Below are positions 1 to 64,000 of a stretch of 64,000 bases of DNA, piece by piece (the first letter of the stretch is position 1; every line of letters starts with the position of its first letter). The translations under genes and the position numbers were made by a program. Below the pieces are notes generated by a model. It was not told the origin of the DNA. It ran no database searches and saw only the letters and a program-made list of their open reading frames with translations. Location of the stretch: contig NC_060021.1 of NCBI RefSeq assembly GCF_021134715.1, positions 8,092,501 to 8,156,500 of the forward strand, given 5' to 3'. Source of the stretch: Daphnia pulex (taxonomy: Eukaryota; Arthropoda; Branchiopoda; Diplostraca; Daphniidae).

Positions 1-645
1 GAGAGAAGATTACACACATAAGGAGAAAAAAGTTTAGCCTTTTTTTGTTTCGTGTTGTTGTTGTTTTACAATTTTTATATGTACAGGGAAGGATGGCTAC
101 AAACAATTGGAGGGTTTTCTTTCTTCTTCATAAAGCCAAAGTGTGTGAGGGACATTTTGTGTGACTCCGTTTTTAACTTCTTTTTGCACGAAACGGCGGC
201 AGCAGATCTCTCGTGAGCGTGGTCGAATTTTTTGCTTTTTTCTCAGATTTTTAATTTTTAAACACCGGGATCCAGAAAATATATATCGACACCAACAAAT
301 CTCTCTATCGTGAAAGCCTCTGGCGCACCGTCGTTGGTTTGGACAATTTCACTCAAAAATCTAAAACGAAAAGAGCTCAAAAACGTCTTGACGCCGCTGC
401 ATATTTTTTGTTTGTTTGTTATAGTTGCGCGAATTTCATTCGAACACTCACACACAAAGTCAGTCACACACTCACATTCTCACATCAAATCTATACGTGG
501 AAATAATTTACAAGAAAAATAACAAAAAATCAGTTTCGGACGAAAGCGCAACGAGAAAGAGACGAAAAAAGAATTTCGATTTTCTTACCTGGTGGTGGTG
601 GTTGCAGGGAATTATTTGGTGTCAAAGATTGCCAATGATTCCTCC

Positions 646-3600
646 TCATTTCCGCTTGGCGTGAAGCATTTCCATGAGTAGTGTTTGTGTCGGCGCACAA
701 CCGTTGAGATGCTTGAAATAGAGATACTCTTCGCCGCGCGACGACATGGCGTGAATGTCGGGTAAGATTGCCAACATTTTAGCAAACTTGTCCTAAATAA
801 TTGACATTCGTTATTTTCCTGTTCCAATAACACTTGGTAGAAACACACGAAAGAATCTTACAGGGATATGAGTGTAGCAGTTAAGCGTGTAGTCGAAAAG
901 AGCTTGCTGGACTTGCTCTTGAGCTTCGACCACGTGGCGTCGATTCATCAATCCCTTGACGTCTGGAAATGGGGTTAACATAAAATGATGCTTATTTCTC
1001 TAGCTCTCAAAGAGGGTGGAAAAAAAGATAAAAATATACCTGAATTGAGAAGCATGAGAAATTTGAGACAGACGTAGTCGGGCACGTCGAAACGGATTTC
1101 GGTGAGCCGGGCCGTGACGTCGTGAAGAGGTTCGGCCAGCGATGGGCAGCCGAGTAGCGACAACGACAAAAGATCAAACTTTTGACCATTGGGCAGCGAA
1201 GATTCGTCAGGCAGGTGATTGTGCAATCGTTGATGTAAATGATCCAAAATCAACAAGTCTGACCAAGCGTGTTGCAGCAATTTCATTTGATCGTCAACCT
1301 AAACGAGCCACACAGAGATAACAATTGAATTTTATTGCACGACCTTGAAACACACACAGAAATAGCTCATATCGCGTTCTCTCTTTCGTTCGACAGTTGG
1401 CGTGCGCGCGAGATGTAAACCGTGAGCCTACTGACCTCAATTTAGACTTGATTAGCTATCGAGGGTGCGCGGACACACGACGGGAGAGAGAGAGAGAGAG
1501 GGAGTTGGTTTTATTGAACGGTTGTGGGGGGAGGCAACGCCGAGTGGATTACGGACGCCCCCGACCTAGTGACCTACTTTCGGGAGCGACGCTATCGACG
1601 TCGTCACCAAGCGCAAAAAACCATACGTTTCTGAGGCAACGGAATGTTACGACGAGATAAAATAATATTTTAAACAAATAAAAACTTCACACACATAAAA
1701 ACAAGGAGCCAATCTTTTTAACATTCTGGTTATTGCCATTAGAGCAAATCGGTCGGACAAGTTTTTTTTCCCGAAAAAATTTCGCTTTCTATAGAGACAG
1801 AGCAGATATGGCAGTCGCTTTCGGTTTCAACATAGACACACACGGTTGGCTAACAAAAGGCTATTTTCCCTTTTGCGGCCGTCCTGCATGAGAGAATTCA
1901 CGGTCAGAAACGAAACGCTAGCAGGCAATCCTCTCTCTCTTTGAAGAAAAAAGGGGAATGACGATGTTAATAATTAACTGGTTATGGTAATAGGGTGTAG
2001 GTAGCTAAGCTCCCAAGGCACCCAATGATGGAATATACACAGTCCAAAAAAAGAAACACACAAAAGAACGAGCTGATATATCTACGGTGTGTGTATGCCC
2101 GTCCCACTGACCTACTCTCTCACGCGGCTTTATACGATTATAATCATCATCATCATAAATAGAAAGCCTACAGGCACACACAACAGTCCTAGACCGTGAG
2201 CCGAGAAAAAACTTTCCATTTCACTCGATCCCAAAAGTCGTATACAACTTTTGGGAGCCCATAAAAATCTAATCATAAGCCACTTTTTCAAAGGGGGTTC
2301 GATCGTTAAAATATGGTGAAACTCCTTCTTCTTACCTTTAGATCCTTGAAATAGTAGGAATTACGTGCCCAGTCCACTTGCGTAAAAAGGTTCTGGTCCA
2401 GCACCTTGCAGAGCAGCTCAAACAAATCCACTTCACACTGATTGTACGTCTAATGGACAATTAAATCATTTAAATTATTATGTCATTAAGATAGAAGAAT
2501 GAATCAAAAACTTACTTGACTCTGTAAAAGACCAAAGAGGGCACTCTGCCACTCTTTGTCGTCGAGAGACTGGACGAATTCGCGGATCAATGGTGGAACT
2601 TTGGCTCCGCTAACCGATCCAGCTCCTACATTGGGACCGTTGTTGTTGCCCAGCATGGTGTTACCTGCTTATCGATACCGAGATAATAAAAAACAAATGA
2701 TTACCGTGTAATAATAATTGAGAATGTTGGATTTTACCGGTCAAAAGTCCCTCGAAATGGAAGGTTTTGGGCGAGACGGATGACGTGGAGGAATGCTGTT
2801 GGGGTGTAGGAGCGCCTCCTCCTCCACCGGACGGGTGATTATTTGGAGAAGGAGTGTGCGGATGAGAAGGACCCGCTCCTGATGTGGTGCCCATATTGTT
2901 ATTATTGTGGTTATTGGTATTGTTGTTATTGTGCGGTCCTCCAGATCCCGATCCAGGTCCCATCGAGCCGTTCAACGAGCCCAATGGCTGGCCAGAAGGT
3001 CCTGTTGTTATGTAATCAAATAATAAAAATTTTGTTAAATTCTTGCCGGATGAATGTTCCTTTTTAGCGGCAACGTCATTTGATCTTGTTGTTCAAATTG
3101 ACCCAATTGGCTTCTAGACTTTTATAATTTTTATTTTCTTTGAAAACTCATTCGATTCCCCCCCCCCTTTCTTTTGTTAAAAGGTAACAAAAGACTCGAT
3201 TGGATATCGGAAGCCCTTTCCCCTATAAGCCCCGAGAGCGTCAAATTGCATTGGGGTCAATCTCTCTAGATGATGGAAGAACAAATCGGACACCCAAAGC
3301 TAGATCAGCGTGTCCCGAACCAACAGCTAATTGGTGTAGGGATCACGAGGGGAAATAAAAATCTGCCAAATGAGAGGAGCAGAAAACAAGAGATGAATTA
3401 TATAAAGACGGGGGGGCTGACCTGGATAGCCGAGTGATGCGGCTAGTGGACTGGGGCTGGAATCGGGACTGGATGTCAATGAAGAAACTTGGGCGATTTG
3501 AATCTCGTGTTTGACACCACCGCCACTGCTGCTACCTCCTCCTCCACCACCGTAGACGCTGCTGCCGGACGGAGAATAGCCCATGTCCGTGTACATTCCA

Positions 3601-6421
3601 GACGATTGTCCGGCTCCGCTGTTGCTGTTGTTGGGCGATGGATTGCTGTTGTTTCCTCCTCCTCCGTTGTTTGCACCTCGAGGTGTCGTCAATTGGCGTT
3701 CGCGCATCACCTGCAACTTGCGCGCCCGATCCCGTTTGTACATGGGTCCAAACTTGTTCCGTCCGCCGCGCATTCGATCCGCTCTCACAGCTATTAAAAA
3801 AAATTAAATTAAAAAATTGATTCAATTATTTACGATCGTCCTGAAATTATATTAGCGTGACGAGTCAGTCGGTGAGAAAGAAACGTCCCGCACGGATGAC
3901 TTTTCAGGTTGGGCCGTGACTCATCAGCACACGAAATATATACCTTTCATTTATTTATTATTATTACATGTCGTCTCCCACCAAGAAAAATAGGCTAAAT
4001 AGATAGTGTCTAATAGATGTAACAGGCCACACCAATTTCGCAATAGGCGCACAGTCGTCGTCGGTGGTGAGAGTCCGTCGTGCACGGCCTCCTCCCGACG
4101 ACGACGACGACGACGACCATGACCTACTTGGCTAACAGAAAGAACTTAGGGACGGCGTTGCCAACTCGATTCTCTCTCATCTCCTTCATTCTCTCTCTTT
4201 TCGGGTTCGAAAGGGGAGAGACAAGGCTCCATAGAAAGACACACACACATAGAAAACTGAAAGCCCAGAGAGAGAGAGACGGGTGTGTGTGTGTGTGTGG
4301 TGACCTACTTTTCTCTCTCAAACAGATTTCAAACGACTGAGGGGAACACCTCCTATACACTACTGGCCGGATAGGGAGAGAAACAACAAAATTGTCAAAA
4401 TAAAACTTTATTTTTTTTCCCCCCTTTTTTTTTTGTCTATGGGCTATATACAAATTTTTGACATCCGTTGGCGATTAAACTGATTGTCGATATCGAAAAA
4501 CTCCCTACTAATTAAGATATTTAAATTGCAATTCTTTAAATTACTATTGTTTTTTAAAGTTGAATTTCAACACAAATTCCCGTAACAAAAAAAAAATGTT
4601 GAGAAATTCGAATGCGTGTGTGTCTATATACTCTATCTTGAAGCGAATAGCCCGAGGGGACGTGAGGCCAACTTTCACTTGTGTGTGTATGCGTTTAGGC
4701 CTATTCTTCTCTCTCTCTCTCCCTCTCACTATATATACCAGACGTATCCGCTGGCTCTCCTTTTTTTTCTTCTTATATAAAATTCCTATCCGAAGATGCT
4801 ACGAAAAAAAACAAACGCCGCAAGGTTTGAATCTCCCCTTGGATCAAATAGATCCAAACGGACACACTTTCACTTTCAGTCTCGTTTGTTTTTTTCTTAT
4901 TTTTCCAACTTGTGTGCCATTTTCTACCCGAGTCTGTAAAACAATTTAACACGAAAATTAAGATCAATTTCGTGATAACCTTGAATCTCTACCACCACCA
5001 CCGACTTTGCGGACTGATTCCTCGGCATTTTCAGTTTCTTGGAAGCGTGTCATCAACAAAGGGAAAGTGGAGGGGCAAAATTTCCCTACACACATACACA
5101 CACCCAAAAAAGAGAGAGAGAGAGAGATGGTTGGGTCTATAGGGATTCTATTCACGTTCCCCTCAAATCATAAAAAGAGAAAGGGACCCCACCAACCAAG
5201 AACCCTACAAACATTTTCTATGGGACCTTTCTCCCCTTGTGGTCATCTTCCCATTTGGGTACTACGTACAATTTTTTGGGTTGAAACAAATCTGGAAAAA
5301 TATATATAAAAATAACAGTTGACAATCAACCCACTTTCCCACGACCCCTACACACACACACATTAACCGATTGTTTTTTAACGGCGCGCGGGAATCGAGG
5401 TGCGTGAAAGGGAAAACAACAACGTGACCCCGATAGACGAAATAAAAAAATTATTATTACCTTCGAGTTTCATGCCGACTTCTAGGCACTTTTGGAATCG
5501 GCAGTAAGGGCACCTCTTGCGTTGTGATTTGTCAATGTGGCAGGATCGATCGGCAACGCAGGAATAGGCCTTTTTGTTCTGAACGGTTCGCTTGAAGAAT
5601 CCTTTACACGATTCGCAGGTGAGCAGTCCGTAATGATAGCCGGAGACTTTATCGCCGCAAACTGGACACAATTCTTCAATTCCTTCCTTGGTGTCGGGTA
5701 AATCGTGTCGTCCTCCACCAGTGGACGATCCGCTGGTTCCAGGAGGTAACGAACTGGGTCCGGACAAGGATGGAACGATGACGATGGGATCCATGAGCGG
5801 CGATGGACTAAGAGCAGCGTTACTGCTGGCCGCGTTGCTCGTCTCGTACTCGCCTGCGTTGTTGGGATTGTAAATGCAATAGGAATCGAGCCCAGTCAGG
5901 CCGACTGTCACGCCCACACCCAATAGATTGCCGCCGGCCTCGACGCCACCAGAGCTCAAGTGACTCATGGCGTAGCTCATGGCCGCCGACGAGCTACTGT
6001 TGTTGTTGTTGTTGTTATTATTGCTACTGGCACTGAACGGCGACAGGGTAGAAGCGGGACTGGACGAGGCCATTGAAAGAGAAGCGATCGACAATTCAGA
6101 ATTGGGAGAGCTCAGCGTCCTGTGATGCAGATGCTGGGCTCCAGCTAGGTGGTGGTGGTGATGATGATGGATTTGCTGTTGTTGTTGTTGCTGTTGTTGC
6201 TGCTGCTGGTGGTGGCCACCAACCATATGATGATGATGTTGGCCATTAGGTCCTGAACCACTGTTTGAACCACCACCACCACCACCGTTGGGACTGTGTA
6301 AACGTTCGATTTGGACGCTGACTTGGTCGGTATCGACAGACGGGCCGGACAAATTAATGAAACCGGACGAACTGTTGTTTCCTAGGGGTGCAATAGCTGC
6401 GAGATCCATGTCAACTAGCAT
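646..6421 (-). CDS. ftz-f1: Nuclear receptor FTZ-F1 (NR5A), 8 coding exons
   Basis: Orphan nuclear receptor that binds DNA as a monomer; in insects it is the competence factor of the ecdysone cascade. Exons: 5461-6421, 3422-3790, 2738-3001, 2516-2664, 2336-2449, 1040-1298, 862-962, 646-792. They sum to 788 codons (787 aa) with matching phases. The N-terminal ~250 residues are low complexity (Gln/His, Ser, Asn, Gly runs). The C4 zinc-finger DNA-binding domain starts with Cys252 ([14 protein letters not shown]) and has the NR5-type P-box CESCKG. The FTZ-F1 box ([20 protein letters not shown]) follows at the start of exon 2. The ligand-binding domain runs from about residue 545 to the end, finishing in an AF-2 helix LLMEML. 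I chose the ATG at 6421 (MLVDMD); the frame is open upstream to 6478 without another ATG. Upstream untranslated exons and alternative alpha/beta N-termini are possible and not resolved. Confidence 0.95.
1562..1580 (-). promoter_or_regulatory. RORE/RevDR2-like nuclear receptor site in ftz-f1 intron
   Basis: On the gene strand this reads AAAGTAGGTCACTAGGTCG. The first eleven bases are a perfect WAWNTRGGTCA (ROR/HR3 and Rev-Erb/E75 monomer site). A second AGGTC half-site follows two bases later, the RevDR2 arrangement bound by Rev-Erb/E75-type receptors; only its last base deviates. It lies in the intron between coding exons 5 and 6. Function is inferred from the motif alone. Confidence 0.5.
2108..2118 (-). 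promoter_or_regulatory. Imperfect RORE in ftz-f1 intron
   Basis: Gene-strand sequence AGAGTAGGTCA, a TAGGTCA half-site with one mismatch in the A/T-rich 5' extension. Same intron as the RevDR2-like site. Confidence 0.3.
4120..4130 (-). promoter_or_regulatory. RORE-like site in ftz-f1 intron 1
   Basis: Gene-strand CAAGTAGGTCA, matching the core AANTAGGTCA. It lies in the 1.7 kb intron between the DNA-binding-domain exon and the FTZ-F1-box exon. Confidence 0.4.
4301..4311 (-). promoter_or_regulatory. Perfect RORE in ftz-f1 intron 1
   Basis: Gene-strand AAAGTAGGTCA, a full match to WAWNTRGGTCA and identical to the first half of the RevDR2-like site 2.7 kb downstream in the gene. It is flanked by a (GT)n run and a CT-rich tract. 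Confidence 0.5.
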
Positions 6422-7631
6422 CTCAACCAAGTGACATGGAAATTCCCCCCCCAAAAAATTAAATAATAATTTGGGCAACGCAGCAGACGCTCACCAGAGG
6501 GCTACACACAACACACCTGTTGCACCACCACTGGTACACACACAAAAGGTGCTATACAGACAGAGAGAGAATTGTAATCCTCACACAAGATTCCTATGCT
6601 GCGTGTACGAGTGAGAGGGAAAAGAAAAAAAATTGAGGACAAGTCTCACACACACACACACACACACACACACTATAGAAACCACCTGGCCGCTTGGTGG
6701 CGTTGCTGAGCTTCGAAAGCGAAAGTTGACCGCAATTCCGAAACACACTGAGCTCTACTGCTGCTGCTGCTGCACATGTGATGACAGAGAGAAATAAATG
6801 TGTACAACTTCTTATTCACACACTCGACGACGACGACATGAGGCCACACTAGCACTTTTTGTTTGATAAAAATGGAGCTATACTTATTTAAACAACCAAC
6901 TTGTCAGAGAGATGGACCCAGACTGAGGACCAACAGTCTTGAATGGCTCAGACTAACCGAATGGTGGGCGGAACTGTGTTTGCTTGGAGGAGGCAGGGGT
7001 CGAAAAAAAATTTGAAAAAATTCGTTTTTCTTTTTTTTCTAAAGACACTGAAAAAGACACGTCCGATCGGACGCGTGTTCTGCGAGAGAGTCCCGACACA
7101 TACACACTGTGTCTGTGTCTGTGTGTGTGTGTGTGTAGCGAGGAGGAGTGAAAGTGACTCCCCGCTTCAAGAAGAAGAGAGAAAAAAGGCACCAAAAAGA
7201 GGTGGGTTAGACATTACTCCGCCCACCACCTCGTGTCCTACTTTCTAACCACCACCTCTTCATAGCAGCAGCAGCAGCAGTCCTCTCCCTTTCTAAGCTA
7301 CATCATCTTTGTGATATTTTCTATATCGACTATTTATTTTTTCGTCAGAGACAAAAATATTCAAATGAGGGGAGGATTTTGGATTTTCATGCAAACGACA
7401 AAAAAAAAGTAAAATTTTCGTAATTTTTCTTTTATTTTTTGTAAATAAATTATTTCCAAATGAATTCCAATTATCTTTTAGTTGTGACCCCATTATTTTG
7501 ATGTGAAAGAGTGGAGAAAAGAATGACGAAATCAGTCACGTTAGAGTCTGTAGGGAGTCTTTTTTTATCGGGACGATATCAAACAAAAGTGAACGTGATT
7601 GCAATAGTGACCCCGATACCTAGTGTGCTAC

Positions 7632-7649
7632 TGCACTAGACCTACTTTC
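7632..7649 (-). promoter_or_regulatory. Repeated nuclear-receptor-like word, copy 1
   Basis: TGCACTAGACCTACT on the plus strand; the gene strand reads AAAGTAGGTCT then AGTGCA. It differs from a RORE only in the last half-site base. The 15-mer recurs exactly at 8224-8238 and, inverted with one mismatch, at 8836-8850. Confidence 0.35.
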
Positions 7650-8207
7650 CAACCGCACGGGTGTTTGGGTAGGGAGACCTCCTAAAAGGTGGGAGAGAAT
7701 GGGGGGGGGGGGTAGCCCTGGGGCCAGTGGTGGTGGGGGGAATGCTGCAATCTGGTTTTCTATATATCCCGCCGTCGTTTGCCTTTATGCACGCTCTAGC
7801 ACACACACACACAACCGGCCCGCCATGCGCACGCGGGCTACCACAAAACTTTCCCTTTTCATTCGCACGGCCGCCATTTTTCTCTCTCTCTCGTGTGTGT
7901 TTGTTTCTATTATATAAATAAATTTCTGCGTGTGTGTGTGGGTCCAATGAAAAGAATGCTTATTGATTCAATGGCGTAATTTTTAGTAAATTTTTTCTTG
8001 GCGGCTGGACAAATTGTTTGACTGGAAAAAACATACAAGAGCCAAAACGAATAGTTATTTCTTATTCAGAAATTTAAAGAAAAAAAGTTGTTAATTTTTT
8101 AGCGTGAGCAAATGGGTCGCCACGGTTTGCGCCGGCGCATCGGTTGACGTCACGCCAAAAATTAAAAAAAAGAAAAAATAAACTCGACGCTCACGCGGGA
8201 TTCGCCT

Positions 8208-8238
8208 TGACCCACTAACACCCTGCACTAGACCTACT
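8208..8238 (-). promoter_or_regulatory. RORE-like site plus repeated word, copy 2
   Basis: 8208-8218 reads TTAGTGGGTCA on the gene strand (TRGGTCA core, one mismatch in the A/T extension). 8224-8238 is the exact second copy of TGCACTAGACCTACT. Two receptor-like half-sites within 31 bases suggest a composite element. Confidence 0.35.
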
Positions 8239-8833
8239 AAAATAAGATGTGGAAAAGAAAAATAAAACAAAAGCGAAACTGCTTTTTCTCGACACGACAC
8301 GTACGTATGTGACCCAACTCCTTGGGGGGAAATTCCGACCCCCATTCAGCGGAATATTTTTGGCACTATAAGATTATTTACATTTGAATTAAAGTTAATT
8401 TCTACCAGTTAAATAAATCTCTTGCACAAATCTTACGCATTTCTCAAGATAGATTAGCAGGTAATTTGGATGGAAATGTTTTGTTCTAGAAAACATTAAA
8501 AGATCATTGGCTGAGCTAGGAAAAATCGGATCAACACAAGTAGCACTACTAATGACGTAAACCTTGAAATGGATAATCGACATCCAATAGCTACGCAATA
8601 AAATGGGAAATGGTGTAATAATAAATTTGGGAAAAAAAAACAGATTTCAATAGAAATTTGAAATTAATGAAATATGTCATATCAGGAATTTATTTTCAAA
8701 TGACTAATTTACGACTTTCATCTTTCTTTGGGTGGGGGGGGGGAATTTTTAAATTTCTCAGAAGGTTACGTGATGAATTTCTCCTCGTGAAGAACGAGAT
8801 CAGAAATTTTATGGAACGAGTGAAATTTAATGT

Positions 8834-8850
8834 AAAGTAGGTCTAGTGTA
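8834..8850 (+). promoter_or_regulatory. Repeated word, copy 3 (inverted)
   Basis: AAAGTAGGTCTAGTGTA on the plus strand, the inverse orientation of the copies at 7632 and 8224. ATGGGTCAC follows at 8851. The sequence CAAGGCCTCG occurs at 8913-8922 and again at 11070-11079 beside another RORE; it is near the FTZ-F1 binding consensus YCAAGGYCR. Confidence 0.35.
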
Positions 8851-9184
8851 ATGGGTCACTGGGACAGCTCCCAACGACACCTCTTTCGCCATATCGATTT
8901 TTCCTTTCATTTCAAGGCCTCGGTGGTAGCCAACAACAACAACAGCAGCAGACAGTTAATCACGAATCGAGTCGCATTTAACCCGCCGTCGTGAAGTGCT
9001 TCATCCTTGAAAAAAAGCTGGTACCCTTATGAATATCGGGTTGCAATTGAAGGTAGAAATGTAGTATTGTTTTTTGGTTGGGTAATATTCATTTAAAGCT
9101 GCTGCTGCAGTATACGTTATATGTATATATACACTTATTCGATTGTCAAGAAGTGGGGTGGTTGGGTGGGAGTTTTGAGGGGGC

Positions 9185-9195
9185 TGACCCACTTG
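9185..9195 (-). promoter_or_regulatory. RORE-like site upstream of ftz-f1
   Basis: Gene-strand CAAGTGGGTCA, matching AANTRGGTCA with the first A/T position replaced by C. One of the spaced set of similar sites across 1.5-11.1 kb. Confidence 0.3.
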
Positions 9196-9490
9196 CCTCA
9201 TTCCCCACTGACTTTGGCACTACTTTCGCTTTTCCACGCTTTCTTTTTTCGACAGCGAAATGATATTTCTTCTTCGTTCGTTCGGGAATGGCGCAACTTT
9301 TAGACGTCTGAATTGAAACCATGAATTCGGGATAATGCCAGTTCTCAAATCGATTCAAGATGGTAAAAAAAAAAAATATAAGAGCGTTCAAGGTTTTCGG
9401 GGGGGATATCGTTCGTTCAGTGCCAGTAATCATCATCCCATATTAATTATTTAAATCTAAATTGAAAGCAGATTGAAAAGAAGAAAAAAG

Positions 9491-10095
9491 TTAATAAGAA
9501 CCGTGTGGCGAATCTTGTTGGAGCTGGATCAGCATCAGGTGATCCTGGTCGTCGGGATCGTTCGACTGAAGGCAGTTGGTTGTTGATTCGTGGGCGGAAA
9601 GAGTTTCGTCTGCTGACGACTGGATGGATTCACGTTTCTGCGGGAAATTAAGACAAACTTCCATCAAGTCTGTTTTATATTTTCATGACAAATGGCGAAT
9701 GTGGGAGAACCTGCTGCGATAGGAAAATCATGGCGTGTGCCGAAGACAAACGGAGTTCTTTGCTGAGTTCGGCCGACGATTCCGACGACGACGTCGACGA
9801 CAACTGGGCAATAACATGAACGAGAAATAAACGTGAATCACGCAATTTCCATGGCGACAGTTGTGAAAAATCGACCGGCGGTGTAATATTGATTCGAGAA
9901 TCGGCAATCACATCAGCCTAAATAACGTGTGTGCAAGTCAAAGAAATATTTTCAATAGCTAGGAACCTGCGATTGCTGAGACCCGTCGGTGCTGCCATCT
10001 GACGGCGATCCATTGCGGTCACGCCCGACCACTCCAGCCGACGTCAGCTCCCTGAACGAAGGCAACAAAGCTGCTGCTTCTGCTTGACATTCCAT
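9491..10095 (-). CDS. Small three-exon gene of unknown function, 160 aa
   Basis: I do not recognise this protein. Exons 9967-10095, 9711-9917 and 9491-9637 have phase-0 GT-AG junctions and join into one 160-codon frame with an ATG and a TAA; introns are 49 and 73 bp. Product: an N-terminal MECQAEAAALLP segment, a Ser/Asp/Gly-rich stretch, a middle segment with INITPPVDFSQLSPWKL, a Ser/Glu-rich run, and an acidic C-terminus ending QQDSPHGSY. No signal peptide or membrane segment. It lies 3.1 kb upstream of the ftz-f1 start on the same strand. It may be an independent gene or a short alternative transcript from the ftz-f1 upstream region; the stop before any clear donor argues against direct splicing into the receptor. 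Confidence 0.55.
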
Positions 10096-11682
10096 TTCTT
10101 TTCTTTTTTTTTCAGTTTCAGTTGACAGTCAATTCGTGATTTCAATTAGAAAATGAAATTGAAATTTCTCTTATTTTTCAAACGATGGGAGATCCTACGA
10201 CGATTCATCAAGGTCGTTATTTGAATGCATTTCAATCTGTTGGATGTGTCAAGTATGTTGAGAAAGAAAAAACAGAAACAAATTTAGGTCGCTGGGTCGG
10301 TTGGTCAATAGGTTACGCGATCACACACACACAGACGATCAAGAAAATCCCGAACTTTAGCCAGTGGCCATTCAAGATAACGACTCGACATGTTTATAAT
10401 ATTTAGAGAAAAAAGAAAAGATGGGAAAAGACACAATGATAGATCAGTGTGTGTATATATATAAAGTAGTAACGTGGCTTAAAAAAGAAGAAGCCTAGAG
10501 TTTCACTTTCACTCGAAAATGGAATGGAAAGAAGAGAGAGAGAAACGGTTAAAAAGTCGTAGAGTGGCAGAGAAAGGAATAATAATCGTCGTCGGTTGGA
10601 AGCTCCCCGGAGCTGAAACGACCCTGAGGCGATGGGTATATAGAGACCCCACAACCAAACCAACCACTTGTATGTCCCACTGACTCACTGAAAATAACAA
10701 AATAAAATATCACACAGACACACCATTCACGCTCTCTCGTTGAAAGAGAAAATGAGGGGATGAAAAACGAAATAAACTAACAACACGACTCACTTTTTTA
10801 CCCTTTCACGAATGTCATTCAACTAAAAAATTGTGTGCACACAAAGACTCGACAGGATTATATGTACGAAATCACGTTGAGTTTTTGTTTTTCACGCGGG
10901 ACACACACTGAACGATGGAAATAGGCACAGTTTTTCGTCGGGGTGTATACGGAATTTTTTGATAATTTTCAAAATAAATTGTTTTGGTGTTGGCTGTGTG
11001 CACACACACACAGCTCGCGAATACGGTGGCGTGTGTGTGCGGGACTGCTGCACGACTGAAAATGTAGGTCAAGGCCTCGCTCTGCAGTGAGCCAGGGCTC
11101 TCTCACGAACCGAATAGTGTGGGCGGCGTTGCCGAAAAAGTCTTTTTTCGCCTCCTCTTCTGCTGCTGTGTGTGTGCTGATTTCCCTTTTCGCTGGCTTG
11201 ACTTGCGACGGATTTGACACGAAATTATTGCGGGTGCACTCACGGACGACTGAGGGTTCGGGAGCGACGCCTTTACCTCACCAGGTGATGCGTCTCTGAT
11301 TGGTGCACCTCTCGAGGGCTCGGGTGTTGGCGGGTTATACATGGTGGTAACTTCTTTTTCTACCCTCCCCTTCTTTTTCGTGGTAAAAATTACTTACACA
11401 AAAGTCGTAACAAACGGACGCAAATAAGCGACGAGTTTAGGACATTCAGAGCCACCTATCAACCGAAACTAGCAGCTTGACCGAAAGTGTTTTTGTATTT
11501 TTTGTCTTCTTTTCGGGTGTACACAATTATTACGAGGCGGGAAGAAAAACAGTTTAAACAGTACGTGTGAGTGTAGTTGTTTGTTTTTTTGGCGTCTTTT
11601 TTATTTTGACGGGATTATTTGATAGACGATACAAATGTGGAAAAAAAAAGCTTTTTCATTCAAAATGGAATTTTGAGTTAAG
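10096..11682. other. Intergenic between the small gene and reptin
   Basis: No supported coding gene. AT-rich with GT/CA runs (for example 11001-11037). A perfect RORE lies at 11061-11071. Frames here are short and of simple composition. Confidence 0.5.
11061..11079 (+). promoter_or_regulatory. Perfect RORE overlapping an FTZ-F1-like site
   Basis: AATGTAGGTCA (11061-11071) fully matches WAWNTRGGTCA. TCAAGGCCT overlaps its 3' end and matches the FTZ-F1 consensus YCAAGGYCR at eight of nine positions. It could serve ftz-f1 from far upstream or the 3' side of reptin; unknown. Confidence 0.35.
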
Positions 11683-13892
<2,210 letters not shown>

Positions 13893-14656
13893 GATTTGCT
13901 TTTTACAGTGCGTTGAGTTTCCTATCCTTCCCGTTCAACGCCGGTGGTATCCATGGAAACGGTTTTGAATTGATTGTTCGCTTTACATTCTTTTTTAAAG
14001 CATTTGTAATATTATACATCAACATTAAATTTTATTAAATTAAATTATATGAAATTTTAAAACACTTATCGACTTATTTACTACTTTCCTCGAATCTTAA
14101 AAAAATTATCAAACATGGCAATGCTGATTTTAGCTCCAACTTTCAAAGGCATAAAAAGGAGCAATGATTTCTTGACAAAAGCTCATTAGCTAGCCTAGTG
14201 GCTGTCTGAAACACATCTTTGGTGTCGATTACTACTTCAACGCAAACGTAATCAAATTTTTTTTTAGATTTTTTATGCATATATTCGATTATGATTGTTT
14301 TACACAAACCATTTAGCATCTACTGACTTTTTCCAAATGAAAATTTTAGAAAATGTGGAATTCAGAATGTTATAAAGTAAAATTTGTTGGATCAGAGACA
14401 CGTGCATTTTCAGGACAAACGTTAAGTGAATTCAGTGTACATTGAGTGAGACATAGACTTAGAGAGATTTTCATTTTTGTAACGGGATTCCCAAACGGGA
14501 GAGAAAGAGACTTGTGTTACTTTTCACATGGAAAAAATATACCTCGATTTTTGTAAATTTTCATTCTTTTGTAGATGAACAGTTTCATGGTTGACATAGT
14601 ATTTTAGCAGGGTTGTTACTTTAAATGTAAATAACAAAACAATTATACATTTTTGA
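13893..14656. other. Intergenic, AT-rich, no gene seen
   Basis: About 760 bp between the reptin start and the end of the small secreted gene. It must contain the reptin promoter. No frame or structured repeat stands out. Confidence 0.5.
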
Positions 14657-15149
14657 TTAACCGTGTTTCGCTGTCACCGTCTTCCGTAGTGTAGGTGTTA
14701 TTCCGCCAGTAAAGTAATCTAAATAGCTCAACAAAACCAACTGAACACTGTTCTTTACCAATTTGCCAGCTAATTTGGTTGTTTTTCTAGGCAAGTCTTT
14801 GTCTGAAAGCTAAAAATGGGAAGTAATCGTTCAAAGCATTAGAAAGAGACGACAAAAAATGTGTGCAAATCAATTTGCCATTATATTTATTACGTACTAT
14901 GTTGTTGATATATATAATCCTTCGGTGAAAATTGCCGCGAAGTCCCAAAACGTGATATTTGTCAATTTTTCTTCCTTCTTCCGCAAAGTTAATTGGGGGC
15001 CTGGCTTGTACTACTTCCAGCCGATCTGCAACCTCGTATGTAGTAATTGTTCAACGAATGATTAAGAATTCATTAATTATTTCGTAAAACAAGAGGCTTA
15101 CCAAAAACGACAAAAGCAGAGCTCCGAATAACAGAGTCTGGGACACCAT
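14657..15149 (-). CDS. Small secreted protein, three exons, 111 aa
   Basis: Exons 15102-15149, 14898-15032 and 14657-14809, all phase-0 GT-AG, join to 111 codons plus TAA. The first exon encodes MVSQTLLFGALLLSFL, a good signal-peptide core, with cleavage likely just after the junction (VADR or later). The mature part is basic (GLRGNFHRRIIYINN; KHG at the end) with a hydrophobic stretch SVQLVLLSYLDYF. There are no cysteines, so it is not a knottin or defensin type. I do not recognise a family. It sits between reptin and a CAP-family gene on the same strand, with about 450 bp to the latter. Each exon alone is too short to be noticed as a gene; the joint reading supports it. Confidence 0.6.
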
Positions 15150-15605
15150 GTCGCGATTTTGGTTTTAGTCAAAGTGGCCGAAAAATTTAGCCAGGTGTTT
15201 GTTTTATACCGCCAAGTTTGTAAAAGGTAACACCTGAAGGCATTGTTTCACTTAAAAAAGAAAATTCTGCGACCCATTTATCAAAGGAAAAAATCCCCTA
15301 TTCCCTTGGGTGACGAAAACCAAAACTTGATATGTAAATGAAACAAGTTGGTTGTTTTTCAAAAGGTTAAATTGGCAACTAGAAATCATCAGATTTCTAT
15401 ATGTAGATTTATGTTTATACAGTCGCTTTGATGGTATAATAAATTCGACGTTGTCTTTCGACAAGTTGTCCGTCTGATGGCTTCATCGAAGCAAACGTGT
15501 AATCATTAATACAAATTGATTCTAGTTACGCTTATCTTGTTCTTTTCACGACAATAATTCAAATACTACAGATAAGAAAATATTCTGCGTAATCAATTGC
15601 CAGGT

Positions 15606-16896
15606 TTATTCAGGATAATTTGGACAATGGGAAGAGGATGCGTAATCCACTTTGTAGACCGGTTTATTCGGGGCATTCCCCCGAGAACTGTAATTGCAGA
15701 CGTAAAACTGTTTGTAAGGTTGTCCGGGCGTGAAAGGATATCCGTTGTAATCGTCGTAGTATCCAATAGCTGCACAGCCGATGTGAGTAGTTTCAGCCCA
15801 AACCATTTGCGTGTAATGGCCAATAACTTTACCGTTGTTTCCACTTTGGCAACCACTTCCAGCGATGCGAGTTCAATATCAAATAGGTTTAAAAAACAGA
15901 CAGTACGTGTACGTGAACTGACAGTGTTACTTGAAATCCTCAATCTTGCCGCAGTCCATATAAAATCAACTTCCTGGGACCAGCCATCCTTGCCATTAAT
16001 AATGCTGGTCCAGTCTGACGTGTTTACCAGGTGTGAACTAAATATCATTCCGAGATTTTGGCCATATGCAAATGGCTCCGGTTCTGTTATTGATCACGAA
16101 TGTAGATAATGAATGCCAACGAATAAAATTGGTCACAATAATTTTTCTACCGTGTTTGTATCTCAGGTGTTGCGCCCATACCCAAGCGGCATTAGCCAGT
16201 GCTTCACTCCATTTCTGTGCAGGAAAATTGAATAACAGGTAATTTTGCCAAATCAGTACCTTATTGCTATACGTACCAAGTTGGGTATGAATCCAGCAGC
16301 CGGTTGCGGGCCAGGTGAACCTCGAATTTCCTTACCGGATGCGACTCTCTGACGGAGGTCATTGTGCAGATCCAGAATAAGTTTCACGTCTTCCTCTGTG
16401 GTTCTCAAATCTATCGGATTAGGCCATTCGCCATTGGCACCTCTGAGCTTGTTATATTTCACCAAGTAATTAGATTCTTTCTATCACTTTATTTTTAGAA
16501 TATGTTTCTTTTTATTACCAGAATAGACCAGTGCAAATAGGGGTAGTAAGGTAATCGACGGAATGGAACGGCAATGGGCTGATCGGGATCACTGGATGGT
16601 ATTGGTCGAGAAAGTTGCGTGTTGCAATAATCTAGTTTGATTGGCAAAACCGGATTCTCTTCTAGGCCAGATCAGAACCCGGCAGGGAATTCCCAGTGAG
16701 ATCGATGATGCGGATAAAGAAAAAGGCCTCGATTCCAAAAAGTTATTTGCGGAGCACTTAACACTTCCAGCTGAAAGAAGGAACATGCATGTAACTAAAA
16801 ATTGTTATGCGGCTTAATTTTGTATCTTAAAAAATAACGGTAATAATTTCCTACCATGAAGGACAATAGCAGAGACCAATTTTTACGCAGCATCAT
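15606..16896 (-). pseudogene. CAP/SCP (antigen 5-like) secreted protein gene with two disabling lesions
   Basis: Exons 16855-16896 and 16519-16770 give a signal peptide (MMLRKNWSLLLSFM then LEVLSAP) and an N-terminal extension. CAP-domain exons follow at about 16450-16277 (ILDLHNDLRQRVASG, helix 1 with the conserved His), 16151-16214 (KWSEALANAAWVWA), 15931-16083 (AYGQNL) and 15606-15855 (GHYTQMVWAETTHIGC, the CAP signature, then VCNYSSRGN). Lesion 1: an in-frame TGA at 16672-16674 in exon 2, with clear coding on both sides. Lesion 2: exon 5 ends in the wrong phase for exon 6. Its frame would be kept by one extra base in the T-run near 15958-15966, where the reading switches to DCGKIEDF. The start of the third exon is uncertain. 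It is either a young pseudogene or a normal gene carrying two sequencing errors. Confidence 0.7.
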
Positions 16897-17948
16897 GCTG
16901 TGTCGGTGAATTTAGATTAAAAGACAGGAACGTTTTATTTCCGTCGAGAATGGCGAACTAAGAGAGTTTGCGAAAATTAATCTGAGACATAGTATGCAAG
17001 GAACATGAAGTCGTGACCCACATTATAAATTCCCCCGAGTATTCCTTGAAGTGGTCGAAAAATGGTACTAGTCTCAATTCTCGTTCCGTTGATTGCCTTG
17101 CGACGGCTGCCTTTGGTGATAAAACGTGTTGAACAATGAGCTCAACACTTTCAGGTGAAACATTCTTGATTGGATGAAGAATGAGGAACTTGTTAGATCA
17201 TTAATTTTATCAGCACAATTAAAAGAGATAAATGGTTAAGTATTTTTACTAGGAAGTCTCAACTCTCTCAAGGTACCATTTCATGCTAATTCTACCGAGA
17301 TTCTACAAATAATTTAAATTTTAACGTACAAATAGAAATATTTTTAACGGAGCATATTTCTCTCGGGCTTGTTCTAATTACAACCTGACGCTATAAAACG
17401 CTTGTCACGATGCATGCGCTAACTTGCAGAACGGCAATGCAATGCACTTAAATAAAGTTTTCTCGTTCATCGCTTTTTGTAGAATGAAAGTAAGAGAAAC
17501 CGAGAAAGGTCCTATTTAATTCACGTTGACACCGATCCGTCCTCCGAAAACTGGAAGTGGGTTGCAAATAATTAACTGTGATCTAAAATCTCGCAAAGAA
17601 AAGAACTACCGTTTTCTGGAAATTGGTTCGTTGACTTGAAGGTTCAACTGGCTTGGGTCTGGTCTACCGTTCAATTCAACAAATTGCGCGTCAAACAATC
17701 ATTTTATTTTTTGTCGATAGGTGGCAGTAAGGATAATGAAACGTCCATTTGCCATTTGCCTATTTCGTTCTTCCCATGGCCATGTGTCTAGTGTCTGAAG
17801 TGTGACAAGTGTCTCTAGTTTAAGCTTCGATTAGAAGTTTAGAAGTTAGAATTCGTTAGAAGATTCGTTCACGGACTCAGTGAGAGTGTATATTGCAATT
17901 TTCTGAATAGTTACGAATTTGCGATTTGAGTTCTTATCAGCTAGCACG
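16897..17948. other. Divergent intergenic region between CAP gene and BDP1
   Basis: About 1 kb with no coding frame. It should contain the CAP-gene promoter (minus) and the BDP1 promoter and 5' UTR (plus). No distinctive element seen. Confidence 0.5.
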
Positions 17949-19921
17949 ATGAGAAGGGCAAGGCCAAAGATAGCCCCCAATTTGGTGTCGGCGGCCCGTT
18001 CGTCTAAAAATGCCACAGCAAATAAGGCTTACCAATCAAACGAAGACGTAGCATTAGCATCTCATGTTGAAACGAATTCAACTCCAAAGCCATTAATTCT
18101 TCCTAGTTTGGAACGAAATGATGAAGCTACCAGTTCAGAAGAGTCTACCCTGATCATAACTCGTCAGCCTGAACCAGTAAAAATTATTCCCTTGGAACTC
18201 TTGGAAATGTCACCTTCTGTAGACAAAGAAAATGTACTACGCACTGTGGTTTCGGATGAGCTTTCTAGAGATGGTCAAGCCAGTAGTTCAGTTAATGAGC
18301 CTGGTGTACCTTCCTTTTCCCATTACAAGTCTAAAAACAGAATTCGACCAATCATTATCAATGCACCTCATCGTATAAGGACAATCTCTAGTGCTAGTGA
18401 ATCTGAAGATGATGCTGCCAAGAAACAGTTGAGGACACAACTCAACTCTCCAGTAAAAAAACCACCGGCCAAAAAAGATAATGTTGACACAACATCTCCA
18501 TTGCCACCCAAAGCATCTACAGAGAAGGGTAAAAGAGGTAAAAACAAATCTGATCAAAAGACCCCACTCGGGTTAAAAAAGGCTATCATGAAAAGTAAGT
18601 TTGCCAGTGGTCCAGTGGATCGTTCCAAGATGACCATGTTTGATCTTATCTACCATAATCCAGATGAGGGTGAGAGACCGTAAGTTCAAAAGAGAGAATA
18701 ACATAACATGATTGCCACCATTTAAAAATAATTTTTGTTTTGTTGCCAGAAATGCTTCAGAGAAATTAAAGAAACGACTTAAACCTTTTGAGGTCCAAGA
18801 GCTGGCAAAAGACCAAGCAGGAAATGCAGAAACTACCGGAAATGCCAACTTGGATGATAGGCTCGCCGAAGAGGAGGAAATGAGAATGATGGAAGAAAAT
18901 CCAGAGAATTCTGAAAATGAAGGAGGAAAACAGTCAGAAGAGGAAGAAGAAGCCACCATGCCGCAAGTTCGCCTGGGTCCCGATGGAGAAATCCTACTAG
19001 ACGAGAAAAGTTTGGTAATAGTGTATTATTTAGTTTGTAAGAATATATTGTATAATTAATCAGTCAATTTTTGTATAGGTAATTGATACTAGCGAAACTA
19101 AACGTAACAAAAGCCAACTTGCAAACGCTCCAATAATCGTTGAAAATAATCCCACTATGGTGAATTATGGTTCATGGCGTAAGAGGCGACGTGCTGACCG
19201 TTGGAGCATGGAAGGTTACAAAATTTAATTTTTAGATCACTCAAGTCAATTCCTAACATATTTTCTCTATTAGAAACCTCTCGCTTCTATCTAGCACTGA
19301 AAATGCTAGGTACCGATTTCTCATTGATGGAACCGCTTTTTCCCGGCCGTGACCGTGTTGATCTGAAGCGGAAGTTCAAGTCCGAAGAGAAAACGAATTC
19401 TGCCTTGGTTGACAAACATATCTCTAACCAGATACCATTCGACATAACCCAGTTCAGGGATGAATCACCAGGTAAATTTTTTTTATTGTAATTGCATTAT
19501 AATGTCTTCATCATTAAATGTATATTCTCAAATAGGAGAGGATTCGAGCGGCCTTGAAAACGAAATCCAAGATAAATCAAGAAAAGATGCCAGTAAACAT
19601 ACCAAGACCACTGACAAAAAGTCAAAGGGGAAAAACAATAAAAAAGAAAAGGCTTTGAAGAAAACCGTGAGCGTCCAAGAACAAGTTTCAGTTGCATCTA
19701 TCAGGTCGGATAAGAAAACAACACACGGAGAATCTGAAGAAGAGATGGCACCCCCTGCGAAAAAAGGCCGGAAGGGGAAAGCCACTGAATCTCGAGTGTC
19801 TACAAGAGGTCGAAAGACGAATATTGGATCCCGATCTGGTAAAATAACGCGAAGAAAGAATGTAAAGCCTCTTGATTCTGATGACGAACAATCAGAAACC
19901 CTACTGAGAATGATGCTTTAG
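17949..19921 (+). CDS. BDP1: Transcription factor TFIIIB component B'' (BDP1), 5 exons, 571 aa
   Basis: Subunit of TFIIIB that, with TBP and BRF1, recruits RNA polymerase III to tRNA and 5S genes. Exons 17949-18679, 18750-19014, 19079-19214, 19274-19471, 19536-19921 sum to 572 codons including stop. The start MRRARPKIAPNLV fits the basic N-terminus of the family. The conserved pre-SANT motif KMTMFDLIYHNP sits near residue 230. The SANT domain spans exons 3-4, beginning WRKRRRADRWSMEETSRFYL and continuing MLGTDFSLMEPLFPGRDRVD, KRKFKSEE. The C-terminus is Lys/Glu-rich and disordered. Near the stop a different frame stays open about 60 bp further (ENDALEPANCSKD), so the last residues could differ if a small indel is present. 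Length is near that of fly and yeast proteins, far shorter than the vertebrate one. Confidence 0.92.
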
Positions 19922-21380
19922 AACCAGCAAATTGTTCGAAGGATGCTAACCCTGCTGCTCCAAATTCAAATAATCCACTCGAGAATTAACTTAATTCTCC
20001 CCTTCATTGGTCCATGTCTAACGTATAGCCGAACCGCTTGAACCGGTCCCCTTACAAGATCGATTTTACCCTTTGAATTTTGCCCAATCCTTAATTATTA
20101 ATTTTGTGTGTGTGTGTATGTTGTTGCCATCAAAAATTGAATACCTAACTGTTTACTGCTTTTAAGGCCAGTGAGTAAGGAACAACGCATATTTATACAG
20201 AATTGTTATTTGAAAATTTTCACATTCCACATAGAATTGAAGTGCTTAATCAATTGTAATAATATGACATGTAAAATTACAAGAAACTCAGAAGCTGCAC
20301 AGAAGAATCTTCATAATTTTGGATATGAACTTTTCTGGCAGTGTTCATTTTCAAACTACTTGAGGAGTCATTTCTAAATGTGTTGGTTTTGTCTGGTGTT
20401 TCGTTTACTCACTACGGTGCATTACAATATGACGGCAATTCCAGCCACTGCAACGAGGTAAGGGCAACAAAACAGGTATCAAAACATCAGCAGGATGGCT
20501 GACGGGGTACGAGTAACTTGAACGAGAAGAAAAAAATTCACAAAACCATTTCGAACCAATTTTACGAACAAGCTTCAGATGTCAACCGCCTAATAAGTAA
20601 TAAGGTGGAAGATTCACGGATGAAAATTTAAAAGCCTTTAAAATACAAACTCGGCCATTTAGTCGATGGCCAATAAAATTATTGCATGTAAACAGAATAA
20701 AACCGCCGTCCTAGTAAATGACAAACAACATCCTAAATCCTATTCCTTTGATAACCATGGCCATTTATTCCGAGTTAGGAGTTTGTTCTCTGCAATTCTT
20801 CATCGATTCAGGCGTTCACCATCAACAAGTATTTCTGCCATCACAATGTTTGGCAACGTTGCATACTCAAAATGGCGTTCAAGAATCAAGAGGAGTAGAA
20901 CAATAGCCTACGTGAGTAGAAGTCAAGAATCGTCAAAATCTGGAAAATCTTGGTCAAAAAGAAAACGCCAAAACGGTGATGCATATCCACAATGTATCGT
21001 GGAAGAAATAATAAGAGAAGAAATAGGTGGTATGTACAAAATCATTGTTGATAAAACCGTAATAATGTAAGGTTGAAAATTTAGTATCGGATTGCTGAAA
21101 CATGCTAATGGCATACAGTAAGATTAAATGTGTATACATAAGCTTCTGTAATGTTCTTTTATTAGTAGTCTTTGTTAATTTAAAGGCATTCTTGAATGGA
21201 ATAGTCAAAGTTACAGCACCCACAAGTGGTAAATTGATCAGACCCCAAGTAATTTGGTGTTTCGTCATGATGTAGTCAGATGGGAAAGCAAGGCATGTGT
21301 TGATGGCAAATTCTGGAGCAAAATTTTCTCTTTTAAATGCTTGAATATTTTCATTCTCTAAATGCGTAACCGTTTTAAAA
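19922..21380. other. Intergenic, no supported gene
   Basis: AT-rich stretch downstream of BDP1. A few frames of 60-150 codons occur on both strands (for example 20666-21070 plus, 20954-21418 minus) and overlap each other; none shows a family motif or coding-like splice context. Confidence 0.4.
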
Positions 21381-22010
21381 CTAATAATAACAAAAATAAG
21401 TCTTAAGTACCAAATCAATGTAAAATACTAAATGAAAGTACTGAAGACAGTTGCATGGCAACTCAATTTCATAGATGTCAATTTTTTTGCCAAGCCAAAT
21501 TTTTATAAACCCAGATCCTTGTGTTTGTCCTTGCAAGATTTTCTGCTTACTGTTCAACTGCTCCTTCAACTCGGTTATCTCCGTGGTTAGTTTTGATTCA
21601 ATCTTGTGGGGGTCGTCTTTACTCGTCGAAGTCATATCTTGTGAAGTAGCCAACTTAAGAATCAGTTCATCGTTTTCAAAGACGTTTGCTGTAATTTCTT
21701 GTTGTTTGTCGTAGCCGTCAGTCGCTGTATTTCCTACAATTTTAAACTCAACGTAGTAGCTCATCATCTTCGTTTCTGGTTTCTATTGCTTTTTTTTTTT
21801 CTGGATATCCGATTCGTAGGTTTACTCAGCGACAGTTTCCTTCAATGATTTCACCACCTCTTTAAGCATCTCGTTCTCCTGAACCACCTCTTCAAAACCC
21901 TGCACTACGGCACTAAGATTCTGGTACATTTGTTGAAATATTCCAATCTGGTTTTTAAAATACTCGTGGTCGTTTTCTAAATTTCGCATCGTACGATAAT
22001 AACCGAAGGG
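21381..22010 (-). pseudogene. Coiled-coil gene fragment, copy A
   Basis: On the minus strand, segments such as ELILKLATSQDMTSTSKDD, TEITELKEQLNSKQKIL and, further 5', a stretch around 21800-21990 read as heptad-rich coiled coil. They match the copy at 24690-25230 in order and sequence at both DNA and protein level, but frames are interrupted. I read this as a decayed duplicate exon block, not a working gene. Parent protein not identified; a CLIP/restin-like linker is one possibility. Confidence 0.5.
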
Positions 22011-23639
22011 TCCGTGCGAAATCTAGAAAATGTGTTGTCGTTGTCACCGGGAAATGTCCAGAAAATATGGAAATGAAGGTGTAAACAATTCTTTCTAGCT
22101 GCATAATTGATATTTTTATGTTTGTGATTATAGTATCTGTTTGAATGCAGGTTCTGAGAGCTCCAGTGATTGCTGCTGTTCATTCGCCTGCTAGCCTGGC
22201 TGCTAGATAATATCAACAAAATCTTAAAAAAAAAAAGATCTCTTTATCTGTTGGCTAGGTATCCAATAATTTAGATTTCAAGATCCTTCCCTAAATAATT
22301 TTAAAAACTGATCTCGTTTTCATTCCCAATATATTGTAGGGTTCTGTCACCTGGATTTAATCTTTTTACAAGGTAAGACCACAAGAAGAGAAAAAAACAT
22401 CCCCTGTTTAATAAGAAGCAAGAAGCGTTTTCCGTTTAGGTTTCCATCTCTCATATTGGTCATACAGAAGCAGTCAACACTCAAGTTCAACGGCGTACAA
22501 CCGTTCAACATTGTCCCACGCCTTGCTGGTAGGTAGTTGATCTGGCTTATGCTTATCCTGAACGTATTTTCTCTTAGTTTTTTGTTTTCTTTTAATGCTA
22601 CAGTGCATTAGTGTTAGTAGATGTGTGAGTAAGAGAGATTTAGTTGGTAGTTATGTTAAGTTAAACGCCATGGTGATCTAGTGTGGAGCAAGTAGAAATC
22701 AAACCAGGGACCTTTGGGATCAACACTAGGTGCTGTAACAGTAAAACCATGGTCGTTTATGGTCTGAACTATTTCCGGAAGTCGCAAATATTCTTAAAAG
22801 GCTGAGTGTGTTCTGGAAAGTTTCACAATTCACTCTCATTGAGGGTGGTAATAATGACTTAGTGGTACAGTCTGCATCTGCCATGCCCGTGATCGAATCC
22901 TGTCGGAAACATTAGGAAAAATCATCAGATATTGATATGACATCAAATTTTTGGAACGGGTCCGTATTCTTTAAAACAATCTATTTATTTTGCTCACATA
23001 CCTCTAGCACCTGCTTTATTATTGCTTTTACGTAGGGTTTGGCTCTTTAAAAAGAAAAAGATGATTGGTATTTATTTTATTTTTCTTCGATTTAAAAAGT
23101 AAACGACGAACTTTTCGCGCGTGCTCGAATTGCGAAACTACTTTGTCATGTGCAAAATTGGACTTGCTACAAAAGTCGAATTCGCATTGGGACGTTTTGA
23201 AAGATTTTAAAAGTAATGCAGGAAAGAGAATGAGGGCAATATACAAAATTGCTATTTCTTAAAAAACCAGTTGCCCAAACAAACATTGTGTGTATTTGTA
23301 TCCGACTTGGCTTATTCTCTGATGTTGTTTGTTCCTCCCCTTTTCATTAATAATGACTGCTATTTGCATTCCAACACCCAGACGAACGAGTAATTCAAAT
23401 GACATTTTTTAGGTGCCATTGAAAACTCGAATCGCCCAGATGTGTTCCCTCACAGTCCAGTGCTGTTAGTAGAAGAGTTGAAACTGACATCGCGAGGATC
23501 CTTCTTCTCGACACCAGCAAACACCTTCTTGCTAGAAAACATGACAGAGCACTGACTCGGATGCCTGACTCTCGGCAGCAGCAGCCAACTCAACGGGGGA
23601 ACATGATGATAATTTCCAGAATTCGACAAGAAGGTAGGC
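22011..23639. other. Gene-poor stretch with weak coding-like fragments
   Basis: No complete gene. A plus-strand segment at 23413-23555 starts after an acceptor-like TTTTTTAG, stays open for 47 codons and ends in TGA (…SPVLLVEELKLTSRGSFF…), resembling a last exon. 23100-23260 plus also looks weakly coding. No joinable upstream exon was found. 22850-22890 has tRNA-like A-box and B-box words (GACTTAGTGG, GATCGAATCC), perhaps a SINE head. Confidence 0.3.
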
Positions 23640-25383
23640 AGACACAAAAAATTATAATGAATAGTTCGTTGAAAGTGTTTTAGCTTTCTTTTTCACAGCT
23701 TTGCCGCTTGTTTTTATGTTGATTGACAGCAAATTTATGTATCCATCATCGTCCTGCGACTTCTGGGTCTTGGTCTTGACGAACAATTTTCCAATCTAAT
23801 AAGTTTAGTTCCCTTTATCCCCTTTTCGGTTTTGGTCGTGCCGTAATTCATCGATTCGCCTTCTGTTTTCGTAGCTTTAGCTGCGTTTTCGGTGTGTTTA
23901 ACTGCTTATTTCAGTACTGCCAGAGCTTCGATAGCGCTTCCACTTGCTCTTCAGCTAACTTTATCGGTTTTTGCGCGCAAGACAAAAGTTTCCTCTTGGG
24001 TGCCCAAAAGTTTTTGATTCTCTTGTTTTACTCTGTGTAGTTTTTTTTCGGGAATCTTCAGCCTCCTTCTTCAGGTCGTCAATATTTAACTCTTAACTCT
24101 CGCAAAGATGTTTCGTCTTCCAGTTCCAAATTTACGGATGGTTAGTTCGTCGTTTTTGGTTATTTTTTCTGTAAGACGTATCTTTGACAGATTTCAAGTT
24201 CGCGTTTAGTAGGCCGTTTTCGTCGTTGATGCGTTCTAGCTTCGACATCTTTGATGATAGGGTCTCATTTTGATTTTCCATTTTAGCTTTCAAATTGGCC
24301 ACTTCAATTCGAAGCTGAGATTCGGTGGCTTCCCACCACGTCGAGGCAATGTTCAGCATTTATCTTTCTTGAGTTCGTCGATGTGAGATTCGAATGCAGT
24401 TAACTCTCTTTTTAGTTGAGTCTAGTTTTTGTGCTTCCTCGGCTTCTTCCGTGGACAGGATAGCAGCGTCGCGTGCCTCGGAAATGCGTCGATTTTCCGC
24501 AAGTTGTTCCGTTGTTCTTTTAAATTCTCCTAACTCGGTTTCTAGCTGCCTTTCTAGACTTGTTAAAGCCAGAGATTTCTGAGGGGCTAGTTTAAGTTCC
24601 ACTCTTGATTTGTGGATCTCCTCGACTTCCTTATCGTCGACAACTTTTTGGCCTGCAGGGTAGAATCCAAGGTCGCTTCTTTTTCTTTCAAGATTGTCTA
24701 CTTACTGCTCAATTGATCCTTTAATTCGGTCAGTTCGGTCGGTTTTGATTTAATCATGCGAGAGTTGTCTTTACTCGTCGAAGCCATGTCTGGTGAAGTA
24801 GCCAACTTTAGAATCGATTCATCGTTTTTCAAAGACGTTTCTGTAAATTTCTTGTTCAGTTCGTTTGTCCTAGCTGTCAGGCGCTGTATTTCCTCCAATT
24901 TTAAACTCAATTTAGTAGCCGACGTCTCAAGATCGGTTTTCAGCTTGGAATTTTCGTCTGAGTTGGTTTCGTTCATCTGTCGTTAAAGAGATCATCTTCG
25001 TTTCCAGTTTCTCTTGCTTTTTTTTACTGATATTTCTGGATATCCGATTCGTACTCAGCGACAGTTCCCTTCAAATATTTCACCTTTTTAAGTATTTCGT
25101 TCTCCTGAACCAACTCTTCAAAGCTCTGCCCTACGGTACTTAGATTCTGAAATCTTTGCTGATTTGTTCCAATCTGGTTTTTGAAAGACTGGTGGTCGTG
25201 TTCTAGATTTTGCACTGTTACTGTCGTTGTCGCTGATAAATGATTTACCTTTGTCTTTTCGGTATTCTTATCCACAGACGCAGCACACAAGATTGGTGAT
25301 ACTGAAAACATTTGTTTTTGTATACTACTACACAAAGTTCGGATGAATTTGGAGTCATCAGCTTCCTGAAAATTGTGTTTCAA
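23640..25383 (-). pseudogene. Long coiled-coil protein gene remnant, copy B
   Basis: Minus-strand reading from 25383 down gives successive coiled-coil blocks: LEHDHQSFKNQIGTNQQRF, LVQENEILKKVKYLKGTVAE, KLSLKLEEIQRLTARTNELN, TSLERQLETELGEFKRTTEQ, ESQLRIEVANLKAKMENQNE, then a lysine-rich tail near 23700-23800 (SQDDDGYINLLSINIKT). The blocks lie in different frames with stops between them and no consistent splice joints. The gene is therefore broken or its exon structure is beyond what I can reconstruct. Composition is that of a cytoskeletal linker (CLIP-170/restin, golgin or similar), not assignable further. Confidence 0.5.
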
Positions 25384-27363
25384 AAATAGGTATTAGATAA
25401 TGTTCCCACATTTGGGTTAACTTTATTAGATTAACAATATAAAGTTTTTTTTTTTTTTTCCATACAGCATTTCCATCGATGAAGATTAATTTCATTTTGG
25501 TTATATTCCTAATTGTTCCCGTATTTGTTGTCCAATGTGACATGTTGCAGCCTATGCTGGTGAAAGTTTTTCTATTTTGTTCAATTGTTTTTGTGTTTTA
25601 TTGGTGATACGTTAAGAAGGAAAAAAAAAAGAAATATGGGGAGGTTTATGTAAACCAAATAAAACACACTTTCGGGATTTTGAAAGTAACGAGGGGGGAG
25701 ATTTATCAGATGATAAAATTTTTCTTTCTCTATATTATAACATACACTATAAATACCACATCTGTTTCAAAAATATTTATCTTTTGAAATAACTACGAAT
25801 CTACGTCTACACAAATTATCAATGTTCAAATCCAACTATCTCTCTTCGGTTTTCAAACAATATAAGAGCAGCGAAGGATCAAATCTTACATTTTCCTAAA
25901 TTAGAACTCAAATGGTGGTCACCAAAACAAATTTAATGGTAGCATTGTCTTGCAGTTGTCTTCAAAACATCATAGAGCTAGATCTGGGGAAGGTAGCAAT
26001 ATTAGCAATATTTTAGAGATTTATTACTACAACTTGAGAGCAAAAAGTTAACCTGAAATTTAATACATATAAAATGCCACAGTAATAATTTTAAATGCTG
26101 GATAAAATAAGTACTTTACAAATAGAAACAATAAAAATTTGGCTTTGAAAGACAGCTTGCACTATTGCAATTTACCGTTTGATCTGTTTTCACAAGCACT
26201 TAGGCAGCACATAGGTCACACAAATACTTCAGCTGAAATTTTCTGAAAACATTAAGCGATTTAAGCCAAGAATGCAAAAAGATAATGTGATAATAAAATG
26301 ATAATAAATGTGTGCTTAAATATACCTCAAAATCCTAATCTGAATTTGTTTAAATTTTTTAAATTAACTTATGATGTGTGATGTGATTTTTAACTTAACT
26401 AAGGAACAGACAAAGTTTCCCAAGAGGAATCTATTTAGTAGGGCTTTTAGCCCAGACAAGCTAATGTTCCAATGCTGCTCTCCAATCATCAATGGCCATC
26501 GAAACCTACAGAAAAAAGAAATATTTGTCACAGGTTAGGCAAAGTGTTGACAGGAATAAAGGTAAAAGTGTGATACAGGTGATTATTAAAAGAATCAGAT
26601 GCCCAGTCTCTAGTGTGAGGATCGCATGAACCCGGAACATGCTGTTGTTGTGAGACAGGGTAGTGTGGAAAGGATTTTTCATCTTTTGACTTTACATTTG
26701 CTGTTGCATTGTAGATGTAGCCTAGTAGAATGCCACATTGAATAGAAACACATTCTGAATAACGGGCACCAACTGGGTGTTTTTCCTTTCAGCAATCCAC
26801 TGTCCAGCACTGTTGCCCAGGTGCTTAAACGTCTGGAATCACTTGCAGAGACAACATGAACGGATATCTGTCTTGAGTGCCTTTTCCTCAGTGTAAAAGT
26901 TGGACTGGCGTCCATTATCACCTTGGGGATTTCGTCTGTTGTGAATTTGTGATGTGTGTTGTGTCATTGTGTGATGCTGCGTGGTGGCTTCTTGGTGAAA
27001 TTTGACAAGGGGAACATTACGTGAGTATGAAAATTATTTGTTGTTACCTTTGTTTGTAAATTTCTTAATTGAGTGTCACCGAGCTAGAGCGGACATTGTT
27101 TTCATGATACTTTTAATTTAAACGTTTCTTCTTTCTGACGCTAGACGGCATGGCCTTTGATGATAATTTTTACCTGTCAGAAATAGACTTTGCACCTCTC
27201 TGAAGAAATTTCTCGCTACTACTACAAAGAACTTTTTTGTGATAACTGTCAGTTTCTGTTTCAGCAACAAAGCTCACTTGTTAGATTTTTAATAATGTGT
27301 TTTTTTTTCTACTTCCGGTTTTCTACTTTTCAGTCAGTAGTTCAGTAAATATTCATTCGACGT
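25384..27363. other. Gene-poor AT-rich stretch
   Basis: No gene supported. The minus frame at 26679-26921 has no recognisable motif. Only occasional splice-like words are seen. Confidence 0.4.
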
Positions 27364-27573
27364 CCAAAATAACCACATATTCGTGATCCTCGTCAAATTT
27401 GTGGTAAAGTTCATGTTTTGTTTTGTACGTTTTCGTACTTCCGGTTTTGAAAATTTTCCTGAACATAGTTCAGGAAAATTCTCGATTTTGGCCAAATTCT
27501 GGATTTCGTTTAAATCACATCTAATCGACCCCAAATTTCATGGAGATCACGAATATCTGGTTTATTTTGTCGG
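27364..27573. mobile_element. Palindromic fold-back (MITE-like) element, copy 1
   Basis: The two ends are inverted repeats of about 42 bp. Left arm: CAAAATAACCACATATTCGT onward. Right arm, reverse complemented: CAAAATAAACCAGATATTCG onward, with about five differences. The centre is a perfect 13 bp hairpin, AATTTTCCTGAAC / GTTCAGGAAAATT with loop ATA (27452-27480). The palindromy extends inward between arms and centre. No transposase frame is present. A related copy lies at about 32040-32175. The class (MITE, fold-back, or a self-inverted duplication) is inferred from structure. Confidence 0.6.
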
Positions 27574-27987
27574 CAGCCCAATGGTTAAGGCGCTATCGAC
27601 TACTTCCGGTATGCTTCCGGAAAATTTGCATAAAACTAGCAAGTGAGCTTTATTCTCTGCACAATTCTAAGCACTCCTTGCCAGTTTAAGCAAACAGAAA
27701 TGGTCTTTTTTATTACTTTTGTGACTTTTGTGACTATCTAAAGCCGGTCCTTTAGATAGTGAGTTTTGGACTTGTCTAATAGATGGCGTGAAAGAATATT
27801 GTGTTGATATGTGTTGCTTATGGCGGCTCGTTGTCAACAGTTCTGTCAGTTCAGCTACAGCTATTTTCTTCAAAAATTACCAATGAATTCGTTGGTAAAT
27901 TGGATATATTTGTGTGCAATTTGTTGGGCATGTGTTCTTTTACATAGATGTGTTTAAATAACCTTAATATTTCTCATTAATTTCCAG

Positions 27988-28669
27988 AAGAAAATGTGAA
28001 AGGGGTATGATGCAGCCTACTGTCAACTATTGTGTTGTAAATCCTGGGATCCTACTGAATGTGTCATACAAATGACAGAGGTAACAACCAACACTAGCTT
28101 AATCAAGTATTGCTGAAATATATATTGTTCTCATTTTTTATTAGGATTCATCATAATTATCGACTGATTCTATTAGACTTGCACCAACCCCAGCATGGAC
28201 CAATCTCTCATTCCATCTTCTAGAGAACCTTGGATAACTGATTATTGGTGGTTTTGTGTGTAAGTTTACTTTTCAATTTTCATGTCACTGAACTTTCTTT
28301 GTTGCAGTCTTATATGTATTTAAAGTATTGTTCTGTACTGACATCTATCTAATAGCACATTGATGACACAAATTATAAACAAGACTGTGACTTAAGTATA
28401 TTTTTTATTTACAGGTCGAGTCATGTCCTTTGAAGAAAAAGGACAATGACTAAACAGTCAACAAGGTCCTTTGTTTGGTAACCCATTGGCTGCTTCCCTT
28501 GAATATCCCTTTTTACTTCCTGAAACAGGCCCTCTTGATTTGAGGTATTGCTTTCTGTCGCTAATATCTAATTTAAAATTATTGTCATCCTAATAAATGT
28601 TCATTCTGCCAACAGGGTAACTCCTTCGCCACTTATTGTGGACTTCATCCTCGGTGAAAACTGATAACA
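27988..28669 (+). pseudogene. Spliced gene remnant with stops in its exons
   Basis: Candidate exons 27988-28080, 28145-28259, 28415-28544 and 28616-28669 are bounded by good splice sites (TTTCCAG, GAG/GTAACA, TTATTAG, GT/GTAAGT, TTTACAG, GAG/GTATTG, CAACAG). Each of the first three has long open stretches (KGYDAAYCQLLCCKSWDPTE; LNSQQGPLFGNPLAASLEYP) but also in-frame stops, and the phases do not all agree. The last reads VTPSPLIVDFILGEN then stop. It could be a decayed gene or a non-coding transcript with preserved splice sites. Family unknown. Confidence 0.3.
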
Positions 28670-30770
28670 GAAAGCTGTAATTCAAGACTGATAGTTGTTT
28701 GATGTCTAAGCCGGAAGCCTACTATGGTTAATCGCTCTCGTAATAACTGTTCCTCAACTCTTCGCTCTTTTTCCGGTTTCTCTTAACCATTGGCCATGTC
28801 TTAACCGTTGTCCCTGGCTGCAGTCAATTAAGGCAGTATCTCCCCCTGTCTTGATTGTCTGTATGTGCGAGTTTCAAAAGCAGTTTATCACCCAAATGAG
28901 ACAAAAAGGAGTTTGTTAGGTTTGTTTTATTTGGGTATAAATTGCTTTTAAATTTGCACAGAACAACATTTGTCTTGTACCGGACGCTTTGTTTATTAAA
29001 TTTTCATTTTGGCCTAAAAATGTAGTATTTAAATGAATTAACTTAATTTAATTAAGTTAAATTATTTAACTTAAACTTAATTCATTTATGTTTAATTACA
29101 TTGACTTGATTTATTTAAATTTAATTTGGAAATCATTTAATTAATTATTTTATTTGTTATTTTAAAGTTTATATTATGTATTTAAAAATTGTTTTTAATT
29201 TAGTAGTTTCGTTTCATGAAATTAGGTGTATTTTTATTGCTTTCGACATTCATTGTGAAAAATATCAAATACAAGTTTTCAACGTACAACGAAAATTTCA
29301 AGTTCACTTCAACAGCCAATTATTTAAGAATTATTCGATATATACGGGTGAGGGAAATATCAATAATCACAAGTTCTGTTTAAATTAACATCAGCTCAGA
29401 AGTCACAACATCCCATAATGGATAACAAATAGCTTTCTAAGGTTACTACAATCACATATTACACGGATATAATATTTTTATCAACCCGAATTGGACTAGC
29501 ACAGTATCTTAGGACACCAACAACAGCTACTCCAGGATAACCACATCATCATAACTTCAGGATCAGCTACTTCAAAGACTCCGGCAAAATTCAGGAAACC
29601 AACAGCTCGGACAGGAGTCGATTGCAAAACCACTGCACATTAACGTCGACACCTGTGAGAAATTAGATGTCATGATTATTATTAAATGATTTTGAGTTAT
29701 ATTAAATACAGGAAAACCATGAATTTCTTTTAACGTTTTCTTAGTAAAATACAGTCTGCTTATAAAGCAACCATCATTAAATTTCTGCGTCAGTTCCAAG
29801 TTTTCTTGACAGAACACAACATTTCAATAAAAAACTAAACCTTCCTAACAGTCACAAATAAAACTCAGGCAAATTACCATTTCTTTTCTTGCAGCTTTGC
29901 TTCAAGTCTTACTTCTCCACTTCTTGATAACAAAAACAGCATGCAGAAGATTGATGATCGCACCGTCACCAAAACCTGTTGCGAAAGAGAGAAATCATTA
30001 ATTAACATTTACACCTGAACCAGCTGGAAAAAAAAAAACATGTAATGGAAGAAGAGAAAGTCATGCCAAGTTTAAATTTAAAATTAATCCGAACAGCAAC
30101 AAATGTTTAAAATCACAAGAAATTGTTTCATCAGAAGTTTTGGAAAAAGGAATATAATGTTCTAGTTAAATAAAAAAAATTACAATTCAGCAAAATCTAG
30201 TTGAGCAAGCAAGTATCTTTTCAGAAAAACTCTAAACCCGCTATGATATTTAAATCAGACTTACGAAATTTCCCCTGTTACAACCCATTATCACAATCAA
30301 ATTACCATTTTAAGATGTCTTCATTGATGTTACATTTCGGAATAACACGAGCATTGTAGACTGCTTCCAAAGCTGCAGCTCAACTCAACTTGGACTTCCT
30401 TCCACCATACTGCAAGAAAACCACCTACATGACAGCAATGAAGCTAATTAGATTTTGCCATTTTCTCAAATTCTTCTTCAAAAGATAAGAGATGGCAACC
30501 TTAACATGAACTGCACACAGAGCAACAACATATTTAGCTTATACATCTGACGATGGAAACCTATAGAGCAAAAGAACACCAATGAACAGAACAACATTTT
30601 GAAATGTGAGAAAAAAATTCCAATGAAATATTTACAAAAATTGCAAGTTTAATGAATTATTCAAAAACTTAATAGTTAAGGCAATGAAAATAACATCAAT
30701 ACCACAGACAGCATGCAGCACTTCCCCACACCAGCACACGGTTGTCATGCAACAGCTCACCACATCCTTC
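28670..30770. other. Gene-poor AT-rich stretch
   Basis: No coding gene seen. It contains an AT-rich palindrome near 29031-29087 (separate entry) and only short frames. Confidence 0.4.
29031..29087. repeat. AT-rich palindrome
   Basis: AAATGAATTAA at 29031 pairs with TTAATTCATTT ending at 29087. Within it, TTAACTTAATT pairs almost perfectly with AATTAAGTTAA. Only A/T-rich words are involved, so it may be a chance or slippage product. Confidence 0.5.
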
Positions 30771-30789
30771 ACCAGCTCGCTGCAACAAG

Positions 30790-31880
30790 TCTATGAGGGT
30801 GAAGACCCTCTTAGAGAACCTTCATTAAACGGCATCGATCACGTACACGTAACGCAATGAAAAGCTTGAACATCACCAGGCTGTTGCTAGAAAAATAAAA
30901 ACTCGATTAACTTGGGAAACAAAGTCACAGAATTCTTATTTAGAAACAAAGTCTTCAGATTTCAGAGTTAATCAACATTATTTCTATTACTATTCGTAAG
31001 TACTTTTGAATGTGACAAAACGTGCAACATGAACCAAGAGACGACATTTTTGGGAAAATGTACAGCAGACTTCATGACCATAGAAATTAAACCATTAGGC
31101 AATAGCCATGCAAGTACAAGTTAAAAGCCATGATCGCCATAAGTTCACCACACAAAATATTTAAATTTAATAACCCCAAGGAATAAAGGCAGTAATTATT
31201 ACCACTTTTAAGACTAATAATGTCAAGAGAGAAAATTGCCTGCAATGGCCAAGCTAAACCTTCTCGGACAGTATCCCGTTAGAAAAAGACGATGTGAAAC
31301 GATGAAAGAAAAGCTAAGAACAAGAAAATGTAACACACGTGTAGATTTAAATTTAAGCAAAATTCTAACCCTATCTGCTGGGATTCATTATATACCAACA
31401 AAAACTTTTCACAAAAGCTGTCTTACATGGAAACCCGAAATAAGATGTCACTTGTCTTCGACATTAAGTACAAAATGCTAATAATGCTACTAGATTCTTA
31501 GATTGCCTTCTCAATTTAGCTTACAAATATTTCAATTACCTTTTCAAATTTCCTTTTTTCATCTCAATTGTCTTGCATTTTAGTAGAGACCCTCTTCATG
31601 ACAAGGCAGCGATCACGTGCACGTAATGCAATGAAGAAGCTCAGACTTCACCAGGCTGTTAATTTAGAACAATAAAAACTCAAATAAGAAACAGAAGTCT
31701 TTAACATGTAACCCGTAAATTAACAAGACGGAACAAACACAATTTAAATTCAATAACCTTAAAGAATAAAACAGGAATTACCATTGACGAAAAACGTCAG
31801 GAAAGAAAGCCGCCATGATCCAATGGTTAAGGTAACCTTCTCGGACAGCGTCTCGAAGAAAAAGAAATGTCCTAAAGAAT
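30790..31880. repeat. Diverged tandem duplication of a non-coding segment
   Basis: Several words recur in the same order in two blocks, about 30790-31310 and 31575-31880. They are GACCCTCTT, GATCACGTACACGTAACGCA versus GATCACGTGCACGTAATGCA, CACCAGGCTGTT, AATAAAAACTC, TTAAATTTAATAACC versus TTAAATTCAATAACC, and ACCTTCTCGGACAG followed by an AGAAAAAG word. Spacing differs by indels. No frame is conserved, so it looks like an old duplicated repeat or non-coding transcript segment. Confidence 0.5.
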
Positions 31881-32032
31881 GTCGTCTGCTGATCTCGACA
31901 ATTTGATGACCCCCCCCTACTTCCCTCTACACACACTAGGGCTGAATAGTTAAATCCCTAAACACACCGAAATATTAAGCCACCTAGTGACAGCCAGCGC
32001 CAGCCCATTAATATCCACGGACGACTGGTATC

Positions 32033-32178
32033 ACTGGACGTAAAATAAACCAAATACTCGTAATCTCCATAAAATTTGTTGTAAATAAGGTGTTTAAACA
32101 ACACACAAAAAAACTTATACAAGAAATCGACCCCAAATTCGACGTAGATCACGAATATTTAGTTCTATTTCGCCTTTT
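32033..32178. mobile_element. Palindromic fold-back element, copy 2
   Basis: The left arm TAAAATAAACCAAATACTCG (from 32041) and the right arm (GACCCCAAATTCGACGTAGA onward, to about 32174) are inverted repeats. Both match the arms of the element at 27364-27573, including GACCCCAAATT and GATCACGAATAT. The central hairpin of copy 1 is replaced by an AT-rich ~45 bp spacer, so this copy is shorter. Confidence 0.5.
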
Positions 32179-32743
32179 TACCAAAAGCCATCTAGCGTTA
32201 GAAAAAAAACGTCTAAGTAACACTTTGTTTGCGCGCAAGAAGGGCCTGGTTTTCGAATTTTTGTACAGACAGAGTTTAAAGCAAGTAGATATTAGTAGAA
32301 TTATCTACGAAAGTAAGTCAATTGTCGGTTACCTGGGCATAATCCCGTGGCAAGTGACTGCAGCGGACGGAAGCGAACACTGAACTGAAGAACTCGCCAG
32401 TGAAGAAAGACAAGTTGTGTGTAGCAGCAAAAGAAGCAGTGAAGCTGGCAGAGCGTACGTTACGAAGACACGGATAGAGCAGAACGTTGGTGGCAATGGC
32501 TTGATTCCGTAATATCTACCTATACTTGGCTTACAAAGTTTTGGAATTAGCATCAAAAATCAACTTTACCTTGACCATAATGCGTCAAAATAGTCAAATT
32601 GAATAAGCCCAGGGAGAGAACAGAAATCCAACAATTGAACCTTAAATTGTATATTACTTCCATGAAAGATTCTCCTCACGTATCATCCATTCATAGTACA
32701 CCGTAAAATAAAGGAATGGCAGTGTTAGCATTCTGAATTTCTC

Positions 32744-34813
32744 CTACTTCTTCTTCTTCTTTTTCTCGGCTAATCCGGTTGGATTCGAATTACCGTAGAC
32801 TGCTTCCGAGCCCGAACGAAAGTGGAGATTAAGAAAAATGAGGGAAGCGATCCAGCAAATGCCAGCGATGACGACTATGTATTCGGCGTGGTTAGGAAAG
32901 GGCGTGCCGCAAGCAGTGTAGAACTCCATGCCATCGGAAGGAGACTTACCGCCAGGCAGGCAGTGAAAATCGAAGTAACCCTCGTCATAGTCGGAAGTGC
33001 AGAGAAATTTGCGTTTTTTCAAAGTCTGTTCAATAAACACGGGGCAGGATAAACGAGCGTTGCTTTTTTTAAAATCTGAAAGTTTTCAAGCTTATCCTAC
33101 CATTCCGAAAGCTGTTTGAATGGGAGAAGTTTCATTGCATGGGCCAGTCTTTTCGTGAACGCCAATGGATACTTCGTCTTCGGGTTTAAATAAGAGTACG
33201 GTGCTTAAATAGCAGCTGTAGTGAAGAATCAAACTCAAGACGCATTCGTTGAAGCCTTTCAAACCTAAGGTGTAACACGTAGGCAAAAATTGCATTTTCA
33301 CATTTAGTGCGATTCTCTAGAGGGAAACCTTCCATGTCGTGCGCACTTACCTGGACTTTTTCTAGCATCAGGAGCGGGGTTACGATCTGCCGACCACGCA
33401 ATCAGGAAAAACGTCAATGCCAAGAGGGCGACACAGTTTTCCGTGTGAACACCAAGAATATCTAACCAAAAGAAATGAATTTAATATAATGTTGTTTACA
33501 TTCAAAATCTAGCAGCTTTGAGACTTGCCATGGAGAGGGTGATAGAACGGGATGAATTGAAGGACGCCACCGGGCATTCCGCAAAGACCGGTTAATACGG
33601 CGCACAGCATCTCGCGTTTGGCACTGAATGTTTAATTCATTAATAAATACCGTGATTAGTGGAATTATTACGAAAAGAGTAACAGAGAAACGACATACTC
33701 TCCAGCCACCCATTTGTCAGCGGACTTTCCAATGATCAAACGCCTCCAGCAATGAAACCAAAAGGTAAAAGAAGCCGCGAAAGTGGCGTGAAAGTAAAAT
33801 GAATTCCAAGGCACCCAGTAATGTCGGTCAAAAATATTCGGATCCGTGTCGTGCCTACGTCAATGATTTATAAAGGTCAAAACGCTTTGGTATTTCAAAA
33901 AATTAAAAATATTCTTTTTTGGTTTCACACCATGTCCAATGAAGGAATTTCACTGCCGTAATGTCATAAGGGATGTCGATTAAGACCACGCAAATTCCAA
34001 CTATCAAATAAAAAAGTTTCAACTAACAAGTTAAAACGTTTGTAAGTTTGTAAACGAATAACCTGCAAATGGTTCAGCCCAGTTAGGTAGTCGGAGGCGC
34101 GATATGGCCACCGAAGCGTTGTAGATAAACGCGGGATCTGCAATCAATAACATAGTGATAACAAATAATCAAAGGTCGATCAATGCATATGGGTGATTAC
34201 AAAGCATCATAATGTGAATCGGCAGTCGCCTGCCTAGCAGAACGATGGTCGTCTGAGAGTGCCAAAAGTTGTCGATATCCGGAAGCCAATAAGCGACGCA
34301 TTCTACGGTCAGTCCGTGAAAAATAGTTGCCAGCCATAAATACTTAAAACGACCACCCACTCGCCTAGCTAAAAGGAAATTTCAACAAAAGAAATTTAAA
34401 AAATCAGGAAAAGTCAAAGTAACAAGCCTTGGTAAAATTCAAGTAAAATAACGAGTCAAAAATTCACAAGAGTCAAATAAAGCTCACAGTGGATGAAAGT
34501 GAGCAGTCCGATGGTCAAATAGGTCAGCTCCGAGATAAGATACGTCGGCTGCGACTTCCAGCAATCTCGAGGGTCTCGAATTTTCACCATCCAGTCCAGC
34601 CACTTGTTTCACCACAAGAAAGACAAATTTTTTTAAAAAAAAGGACAGATAAATAAAAAGTCACATTTAAATTTTTGTTTTCCAGCTTTCAAGTAAACAC
34701 TTGAGAGTCTGAGAAAAAGCTCTTACGCTAGTAAATTCCATGGAAGATAGCTCAACTCCGAAGTCGGGCAACTGGCTGAGATTGCGTGCAACATGATCCT
34801 CGACTTGGGCCAT
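32744..34813 (-). CDS. Multi-pass membrane protein of unknown function, 10 exons, 440 aa
   Basis: Exons 34727-34813, 34488-34602, 34201-34368, 34063-34137, 33931-34000, 33699-33854, 33529-33623, 33351-33461, 33101-33264, 32744-33025 give 441 codons including stop with matching phases. Start MAQVEDHVARNLSQ. Several hydrophobic helices follow, for example around YLTIGLLTFI, AVKFLHWTWHD to FAASFTFWFHCW, CVALLALTFFLIAW, CYLSTVLLF and YIVVIAGICWIASLIFLNL. Conserved-looking motifs are PAFIYNASVA and LTGLCGMPGGVLQFIPF. The C-terminus is six lysines, fitting a K(X)KXX-type ER retrieval signal. Intron 33462-33528 has a GC donor. I do not assign a function; it may belong to an arthropod domain-of-unknown-function family (DUF7802 is a guess). 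It is divergently placed to f-spondin. Confidence 0.85.
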
Positions 34814-35801
34814 GACGGCTTCTCTTTCACAACGTTCGCCACTGAATCTTTTTATCCCGAATATTCAAGTGTTTCCTCCAACACCAAACAGCAACCGGGA
34901 CGAGGCTCGACGAGAAACTGATGAACCTTGTCGTGTATCTCTTCAATAAAGGTGCCTGCACCTAGGGTGATAATAAGATGCGGAAGAGAAAAACTGTACT
35001 GATAAGAAAGTCCAACTGTCTACCAAACTGTCAATAATCGCTGGTCAATGTTCACAACGACCCAGCAAGATCATAAAAACGCTCGTTACTAAGGCTATCC
35101 ATGTTATTGGTGGGATCAACTAAGAGTGTTTTTGATTACTTAAGAAGATTCTGGTAAGTTGGAGCGGAATCACAACAGGTTTCTTTTTTTTCCAGACAAA
35201 ATAGAAATGAAAGCGCAGAATTAGTATTCGGGTAAGTGAATACCCGGATTACCCGGGTTGTGATCGTTTAAAAATGAAAGGCTGATTAAATTAGATTTAT
35301 GGCACAAGGGCGTGGTTTCATCAAACACATTATTTTCAATTAAGAAATAGGAAAAGAAAAACAAACATCCAGATAAATCGTGACGAACATCCGGTCATTC
35401 AATGTAAACCAGGGCAGCGAAAATGAAGTTGACATTCATCCGGTGTGGATGTTTTAAACGATTGAAACGAAATCAGCAGCGACACCCAAGTGAAAAGGAA
35501 GCTCGCTGGAGCTAAATCGAATCAAAAAGTTGAAACAATGGAAGTCATAACGTGAGTGACGCACCAAAAAGAGCAGAAGAAGAAATGGGCGATGCGCGCC
35601 GGCCTGCGTGGCGACGGAGCAGGAAAAAGGGAGTGCTCAGTGAGGCATTTCTTTCGTGAACGAGTGGACCGTCTGCACGCTAGTTCCCGCATAGTACACT
35701 GAATAAAGTTTTCGTGAAATAACGCCATCGAAGGGGCTTCTTCTTACTACAGCGCTTAGCCGCACCGCTCCGTTGGCATTACTCAACTCGATTCGACGAG
35801 A
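34814..35801. other. Divergent promoter region
   Basis: About 990 bp between the start codons of the membrane protein (minus) and f-spondin (plus). No coding frame. AT-rich in the middle, more mixed near 35480-35780. Confidence 0.5.
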
Positions 35802-38800
35802 ATGAGAGTGCAACTCATTTGCGACGTTGTTTCGTTCCTATTTTTAATTGCAACGGCGACGGCGAATTTATCTTCCGGACAGAGGAGAGGAGCAACTTGC
35901 ATCCGACAACCGGAAGGCGTCGATTCCAGCAAGACACCCGGTGATAATGGATATCGACTTAAAATCAGCGGCAATCCCGACAAATACTTCCCAGGGGAAG
36001 TTTACACAGGTACCGAAAAAATAAAAACACCCCGCGTTAATTCACTTGATTTCTTCTTTTCAATGGATCCTTAATGAACCGCAGTCGAGCGTTCATAAGG
36101 ATGGATTGTCCTGGATGAATCCATCGGTCGAACTCCTCGCACTTGATAACACTGCTGTAGCAGAATCTCGTAGCCATCAATAAGAGAAATCAAAGGTTTG
36201 GTTCGATCATATTGATCATTTCGGCCCGGCACGAGGAACGCTAATTGGGTGGGGAGAGAATTAGCTCAAAGCCCGTACAGTCTTTTCTGCTTTCTCACTT
36301 CGTCGAGTAAACAGCAGTGGACATTTGGAATCCGATCTCAACAACGGAGAGTTGCGCAGTCGATCGGGTTTCTCTCATGTGTCACGGGCAAAGATCCACA
36401 GCTAGGTAGTAAGTAAGTAGTAATACTGGTGGCGGCGATCGACCGGAATCGAGAAAAAGAGAAACCCCATCGGTGCACACCGTGGATCATTCTCTTAACT
36501 TTATTTGGGTTGTTGCGTCACCATCAAATTATTCCATTCCAGTCTTTTGATCAAATTCTTCAAAATTTAAATCAAATAAGTTCATTTGGTATTTCTTGAG
36601 AAATTGCTCGGACCCGTTGCAATTATATCCGCAGCAAAAAAAAGAAAAAAAAAGAATTGAGGTTCAGTACTGCTTATTATATGCTGATAGGAGAGAACTT
36701 GTCGAGTTTCGTAAAACACTGAAGCTTCGGAGAACTTCGCTCAGAGCCGAAAGTGGAGAGGGGGTCGAGGAGCCGAAGATATGGCTGGCGCCGTGTGACG
36801 CAAGAATCGATGGCAAATTTTTCTTTTTTTTTTTTTTTCTTCTTTTTAAAGCTGATGGGTTTTTAATTCCAGCTGACTGTGGTTATGATGAACTTTACGT
36901 GATTCCAGCAACTGCGAACGTCTTAGCTCTAATCTGGTGGGCGTTTACTGTGAAACCTGTGTGACGTTCTTCATTTTCTTTTTCGTTCCAGTAACTTTGC
37001 AAGGTTGGCGATCGCAAAATGTTCTGCAGAAATTTATCGGCTTCCTTTTAACGGCCACCCCGTCCAATCCTGCCATTCCGACGTCGCCTGACACAGCTGG
37101 AAGCTTCCGGCTATTTAGCGACTCACTCAGCCGATTTAGTGACGTCTGTTCAAATGGAATTACGCAAACATCGTCGGTACCTAAAACTGAGATCCAGGTC
37201 CTTTGGACCGCCCCTGGGCCCGGCACTGGTTGCATCAAATTCAGGTAAAACGTTTAGCAGTTATTAACTCATTTGTGAAATTGAATCACGCGTGCTCATG
37301 TTTATAAAGAACATGTGAAAAGGCAAATTTCGGCTGGTCATAAAACGAAGTCCCAAAAAGTTGCGATCAGACCAGTGACGAAGAAAATTGCGTTATATCG
37401 TTAAATTGATTGAGCAATTTGAAAGCAACAAATTTGATTTGCAAACACCTTCCGACAAAATAGAAGGAGGACAATTTTCAGGGCAAAAAAAAATTCTTGG
37501 CTTCTATTTAAAAAGAAATGAACCTTTTCAGGCTTCTTTCATTTTTAAATAAACAGAAGCGAGAAGCCGAGGGTTTTACATCAATAATGTAAAATATTCG
37601 AGAATGTACAGTATACTGTAAACTTTCAACTCTTCACTTCAGAGTTAAATGAATGCTGTCTGTTGTGCATTATTCGGGAAAGGGGTGGAGTCTGGGTTCC
37701 AATTACCATCGCAGATGTTTAGATTTTCTTTTAAACCCAAACAAGAAAAGTAGCGGCGAAGAGTGCCTCTTTTTTTTCCCTATTTGGCTTTAGTAGTCGA
37801 AAAGGTTTGGACGACTAGGATGTCGACGTCAACCGTTCAGTTTCAGTGGGCTATTCTGACAGGTTTGCTGAGTTTATTGGCAGTAACGGGACAGATTCCA
37901 TTCAATTGCTCGCACCCAGAGTAAGAGCCTCTAACACAAGTGAATCGAGAGGATTAGGCTGAACGTCAACGATTTTTCCCTTCTATTTTATTTTTCTTTC
38001 CGCAGCGCCGTGGTATTGGAGAATCGAGAGCTGTGGTTCGCCGATGACAACGGCCTGACCAAAGAATTGTGTGCCGATCCACAAGAGAACGAGGACGAGC
38101 AGCCCGAGATCAACGAGCCCTGCTGCGCTTGCGATGAGGCCAAATACGAGGTACTTCCCAATAATAGAAATCCCATATCCCATATAGTTTCCCTCCCTTC
38201 TTCTTCTTCTTCTTTCCGCCCCCACATGAATGCAATACTATCGACTAGTGATTTACTGTTATGGCGGCCTGGCACTTGGTTGGTTCGTGACAGGTCATGT
38301 TCGAAGGGTTTTGGTCCCGTCAGACGCACCCGCGCGATTTCCCAGCTAACGAGTGGCTGACACACTTTAGCGACATTATCGGAGCCTCGCACAGCGCCGA
38401 CTACCGCGTCTGGGAGTATGGCGGCATCGCCTCCGACGGACTCCGGCAAGTGGCCGAATGGGGATCGACCCAAGCCCTGGAATCTGAATTGAAATCCGAA
38501 GTAATTTATTTGATTCGATATTGTTTGTCACAAGTAATGTACGGTTGACATTTCTCATGGAATATTTATAGAGCGATCACATTCGAACGATCATCAAATC
38601 CCGCGGGCTTTGGTATCCCAACGTCAACGGAAAAACCTATGCGGTCTTCCGGGTCGATCGAAAGCACCATCTCATGTCACTCGTTTCCATGCTGGGTCCG
38701 TCGCCGGATTGGATTGTGGGTGTTTCAGCTTTGGAATTATGTTCACGCAATTGCACTTGGGTAGAGAACAAGACGCTGAACCTTTATCCGTGGGACGCCG

Positions 38801-41487
38801 GGACCGACAGTGGCATCACATACACCGTAAGGATCGATAACGCAATTGCATTCCAAAAAAAAAAGTGATGACAGATAGTTCGATACGTTTACGCTTTTTT
38901 TTGTTTCGCACAGTCTACCAACTCGATGACTAATCCGCGTGAGAAGATCACACGGATCACATCTTCCTACCCAGCGGATCCACGTTCTCCGTTCTACGAC
39001 CCGGCAGGATCTGATATGAAACCGTTGGCTCGAGTAGTCATTACCCGTCAGCGAGTCTACGAGAAAGCCTGTACTGACACTTCTACGATTACTGAAGATG
39101 CCGTTAGTCATCCGGACAACTCTGGCGACGCCCTCAGACGTGAGTAGAGTACAATCAAGCTAACTGAAACTATTTGACTTTGCGATGCTAAAAGAATAAA
39201 AATGGGTTCGTAGCCGAGTGTGCCGTGACTGAATGGGGCCAATTCAGTCCCTGCTCCGTCACATGCGGTAAGGGCCTTCGCATGCGCCAGCGCTTCTACA
39301 TCAATCAAATGAAAGCCGAAATGACCAGGTGTGACCGTCAACTCGAAGAGAAAGAAATGTGCGCCAGCGCCGTAGAACTTTGTGGGTAAATACTCGGAAC
39401 GGAAGACTACAGACTGGAATGAAACGAAGCAAATAAATTTGACTTACTTCTTAATCAATAGGGATGGATCCATGGTCAAAGACGACATTTGCGCCGTGTC
39501 GGAATGGTCCCAATGGTCCTCTTGCTCCGTAACTTGCGGAAAAGGCTTCCGCACTAGGACAAGGAGATACTACGACCGTATGGGACGTAAGAAGTGTCAC
39601 TTGGAAACCTCAGAACAGGAGATGTGTATGGGCATGAAGTTCGAGTGCGAAGACTCCGGTTTTGACGAATCGGACGATCCCGATTGTCTTGTCAGTCCCT
39701 GGAGTGACTGGTCACCTTGCAGCGCTACCTGTGGAAAAGGTATGCAAGTGAGAAGCAGGATTCCGCTGGTAATAGGAAACAATGGAGTTGCTGCTACCTC
39801 TTTACCTGCTCACTGCAACATGGATACCATGGAGAAGACTGTCTGCATGGCCGATAAACCCGACTGCTCTTTCAGCATGGCAGATGCCAAAGGTTTGATT
39901 CGATGAATTAAATTCAAATACCTAATGAAAAAACAAACGAGATTGTTAATAAAATTTGTCTATAACAGCTATCTGCATGGAAGAAGTGGACGTTGGGCCG
40001 TGCCGTAGTTCCAGCTTTCCTCGTTGGTATTTCGATGCTCACAAGGGAATGTGCATTTCTTTTAACTACGGCGGCTGCCGCGGGAACCGGAACAACTTTG
40101 AAAAGCGCGAGGACTGTGTCAATACGTGCGAAATATTAGGACGCGGTAAGTTGACTCGATCGGGCGAAATAATAATGCAATTAGAATCGAAATACTTCAG
40201 CTCACACATCAAAAGAACTCTGTAAGCATGTGCTCAATGATATGCCATGCAGAAATACGTGCATCATATTCCCGCCTCTCTTGGATCCGTCCAGTTATAT
40301 CTGCCGTATTGCGCTACACACTGCCACAGACTCTCTCCGATCGTTGTCTCAACGATCTCAACTGTAGGCTAAAATTCATCCATTCTTTCCCGTCAAATGG
40401 CACGCTCATATTCGTTACGGTAGACTTTGAGGAGCACGGAATTAACGTTTCGTAATATACACGACTTGCTGCACAGCCCAGCAAGACACGAATGTTGACA
40501 AGTAGTGTGTTTTATTCGTCGTATTTACGTATGCTGGCACGACTTGTTTGCTCTAGCTCACAATTAACTTAAAAATTCTTGCATAGAATTGTTATTTAAT
40601 GTTGTTTTAGAGAGCATCCTACTGTACGGGTAGAACAATAGTAGAAACGAAAACAAAATGTGTTTCCATTTTACGACTGGATGTAGTTAGAGCCTCTGTG
40701 TTTGCAACCACGTGAAATTAAATTACCAAATGTTTTTATGTTTCTTAGCTGGTGCAGAGGATCCCCTGGCAGACCAATTTGATGATGATTACAGTAGTTT
40801 TAATGGAATGGACAAAACAAATACCGGCATCAACCATCATCAAAATCATCCACAGGCTTCTCCCATTGATTGCATGATCACAGAGTGGACACCATGGTCA
40901 TCATGCAGTACCACCTGCGGAAAAGGATGGAAGGAAAGGCAAAGGATGATTAAGGTAACAAAAAAATGTTTAGATAATAAAGTATAGAGACTGGGACTCT
41001 GGGAGGTATGGGAGACTACAGCATTCAAGCAGTTAATGAGAGAAGTCATGCTGACGACAATTCAATTTCAATATGAAACAGCAGTTTCAAAAGATGACAA
41101 ATAGCTTAAATTAAATAGATAAGGGTTAATTCTTACTTGAAAAAGCTTGAAATTATGTTGAACTTTAAACAAATGAAGAAGAAATTGACTAATTATCAGC
41201 CTTTCAAGTTTCCGTTTTTCGAATTCGTCTGGCTGGCTGTTGTTGCTGAACAACAGCGACATCTATTCGTAATACTTGTTACTATTTTCTTTTCAGCTTC
41301 CGGCCCAAAATGGCGGCAAACCATGCCCGAAAAAGGTAAAAATATAATTGAAATTAATGTCATAGACGATTAAATCCTTCTTTTTTATTACCGAAGAACT
41401 CAGTTAACATGCATTCCATTTCTTTTCTAGACTACGAAAAGACGCCAGTGCTACCGCCGACCCTGCGATAATAAAAGAAACAAGTAA
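35802..41487 (+). CDS. spon1: F-spondin (spondin-1 type) extracellular matrix protein with Kunitz domain, 12 exons, 791 aa
   Basis: Secreted matrix protein of the F-spondin family, which guides axons and cell adhesion. Exons 35802-36009, 36992-37244, 38006-38150, 38294-38500, 38572-38826, 38914-39139, 39214-39385, 39462-39892, 39969-40145, 40749-40954, 41297-41335, 41431-41487 give 792 codons including stop. A signal peptide (residues 1-22) precedes a Reeler domain (exons 1-2, to about 153) and a spondin-N domain (about 180-400, e.g. SRQTHPRDFPANEW, DWIVGVSALELC). Three thrombospondin type-1 repeats follow (WGQFSPCSVTCGKG, WSQWSSCSVTCGKG, WSDWSPCSATCGKG). A Kunitz domain (exon 9) has six Cys and GPCR placing Arg at P1, suggesting inhibition of trypsin-like proteases. 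A fourth repeat ends the protein (WTPWSSCSTTCGKG). Vertebrate spondin-1 has six repeats and no Kunitz domain. The C-terminus is basic. Confidence 0.95.
37820..37920 (+). CDS. Putative alternative first exon of f-spondin lacking the Reeler domain
   Basis: An ATG at 37820 opens a 101-base exon encoding a second signal peptide (STSTVQFQWAILTGLLSLLA) and QIPFNCSHP. It ends at AGA/GTAAGA in phase 2. That is the phase of exon 2 and of the acceptor at 38006, so it joins exon 3 in frame (…HPDAVVLENRELW). Sitting between Reeler exon 2 and spondin-N exon 3, it would produce a secreted isoform without the Reeler domain. Expression is inferred; a cassette-exon role is unlikely because it begins with its own Met and signal peptide. 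Confidence 0.55.
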
Positions 41488-43557
41488 AATCGATGACTAA
41501 AGGAACAAACCCTTCCAGTTAGAAGAAGTCGTGATCGACCGCTATAGGAGCATCGTGAATAATATTTTACAAAATTCGGCTAATTGACAAAAAAAAACTT
41601 TCTTTACTCTGTTCCCTTGCTTTTTATACGTTTAAACTTGGATCCATCTCGTGGTGTAGTGAGAAATAACGAAAGATTTTTGAAACAACCAGGAAAATTA
41701 TAACAATACAGCAGCCAATGTTTATCTCAATACCTATGTAACTAATAAGATTTCATAAAGATTCCATCTTGCTTTATTGTCCGAAATAATATGTGTGCGG
41801 TCTGTGTGGCACTGCACATACATCTAGAATTTTCAAATAGCTTGTATGTTTTAAGACTGCTTATCTAATAATTAACAATGCGTGCTGAATAAGCTATACT
41901 ATTACATAGAAGACGCAAAGAGGACCCTTAATAATATACAATTACATTTATAAGACGTTTTGATGTTTAATCGATCACGCATGTATTTTTTAATCATTTC
42001 TTTCTCTTTCTCCGACGATTTCGTTTGTATACGCGAATCAATTCCTCACCAATAAATCAATATGCGATGAATGAGTGGATGCAAGTTGTTGTTTCCTTCC
42101 ATTCGATTTTTGTTATTCTAAAATTTTACGCCTTGTTTTTTAAGTGGGCGTTGAGCGGCAGACTGAGTGACGAGAAAATGTTTCCGACAGTGTTCCTAGA
42201 ACTGGTGACATCTGTAGTACGACATTTGGCGCAGATCACGCAGTCAGCCGATTATCATCCAAGCGAGTCAGTTTAAATTGCATAGAAACAAATATTTGAT
42301 GAAAGCGGCGGCCACTTTGGCGGCTACAATCTTTGTCGACGATACTGGCTGAATAACGCGCTCGCTCCGCCTTGTCGTCTAAAATTATCGCTGTACCCAG
42401 TTGAAAAAAATAAACGAGCTGCTTCAGTTCACGCGACGTCCCTTGACAAAGACAAAACTGTTTGATGATTTTCAGTTTGCGATTATCCTAGTTGATAAAC
42501 CAATTCCCCCCGGCCCGACTGAGGGTCTAAAAGTGAACATCAGATAAACCGTTTTACCGAGAAGAGACCTCTACTATTGCTGCCGCGCTCGTGTTTGATT
42601 CACCCGGCTTTGATGGCTATCTTCTACCTTGGAGACAGCCAAACTATGCACCGGGGAAAATAAAATAATAATAAAGGCAGAAGGGCACTGGAGATGTCTA
42701 TCACGAGCTGTTTATAGTCGTGGACCACTGCTATATTTTACGCTTTGATGCACATTCTTTTTGTAATACATATACGGTACACTCTGCTTTTTTTTATCTT
42801 TCTGTTTACTATTTTTCTGGTTAGTATTTTATCGGTACTATCTTTATTTAGTCTTGAATTATTAAGTTTTAGCCACACGTGCGGTCTTTTTGTGTCCAAA
42901 CTATTTCGTCCTTTTGAGCAGAGACATGAAAGAGGATTACAATAACCGTAAACAACAAAGCAATTCATTGCGTAATTTCGAATCAATTGATTTTCATTGC
43001 TTGTTGCCGTCAGCCAATAGTAATTCAGTCTATTCCCATCGACATGTGTGTTACAAAAGTTGATTAAAATATTTTATGGATCGAATATACTTGTTTTATT
43101 TGATTTTGCGATATGGGATACAGACGAAGAAACATACCAGTGATACAACAATAATAAATTCAATGTCAATTAGAAGCAGATGAAGAAGAGAAGAGAAGGA
43201 ATAAACTTTGAGCTATAGACTGATAGAGCGATAAGATGTCTGTGTATTTCCACTTCAATTTTAGATGCATATTTCATTATAATAAGATTCACCCGGGTGC
43301 CAAGTAGTAGAAACACAACAAGACTGTGATAGATTAGATTTTGTCATTATAAATTGATTAAACCGCTGGATTTTTTAAGTAAATCGAATATAATGAAAAA
43401 TCCAGGCTATGCATGTTTGAAAAACTCTGTTATACAATTCTTTAAATAAAAATTGCTATTCCAAAAAAATAATTTGAATTTGACAGGATAAACGGTGGGG
43501 GAACTCTCGGAACTGGGGGTTTGAAATTTCGACCGCAAACGCGCCCTGGGGGGGATA
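41488..43557. other. Intergenic between f-spondin and the GPCR (convergent 3' ends)
   Basis: It contains both 3' UTRs. Mostly AT-rich; frames at 42025-42276 and 42738-42986 have no family motif. No gene supported. Confidence 0.5.
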
Positions 43558-46500
43558 TCAGACGGTCCCGACGGATCGCGAAAAATTCTCCGTTTTGGAA
43601 CATCCGAAGGCTTTGACAAAAGCCCGGCGAAAGGACGAACTCATGAAGCAGTAGGTGATGGGATTGCAGCAACAGCTGGCCTGAGCCAGGAGCTGCATGA
43701 GAGAGATGCCGGTGTAGCCGAGTCCCTCGTACAGGGCTCTTGGAGCGAAGAAAGACATGGTGTTGACGACGTAGAGCGGCGTCCAGCAGATGAAGAACTC
43801 GAGGACGACGACGATTAGCATTTTCAGGACGCGCCGCTTGGTTTTCAGGCAGTGCTCCGGGTTGCAGCGACGTAGGCTGGGCGTGGCGGGCAGACCTGCC
43901 GTGCTGCCGGACACTGTGGACCTTTTGTTGCCGCGATAAATGCCGGCGCGTGATGTCGACGCTCCGTTTCCATTAACATTGACCGTCAGGGCGCTGCTCG
44001 TGAGTCTCTCCGTCTGGCCGATTGAATTCCGGTTGGCCGAAGTGTTTCGGGCCGTCACACTCATGGCTGCATCGCTTTCCTCCCCGCCGCCTCCTGCACA
44101 CACCAGATAACCATTACATAGGAGCGAGTCATATTAATACCACCTCGAGCTTGATGGAATCATCAGCAGGAGCATCCGGTCGAACTACGATAGAGGATAG
44201 ACTCTATCTCACAAGCTAGCTCTATGTGTACTAAGGGAGGGCTGTGTACTTGGCTGGAAGGCGTCGATTCTTCTTGCAAGTCAAGTAGGACAGCGGAGAC
44301 AGAGCCCACGGGGCTTTGCCAGCAGAACAAACCAGACACACGAAATGCTGTGTCGTCAAACGAACCAACAGTCGCCCGTTGGAAACGGGACAAAACAAAG
44401 TTCCGAAATGATACACTACGATGACGTAAAACATTAGTTTAGCCCTTTGTGCGGACCGCGGCGGTGAAGTGACTTTTGAAAGTAATTAAGCGCAATTCCC
44501 TACCGACTAGTTGGCGTTGGTGCTGAATCCATAAACATATCTCTCGCCCATCGCTTGCGTTGTAAAGTTATTGACATTAGACGTGCCCCGACTTTCTCCA
44601 GCCCCCACTTGAAACGTAATAAACGACGTATGTTTATTCGATTTGTGTGGCTGCACAGTCGTGGAACGAAGCAAACGTAGCGCAGCAACTACATTTCTAG
44701 AAATTGAGGTCTGTTTGATGTTTCTGGAGCAGATAGTGTACACTCTGCTGGACAACCATAAAGGAGAATAAAAATTTTGTTGTTGAGGGCTGAATCAGTA
44801 GAGTAGTATCGGATATAAGACCACGTTATAACCACTCGCAAACAAAATAACACAAATAATAATAAATGCGGTCGAATCCATGTCAATAGTTTGTTGAGTG
44901 AGCAGAGAGATGAAAGACCGCTTCTGTAATCTATAAAGGAAACCGAAACGAGCAGTATAGGTGGTCTAGGAGAGTTGCTACAGTCGAGATATAAAAGCTG
45001 ATGCGCTGTAATTCATCATCCACGGAAATAAACACTCCCGCAGCAGCAGCAGCACAAGTGGGTAAATATAAAACCGGACAAAGAGATCTGAAATAAGATT
45101 CTTTTGTCGGAATTGGCGTTATGAAAGCTCAAATAATTCCCGGTTCGTTCCGTGCATTACGATTTCTAGACTAGAAAAGAGCTTTACAGCTATAGAGAAA
45201 CGCCCCCGGATTCGCTTGACTTTCTCCGAATGAGATTATTCACGCATAGATATTTGATGCGGACGAAACAAAAGACTCGGGAGTTTATCTATCTCTCTAT
45301 CTGACGGTCGATTTTAATTATTTCTTCTGTTCGCGTATTCTATTACAGCTGTTTCAAATTCCCATTGCATTTGCATCTCGTGAATTGATTTCACGCTCCG
45401 GTGAATGCTTGGAGGTGAATTTGATTAATAAGTTGCATGTTGACTTTGCATTCATTTGAATATTACGTAAAAGTGAGTTGCTTAATCGGTGCCGAAAGAC
45501 TTTTTTTTTTGCGCAAGAGAAATAATTCAAACTATCCATCACGCCTGTGCTGTAAAACAAGAAGACCATTTTCGTTATTTCTTTTGAAATACCATTGTCT
45601 TTCTATAGTCTTTTCTATAGAGCACCGTCGCCGTTTGAATCTTTTTACAATGTACTGCTAGGGGGGAGCGTGACCATAACGTTTTATTTTGAATTCGGTG
45701 CGCATCTGTTATATGTGCCACTTGCGCAATTAAGCGACATCCCCAAAGCTCCAACCTTTTGGCTTTTGCTAATAAAGAAAAAAGAGTTCCGCTTACATTT
45801 CTGGCAGATGCGCTTAAAGAATCGGCGCGCAAGTCGTAACCGGAGTAACAACAAAAGAGACCCGCACCGCAATTGAGACTCGGATATTCCGTCGCCCAGC
45901 TCGACCGACCGGATGAGCTTGATAATGACAGAGACGCTCGTTTTCGGCACATTTTATGCTCGGCTTTGCCCGAGTCATTGAGCTTCGCCTTTTTTGTTTC
46001 GTAGCCGTGTTAAATGCAGTTTTCGCAGAGCCCACCCAAACGAAACATTCCAGCGCCAAGTTGCCAACAATAAAACGAGACTAACCAACCGCGGCCGGGA
46101 AATTGGCGCTTTCCGCGAAATTGCCTATCGCCAAATAGTCTTGGCAGTTGGGTCGGCGGACACATAAAAAAAATCTAGATGTGCACAGCGCACACATCAT
46201 TTACCTTGATCCACTTTCCACAAGTGATTGACAATCATTCCGTACATGGCGACCATGAGAAAGAGCGGGATGATGAGCAGGATGACGTCAAGAAAGACGG
46301 TGAAGCTTTTCTCCAAGGTATCATCAGGCCAGACTTCGCGACATTTCCGGCGTCCTATAGATTGAATCACACACAAAGAAGAACGATATAGATTATTCAT
46401 TTATTGGAATTTTACAGTGTTTTTAATTTTGACTGCTCATATATTGCAGTTATTCTCCCATTCAAATTCCAAATCTATCCGCCAACTCCGTGGGTAAAAT

Positions 46501-47461
46501 ACAAGAGGATGACGCGTGGGAGCGATGATTTTCCTAAGCCTTTATATAGGAGAAACGTTCTATGGGAAAGTTGAGCAATGTTCTTAATATGTTTAAAAAG
46601 GAGCTTTTAAAATCCTTTTTGTAGGGAAAAAGGCAGACGAAAATGAGATGCATCAATAGAAGCAAGTGCCGTGCATCTCACCACTTAACTTTCAAATGTA
46701 TATTTCCGTCTCTCGACGTGCAATTGTTAAAAAGTGCTAGAAATAGAAAGATGATTGGTCGCCGACTTCTTGGAAATGCCAAGGTAACGTATAGACACCA
46801 CTGCAAGAGAATGCCTAAAGCTATTTTTCATCAATCATCAGCTGACTGATTCAATAGGTTGGCGTCCCTGTCAATTTCCCAATCTTTAATACCCGCATAC
46901 TTTACTTTTTTTTGGTGGCGGGTAAGATTTGACAAGTTTTGAATGGAACGGGGCAGAGTATAAAAGGAAAGGCGGGAGCGTGCCGTGTCACTCAGTACGT
47001 GCTGTGTGTAAATATAGCATGAAGTAAAAAAGAAAAAACCTACCATCGTTACCGACGGGCTTCAACTGCGACAGAACTGCTACGGGCGACATAATGGCCA
47101 GCGAACCAAGCCAGACGGCTAGGATGATGTATCTGGCGTGACTTCTTGTTTGCCATTTCCTAGACGTCTGTTTTATTTTTTTCAAAGAAGAAAGAAAGAA
47201 AAAAAAAAGACTTAATTGTATTATGTTTCGTTAGAGGACATTGGAAAACAACGGAGAAAGGCAAGTGCACGTAGTCAGCGGTGCTTTTCTCCGTAAAAGC
47301 ATTTTCGCTGGCACTTCTTTCAAAAGATCGGGCATTGTAGTGTATACGTGGGCCGGCACAATATCTCTCAAAGGCTTTACTTACCAGCGGATGACAAATG
47401 GCGTAGAAGCGCTCCACGGAGATGGCCACCAACGTCCATCCGGACACGCTGACGGAAACAG
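43558..47461 (-). CDS. CCK/sulfakinin-type neuropeptide GPCR, C-terminal four exons (5' incomplete)
   Basis: Class A receptor of the cholecystokinin/gastrin/sulfakinin group at the plasma membrane. Exons 47385-47461 (TM3 end: SVSVSGWTLVAISVERFYAI, ERF in place of DRY), 47044-47167 (TM4: WQTRSHARYIILAVWLG, MSPVAVLSQL), 46205-46354 (ECL2/TM5: CREVWPDDTLEKSFTVFLD) and 43558-44093. The last carries a Ser/Asn-rich third intracellular loop, TM6 (KMLIVVVLEFFICWTPLYVV), TM7 (SCCCNPITYCF, the NPxxY motif) and a short tail ending SVGTV. Phases agree throughout (1,0,1,1). The first exon needs a phase-1 donor upstream encoding the N-terminus, TM1, TM2 and early TM3. I could not find it in the window, so it probably lies beyond 64 kb or in a frame I missed. 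Sulfakinin receptor is the most likely identity. Confidence 0.88.
44094..46204. other. GPCR intron between TM5 and the ICL3/TM6 exon
   Basis: A 2.1 kb intron (phase 1), large for this locus. No nested gene supported; several overlapping short frames occur on both strands without motifs. Confidence 0.6.
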
Positions 47462-50400
47462 CTGCGACGAGAAATGGAACAAAATCAATAAGTCAACAAT
47501 AAATCAATGAAATAATAATACCATCGGGGGGCGGCATTAGATAACATAATCTATACACGGCATAGAGAGATAGAGATATAGGCCTGTCGACATCTCCTGA
47601 CAGGCGATGCTGACATCGACTAAGGGTGGGCGCAGCTTACGTTAATTAATGTAGAATGTAGGTTGCATGATTTGTATAATAATAGGATGCCTCTACACTA
47701 TGTCTACACACGCGTTCTATATTCTGATGCGGCAGCAGTCTCGATGTTGACTTAATAGACGCGTGAGTGGAAGACAAAGATGATACAGTCTGGTGTTGGG
47801 AGTCTGAGAGATAATAGCTTCTCTCCCGACCCAAGTCAGCATCAGCAGAGATGCTCGAGGGAGAGAGCCTTTTGAAAATGGTTAGAAGCAAGCCGAGAGA
47901 GAGAGAGCTGCGGGGGGAATAAGAGTTTTGCATCATTCTCTCGCGATGCATTATGTGTATAATGGGCCAGAAATAGTATATATCTAACAGTCCCCTCGAA
48001 GCCATCCACCCTGGTTTTCTCTATTTAGGACAGTGCTAGAACGTTTACTGACTGGGATAAACGGATTATTGAAGGCCAGATACCATCCTACATATACAGC
48101 GCCTTTCTTTTGATGAGAACGAGATAGATATTATACACTCGTAAATTATTGTGAGAAACTACATAAGAGGTCTTGATCTTGATGTGGTGAGGTCTTGGTC
48201 AGAAAACTGTCTAATTGCACTTTAGAAATTAAAGTATAAACATTCTGTAATTTTTAAATCATTTCGTAATCTGAATTGTGAAACATAGTTTGGTTGTCGT
48301 CAAATCATGCCAATGTTGTTCCTCCAAAAAACTTGAATGTTGAAAATGAAAAATAATGATACATTTGAAAAGTAAAACTGTTGACTTGACATACTTTAAC
48401 TACAATGATTAGTACTACAGCATACTTGCAGGAAAATTATTACCATGTTTTCCACATACTTGTGATTTTTCTATGAACAAAATGATTGGACACCTTATGT
48501 TTGTTTCACAACTTCGATTAAGAAATGATTTTCAAATTAGAAAATGTGGCTTTCAACTTTAACAAAAGCAAAGTGCAAATAGAAATGTTGTGTTAGGTGT
48601 TACCCAAGATGTCTTCACACATCACAACACAATTACTTTCCAAATCGACTTTAAGCATCAATAAAAACTTAAGCAATACTTTGAATCACTGCAAATTGAA
48701 TTTTACCTTCAGCTGAATTTCGAATGTCATCATTCCTTCCATTTTGCTTCCTATCTTTATCTTAAACTGCTTAAACTTCCTCTCTCTCACCGGTCTCACT
48801 TTGTAATAACTAATAAACGAAACAACAGCAGACGACACTTATTATTCTACTGGCGCCCTAGCGGTCTTTAAGAAATCAAAATTCAAAATCATTACAACAA
48901 ATCCCAACCGCAAAAACGATAAAAGTGGTTTTCTAGCCCGCGCTTGACATACTCACTGAAAGGATCTGGCTTATTTTAGTATCAAATAGCGTCCATCGTT
49001 AGATCCGCCACAATAAAACTCTCCAGAAGAAGAAGAAAAAAGATCGCGGCTACCGGGGGGGAAGCAATCCGTCGGATCATCACCGCTTATTCGCCCGAGT
49101 GCTGGGCATCCCAACTTGAAAAGGGCGTTGCGCTTACTATGTCCATCGCGGATATATATGTACTACTCCAACTTTTCTTCCTCTATATATATATACGACG
49201 GTCTGTCGACCACTCCCATGAGTGTTCCAACCGAGATTACGTTACGTCGTAGCATGTACCGTATAAGGCGCGTAGATTCGAATATTGTGTACGTGTATAT
49301 ATAGTTCTCGCAGAAACCGACGATCGCCATTGAAAACGAAATCAAATCTTCTGTGATATGCATCCGTATGTGTCTTATTGGATCGAATAAGGTGGAATAC
49401 GTTGAATAAGTAATGAGCTCCGTCGTGGCTCTCGTGACCGCCCCAATAATAGCGCTGTTTGTTTCCATCGAGTGGTTTTCCCGCGGATAGGTCAAGTGAG
49501 TCGACGATCGGTTATTTTCCGTTTTCTATCCCCCCACCATCTAAGGCAATGTAGGAAACATCACACAGATATACACACACCGCGGTTGAGAGTAGGGAAA
49601 CGTTTTCAAGTGGGTGGTTCAATTTATTGGATAAAAAATACGTCGCCCTCGACTTTAGGGTTATTGCGTCTGGGTATATATATACGGCGAGTGCTGCTGC
49701 TGCTGGTGGTGGTATGGACATGGGCGGATGGTTGACCGGATAACAACTATAGTCAGCCCTTTCTTGTTGTATATATCCCAGAAGGACTATCCAGCGCTAA
49801 TGGATTACATCGTACCCGCGATAAAGAAAAAACCTCCAAAACAAATCTCGGCTATATAGAGTAGTATGCTAGACGCTATTTTCTTATCGTTTTTTTTTTG
49901 TTTGTTTGTTTTTTTCTATAAGAAGATGAAGATAACAAACACAACGTGATGACGGAAGTGTATAGAGGGGTGAAGAAATATATATTCTTCTCTTTGCTGG
50001 GGTTGCGTTATAAAGTGCATTGTTACGTCACACGACTAATCTTGTGAAGCGGTTATTATTCAAGCAGATCCATCGCTCTTAGTTCATCTTTTACTTCATA
50101 GGTAATTGATCGATTCATCACTTTTATTATCAAAAGCAAACATTCGGGGCTTTTGTCTAGACTATATATTCACCGGATTGGCAGCCTGTTCAATTTTGCC
50201 AGAGATAATTGAGTGTAGAAGTCGTCCTGGGGGAGAGGGGTCCTATTCTTTTTTCATAGACAAGCGTATCACAAAATTGAAAATCCCGTTTGGTCGTACG
50301 AAAAATTCGTTCCGCTTCCATCCACCCAAAAAGTCTAGACGCTAGAGCTTGCAAAAATTATTGAATTGGCAGCGAATTTAAGAGACGTTTGATTAAGTTT

Positions 50401-53400
50401 TATATCGAAAGATATGTTCTCCGTTTCATCTTTGTTCATGCGATTTATTCTCCTTTTTTTATTCTTCTTTAGATCCGTTGCTCTTACAATGAGATCGTAA
50501 CGGTGCGCGATTGTGCCAAACTTCATAGGCGACATAAAAGTTAGTCCTCCTCGTTTACCCAGTTGCCATGGATATGTATAAAATAAAGGCGGGAACAAGA
50601 ATTCGCGAGAGTTTCCTTTATTATATAGGCTTTTAGATATACGATTTCTTATATCCTGCATATGGTTCATCCGGCTTTGACACAGCATATTGGCCGCTCC
50701 TCAGCCTTTAGTCGCATTTGATAAAGTTTGTCATGACAGTCTAGCTCTTTTTAGAAGAAAGCTGGCTTGTACAAAGTTTCCTCTTTTCTTCACAAAGAGT
50801 TAGAAGTGGGTAGCCATGATCAACTACATGTATGCGGCGCAGGCCATTAGAGAGTCAAGCTGAGGCTCCGTATATATAGGACTTGGGGGAATGAGGAGAC
50901 ACCAATTAACTATTTTTCTTATTATATTTCTAGCGCTAGATGATTCCCCGTTTCAAGAACGCATGTGTATATACATTCGGCCTTCTTGGAATAATATCTG
51001 CAATAACAGAAAATTGTCTAATGCAATCTGTGTGGGGTTTGCAAGACGCTGATGGCGCCGAGTATATAAGAACCCTTGGTGGAACTTCTTGGCGCTTCTT
51101 GGCAAGGAAACCAAAAAAAAAGGCCGCTGCAATTACCAAAAGTCAATTGAGTCGACGGAAGTGTGATTAAATCAAGCGCGGAGAGCAAAAGAACTTTAAT
51201 TTGATGATGTGTGCGCAAGAATATTTAGCGCGTTTAAGTTCGTTTGGTCTAGTAGTAATCCCGGTTATTCAGAACTGAATGGACAATTATTTAGATATTA
51301 GTTTATTCTCGCGTAATTCTTTTGAAGACAAAGTAATTTGAAAAACGTGCTGAAGACTATCAAAAGTGGTAATTTTATTTACAAGTGTAAAGTAAACGCG
51401 GATCGGAGTATAGTACCTACTATAGTCAAATATCAACAAATCCCGAGAAGTGCGCACTGCAGAATTGCGTCTATAGACGGATTTGCAGCGAAAAAGTATC
51501 TAGCACTATAACACTCATGTTTTTAAGTTTTTTACACTTGTTTATATAATATAGTGTCAGCTAGCAAAGTCTTGTATCGAAACTTTTGTTTTCTGCGTAT
51601 TGATTTTTCCTTTTTTCTTCGTGTCGAGATTGATGTATCTTTTACAGCGTGGGTGCTTGTTACAGAGCGTGTTAGGCGTGTTAGATTCATCCGTCAACTT
51701 CAATAATATAACTGTGAAGTTCCTTGTATTATTTCTATTCTCGACCTATTCTCCCCTTTTTTTCTGTTACTTTCTTTCTGTGTAAACTTTTCTATCCGTT
51801 TGATTACACAACAATATCCCTGGCTGCTATCAACGATTTTCGTTCACCCAGCGGAAATTGAGAGAGCGATGTCGCTCCGCCCCCATTGAAAGATATCTTC
51901 GTGATGAAGACTCTAATATTGTGTGTGATGAGTTTTCGTTTAATAATATAGGAGTCTGATTGCAAAAGTCTTTGAAGGCCCCAGCATGCAGTCCTGTGTA
52001 GGCGTTCCTTTTAAGGATCAACATTTGCACACGTCCAACAGTCAATATACCTGCAGAGGCGAGTAGCGTCGCCATTCTTTCAAAAAACAAAAGGTGGGCG
52101 ATGTGCTAGAAAGATTAGAAGCGCCGAATAAGAACAGAGAGCCGACAGCAGCCGTCTGCTGCGATGGATGGACAAAGCCAGCGGATGAGTGAAATATATA
52201 TCGAATAAAGGGGGGAGATGACCAACAATGGACGAGAGAGTCGAGTGAAGGAGTCGATATTATCCATCGCCTTTTGTTGAGCTCCTTATCATGCCGACGT
52301 GACGATTGACGTCATTCCTTGGCGGACTGCACAGCACCGGCGACTAACAACTTTACACAGAAGCCTATCGACTGAAGCTGTACGCATTATTATTCCTCGA
52401 CAGATTGCGTAATGGTGGTAAATCTCATCGTGATCAATGTCGAATGTGCTCGATAGATTATACTTGTACAGAGAGTGAAATAGAGTCCCACACAAAAGTA
52501 TATACGTGTATACTTCGTCTGTTTTTTTTCTTAGAACCAGCATCCAACGGCCAGGATCGCATTAAAAACATGTAGTAGAGCATGCAAGTTTTTGAAGAAA
52601 CTTACGTACAAAGAAAAAGAGTTTCCGGGTAAGCGTGTATAAATATACTTTCTCATTTGAAAGGTTTATTACCACATGCTAGTGAATATAAGAATCATCG
52701 AGTTTCTCTCATTGCTATAGTGGATTCTACACGTCTTTCATATATAGAAAACGGCTGCTGCAATGCTATCAATTTATTAGAAAGAAATCCTGTCTTGTAT
52801 ATTACGACGCAGGCTGTATACAAGAGTTTTGCGCTGTCTGTTATTCCAACTGACATATATTTCGTAAGACCACATCGCGCGTTTTGTAGGTCTATTACGT
52901 CAGAAAATTACATTTGGTATATGGTATATAGCTCGGTATGGCCAGCATGTCAATATTGTTCGCCCGTAACATTACTTCCACCACAAACGACAAGGGGGGG
53001 GGGGGGCCTCTATACTAATGGAAATAGGAGGTCTCCGAGTTCACCAACGAACCTCACAAGAGTGGTCAGCTTGGAACCCCTACACTATATAAGACACAGG
53101 AAAAGGAGAAACAAGAAGAGGATATAGAGCACAAGGCCAGAAAGTGGATAGATCTCTCTCTATCGATCTAGTTACGAAATGAGGTGAAGAAGTGAGTGTG
53201 CTGCTGTGCTGGAGAGAGAGTGCAGCAAAGGAAGGAAGCTCGTCGACACGTCTGGTGGGAAATTACCCGCGGCGCTGGAACGCCGGACAACGCGATCGGC
53301 CAGCAGCACGCTCAGACCTTTGATGCTATATTAGTAAACCAGGCAATCAAAGCCGCTCCTGTTTTCCTTTGCCACGGCGTTCCCACAGTCACTCAGCATT

Positions 53401-54180
53401 GTCCTCGCAGCAGCCAAAGAAAACAGAAGATCGACGCTCCAGCAGCGCTGCAATAATATCTATGCCGTTGAAGCCCATCATGATGGGTCCTATATCATTA
53501 TTGCTGCAGATTAAATGGCTCCGCCTGGATATTGTATGCCGGACGCGATCCGCCAATTCAATCCGCCAAGACCGACTCATGCGGTATCTCCTCAAACGGA
53601 AATTATTATGAGATAAACTATTGGTTAGGTTGAAGAGGTCCATAGGGTTGATCGTGTGTAATATTAATGCGGCCGTGCTTATAATATATCTACACTGTTA
53701 ATCCTATGTGCTTTGTGGCCGGATGATTAACATTACATCATCTGGGCTTCTCCGCACTGGACCTATTTATAATATTATCTCTTGATTCCCTACTCACTAG
53801 CACTGATGCTGTGTGTGGCGACATGAATATTACATTGCACAGACCATCTCCAAGTTTGCGCTGATCCCAGCAGCACACAAGTTAAATTATAAAAGATAAT
53901 AAAGATCCGTAAATGTGTGTGTGTATAGGCGGCATTATTTCAGAGTTGTCCCATCTCGTTTGAAGTTTCTTTTTGACAAGGTTGGATCAAACTTTCGCTT
54001 CTGGGACACGCCTACAACACCCAGCACGGATGATGGGACGGAAGAAAGTGGGGGGGGGGGGACTCTATTACACTAGTGAACTTGCATTTTGTCATTCCCG
54101 GATGAAAATATAAGGGGTTCCAAGCAGCATGGTTTCTTTGACAATCTAAGTGCCTGCTGACGAAGAACAAAGTTCTTGCG
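47462..54180. other. Long stretch without a recognisable gene (probable GPCR intron)
   Basis: 6.7 kb with only short frames of no recognised family, many TATATA words and scattered simple repeats, including a 13-base G run near 52995 and another near 54050. Since the receptor lacks its 5' exons, this is best read as intron or upstream sequence of that gene. Small 5' coding exons could be hidden here. Confidence 0.45.
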
Positions 54181-54201
54181 TTTCAAGCATATCTATTTAA
54201 C

Positions 54202-54470
54202 TAGTAACTTGTGCCAGGTGTAAGCTAACAGAACGGAAACACGTGGATTCGTGTTTTTAGTATTTGGTATTTTGTATTCAGAGTGATTGAAATATTTTTA
54301 AGACTTGGGCTTCATCTCATTCTCTATGAGATTACTTATTGAATAGGTTAGTAACCGATTATAGAATAGTAATCTTGTGCCAGTTAAAAGCTAACATAAC
54401 GGAAACATAAGAATTTGGTGCGTTTATGATTTTCCAAGAAAACGTGGATTCGTGTTTTTCGTAAGCGTTT
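54202..54470. repeat. Two diverged copies of a ~60-100 bp segment
   Basis: TTGTGCCAGGTGTAAGCTAA and ACGTGGATTCGTGTTTTTAG near 54208-54262 recur as TTGTGCCAGTTAAAAGCTAA and ACGTGGATTCGTGTTTTTCG near 54373-54462, the second copy with an internal insertion. It forms the left edge of a repeat island. Confidence 0.5.
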
Positions 54471-54544
54471 GACTTTTGCTTTTCGAGTCGTTCGAGATTA
54501 CTTCGAAAAAAACCCATAACTTATCCTAACCTAACCTTTTACTT

Positions 54545-54722
54545 ATTTTCACGGCTTCGCCGTGCTGATCCCGAATGTGATTTTCATGGCTAAGCCGTGC
54601 TGATCGCGATTTTGAATTTCACGGCTCCGCCGTGATGATCCCGAATAAGAATTTCACGGCTTCGCCGTGATGATACCGAATGTGAATTTCACGGCTTCGC
54701 CGTGATGATCCTAAATTTGCTG
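54545..54722. repeat. Five-unit ~35 bp tandem array, each unit with a hairpin
   Basis: Units start near 54547, 54582, 54618, 54653 and 54688. Each begins TTTCACGGC, continues with GCCGTGNTGATNCCGAAT and a short AT-rich tail. The word CACGGC TTC GCCGTG is a 6 bp stem with a 3 base loop. Unit 2 has CATGGC TAA GCCGTG (one G-T wobble) and unit 3 CACGGC TCC GCCGTG, so the loop varies while pairing is kept. It lies directly before the telomere-type repeat. Confidence 0.75.
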
Positions 54723-54750
54723 GTGATTGTTGTTCGGGAGCTACTTGGTA

Positions 54751-54940
54751 ACCTAATCTAACCTAACCTAACCTAACCTAACCTAACCTAACCTAACCTA
54801 ACCTAACCTAACCTAACCTAACCTAACCTAACCTAACCTAACCTAACATAACCTAACATAACCTAACATAACCTAACCTAACATAACCTAACCTAACCTA
54901 ACCTAACCTAACCTAACCTAACCTAACCTAACCTAACCTT
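54751..54940 (-). repeat. Interstitial telomeric repeat (TTAGG)n
   Basis: About 190 bp of (CCTAA)n on the plus strand, i.e. TTAGG on the minus strand, the standard arthropod telomere repeat. Some units are variant (CCTAACATAA pattern at about 54841-54885; CCTTA at the right edge). Two further units occur at 54518-54532, left of the hairpin array. Unique-type DNA continues on both sides, so this is internal and not a chromosome end, unless the assembly is chimeric. Confidence 0.85.
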
Positions 54941-55024
54941 ACCTTACCAAAGTTAGTGGCAGTTATTTGTTTTTATTTATGGAGTGGTCGATGTTGCAAT
55001 TTTTGGAGCGGGCTCCACTCTTAA

Positions 55025-55056
55025 GCCGCGAGGATCTCGAGCACTCCTCTCGCGGC
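55025..55056. repeat. GC-rich inverted repeat
   Basis: GCCGCGAG at 55025-55032 pairs perfectly with CTCGCGGC at 55049-55056. It stands out as GC-rich in AT-rich surroundings. Role unknown; it might belong to the same repeat family as the hairpin array. Confidence 0.4.
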
Positions 55057-55149
55057 CATCCGTTCCGCTTCCGCTTGTATCAGCATAGTTAGTAGCAGTT
55101 AGTTTTTTTACAGGTTGTTTGATGATGCAATTTTTGAGTTGCTGAATTT

Positions 55150-55880
55150 TTTTTTTTCATTTTGAATCAGAGTGATAGAATTATTTCCCCACCCATTTTA
55201 CATCTTGCCTGTTAATCTTATCGTCTCCTTGTCATTCTCCTATTGCCAGTTAAATTTATTTTTGCTATTGACGGCAGACGGGGAACAGGCAGATGAAACC
55301 CCCAAAAAGGACTACTTTTTATAACAATCAAAGCGGCCTTGTTTCTACGTCATAGGGAGCCTATTACTGTAATAATCACCGTGACCTTTTATATACTTTG
55401 CCTAGCTCAAATCAACATGAGTAAAATTCACACATTGCCATATTGTTAATTATAAGTTAGTTGGCCGATTCTCGTATTTATTATTTCATTAACATATCCC
55501 TCTTGGTTTTAACCATGAAATTCATTTTTTACAAATGTCGTTTTCACTTCACAGCTGTCGTAAATTTTAAAATTTAACAAATTTCCGTGCTTGCTTCGCT
55601 ATTTTTTTTTATATTTTTCTCCCCTGTTGACATTTTTGCCAGTCCATCTCATTGTTGCCTTGTTAGTTTTCTTCTTGGTAGACCTTTTTCATAGATTCAT
55701 TTTAAGTTGCGAAGATTTTTTAGTAACAATTGATTTGATTGATGTTCTATTTTGATTCAGAGTGATTTAATTTTTTTCCCGCTGTTGACATCTTGCCTGG
55801 TAAACTCATTGTCACCTTGTTGCCAGTTAATTTTCTTCTTGCTAGACCATTTTCGTCTTTTGATCACTTTTTTTCTTTCA
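55150..55880. repeat. T-rich diverged repeats flanking the BEL element
   Basis: A unit with GATTCAGAGTGAT, CATCTTGCCTG, TCTCCTTGTC and TGCCAGTTAA words recurs about three times (near 55160-55265, 55610-55690, 55755-55850). The part at 55385-55600 also matches 63745-63965 on the far side of the retrotransposon. The retroelement therefore landed in an older repeat array. Confidence 0.5.
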
Positions 55881-55965
55881 TTCGTTTTAAGTTGTACACT
55901 TTTTTATTTGCAATTTATTTGAATTGCGTGATATCTTGATTAGCCTGATCATTTCTTGTCCGTAG

Positions 55966-56630
55966 TGGATCGCCGAAATCCGTTTAATGCTAATCTGGCA
56001 ACCCCGAGTCATTTTTCCGCTTTCTTTATTGTCCTCCCTCTCTTTAGCCCTTCTTTTTCCCTCTGACTTCTTCGCCTGCTCTATAGCGTGGTGGAGCTGT
56101 CAGAGCCCGAAACGACACATTTCTTAGTTTAAAGTTCTTTCATGGTCCTCGAGGTTATATACTCTTCTGATTGTTAGTGTCTCCTCTTCCTACATTGTCC
56201 AGGTATATATTGTTATGAGTTGAATTTGTGCCCAATACTAAATTATTGTTCTGTGTCCAGTCGCCACCTTGGCTCTAAGACTATTCGCCATTCTCTGGCC
56301 CCCCCACGTGATAATCTGTCCAGCATTCTGATTTGGGTAATATTCGCTTGTATTTATCATATGTATCTAGCCCTAATTCGTGTTTCATTCCCCTCAGGTC
56401 TGATTGTGTCTGTCTGACTCTTTACAATCCTTACGAGTCACTCTCTTCTTATTTTGTGTGTGTACACTCCCAGGTATTGTTCGTTGCCAAATTCATTATT
56501 CCCCCACACACTAATCCCCCTATCTTTCTTTCCAGAAACCACACGTTGTCTTTGAATACAATATTCATTCATCCATCAGCCTACAGTCAGACCACGAGAA
56601 AATTTAATTCAGGGTTCCATCAAGGGAACA
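55966..56630 (+). repeat. BEL/Pao 5' LTR
   Basis: 665 bp, starting TGGATCGCCG and ending GGGAACA. Reading it beside the 3' copy I found no difference. Confidence 0.93.
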
Positions 56631-56632
56631 TT

Positions 56633-56649
56633 TGGTCCTTCGAACCGGA
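56633..56649 (+). promoter_or_regulatory. Primer-binding site (tRNA-Tyr-like)
   Basis: TGGTCCTTCGAACCGGA begins two bases after the LTR. Its reverse complement ends TTCGAAGGACCA and matches the acceptor end of eukaryotic tRNA-Tyr (TCGAAGGA plus CCA) with about one mismatch toward the T-arm. It primes minus-strand DNA synthesis in this class. Confidence 0.75.
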
Positions 56650-56856
56650 GTGTGAGTCACCTCCGATATCTCCTTCTGGATCTCCAGTAACTCAAAATCC
56701 AGCCAGCCGAGTCCTCTCCAGCTGACTGCCGTCTCAATTTCAAATTTCAGCCAGTCGAGCCCTCTTACTGGCAGCTATACTCAGACGAGTTTCGTCGTAC
56801 ATCTCCCTTCTTCGTCTTCGTCAGAGCTCCACATCAACCTCAAGACCGTCTTCACC

Positions 56857-59800
56857 ATGGCCACAAAGATCAAGCCAGGAGAAGATGCTGATTATGACGA
56901 AGACTACGCCGTTGAGCTGGCAAATATGAAGGCGAAGAGGAAAACCCTGCGTCGTCAGATCACGGTGTCAAACACACAGGTCGAGACTCTGACTAACTCC
57001 AGAGGCTCACGGGGAGCCATTCAAGGTTTACTACGCCATCTCAACGACTTAATACTCCGAGCCTCACAGCTTCAGACCGACATCTCTACCATGGAAGATG
57101 ACGAGGAAGAAGCCGAAAGACAAGACGCCAATCACTTGGGTTATGTCACGCGTGTTGGTGAGCTGTCTGCCAACGCTCAAAATTATATCAGGAGTAGAGA
57201 TGGAGATGCAGCGTCCATTGTTGGACCGAACGTCGTTCCGGATCGAGACCCACCTCTACCTCCCGTTTCTCCATCTGAAATTCTCCGGCGAGAGCAAGCT
57301 CGTCAAGAGGAAATTGCAGCCACTCGACTGAGAGCTGAGAGAGCCCGAGAGCAAGCTGTGAGGACCCGCCAGCAAGCAGATCAAGCATGGGAGGAAGCGG
57401 ACGCAGCACAAGCTGCCCTTAGGCTACTCGGCGTCGAACCTCCCGGAGGATCGATACCACCAGATGATGACCATTTCACTTCCATCAGTCAACAGATCAA
57501 CAACACCACTCCGCTAGCGAAGACATTGTTGGATCAACAACGTCAGAAGAATCTCGATAGCACTCAAGAAACTCCTGACACCTGGATCGATCTGTATAGT
57601 GCTGGCCGTCTACCTCCTGTTATCACTGCTCGTAGTACACGCTCATCAGTATCGGCGGAATTGGAACCTTTCGACGGAAAGGCTTTGGAGTGGTTTTCCT
57701 GGATCGATTTGTTTCGAGCATTGGTGCACGATACCCCCAAGTCCCCCGGAGAGAAGTTAGCCCTTTTAAAGAGATTTCTCCGAGGAGACTGTTTGGACCT
57801 GGTATACGGACTAGGAGGTGGTGAAGCAGCCTACATCGAGGCCCTGGTTCGGCTGAAGCAGACATGTGGCCGCCGAGACGTCATGAGAGCAGCACATCAC
57901 CAAGCCATCCAGAAGTTAGAGACGAAGCAAGATCCGGCGTCATTCAAGAGATTTGCCGAACGTATCCGCACACATTTATTCGACCTTAGCCGAATTGGAG
58001 AGACGGGGACGACGGATTTGATTGAGAAGATTTGTCTCAAATTACATCTAAACGATCGGTTGGCCTGGAATGAAGACAGACGGGGACGGATCGAAGATCG
58101 AAGCTTGAACACCTTCGGAATGTGGCTATGTTCCCGTGCTTCCGCGTATCAGAACGCTTTCAGCATCGCAGCCGATCAAGTCAATCCAACTTCGTCAAAA
58201 CCGAGCAATCAACGACGCCAAGCCCGGACCAATCAGAGTTCAGCAAAGATGGCAGGTGAACAAAAACAAGTTTCTTTCCCCTTCGCTGGAAAACCGTTCT
58301 GTTTTAAATGCGAGAAAGGACACAGATTGCCGGATTGTGAAGATTTTAAATCACTTTCCGTCGGGGAGCGTCTGACTTTCTGCATGCGCCGTCGTCTTTG
58401 TTTCAGTTGCTTCTCGACTAAACATTCAGTTTACGAATGTGACAAGCGAAAGCCGTGTAAACACTCTGGTTGCGGCTATTACCATCACCCGCTGTTACAC
58501 CATGTTGCCAAGGAAAAACCGCCGACAGAAACCGAAGAAACGGCTCGACCTACAACCGCAAGAATCGGAGCCCCTCGACAAGTCACCATGGGTATGCTGC
58601 GTCTTCCAGTGATGGCTGACGACGGAAGTTGGGTGTTAGCCAACATCTTCTTCGACGAAGGTAGCGATTCAACTCTAATGCGAAGTGCCTTCGCCACGGC
58701 CCTGAAACTCCGCGGCCCACGTCAGATCTTAGCTGTGGACGGAGCTGGCGGAATAATCAACCGCTATCCATCGACCAGGGTCCAGTTTCGAGTTCGAGCG
58801 GCGGATGGCAATATCTTCTCTCTAGAAGGATCTACCATGAAAACTGTAGCCAGCCCTACACCCATCACCGACTGGAACAAGGAGAAGTCTCATTGGTCTC
58901 ATCTTAAAAACCTTCCGCTCGGCGAAACAGGAGGAAAGGTCGACGTCTTGATCGGGCTAGATCATGCACACCTGCTGGCCGTCCGAGATTCAAGAGTTGG
59001 TGAAGAAAAGGAACCTATCGCCTCCAAGACCGCCTTCGGATGGGTCGTGAGAGGAGTCGTCAATGGACGAGTAAATTCGGCTTCCGCCCGTAGCTGCAAG
59101 ATTTCCGGATTTACTTCCTTAGCCAACCTCGCTACTGAAATGCGCCGATTCTGCGACACAGAAGATTATGGAACGGAGCATCAAGTCGGCTGCCTGTCGC
59201 CCGAGAATAAACGCGCTCTCGCAATTGTCCAAGAGAAAACCAGGAGATTGGAAGTCGGATACGAAGTGCCGATCATATGGCGAGAAGGAGAACCCGACTT
59301 GACCAACAATCGTCCGATGGCCGAAAATAGATTCCGTAGCATGTTGAATCGATTCAAACGTCAGCCAGAATTCGAAGAGGATTACCGAGCAGCTGTCCGG
59401 AAATACTTCGACAAAGGTTACGCTTCCCGTGTTCCTGATCCAGCTACCGCAAAATACTTCCTAGCCCATCATGGAGTTTACAAAGGAAAGAAGCTACGTG
59501 TGGTCTACGACGCCGCTGCCCCGTTCAAGGGAAAATGTCTCAACGATTCGATAATCAGTGGCCCAGCTCTTCAACCATCTTTGGCGGCCGTCATCACTCT
59601 TTTCCGAGAGGGAGCCGTAGCCTGGGCGTCCGATATCGAAGCCATGTTCAGCCGCTTCCGGCTTTCCATCGAAGACCGGGATTACTTCTGTTTCCTATGG
59701 CAGGAGAAAGACGACATCGAACCAATTGTTTGTCGGATGGACCGACTTCCTTTCGGAGCCAGCTGCTCCCCTTTCGTGGCCATTTATGGAGTGCGCCGCA

Positions 59801-62391
59801 TCCTGAAGGACACCGGAGCACCAGACAAGGTGGTTTGTGCCGTCGAGGAGAAAATGTATGTAGATGACTATTTAGGATCCGCAACATCCGTTACTGAAGC
59901 AGTTGAAGAAGCCGTCACAGTCAAAAACTCCTTGTCCGCTGCTGATCTCAATCTTCAAGGATGGATCTCAAATTCGCCGGAATTTTTACTGGAGGTGTCG
60001 AAGACCGATCGGCCGGTAACAGCTACACCTTCCGCTCATCCGCTCACCAGTGAGAGCACAGAAAAGGTTCTTGGCGTCGTCTGGGACACCAATTCTGACA
60101 CTTTAGGATTCCTAGTAGCCAAATCATCCGACGCAGCCCTAACTCGCGTCAGTCTGGTCAGCAAGGTAGCCGGTGTGTTCGACCCGCTTGGAACGGCTTC
60201 GCCGTTGATCGTCAAGGCCAAGATTCGTCTAAGAGCATTGGGTCTCAAGGGACTCGACTGGAGCGACGAAATTACCGGTGACGACGAGATTTGGTGGCGT
60301 AGCTGGTTCATCGCTTTGGAACAACTTAACACATTGAGGATGCCACGATGCTTATTTCCGGAAGAAGCCCAAATCATCGACGCCGAACTTCATACCTTCT
60401 GTGATGCTTCGGAAGAGGCCTATGCTGCAGTGATTTATCTTCGCGTCCAATACTCCGACGGTCACGTTTTGGTTCGACAGGTACGAGCAGCGAACAAGCT
60501 CGCGCCGATGAAGACGATTTCCATTCCCAAACTCGAGCTCAACGCAGCCCTGTTGGGCGCTCGCCTCCTACGGACCGTTCACTCAACCCTCAAATCGAAA
60601 ATCAAGGGACGGAAGCTTTGGACAGATAGCAGCACCGTCCGAAACTGGATTCGGGCCACGGCGGCCTATTATCAAATATTCGTCAGTAACCGGATAGGCG
60701 AGATCCAGACAATCACCCAGCCTGAAGAATGGCGATTTATTCCGGGAAAATTAAATCCAGCGGATCTGGCCACCCGCTCCTCCCTGGACGAACAGCCCAT
60801 CCCACCCGTTTGGTTGAATGGGCCGGACTTTTTACTTCAGTCTGAAGACCATTGGCCACCCGATCTACCGTGGATGGCGGTAAAGGAGGAAATCCGCCCG
60901 AGTCGCTCCTATACTGCTGTGGTGGAGAAATCTGCTGACCGGTGGAAAGAAATCCACATTGGCCCCGAAGATGTTCCAGCGCTCTCCAAATTGGATGAAA
61001 AATATCTGGAGCTGGTCCGGTTGTGCCAATCTGAAGTTTATGAAGAGGAACTACACCGATTCAAAAAGGGCAAACAGCTTCACTCTACATCCAGTTTGCT
61101 GGCTTTGGCCCCTATTTTAGGTTCTGATTGTGTGTTGCGACTCGGAGGACGAGCTGGACGCGCAAAGTTACCTTACGACCAGCTGCATCCCCCCCTTCTT
61201 CCTGGAAGCCATCCGTTCACCGAAATGATCATCCGCGCTTTCCACGAACATCTCCAACACGTTGGGACGGACTTTCTGCTCAGTTACATCCGTCAGCATT
61301 TTTGGATTACCAGCGGAAGAGAAGCAGTGAAAAGAGTCCGTCGCAACTGTACCATTTGTCGGCGCAATCGGGCCAAGCCAGGCGAACAATTGATGGGAGA
61401 CCTTCCCGATTCACGGCTCGATTCCGGCTCTCTCCCGTTTACTCGTACTGCCGTCGACTTATTTGGGCCATTTGAGGTTGGCCTTGCCCGAAACCGAACG
61501 ACTAAGCGTTGGGGCGTGTTGTTTACCTGCATGGTCACCCGCGCCGTATTCCTGGAGCTCGTCCCGTCGCTCTCAACAAGCGATTTTCTGTTGGCCCTAC
61601 GAAAATTCATTTCTCTCTACAGAAAGCCCGAGGTAATTCATTCTGATAATGGAACCAATTTTGTCGGTGCCGAAAGAGAGCTGCGGGAAGCCGTCGAAGA
61701 AATGTACGCGTCCCAGGCGATCCCAGATTTCATGAAAGGGGTCAGCATCAAATGGACCTTCCAACCGCCTCGGACACCTCATTTTGGAGGCGCCCACGAA
61801 TCGTTGGTCCGTTCCACCAAGAAGGCGTTATACAACGCCTTGGAGCAAGAAAAGAACAGCTTCCGTCACCCGACTGAAGATTTGCTCAGAACATTATTGT
61901 ATGAAGTAGCCGGACTGCTGAATACCCGACCGTTGACTTATGCCAGTTCCGATCCGGCGGATTTCCGCCCGTTAACGCCGAACGATTTTCTAAATCGGCC
62001 GCCAACTGCATATCCACCAGCTGGATCATTTGATGATGCCTCCCCGCGAGAACACTACCGCTATCTTCAACGAGTTCTGAATCTCTTCTGGGATATGTGG
62101 AAAACGGTGTATCTGCAGTCGTTGGCATCCCGAAAGAAGTGGAAAGTGAAACGACCGAACCTGGAGGTGGGCGATATCGTTCTCGAAGTCAACAAGGGAT
62201 TTGGACGTGGTGAATGGAGCATCGGCCACGTCGCAAAGGTCTACCCAGGTGCAGATGGATGTGTCCGAGCCGTTGACGTTCAACTCCCAACGGGAATCTT
62301 CCGCCGCGGGATTACAGAATTATGCCTGTTGGAATCCATCTCGTCCGTCAAAACGGACTCGGGGGAGGATGGATCGCCGAAATCCGTTTAA
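56857..62391 (+). CDS. BEL/Pao gag-pol polyprotein, 1844 aa, intact
   Basis: One uninterrupted frame without a gag/pol frameshift. N-terminal coiled, charged region (1-260). Gag capsid-like domain of the DUF1759 type (about 265-445). Two zinc knuckles (C482-C485-H489-C494; C515-C518-H523-C528). Aspartic protease region with D600 in FFDEGSD, the DEG variant common in this group. Reverse transcriptase with YVDD at 1001-1004. RNase H with D1183 (FCDAS) and D1257 (WTDSS). Integrase H2C2 zinc finger (H1463 region, C1498, C1501) and catalytic core D1534, D1597, E1648. A DUF5641-type C-terminus starts near 1735. All catalytic residues looked for are present. The stop codon lies 20 bases inside the 3' LTR, and the polypurine tract is within the coding region. 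Confidence 0.95.
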   Translation: MATKIKPGEDADYDEDYAVELANMKAKRKTLRRQITVSNTQVETLTNSRGSRGAIQGLLRHLNDLILRASQLQTDISTMEDDEEEAERQDANHLGYVTRVGELSANAQNYIRSRDGDAASIVGPNVVPDRDPPLPPVSPSEILRREQARQEEIAATRLRAERAREQAVRTRQQADQAWEEADAAQAALRLLGVEPPGGSIPPDDDHFTSISQQINNTTPLAKTLLDQQRQKNLDSTQETPDTWIDLYSAGRLPPVITARSTRSSVSAELEPFDGKALEWFSWIDLFRALVHDTPKSPGEKLALLKRFLRGDCLDLVYGLGGGEAAYIEALVRLKQTCGRRDVMRAAHHQAIQKLETKQDPASFKRFAERIRTHLFDLSRIGETGTTDLIEKICLKLHLNDRLAWNEDRRGRIEDRSLNTFGMWLCSRASAYQNAFSIAADQVNPTSSKPSNQRRQARTNQSSAKMAGEQKQVSFPFAGKPFCFKCEKGHRLPDCEDFKSLSVGERLTFCMRRRLCFSCFSTKHSVYECDKRKPCKHSGCGYYHHPLLHHVAKEKPPTETEETARPTTARIGAPRQVTMGMLRLPVMADDGSWVLANIFFDEGSDSTLMRSAFATALKLRGPRQILAVDGAGGIINRYPSTRVQFRVRAADGNIFSLEGSTMKTVASPTPITDWNKEKSHWSHLKNLPLGETGGKVDVLIGLDHAHLLAVRDSRVGEEKEPIASKTAFGWVVRGVVNGRVNSASARSCKISGFTSLANLATEMRRFCDTEDYGTEHQVGCLSPENKRALAIVQEKTRRLEVGYEVPIIWREGEPDLTNNRPMAENRFRSMLNRFKRQPEFEEDYRAAVRKYFDKGYASRVPDPATAKYFLAHHGVYKGKKLRVVYDAAAPFKGKCLNDSIISGPALQPSLAAVITLFREGAVAWASDIEAMFSRFRLSIEDRDYFCFLWQEKDDIEPIVCRMDRLPFGASCSPFVAIYGVRRILKDTGAPDKVVCAVEEKMYVDDYLGSATSVTEAVEEAVTVKNSLSAADLNLQGWISNSPEFLLEVSKTDRPVTATPSAHPLTSESTEKVLGVVWDTNSDTLGFLVAKSSDAALTRVSLVSKVAGVFDPLGTASPLIVKAKIRLRALGLKGLDWSDEITGDDEIWWRSWFIALEQLNTLRMPRCLFPEEAQIIDAELHTFCDASEEAYAAVIYLRVQYSDGHVLVRQVRAANKLAPMKTISIPKLELNAALLGARLLRTVHSTLKSKIKGRKLWTDSSTVRNWIRATAAYYQIFVSNRIGEIQTITQPEEWRFIPGKLNPADLATRSSLDEQPIPPVWLNGPDFLLQSEDHWPPDLPWMAVKEEIRPSRSYTAVVEKSADRWKEIHIGPEDVPALSKLDEKYLELVRLCQSEVYEEELHRFKKGKQLHSTSSLLALAPILGSDCVLRLGGRAGRAKLPYDQLHPPLLPGSHPFTEMIIRAFHEHLQHVGTDFLLSYIRQHFWITSGREAVKRVRRNCTICRRNRAKPGEQLMGDLPDSRLDSGSLPFTRTAVDLFGPFEVGLARNRTTKRWGVLFTCMVTRAVFLELVPSLSTSDFLLALRKFISLYRKPEVIHSDNGTNFVGAERELREAVEEMYASQAIPDFMKGVSIKWTFQPPRTPHFGGAHESLVRSTKKALYNALEQEKNSFRHPTEDLLRTLLYEVAGLLNTRPLTYASSDPADFRPLTPNDFLNRPPTAYPPAGSFDDASPREHYRYLQRVLNLFWDMWKTVYLQSLASRKKWKVKRPNLEVGDIVLEVNKGFGRGEWSIGHVAKVYPGADGCVRAVDVQLPTGIFRRGITELCLLESISSVKTDSGEDGSPKSV
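62361..62369 (+). promoter_or_regulatory. Polypurine tract
   Basis: GGGGGAGGA directly abuts the 3' LTR and would prime plus-strand synthesis. It lies inside the gag-pol reading frame. Confidence 0.75.
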
Positions 62392-63034
62392 TGCTAATCT
62401 GGCAACCCCGAGTCATTTTTCCGCTTTCTTTATTGTCCTCCCTCTCTTTAGCCCTTCTTTTTCCCTCTGACTTCTTCGCCTGCTCTATAGCGTGGTGGAG
62501 CTGTCAGAGCCCGAAACGACACATTTCTTAGTTTAAAGTTCTTTCATGGTCCTCGAGGTTATATACTCTTCTGATTGTTAGTGTCTCCTCTTCCTACATT
62601 GTCCAGGTATATATTGTTATGAGTTGAATTTGTGCCCAATACTAAATTATTGTTCTGTGTCCAGTCGCCACCTTGGCTCTAAGACTATTCGCCATTCTCT
62701 GGCCCCCCCACGTGATAATCTGTCCAGCATTCTGATTTGGGTAATATTCGCTTGTATTTATCATATGTATCTAGCCCTAATTCGTGTTTCATTCCCCTCA
62801 GGTCTGATTGTGTCTGTCTGACTCTTTACAATCCTTACGAGTCACTCTCTTCTTATTTTGTGTGTGTACACTCCCAGGTATTGTTCGTTGCCAAATTCAT
62901 TATTCCCCCACACACTAATCCCCCTATCTTTCTTTCCAGAAACCACACGTTGTCTTTGAATACAATATTCATTCATCCATCAGCCTACAGTCAGACCACG
63001 AGAAAATTTAATTCAGGGTTCCATCAAGGGAACA
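62370..63034 (+). repeat. BEL/Pao 3' LTR
   Basis: 665 bp with the same ends and length as the 5' LTR. Its first 22 bases also encode the end of gag-pol including the TAA. Confidence 0.93.
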
Positions 63035-63181
63035 CGTAGTTTATTTATTACCCAATATTCGTTGCCTGCCCGTCGATTCTTCGCCTGATATTCTGTCTGC
63101 CCCTCACTTAATATTAGTGTTAGAGCTATTCGTCTTTTCCCCGAAATTTTGGTCTGTGTTAGTCGCGGATGCGTAATCAAA

Positions 63182-63505
63182 CAGTTTAATTTAAGACTGG
63201 TATTATTGTCTTTTGATTAGTTACCCGTCACTCACGTTTTTCCGAGTTGCATTTGATTCAATTGCATTGTGTTTGACCGGGTTTGACCATCAAATTCGTT
63301 TCTTCTATCTTTTTTTCTTATACGTTATTTCTCGGGGTTTTATTATTAATTTTAAGACTGGTATTGTTGTCTTTTGATTTGTAACCCGTCACAAACGTTT
63401 TTCCTGGTAGCAATTGAGTCAATTTCATTCTGTTTGACCGTGAATCAAATTTTCGTTTTCTTCTGTCTTTTATTTTTATTATCCATTAATTCTAGGGTTT
63501 TTTTA
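63182..63505. repeat. Tandem duplication of a ~160 bp T-rich unit
   Basis: TTAAGACTGGTATTATTGTC (near 63191), then TTTTGATTAGTTACCCGTCAC and TGTTTGACCG, recurs as TTAAGACTGGTATTGTTGTC (near 63351), TTTTGATTTGTAACCCGTCAC and TGTTTGACCG. The copies are about 160 bp apart and moderately diverged. Confidence 0.65.
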
Positions 63506-63744
63506 TTAAATATAGAAACAAAATTTTTCGCGAATTAATTTATATAGAAGCCGTAGTGTTACACCAAGACAAAGAAGACACACTTTAAATATATTTAAGC
63601 GATTTTCTTTCTCCTTGAAAACATGCCTATTCTCCCTTTTGATTCTAAGATCCATATGAAATTTTGAAATTAATACTGATTTATTCACACCATATTCCAT
63701 GTGTGACAGAATAGTTTTATTTCGATCAGTTTCTGCCACCCTTT

Positions 63745-63965
63745 GTATACTTTGCTGTAGCTCCAACCGTGGTGAGTGAAATTCACATACTGCCGTCTCG
63801 TTATTTCTATGTTAGTAAGCCGATTTTAGTCTTTATTATTTCGTGAACACATTTCCCTTAGTGTTAAATATGAAGTTCATTTTTTACAAACGTCATTTTT
63901 GCTTAACAACTATCGTTAGTAAAAAAAACGAACGAATTTCCGTGTTCCTTTCGTCAAATTTCCTC
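63745..63965. repeat. Diverged copy of the sequence at 55385-55600
   Basis: Shared words in order: ATACTTTGC, AAATTCACA, AGCCGATT versus GGCCGATT, TTTATTATTTC, GAAGTTCATTTTTTACAAAC versus GAAATTCATTTTTTACAAAT, and AATTTCCGTG. The copies lie either side of the BEL element and share orientation. Confidence 0.6.
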
Positions 63966-64000
63966 CCCTAGCTCGATCCCCCCTTCAGCGACTCAGCCTC

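Follow-up and report, generated by a model that had tools for sequence, protein, structure and literature searches.

The control of ftz-f1 by HR3 and E75 is a core timing step in insect moulting, and the primary papers on its Drosophila form, the control of beta-ftz-f1 by DHR3 and E75B, are reportedly those of Lam (1997), Kageyama (1997) and White (1997). Whether a crustacean ftz-f1 gene carries sites through which the same factors could act is the question raised by the locus described here, which lies in a 64-kb window of Daphnia pulex DNA (the whole stretch that was analyzed) and for which a preliminary description had proposed a cluster of HR3/E75-type response elements. We find that the cluster at ftz-f1 is above chance and above the other loci tested, and the density of HR3/E75-type words there hints at a similar wiring of this moult step in crustaceans and flies.

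The ftz-f1 gene and its candidate sites

The gene is identified as ftz-f1 because its FTZ-F1 box is identical to the printed Dappu-FTZ-F1 box and because its DNA-binding domain (DBD) exon matches FTZ-F1 proteins, one of them a Daphnia pulex entry. The matches also include close FTZ-F1 relatives carried by public contigs up to 26 kb long (P0019, 78% identity). Exon ends within 640..3002 were placed by eye and are accurate to a few bases, and one of these exons gives a ligand-binding domain (LBD) match under the Pfam cut-off. The strict word GTAGGTCA occurs five times in the window, all at 1570-11071, in ftz-f1 introns or just upstream (Table 1). The RORE core WAWNTRGGTCA is matched perfectly at 1570, 4301 and 11061; the sites at 2108 and 4120 each depart from it by one letter in the A/T flank, and the three GTAGGTCT words fail it. 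Strict words lie in ftz-f1 introns, as proposed, and none of the eight GTAGGTC words at the gene falls inside a coding exon on an exon map drawn by eye. Three of these eight words end in T (AGGTCT) and should therefore be weaker as classical ROREs.

Table 1. Exons of ftz-f1 and candidate elements, in window positions.
Feature	Position	Strand	Remarks
Exon with zinc-finger DBD and presumed beta-specific N-terminus	5461..6421	-	ATG at 6421; zf-C4, E 7e-32
Exon with FTZ-F1 box	3422..3791	-	
Other ftz-f1 exons	640..3002	-	~3002-2740, 2665-2517, 2450-2337, 1300-1041, 963-863, 790-640
Presumed alpha-specific coding exons	9503..10095	-	ATG at 10095; compared with D. magna alpha/beta structure
AAAGTAGGTCA	1570-1580	-	perfect 11-mer
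AAAGTAGGTCA	4301-4311	-	perfect 11-mer; intron between DBD exon and FTZ-F1-box exon; adjoins GT repeat
CAAGTAGGTCA	4120-4130	-	intron between DBD exon and FTZ-F1-box exon
AGAGTAGGTCA	2108-2118	-	intron between LBD exons
AATGTAGGTCA	11061-11071	+	~0.97 kb upstream of presumed alpha start codon; AGGCC next
Near match AAAGTAGGTCT	7638-7648	-	
Near match AAAGTAGGTCT	8834-8844	+	
Near match TTAGTAGGTCT	8230-8240	-	
TGGGTCA near matches	3099, 8208, 8310, 8852, 9185		
Composite copy 1, AAAGTAGGTCTAGTG	7634..7648	-	then AGGTAT after 16 bp, GGGTCA after 24 bp
Composite copy 2, TTAGTAGGTCTAGTG	8226..8240	-	then GGGTCA after 16 bp (8208)
Composite copy 3, AAAGTAGGTCTAGTG	8834..8858	+	then GGGTCA (8853) after 8 bp
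RevDR2-like AAAGTAGGTCACTAGGTC	1563..1580	-	perfect 11-mer RORE, 2-bp spacer, second half-site; intron between LBD exons
AGAGTAGGTCA with DR2-like second half-site (GTAGGTCAGTGGGAC)	2101..2118	-	intron as for the 1563 site
DR2-like TGGGTCACTGGGAC	8852..8865	+	
Degenerate DR2-like GAGTCAGTGGGAC	10674..10686	-	

Frequency of the words in the genome

At the genome rate of 1804 copies per 133.19 Mb, 0.13 copies of GTAGGTCA are expected in the span that holds five (P = 2.7e-7), and 0.019 such clusters would be expected genome-wide under random placement; these Poisson values are somewhat optimistic, because WAWGTAGGTCA pairs within 10 kb number nine elsewhere against about five for random placement by our own arithmetic. 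None of 2000 dinucleotide shuffles of 1501-11100 gave five copies (mean, 0.17), nor did any of 100 whole-window shuffles (mean, 0.98). Equal density in unrelated 10-kb stretches was not seen, the strict word being absent from all 18 other nuclear-receptor stretches of that length as well as from window positions 12001-64000. The comparison consists of genome-wide counts and these 18 stretches, and it covers 10 of the 30 receptor genes (ftz-f1 included) at +-10 kb. The motif cluster across the introns and upstream DNA of ftz-f1 is thus real, and the accompanying estimate of one copy of a given 11-mer per roughly 2 Mb was about right, with 91 copies of AAAGTAGGTCA and 90 of AATGTAGGTCA, or one per ~1.5 Mb.

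Other words point the same way, although those tested were drawn from the ftz-f1 locus by the preliminary description or by us: the counts of GTAGGTCA, AGTAGGTC, GTAGGTC, TRGGTCA and the DR2 form were reached by 0 of 2000 dinucleotide shuffles, and TRGGTCA occurs 10 times in 12 kb at ftz-f1 versus 19 times in the 180 kb taken from other receptor loci. A k-mer scan run without motif seeding (410 7-mers and 111 8-mers, each with at least three copies) ranked GTAGGTC and AGTAGGTC first. A set of three 11-mers that come from this locus has 242 copies in the genome, with five at ftz-f1 and at most two in every other 10-kb stretch. The sole other close AAAGTAGGTCA pair (C5:351868/353128, L031), which is also one of the WAWGTAGGTCA pairs counted above, proved to be a repeat with matching, inverted, mobile-element-like flanks. 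The loose matrix WAWNTRGGTCA fared less well: its three matches in the span (P = 5e-4) were attained by 1 of 2000 local shuffles, but with 2148 matches in the genome about 23 equal clusters are expected, and its four matches in the window were equalled by 4 of 100 shuffles, so that by itself it decides nothing.

Composite and DR2-like elements

A new observation is that three copies of WAGTAGGTCTAGTG lie in the intron separating the last alpha exon from the beta start; the whole genome has five, which rules out a large repeat family as their origin. Copies 1 and 3 and copies 2 and 3 are alike over 33 and 31 bp (79 and 77%), beyond the core, and given this likeness they may have arisen by local duplication. 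For the two copies elsewhere (L029 and L030) we found no clear tie to moulting genes. The L030 copy runs antisense within a long open frame.

Also new are the RevDR2-like sites at 1563-1580 and 2101-2118. Set against a RevDR2 (RORE, 2 bp, RGGTCA), the first reads GTAGGTCA-CT-AGGTCG, differing in the last base, and the second reads GTAGGTCA-GT-GGGACG. TRGGTCANTRGGTC occurs 11 times in the genome versus 32 for its reversed control, and GTAGGTCANTRGG occurs 17 times versus 36, with 2 of the 17 at ftz-f1, 538 bp apart.

Proposed control of ftz-f1 and relation to known systems

Both presumed factors are present in the genome, where HR3 and E75 genes were recognized by DBD sequence, with ROR-gamma as the best PDB match of the HR3 DBD and NR1D1 as that of E75. 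A pattern search of 20 kb at HR3 did not find the C-terminal extension with which the receptor reads the A/T flank. Words of the ROR/Rev-erb type have a T ahead of RGGTCA and an A/T-rich 5' side according to PMC6956161 and PMC7086371, and judged by their letters the words at ftz-f1 are of this type. The reading that we prefer, with a probability of about 0.7, is that ftz-f1 carries a distributed HR3 response array, mainly for beta-ftz-f1 and restrained by E75, as an insect arrangement in a crustacean. The array would be made up of the candidate GTAGGTCA monomers spread through introns and 5' DNA, of which two take the DR2 form, together with the composite group in the alpha/beta intron. We infer the binding, direction and timing: HR3 would bind the array and switch ftz-f1 (mainly beta-) on, and E75 would keep the gene off until nitric oxide (NO) or its own decay frees HR3. 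An E75 dimer on the DR2 sites is an additional possibility. According to earlier work reported in PMC6711514, the suppression of HR3 by daphnid E75 on a reporter was not due to competition at the response element, which favors an action of E75 on the HR3 protein over competition for the site. For the same reason the E75 half of the proposed HR3/E75 to FTZ-F1 wiring is the weaker one at the DNA level, while the gene, the word type, the excess and the presence of both factors speak for that wiring.

Control in Daphnia has so far rested on mRNA, NO-donor and RNAi data from D. magna, which describe a similar cascade: according to PMC6711514, FTZ-F1 mRNA follows that of HR3, FTZ-F1 goes up after E75 RNAi and an NO donor prolongs FTZ-F1. 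The authors regard these data as compatible with control of FTZ-F1 by HR3 but as inadequate for that conclusion. The main text of that paper uses "promoter," "binding site" and "RORE" nowhere and "response element" once, on the reporter. Candidate HR3 sites at ftz-f1 itself are an addition to this cascade, and HR3 elements in a crustacean ftz-f1 were not mentioned among the titles and abstract openings listed from an open-licence library, which is no proof of absence. As named and editable candidates, they make direct control testable in a crustacean. If control is direct, the cis-wiring would seem to be older than the insect/branchiopod split and would help to explain shifts in moult timing caused by nitric oxide and endocrine disruptors.

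Drosophila shares the gene, the presumed factors and an enhancer of beta-ftz-f1 located in alpha-intron DNA (PMC10050704, PMC8022936 and PMC12380352, the enhancer from PMC8022936), whereas the Daphnia candidates spread over ~9.5 kb, extend into a late LBD intron, and add RevDR2-like sites and a triplet composite. In the silkworm, the timing of HR3 is described as unfit for direct activation of beta-ftz-f1 and HR3 is argued not to be its driver (PMC12380352), and the wiring therefore need not be universal. The RORE/RevDR2 sites of the mammalian clock, such as the paired Bmal1 ROREs, offer WAWNTAGGTCA monomers, a 2-bp DR2 and several sites per target (PMC6956161 and PMC7086371); the Daphnia case differs in being a crustacean moult gene, in a best DR2 whose second half-site ends in G and not A, and in an E75 that reportedly does not compete with HR3 for DNA. 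Caenorhabditis elegans NHR-23 (HR3) likewise has several ROREs per target, autoregulation of its receptor gene and NHR-25 (FTZ-F1) as a possible target, but that work (PMC9377799) combined a loose RGGTCA with ChIP and scrambled sites, and the Daphnia sites are candidates identified by sequence.

Alternative explanations

A broader reading, which we consider unlikely, would make GTAGGTCA at E75, HR3, HR4 and FTZ-F1 a single moult cis-code of a mammalian-clock-type ROR/Rev-erb oscillator; ftz-f1 would also have a composite element of its own, AAAGTAGGTCTAGTG plus a GGGTCA half-site at a distance of 8, 16 or 24 bp, to which an E75 dimer or a pair of E75 and HR3 would bind. Among 30 nuclear-receptor genes, four have a WAWGTAGGTCA no more than 20 kb from the DBD, namely FTZ-F1, HR4, HR3 and E75, a set that was not named in advance; the count at the 29 other receptor genes (3 versus 2.3 expected) is not above expectation. 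The upstream 10 kb of E75, a stretch chosen for holding one GTAGGTCA, has three, two of them 85 bp apart. The reported lack of competition between daphnid E75 and HR3 at the element lowers the probability of this reading. For one open frame close to the E75 sites, all 15 matches lack informative names, so we do not count it as part of E75. One of the HR3 sites sits past open frames of other genes.

It is similarly improbable that the sites are nuclear-receptor elements used chiefly by E78, by HR4, by FTZ-F1/HR39 in feedback, or by EcR/RXR on loose repeats. The 52 zf-C4 matches in the genome, when merged by eye, give about 30 nuclear-receptor genes, among them E78, HR4, two EcR and RXR by our own reading of the DBD sequences, and the 11061 site continues into TCAAGGCC, near an FTZ-F1 site form. 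However, the FTZ-F1-type YCAAGGYCR is hardly enriched, with 2 of 6 window copies in 1-12000, and we therefore reject FTZ-F1 feedback as the cluster's origin; an IR1 of the EcR type (at most one mismatch) does not occur in 1-12000, and we likewise reject EcR control through IR1; and the T ahead of RGGTCA with its A/T-rich flank is the ROR/Rev-erb form in the sources cited above.

We think it very unlikely that the enriched element belongs to another factor, as AGTAGGTCTAGTG or AAAGTAGGTC, with an incidental likeness to a RORE and composites perhaps made by local duplication. The concentration of 3 of the 5 genomic WAGTAGGTCTAGTG copies within 1.2 kb, the matches between copies beyond the core, the composite half-site ending in T and the common TAGTG tail foreign to a RORE would all fit such an element, but full GTAGGTCA and TRGGTCA words are also in excess in the region and GGGTCA lies downstream of every composite. 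Least probable of all is that a short word clusters here through mere chance or local sequence bias, for although the words were picked with the locus in view, the loose matrix predicts many clusters and at least three WAWGTAGGTCA fell in some 10-kb stretch in 914 of 20,000 random placements, the shuffles and the 18 receptor stretches without GTAGGTCA argue against it, and the gene was foretold by fly work.

Motif enrichment at ftz-f1

The strict HR3/E75-type word GTAGGTCA occurs five times in the window, always within 1570-11071 at ftz-f1, and, judged from sequence, this cluster is real and locus-specific. None of 2000 dinucleotide shuffles of window 1501-11100 reached the observed counts of GTAGGTCA (5 versus a shuffle mean of 0.17), AGTAGGTC (7 versus 0.13), GTAGGTC (8 versus 0.57), TRGGTCA (10 versus 2.2) or GTCANTRGGWC (4 versus 0.06). 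Window 12001-64000 held no GTAGGTCA and 4 TRGGTCA, and 18 stretches of 10 kb at nine other receptor genes held 0 and 19, respectively. The genome (133,188,837 bases, 13 contigs; the window is C5:8092501-8156500) contains 1804 GTAGGTCA, 1792 AGTAGGTC and 432 GTCANTRGGWC. At the genome rate, 0.129 GTAGGTCA are expected per 9.51 kb (P 2.7e-7 at the ftz-f1 locus), and 0.019 clusters of five genome-wide. The motif cluster reported in the preliminary description is thus upheld for the strict word against shuffles, genome rate and the other receptor stretches. The reversed letters are far commoner in the genome (4644 for GTAGGTCA and 5794 for AGTAGGTC).

The scan with the looser matrix WAWNTRGGTCA, proposed in the same description, did not single out ftz-f1: its four matches in the window were equalled by 4 of 100 shuffles, and about 23 clusters equal to the three in the cluster span are expected genome-wide. 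In dinucleotide shuffles of 1501-11100, its count of three was reached in 1 of 2000. Complete genome lists of AAAGTAGGTCA (91), AAAGTAGGTCT (61) and AATGTAGGTCA (90), all drawn from the ftz-f1 locus and one chosen during the follow-up analysis, gave 242 sites, five of them within 9.5 kb at ftz-f1. Ten further 10-kb stretches had more than one site, each of them two, and in 20,000 random placements no 10-kb stretch received more than four. For WAWGTAGGTCA, a family also selected with the locus in view, no 10-kb stretch other than ftz-f1, which has three, contained more than two of the 259 genome sites, and random placement gave three or more somewhere in 914 of 20,000 trials (4.6%). Pairs away from ftz-f1 numbered nine, where our own arithmetic gives about five, and the P values therefore err somewhat on the optimistic side. 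What carries the case for the cluster is the strict word, together with a gene that work in the fly had singled out in advance.

A k-mer scan without a motif seed (12 kb against a 256-kb background, words with at least three copies) placed GTAGGTC top of 410 7-mers (8 versus 8 in the background, P 1e-8) and AGTAGGTC top of 111 8-mers (7 versus 3, P 5e-10); the background includes eight stretches (L001-L008) chosen because WAWNTRGGTCA is present, a bias that runs against enrichment at ftz-f1. AAAGTCGTA, for which we know of no factor, has four copies in the 12 kb (2234-2242, 8710-8718, 10553-10561 and 11401-11409) versus one in the background.

Gene structure and site arrangement

FTZ-F1 is encoded by the minus strand at 0.6-10.1 kb (zf-C4 profile match, E 7e-32), and its FTZ-F1 box is identical to the Dappu-FTZ-F1 box printed in PMC2774871. 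A Daphnia pulex FTZ-F1 protein matches 35% of the DBD exon at 96%, one LBD exon has a Hormone_recep match scoring under the curated cut-off, and two published D. pulex ftz-f1 primers match with 0 and 1 mismatch, which suggests that the animal is D. pulex or a very near relative. The exon order, assigned by eye, agrees with the D. magna alpha/beta gene structure in PMC4854414, where the DBD/FTZ-F1-box intron is 2.0 kb versus 1.67 kb here. On this by-eye map, the coding exons hold none of the eight GTAGGTCA and GTAGGTCT words. Upstream on the same strand lies a RuvB-like ATPase-like open frame (12446-13219), and CAP/SCP-domain-protein-like frames lie at 15593-16480 (minus strand), all recognised by eye.

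Features of the ftz-f1 locus (window positions) and receptor genes
Feature	Position	Strand	Location	Basis
Presumed alpha exons	9503-10095	-		fit to D. magna alpha/beta structure
Presumed beta start codon	6421	-	within DBD exon	fit to D. magna alpha/beta structure
GTAGGTCA	1570 and 2108		late LBD intron	exon map by eye
GTAGGTCA	4120 and 4301		intron after DBD exon	exon map by eye
GTAGGTCA	11064		~0.97 kb upstream of presumed alpha start codon	exon map by eye
GTAGGTCT (three more)	7638, 8230, 8837		between last alpha exon and beta start codon	
HR3	C12:9738380			DBD sequence; best PDB match ROR-gamma
E75	C2:4505038			DBD sequence; best PDB match NR1D1

The composite WAGTAGGTCTAGTG has five genome copies versus four for the reversed control, and three of the five lie at 7634-8848, in both orientations. 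GGGTCA follows these three at 24, 16 and 8 bp, a multiples-of-eight spacing that may be an accident. The copies are alike beyond the core (31-33 bp at 77-79%), and an old local duplication is therefore possible.

A second half-site adjoins the 1570 site, giving TAGGTCACTAGGTC at 1563-1576. This candidate is RevDR2-like in layout, with G as its last base; the RevDR2 is bound by Rev-erb as a dimer, and WAWNTAGGTCA is the monomer site that Rev-erb shares with ROR (PMC6956161 and PMC7086371). The TRGGTCANTRGGTC form occurs 11 times in the genome versus 32 for the reversed control, and GTAGGTCANTRGG 17 versus 36, with two at ftz-f1, 538 bp apart.

Proposed regulation

The candidate sites at ftz-f1 would make up a known kind of regulatory array plus the composite. 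In the most probable mode of action, HR3 binding at the monomer sites would turn beta-ftz-f1 on, and E75 would block this mainly by holding HR3, perhaps acting at DR2 sites too. In D. magna, according to PMC6711514, FTZ-F1 mRNA follows HR3, E75 RNAi raises FTZ-F1 and an NO donor prolongs it; its authors call the data consistent with HR3 control of FTZ-F1 but inadequate to conclude, and in their earlier reporter work daphnid E75 suppressed HR3 without competition at the response element. In the fly, one beta-ftz-f1 enhancer is located in alpha-intron DNA (PMC8022936). The silkworm is a contrary case, its HR3 timing not fitting HR3-driven beta-ftz-f1 (PMC12380352).

Sites near other genes

Thirty receptor positions were taken by eye from 52 zf-C4 matches, with split exons merged and only one kept of two nearly identical receptors on C10. 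WAWGTAGGTCA lay within 20 kb of four of them, FTZ-F1 (three sites) and HR3, E75 and the receptor at C7:11625064, which we take from its DBD sequence to be HR4 (one each). For the remaining 29 positions the expectation is 2.3 sites, which leaves the total without an excess; the striking point is only which genes carry the word, a lead and not a result. The 10 kb upstream of E75, chosen because one WAWGTAGGTCA was already there, has GTAGGTCA words at 7593-7603, 7678-7688 and 2338-2348 of that stretch, L056 (spans including three flanking letters). The HR3 upstream stretch has two, the farther past opposite-strand open frames resembling other genes, and that of HR4 has one. TGAAAATGTAGGTCA is common to the HR4-upstream site and the ftz-f1 5' site (window 11057-11071).

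In the genome-wide list, AAAGTAGGTCA forms just one further pair less than 10 kb apart (870 and 2132 of stretch L031; C5:351868/353128), and this pair sits in matching inverted flanks resembling mobile-element ends. At C2:5009008 and C2:5009060, AAAGTAGGTCA and TATGTAGGTCA lie on opposite strands 52 bp apart, a candidate for another HR3/E75 target.
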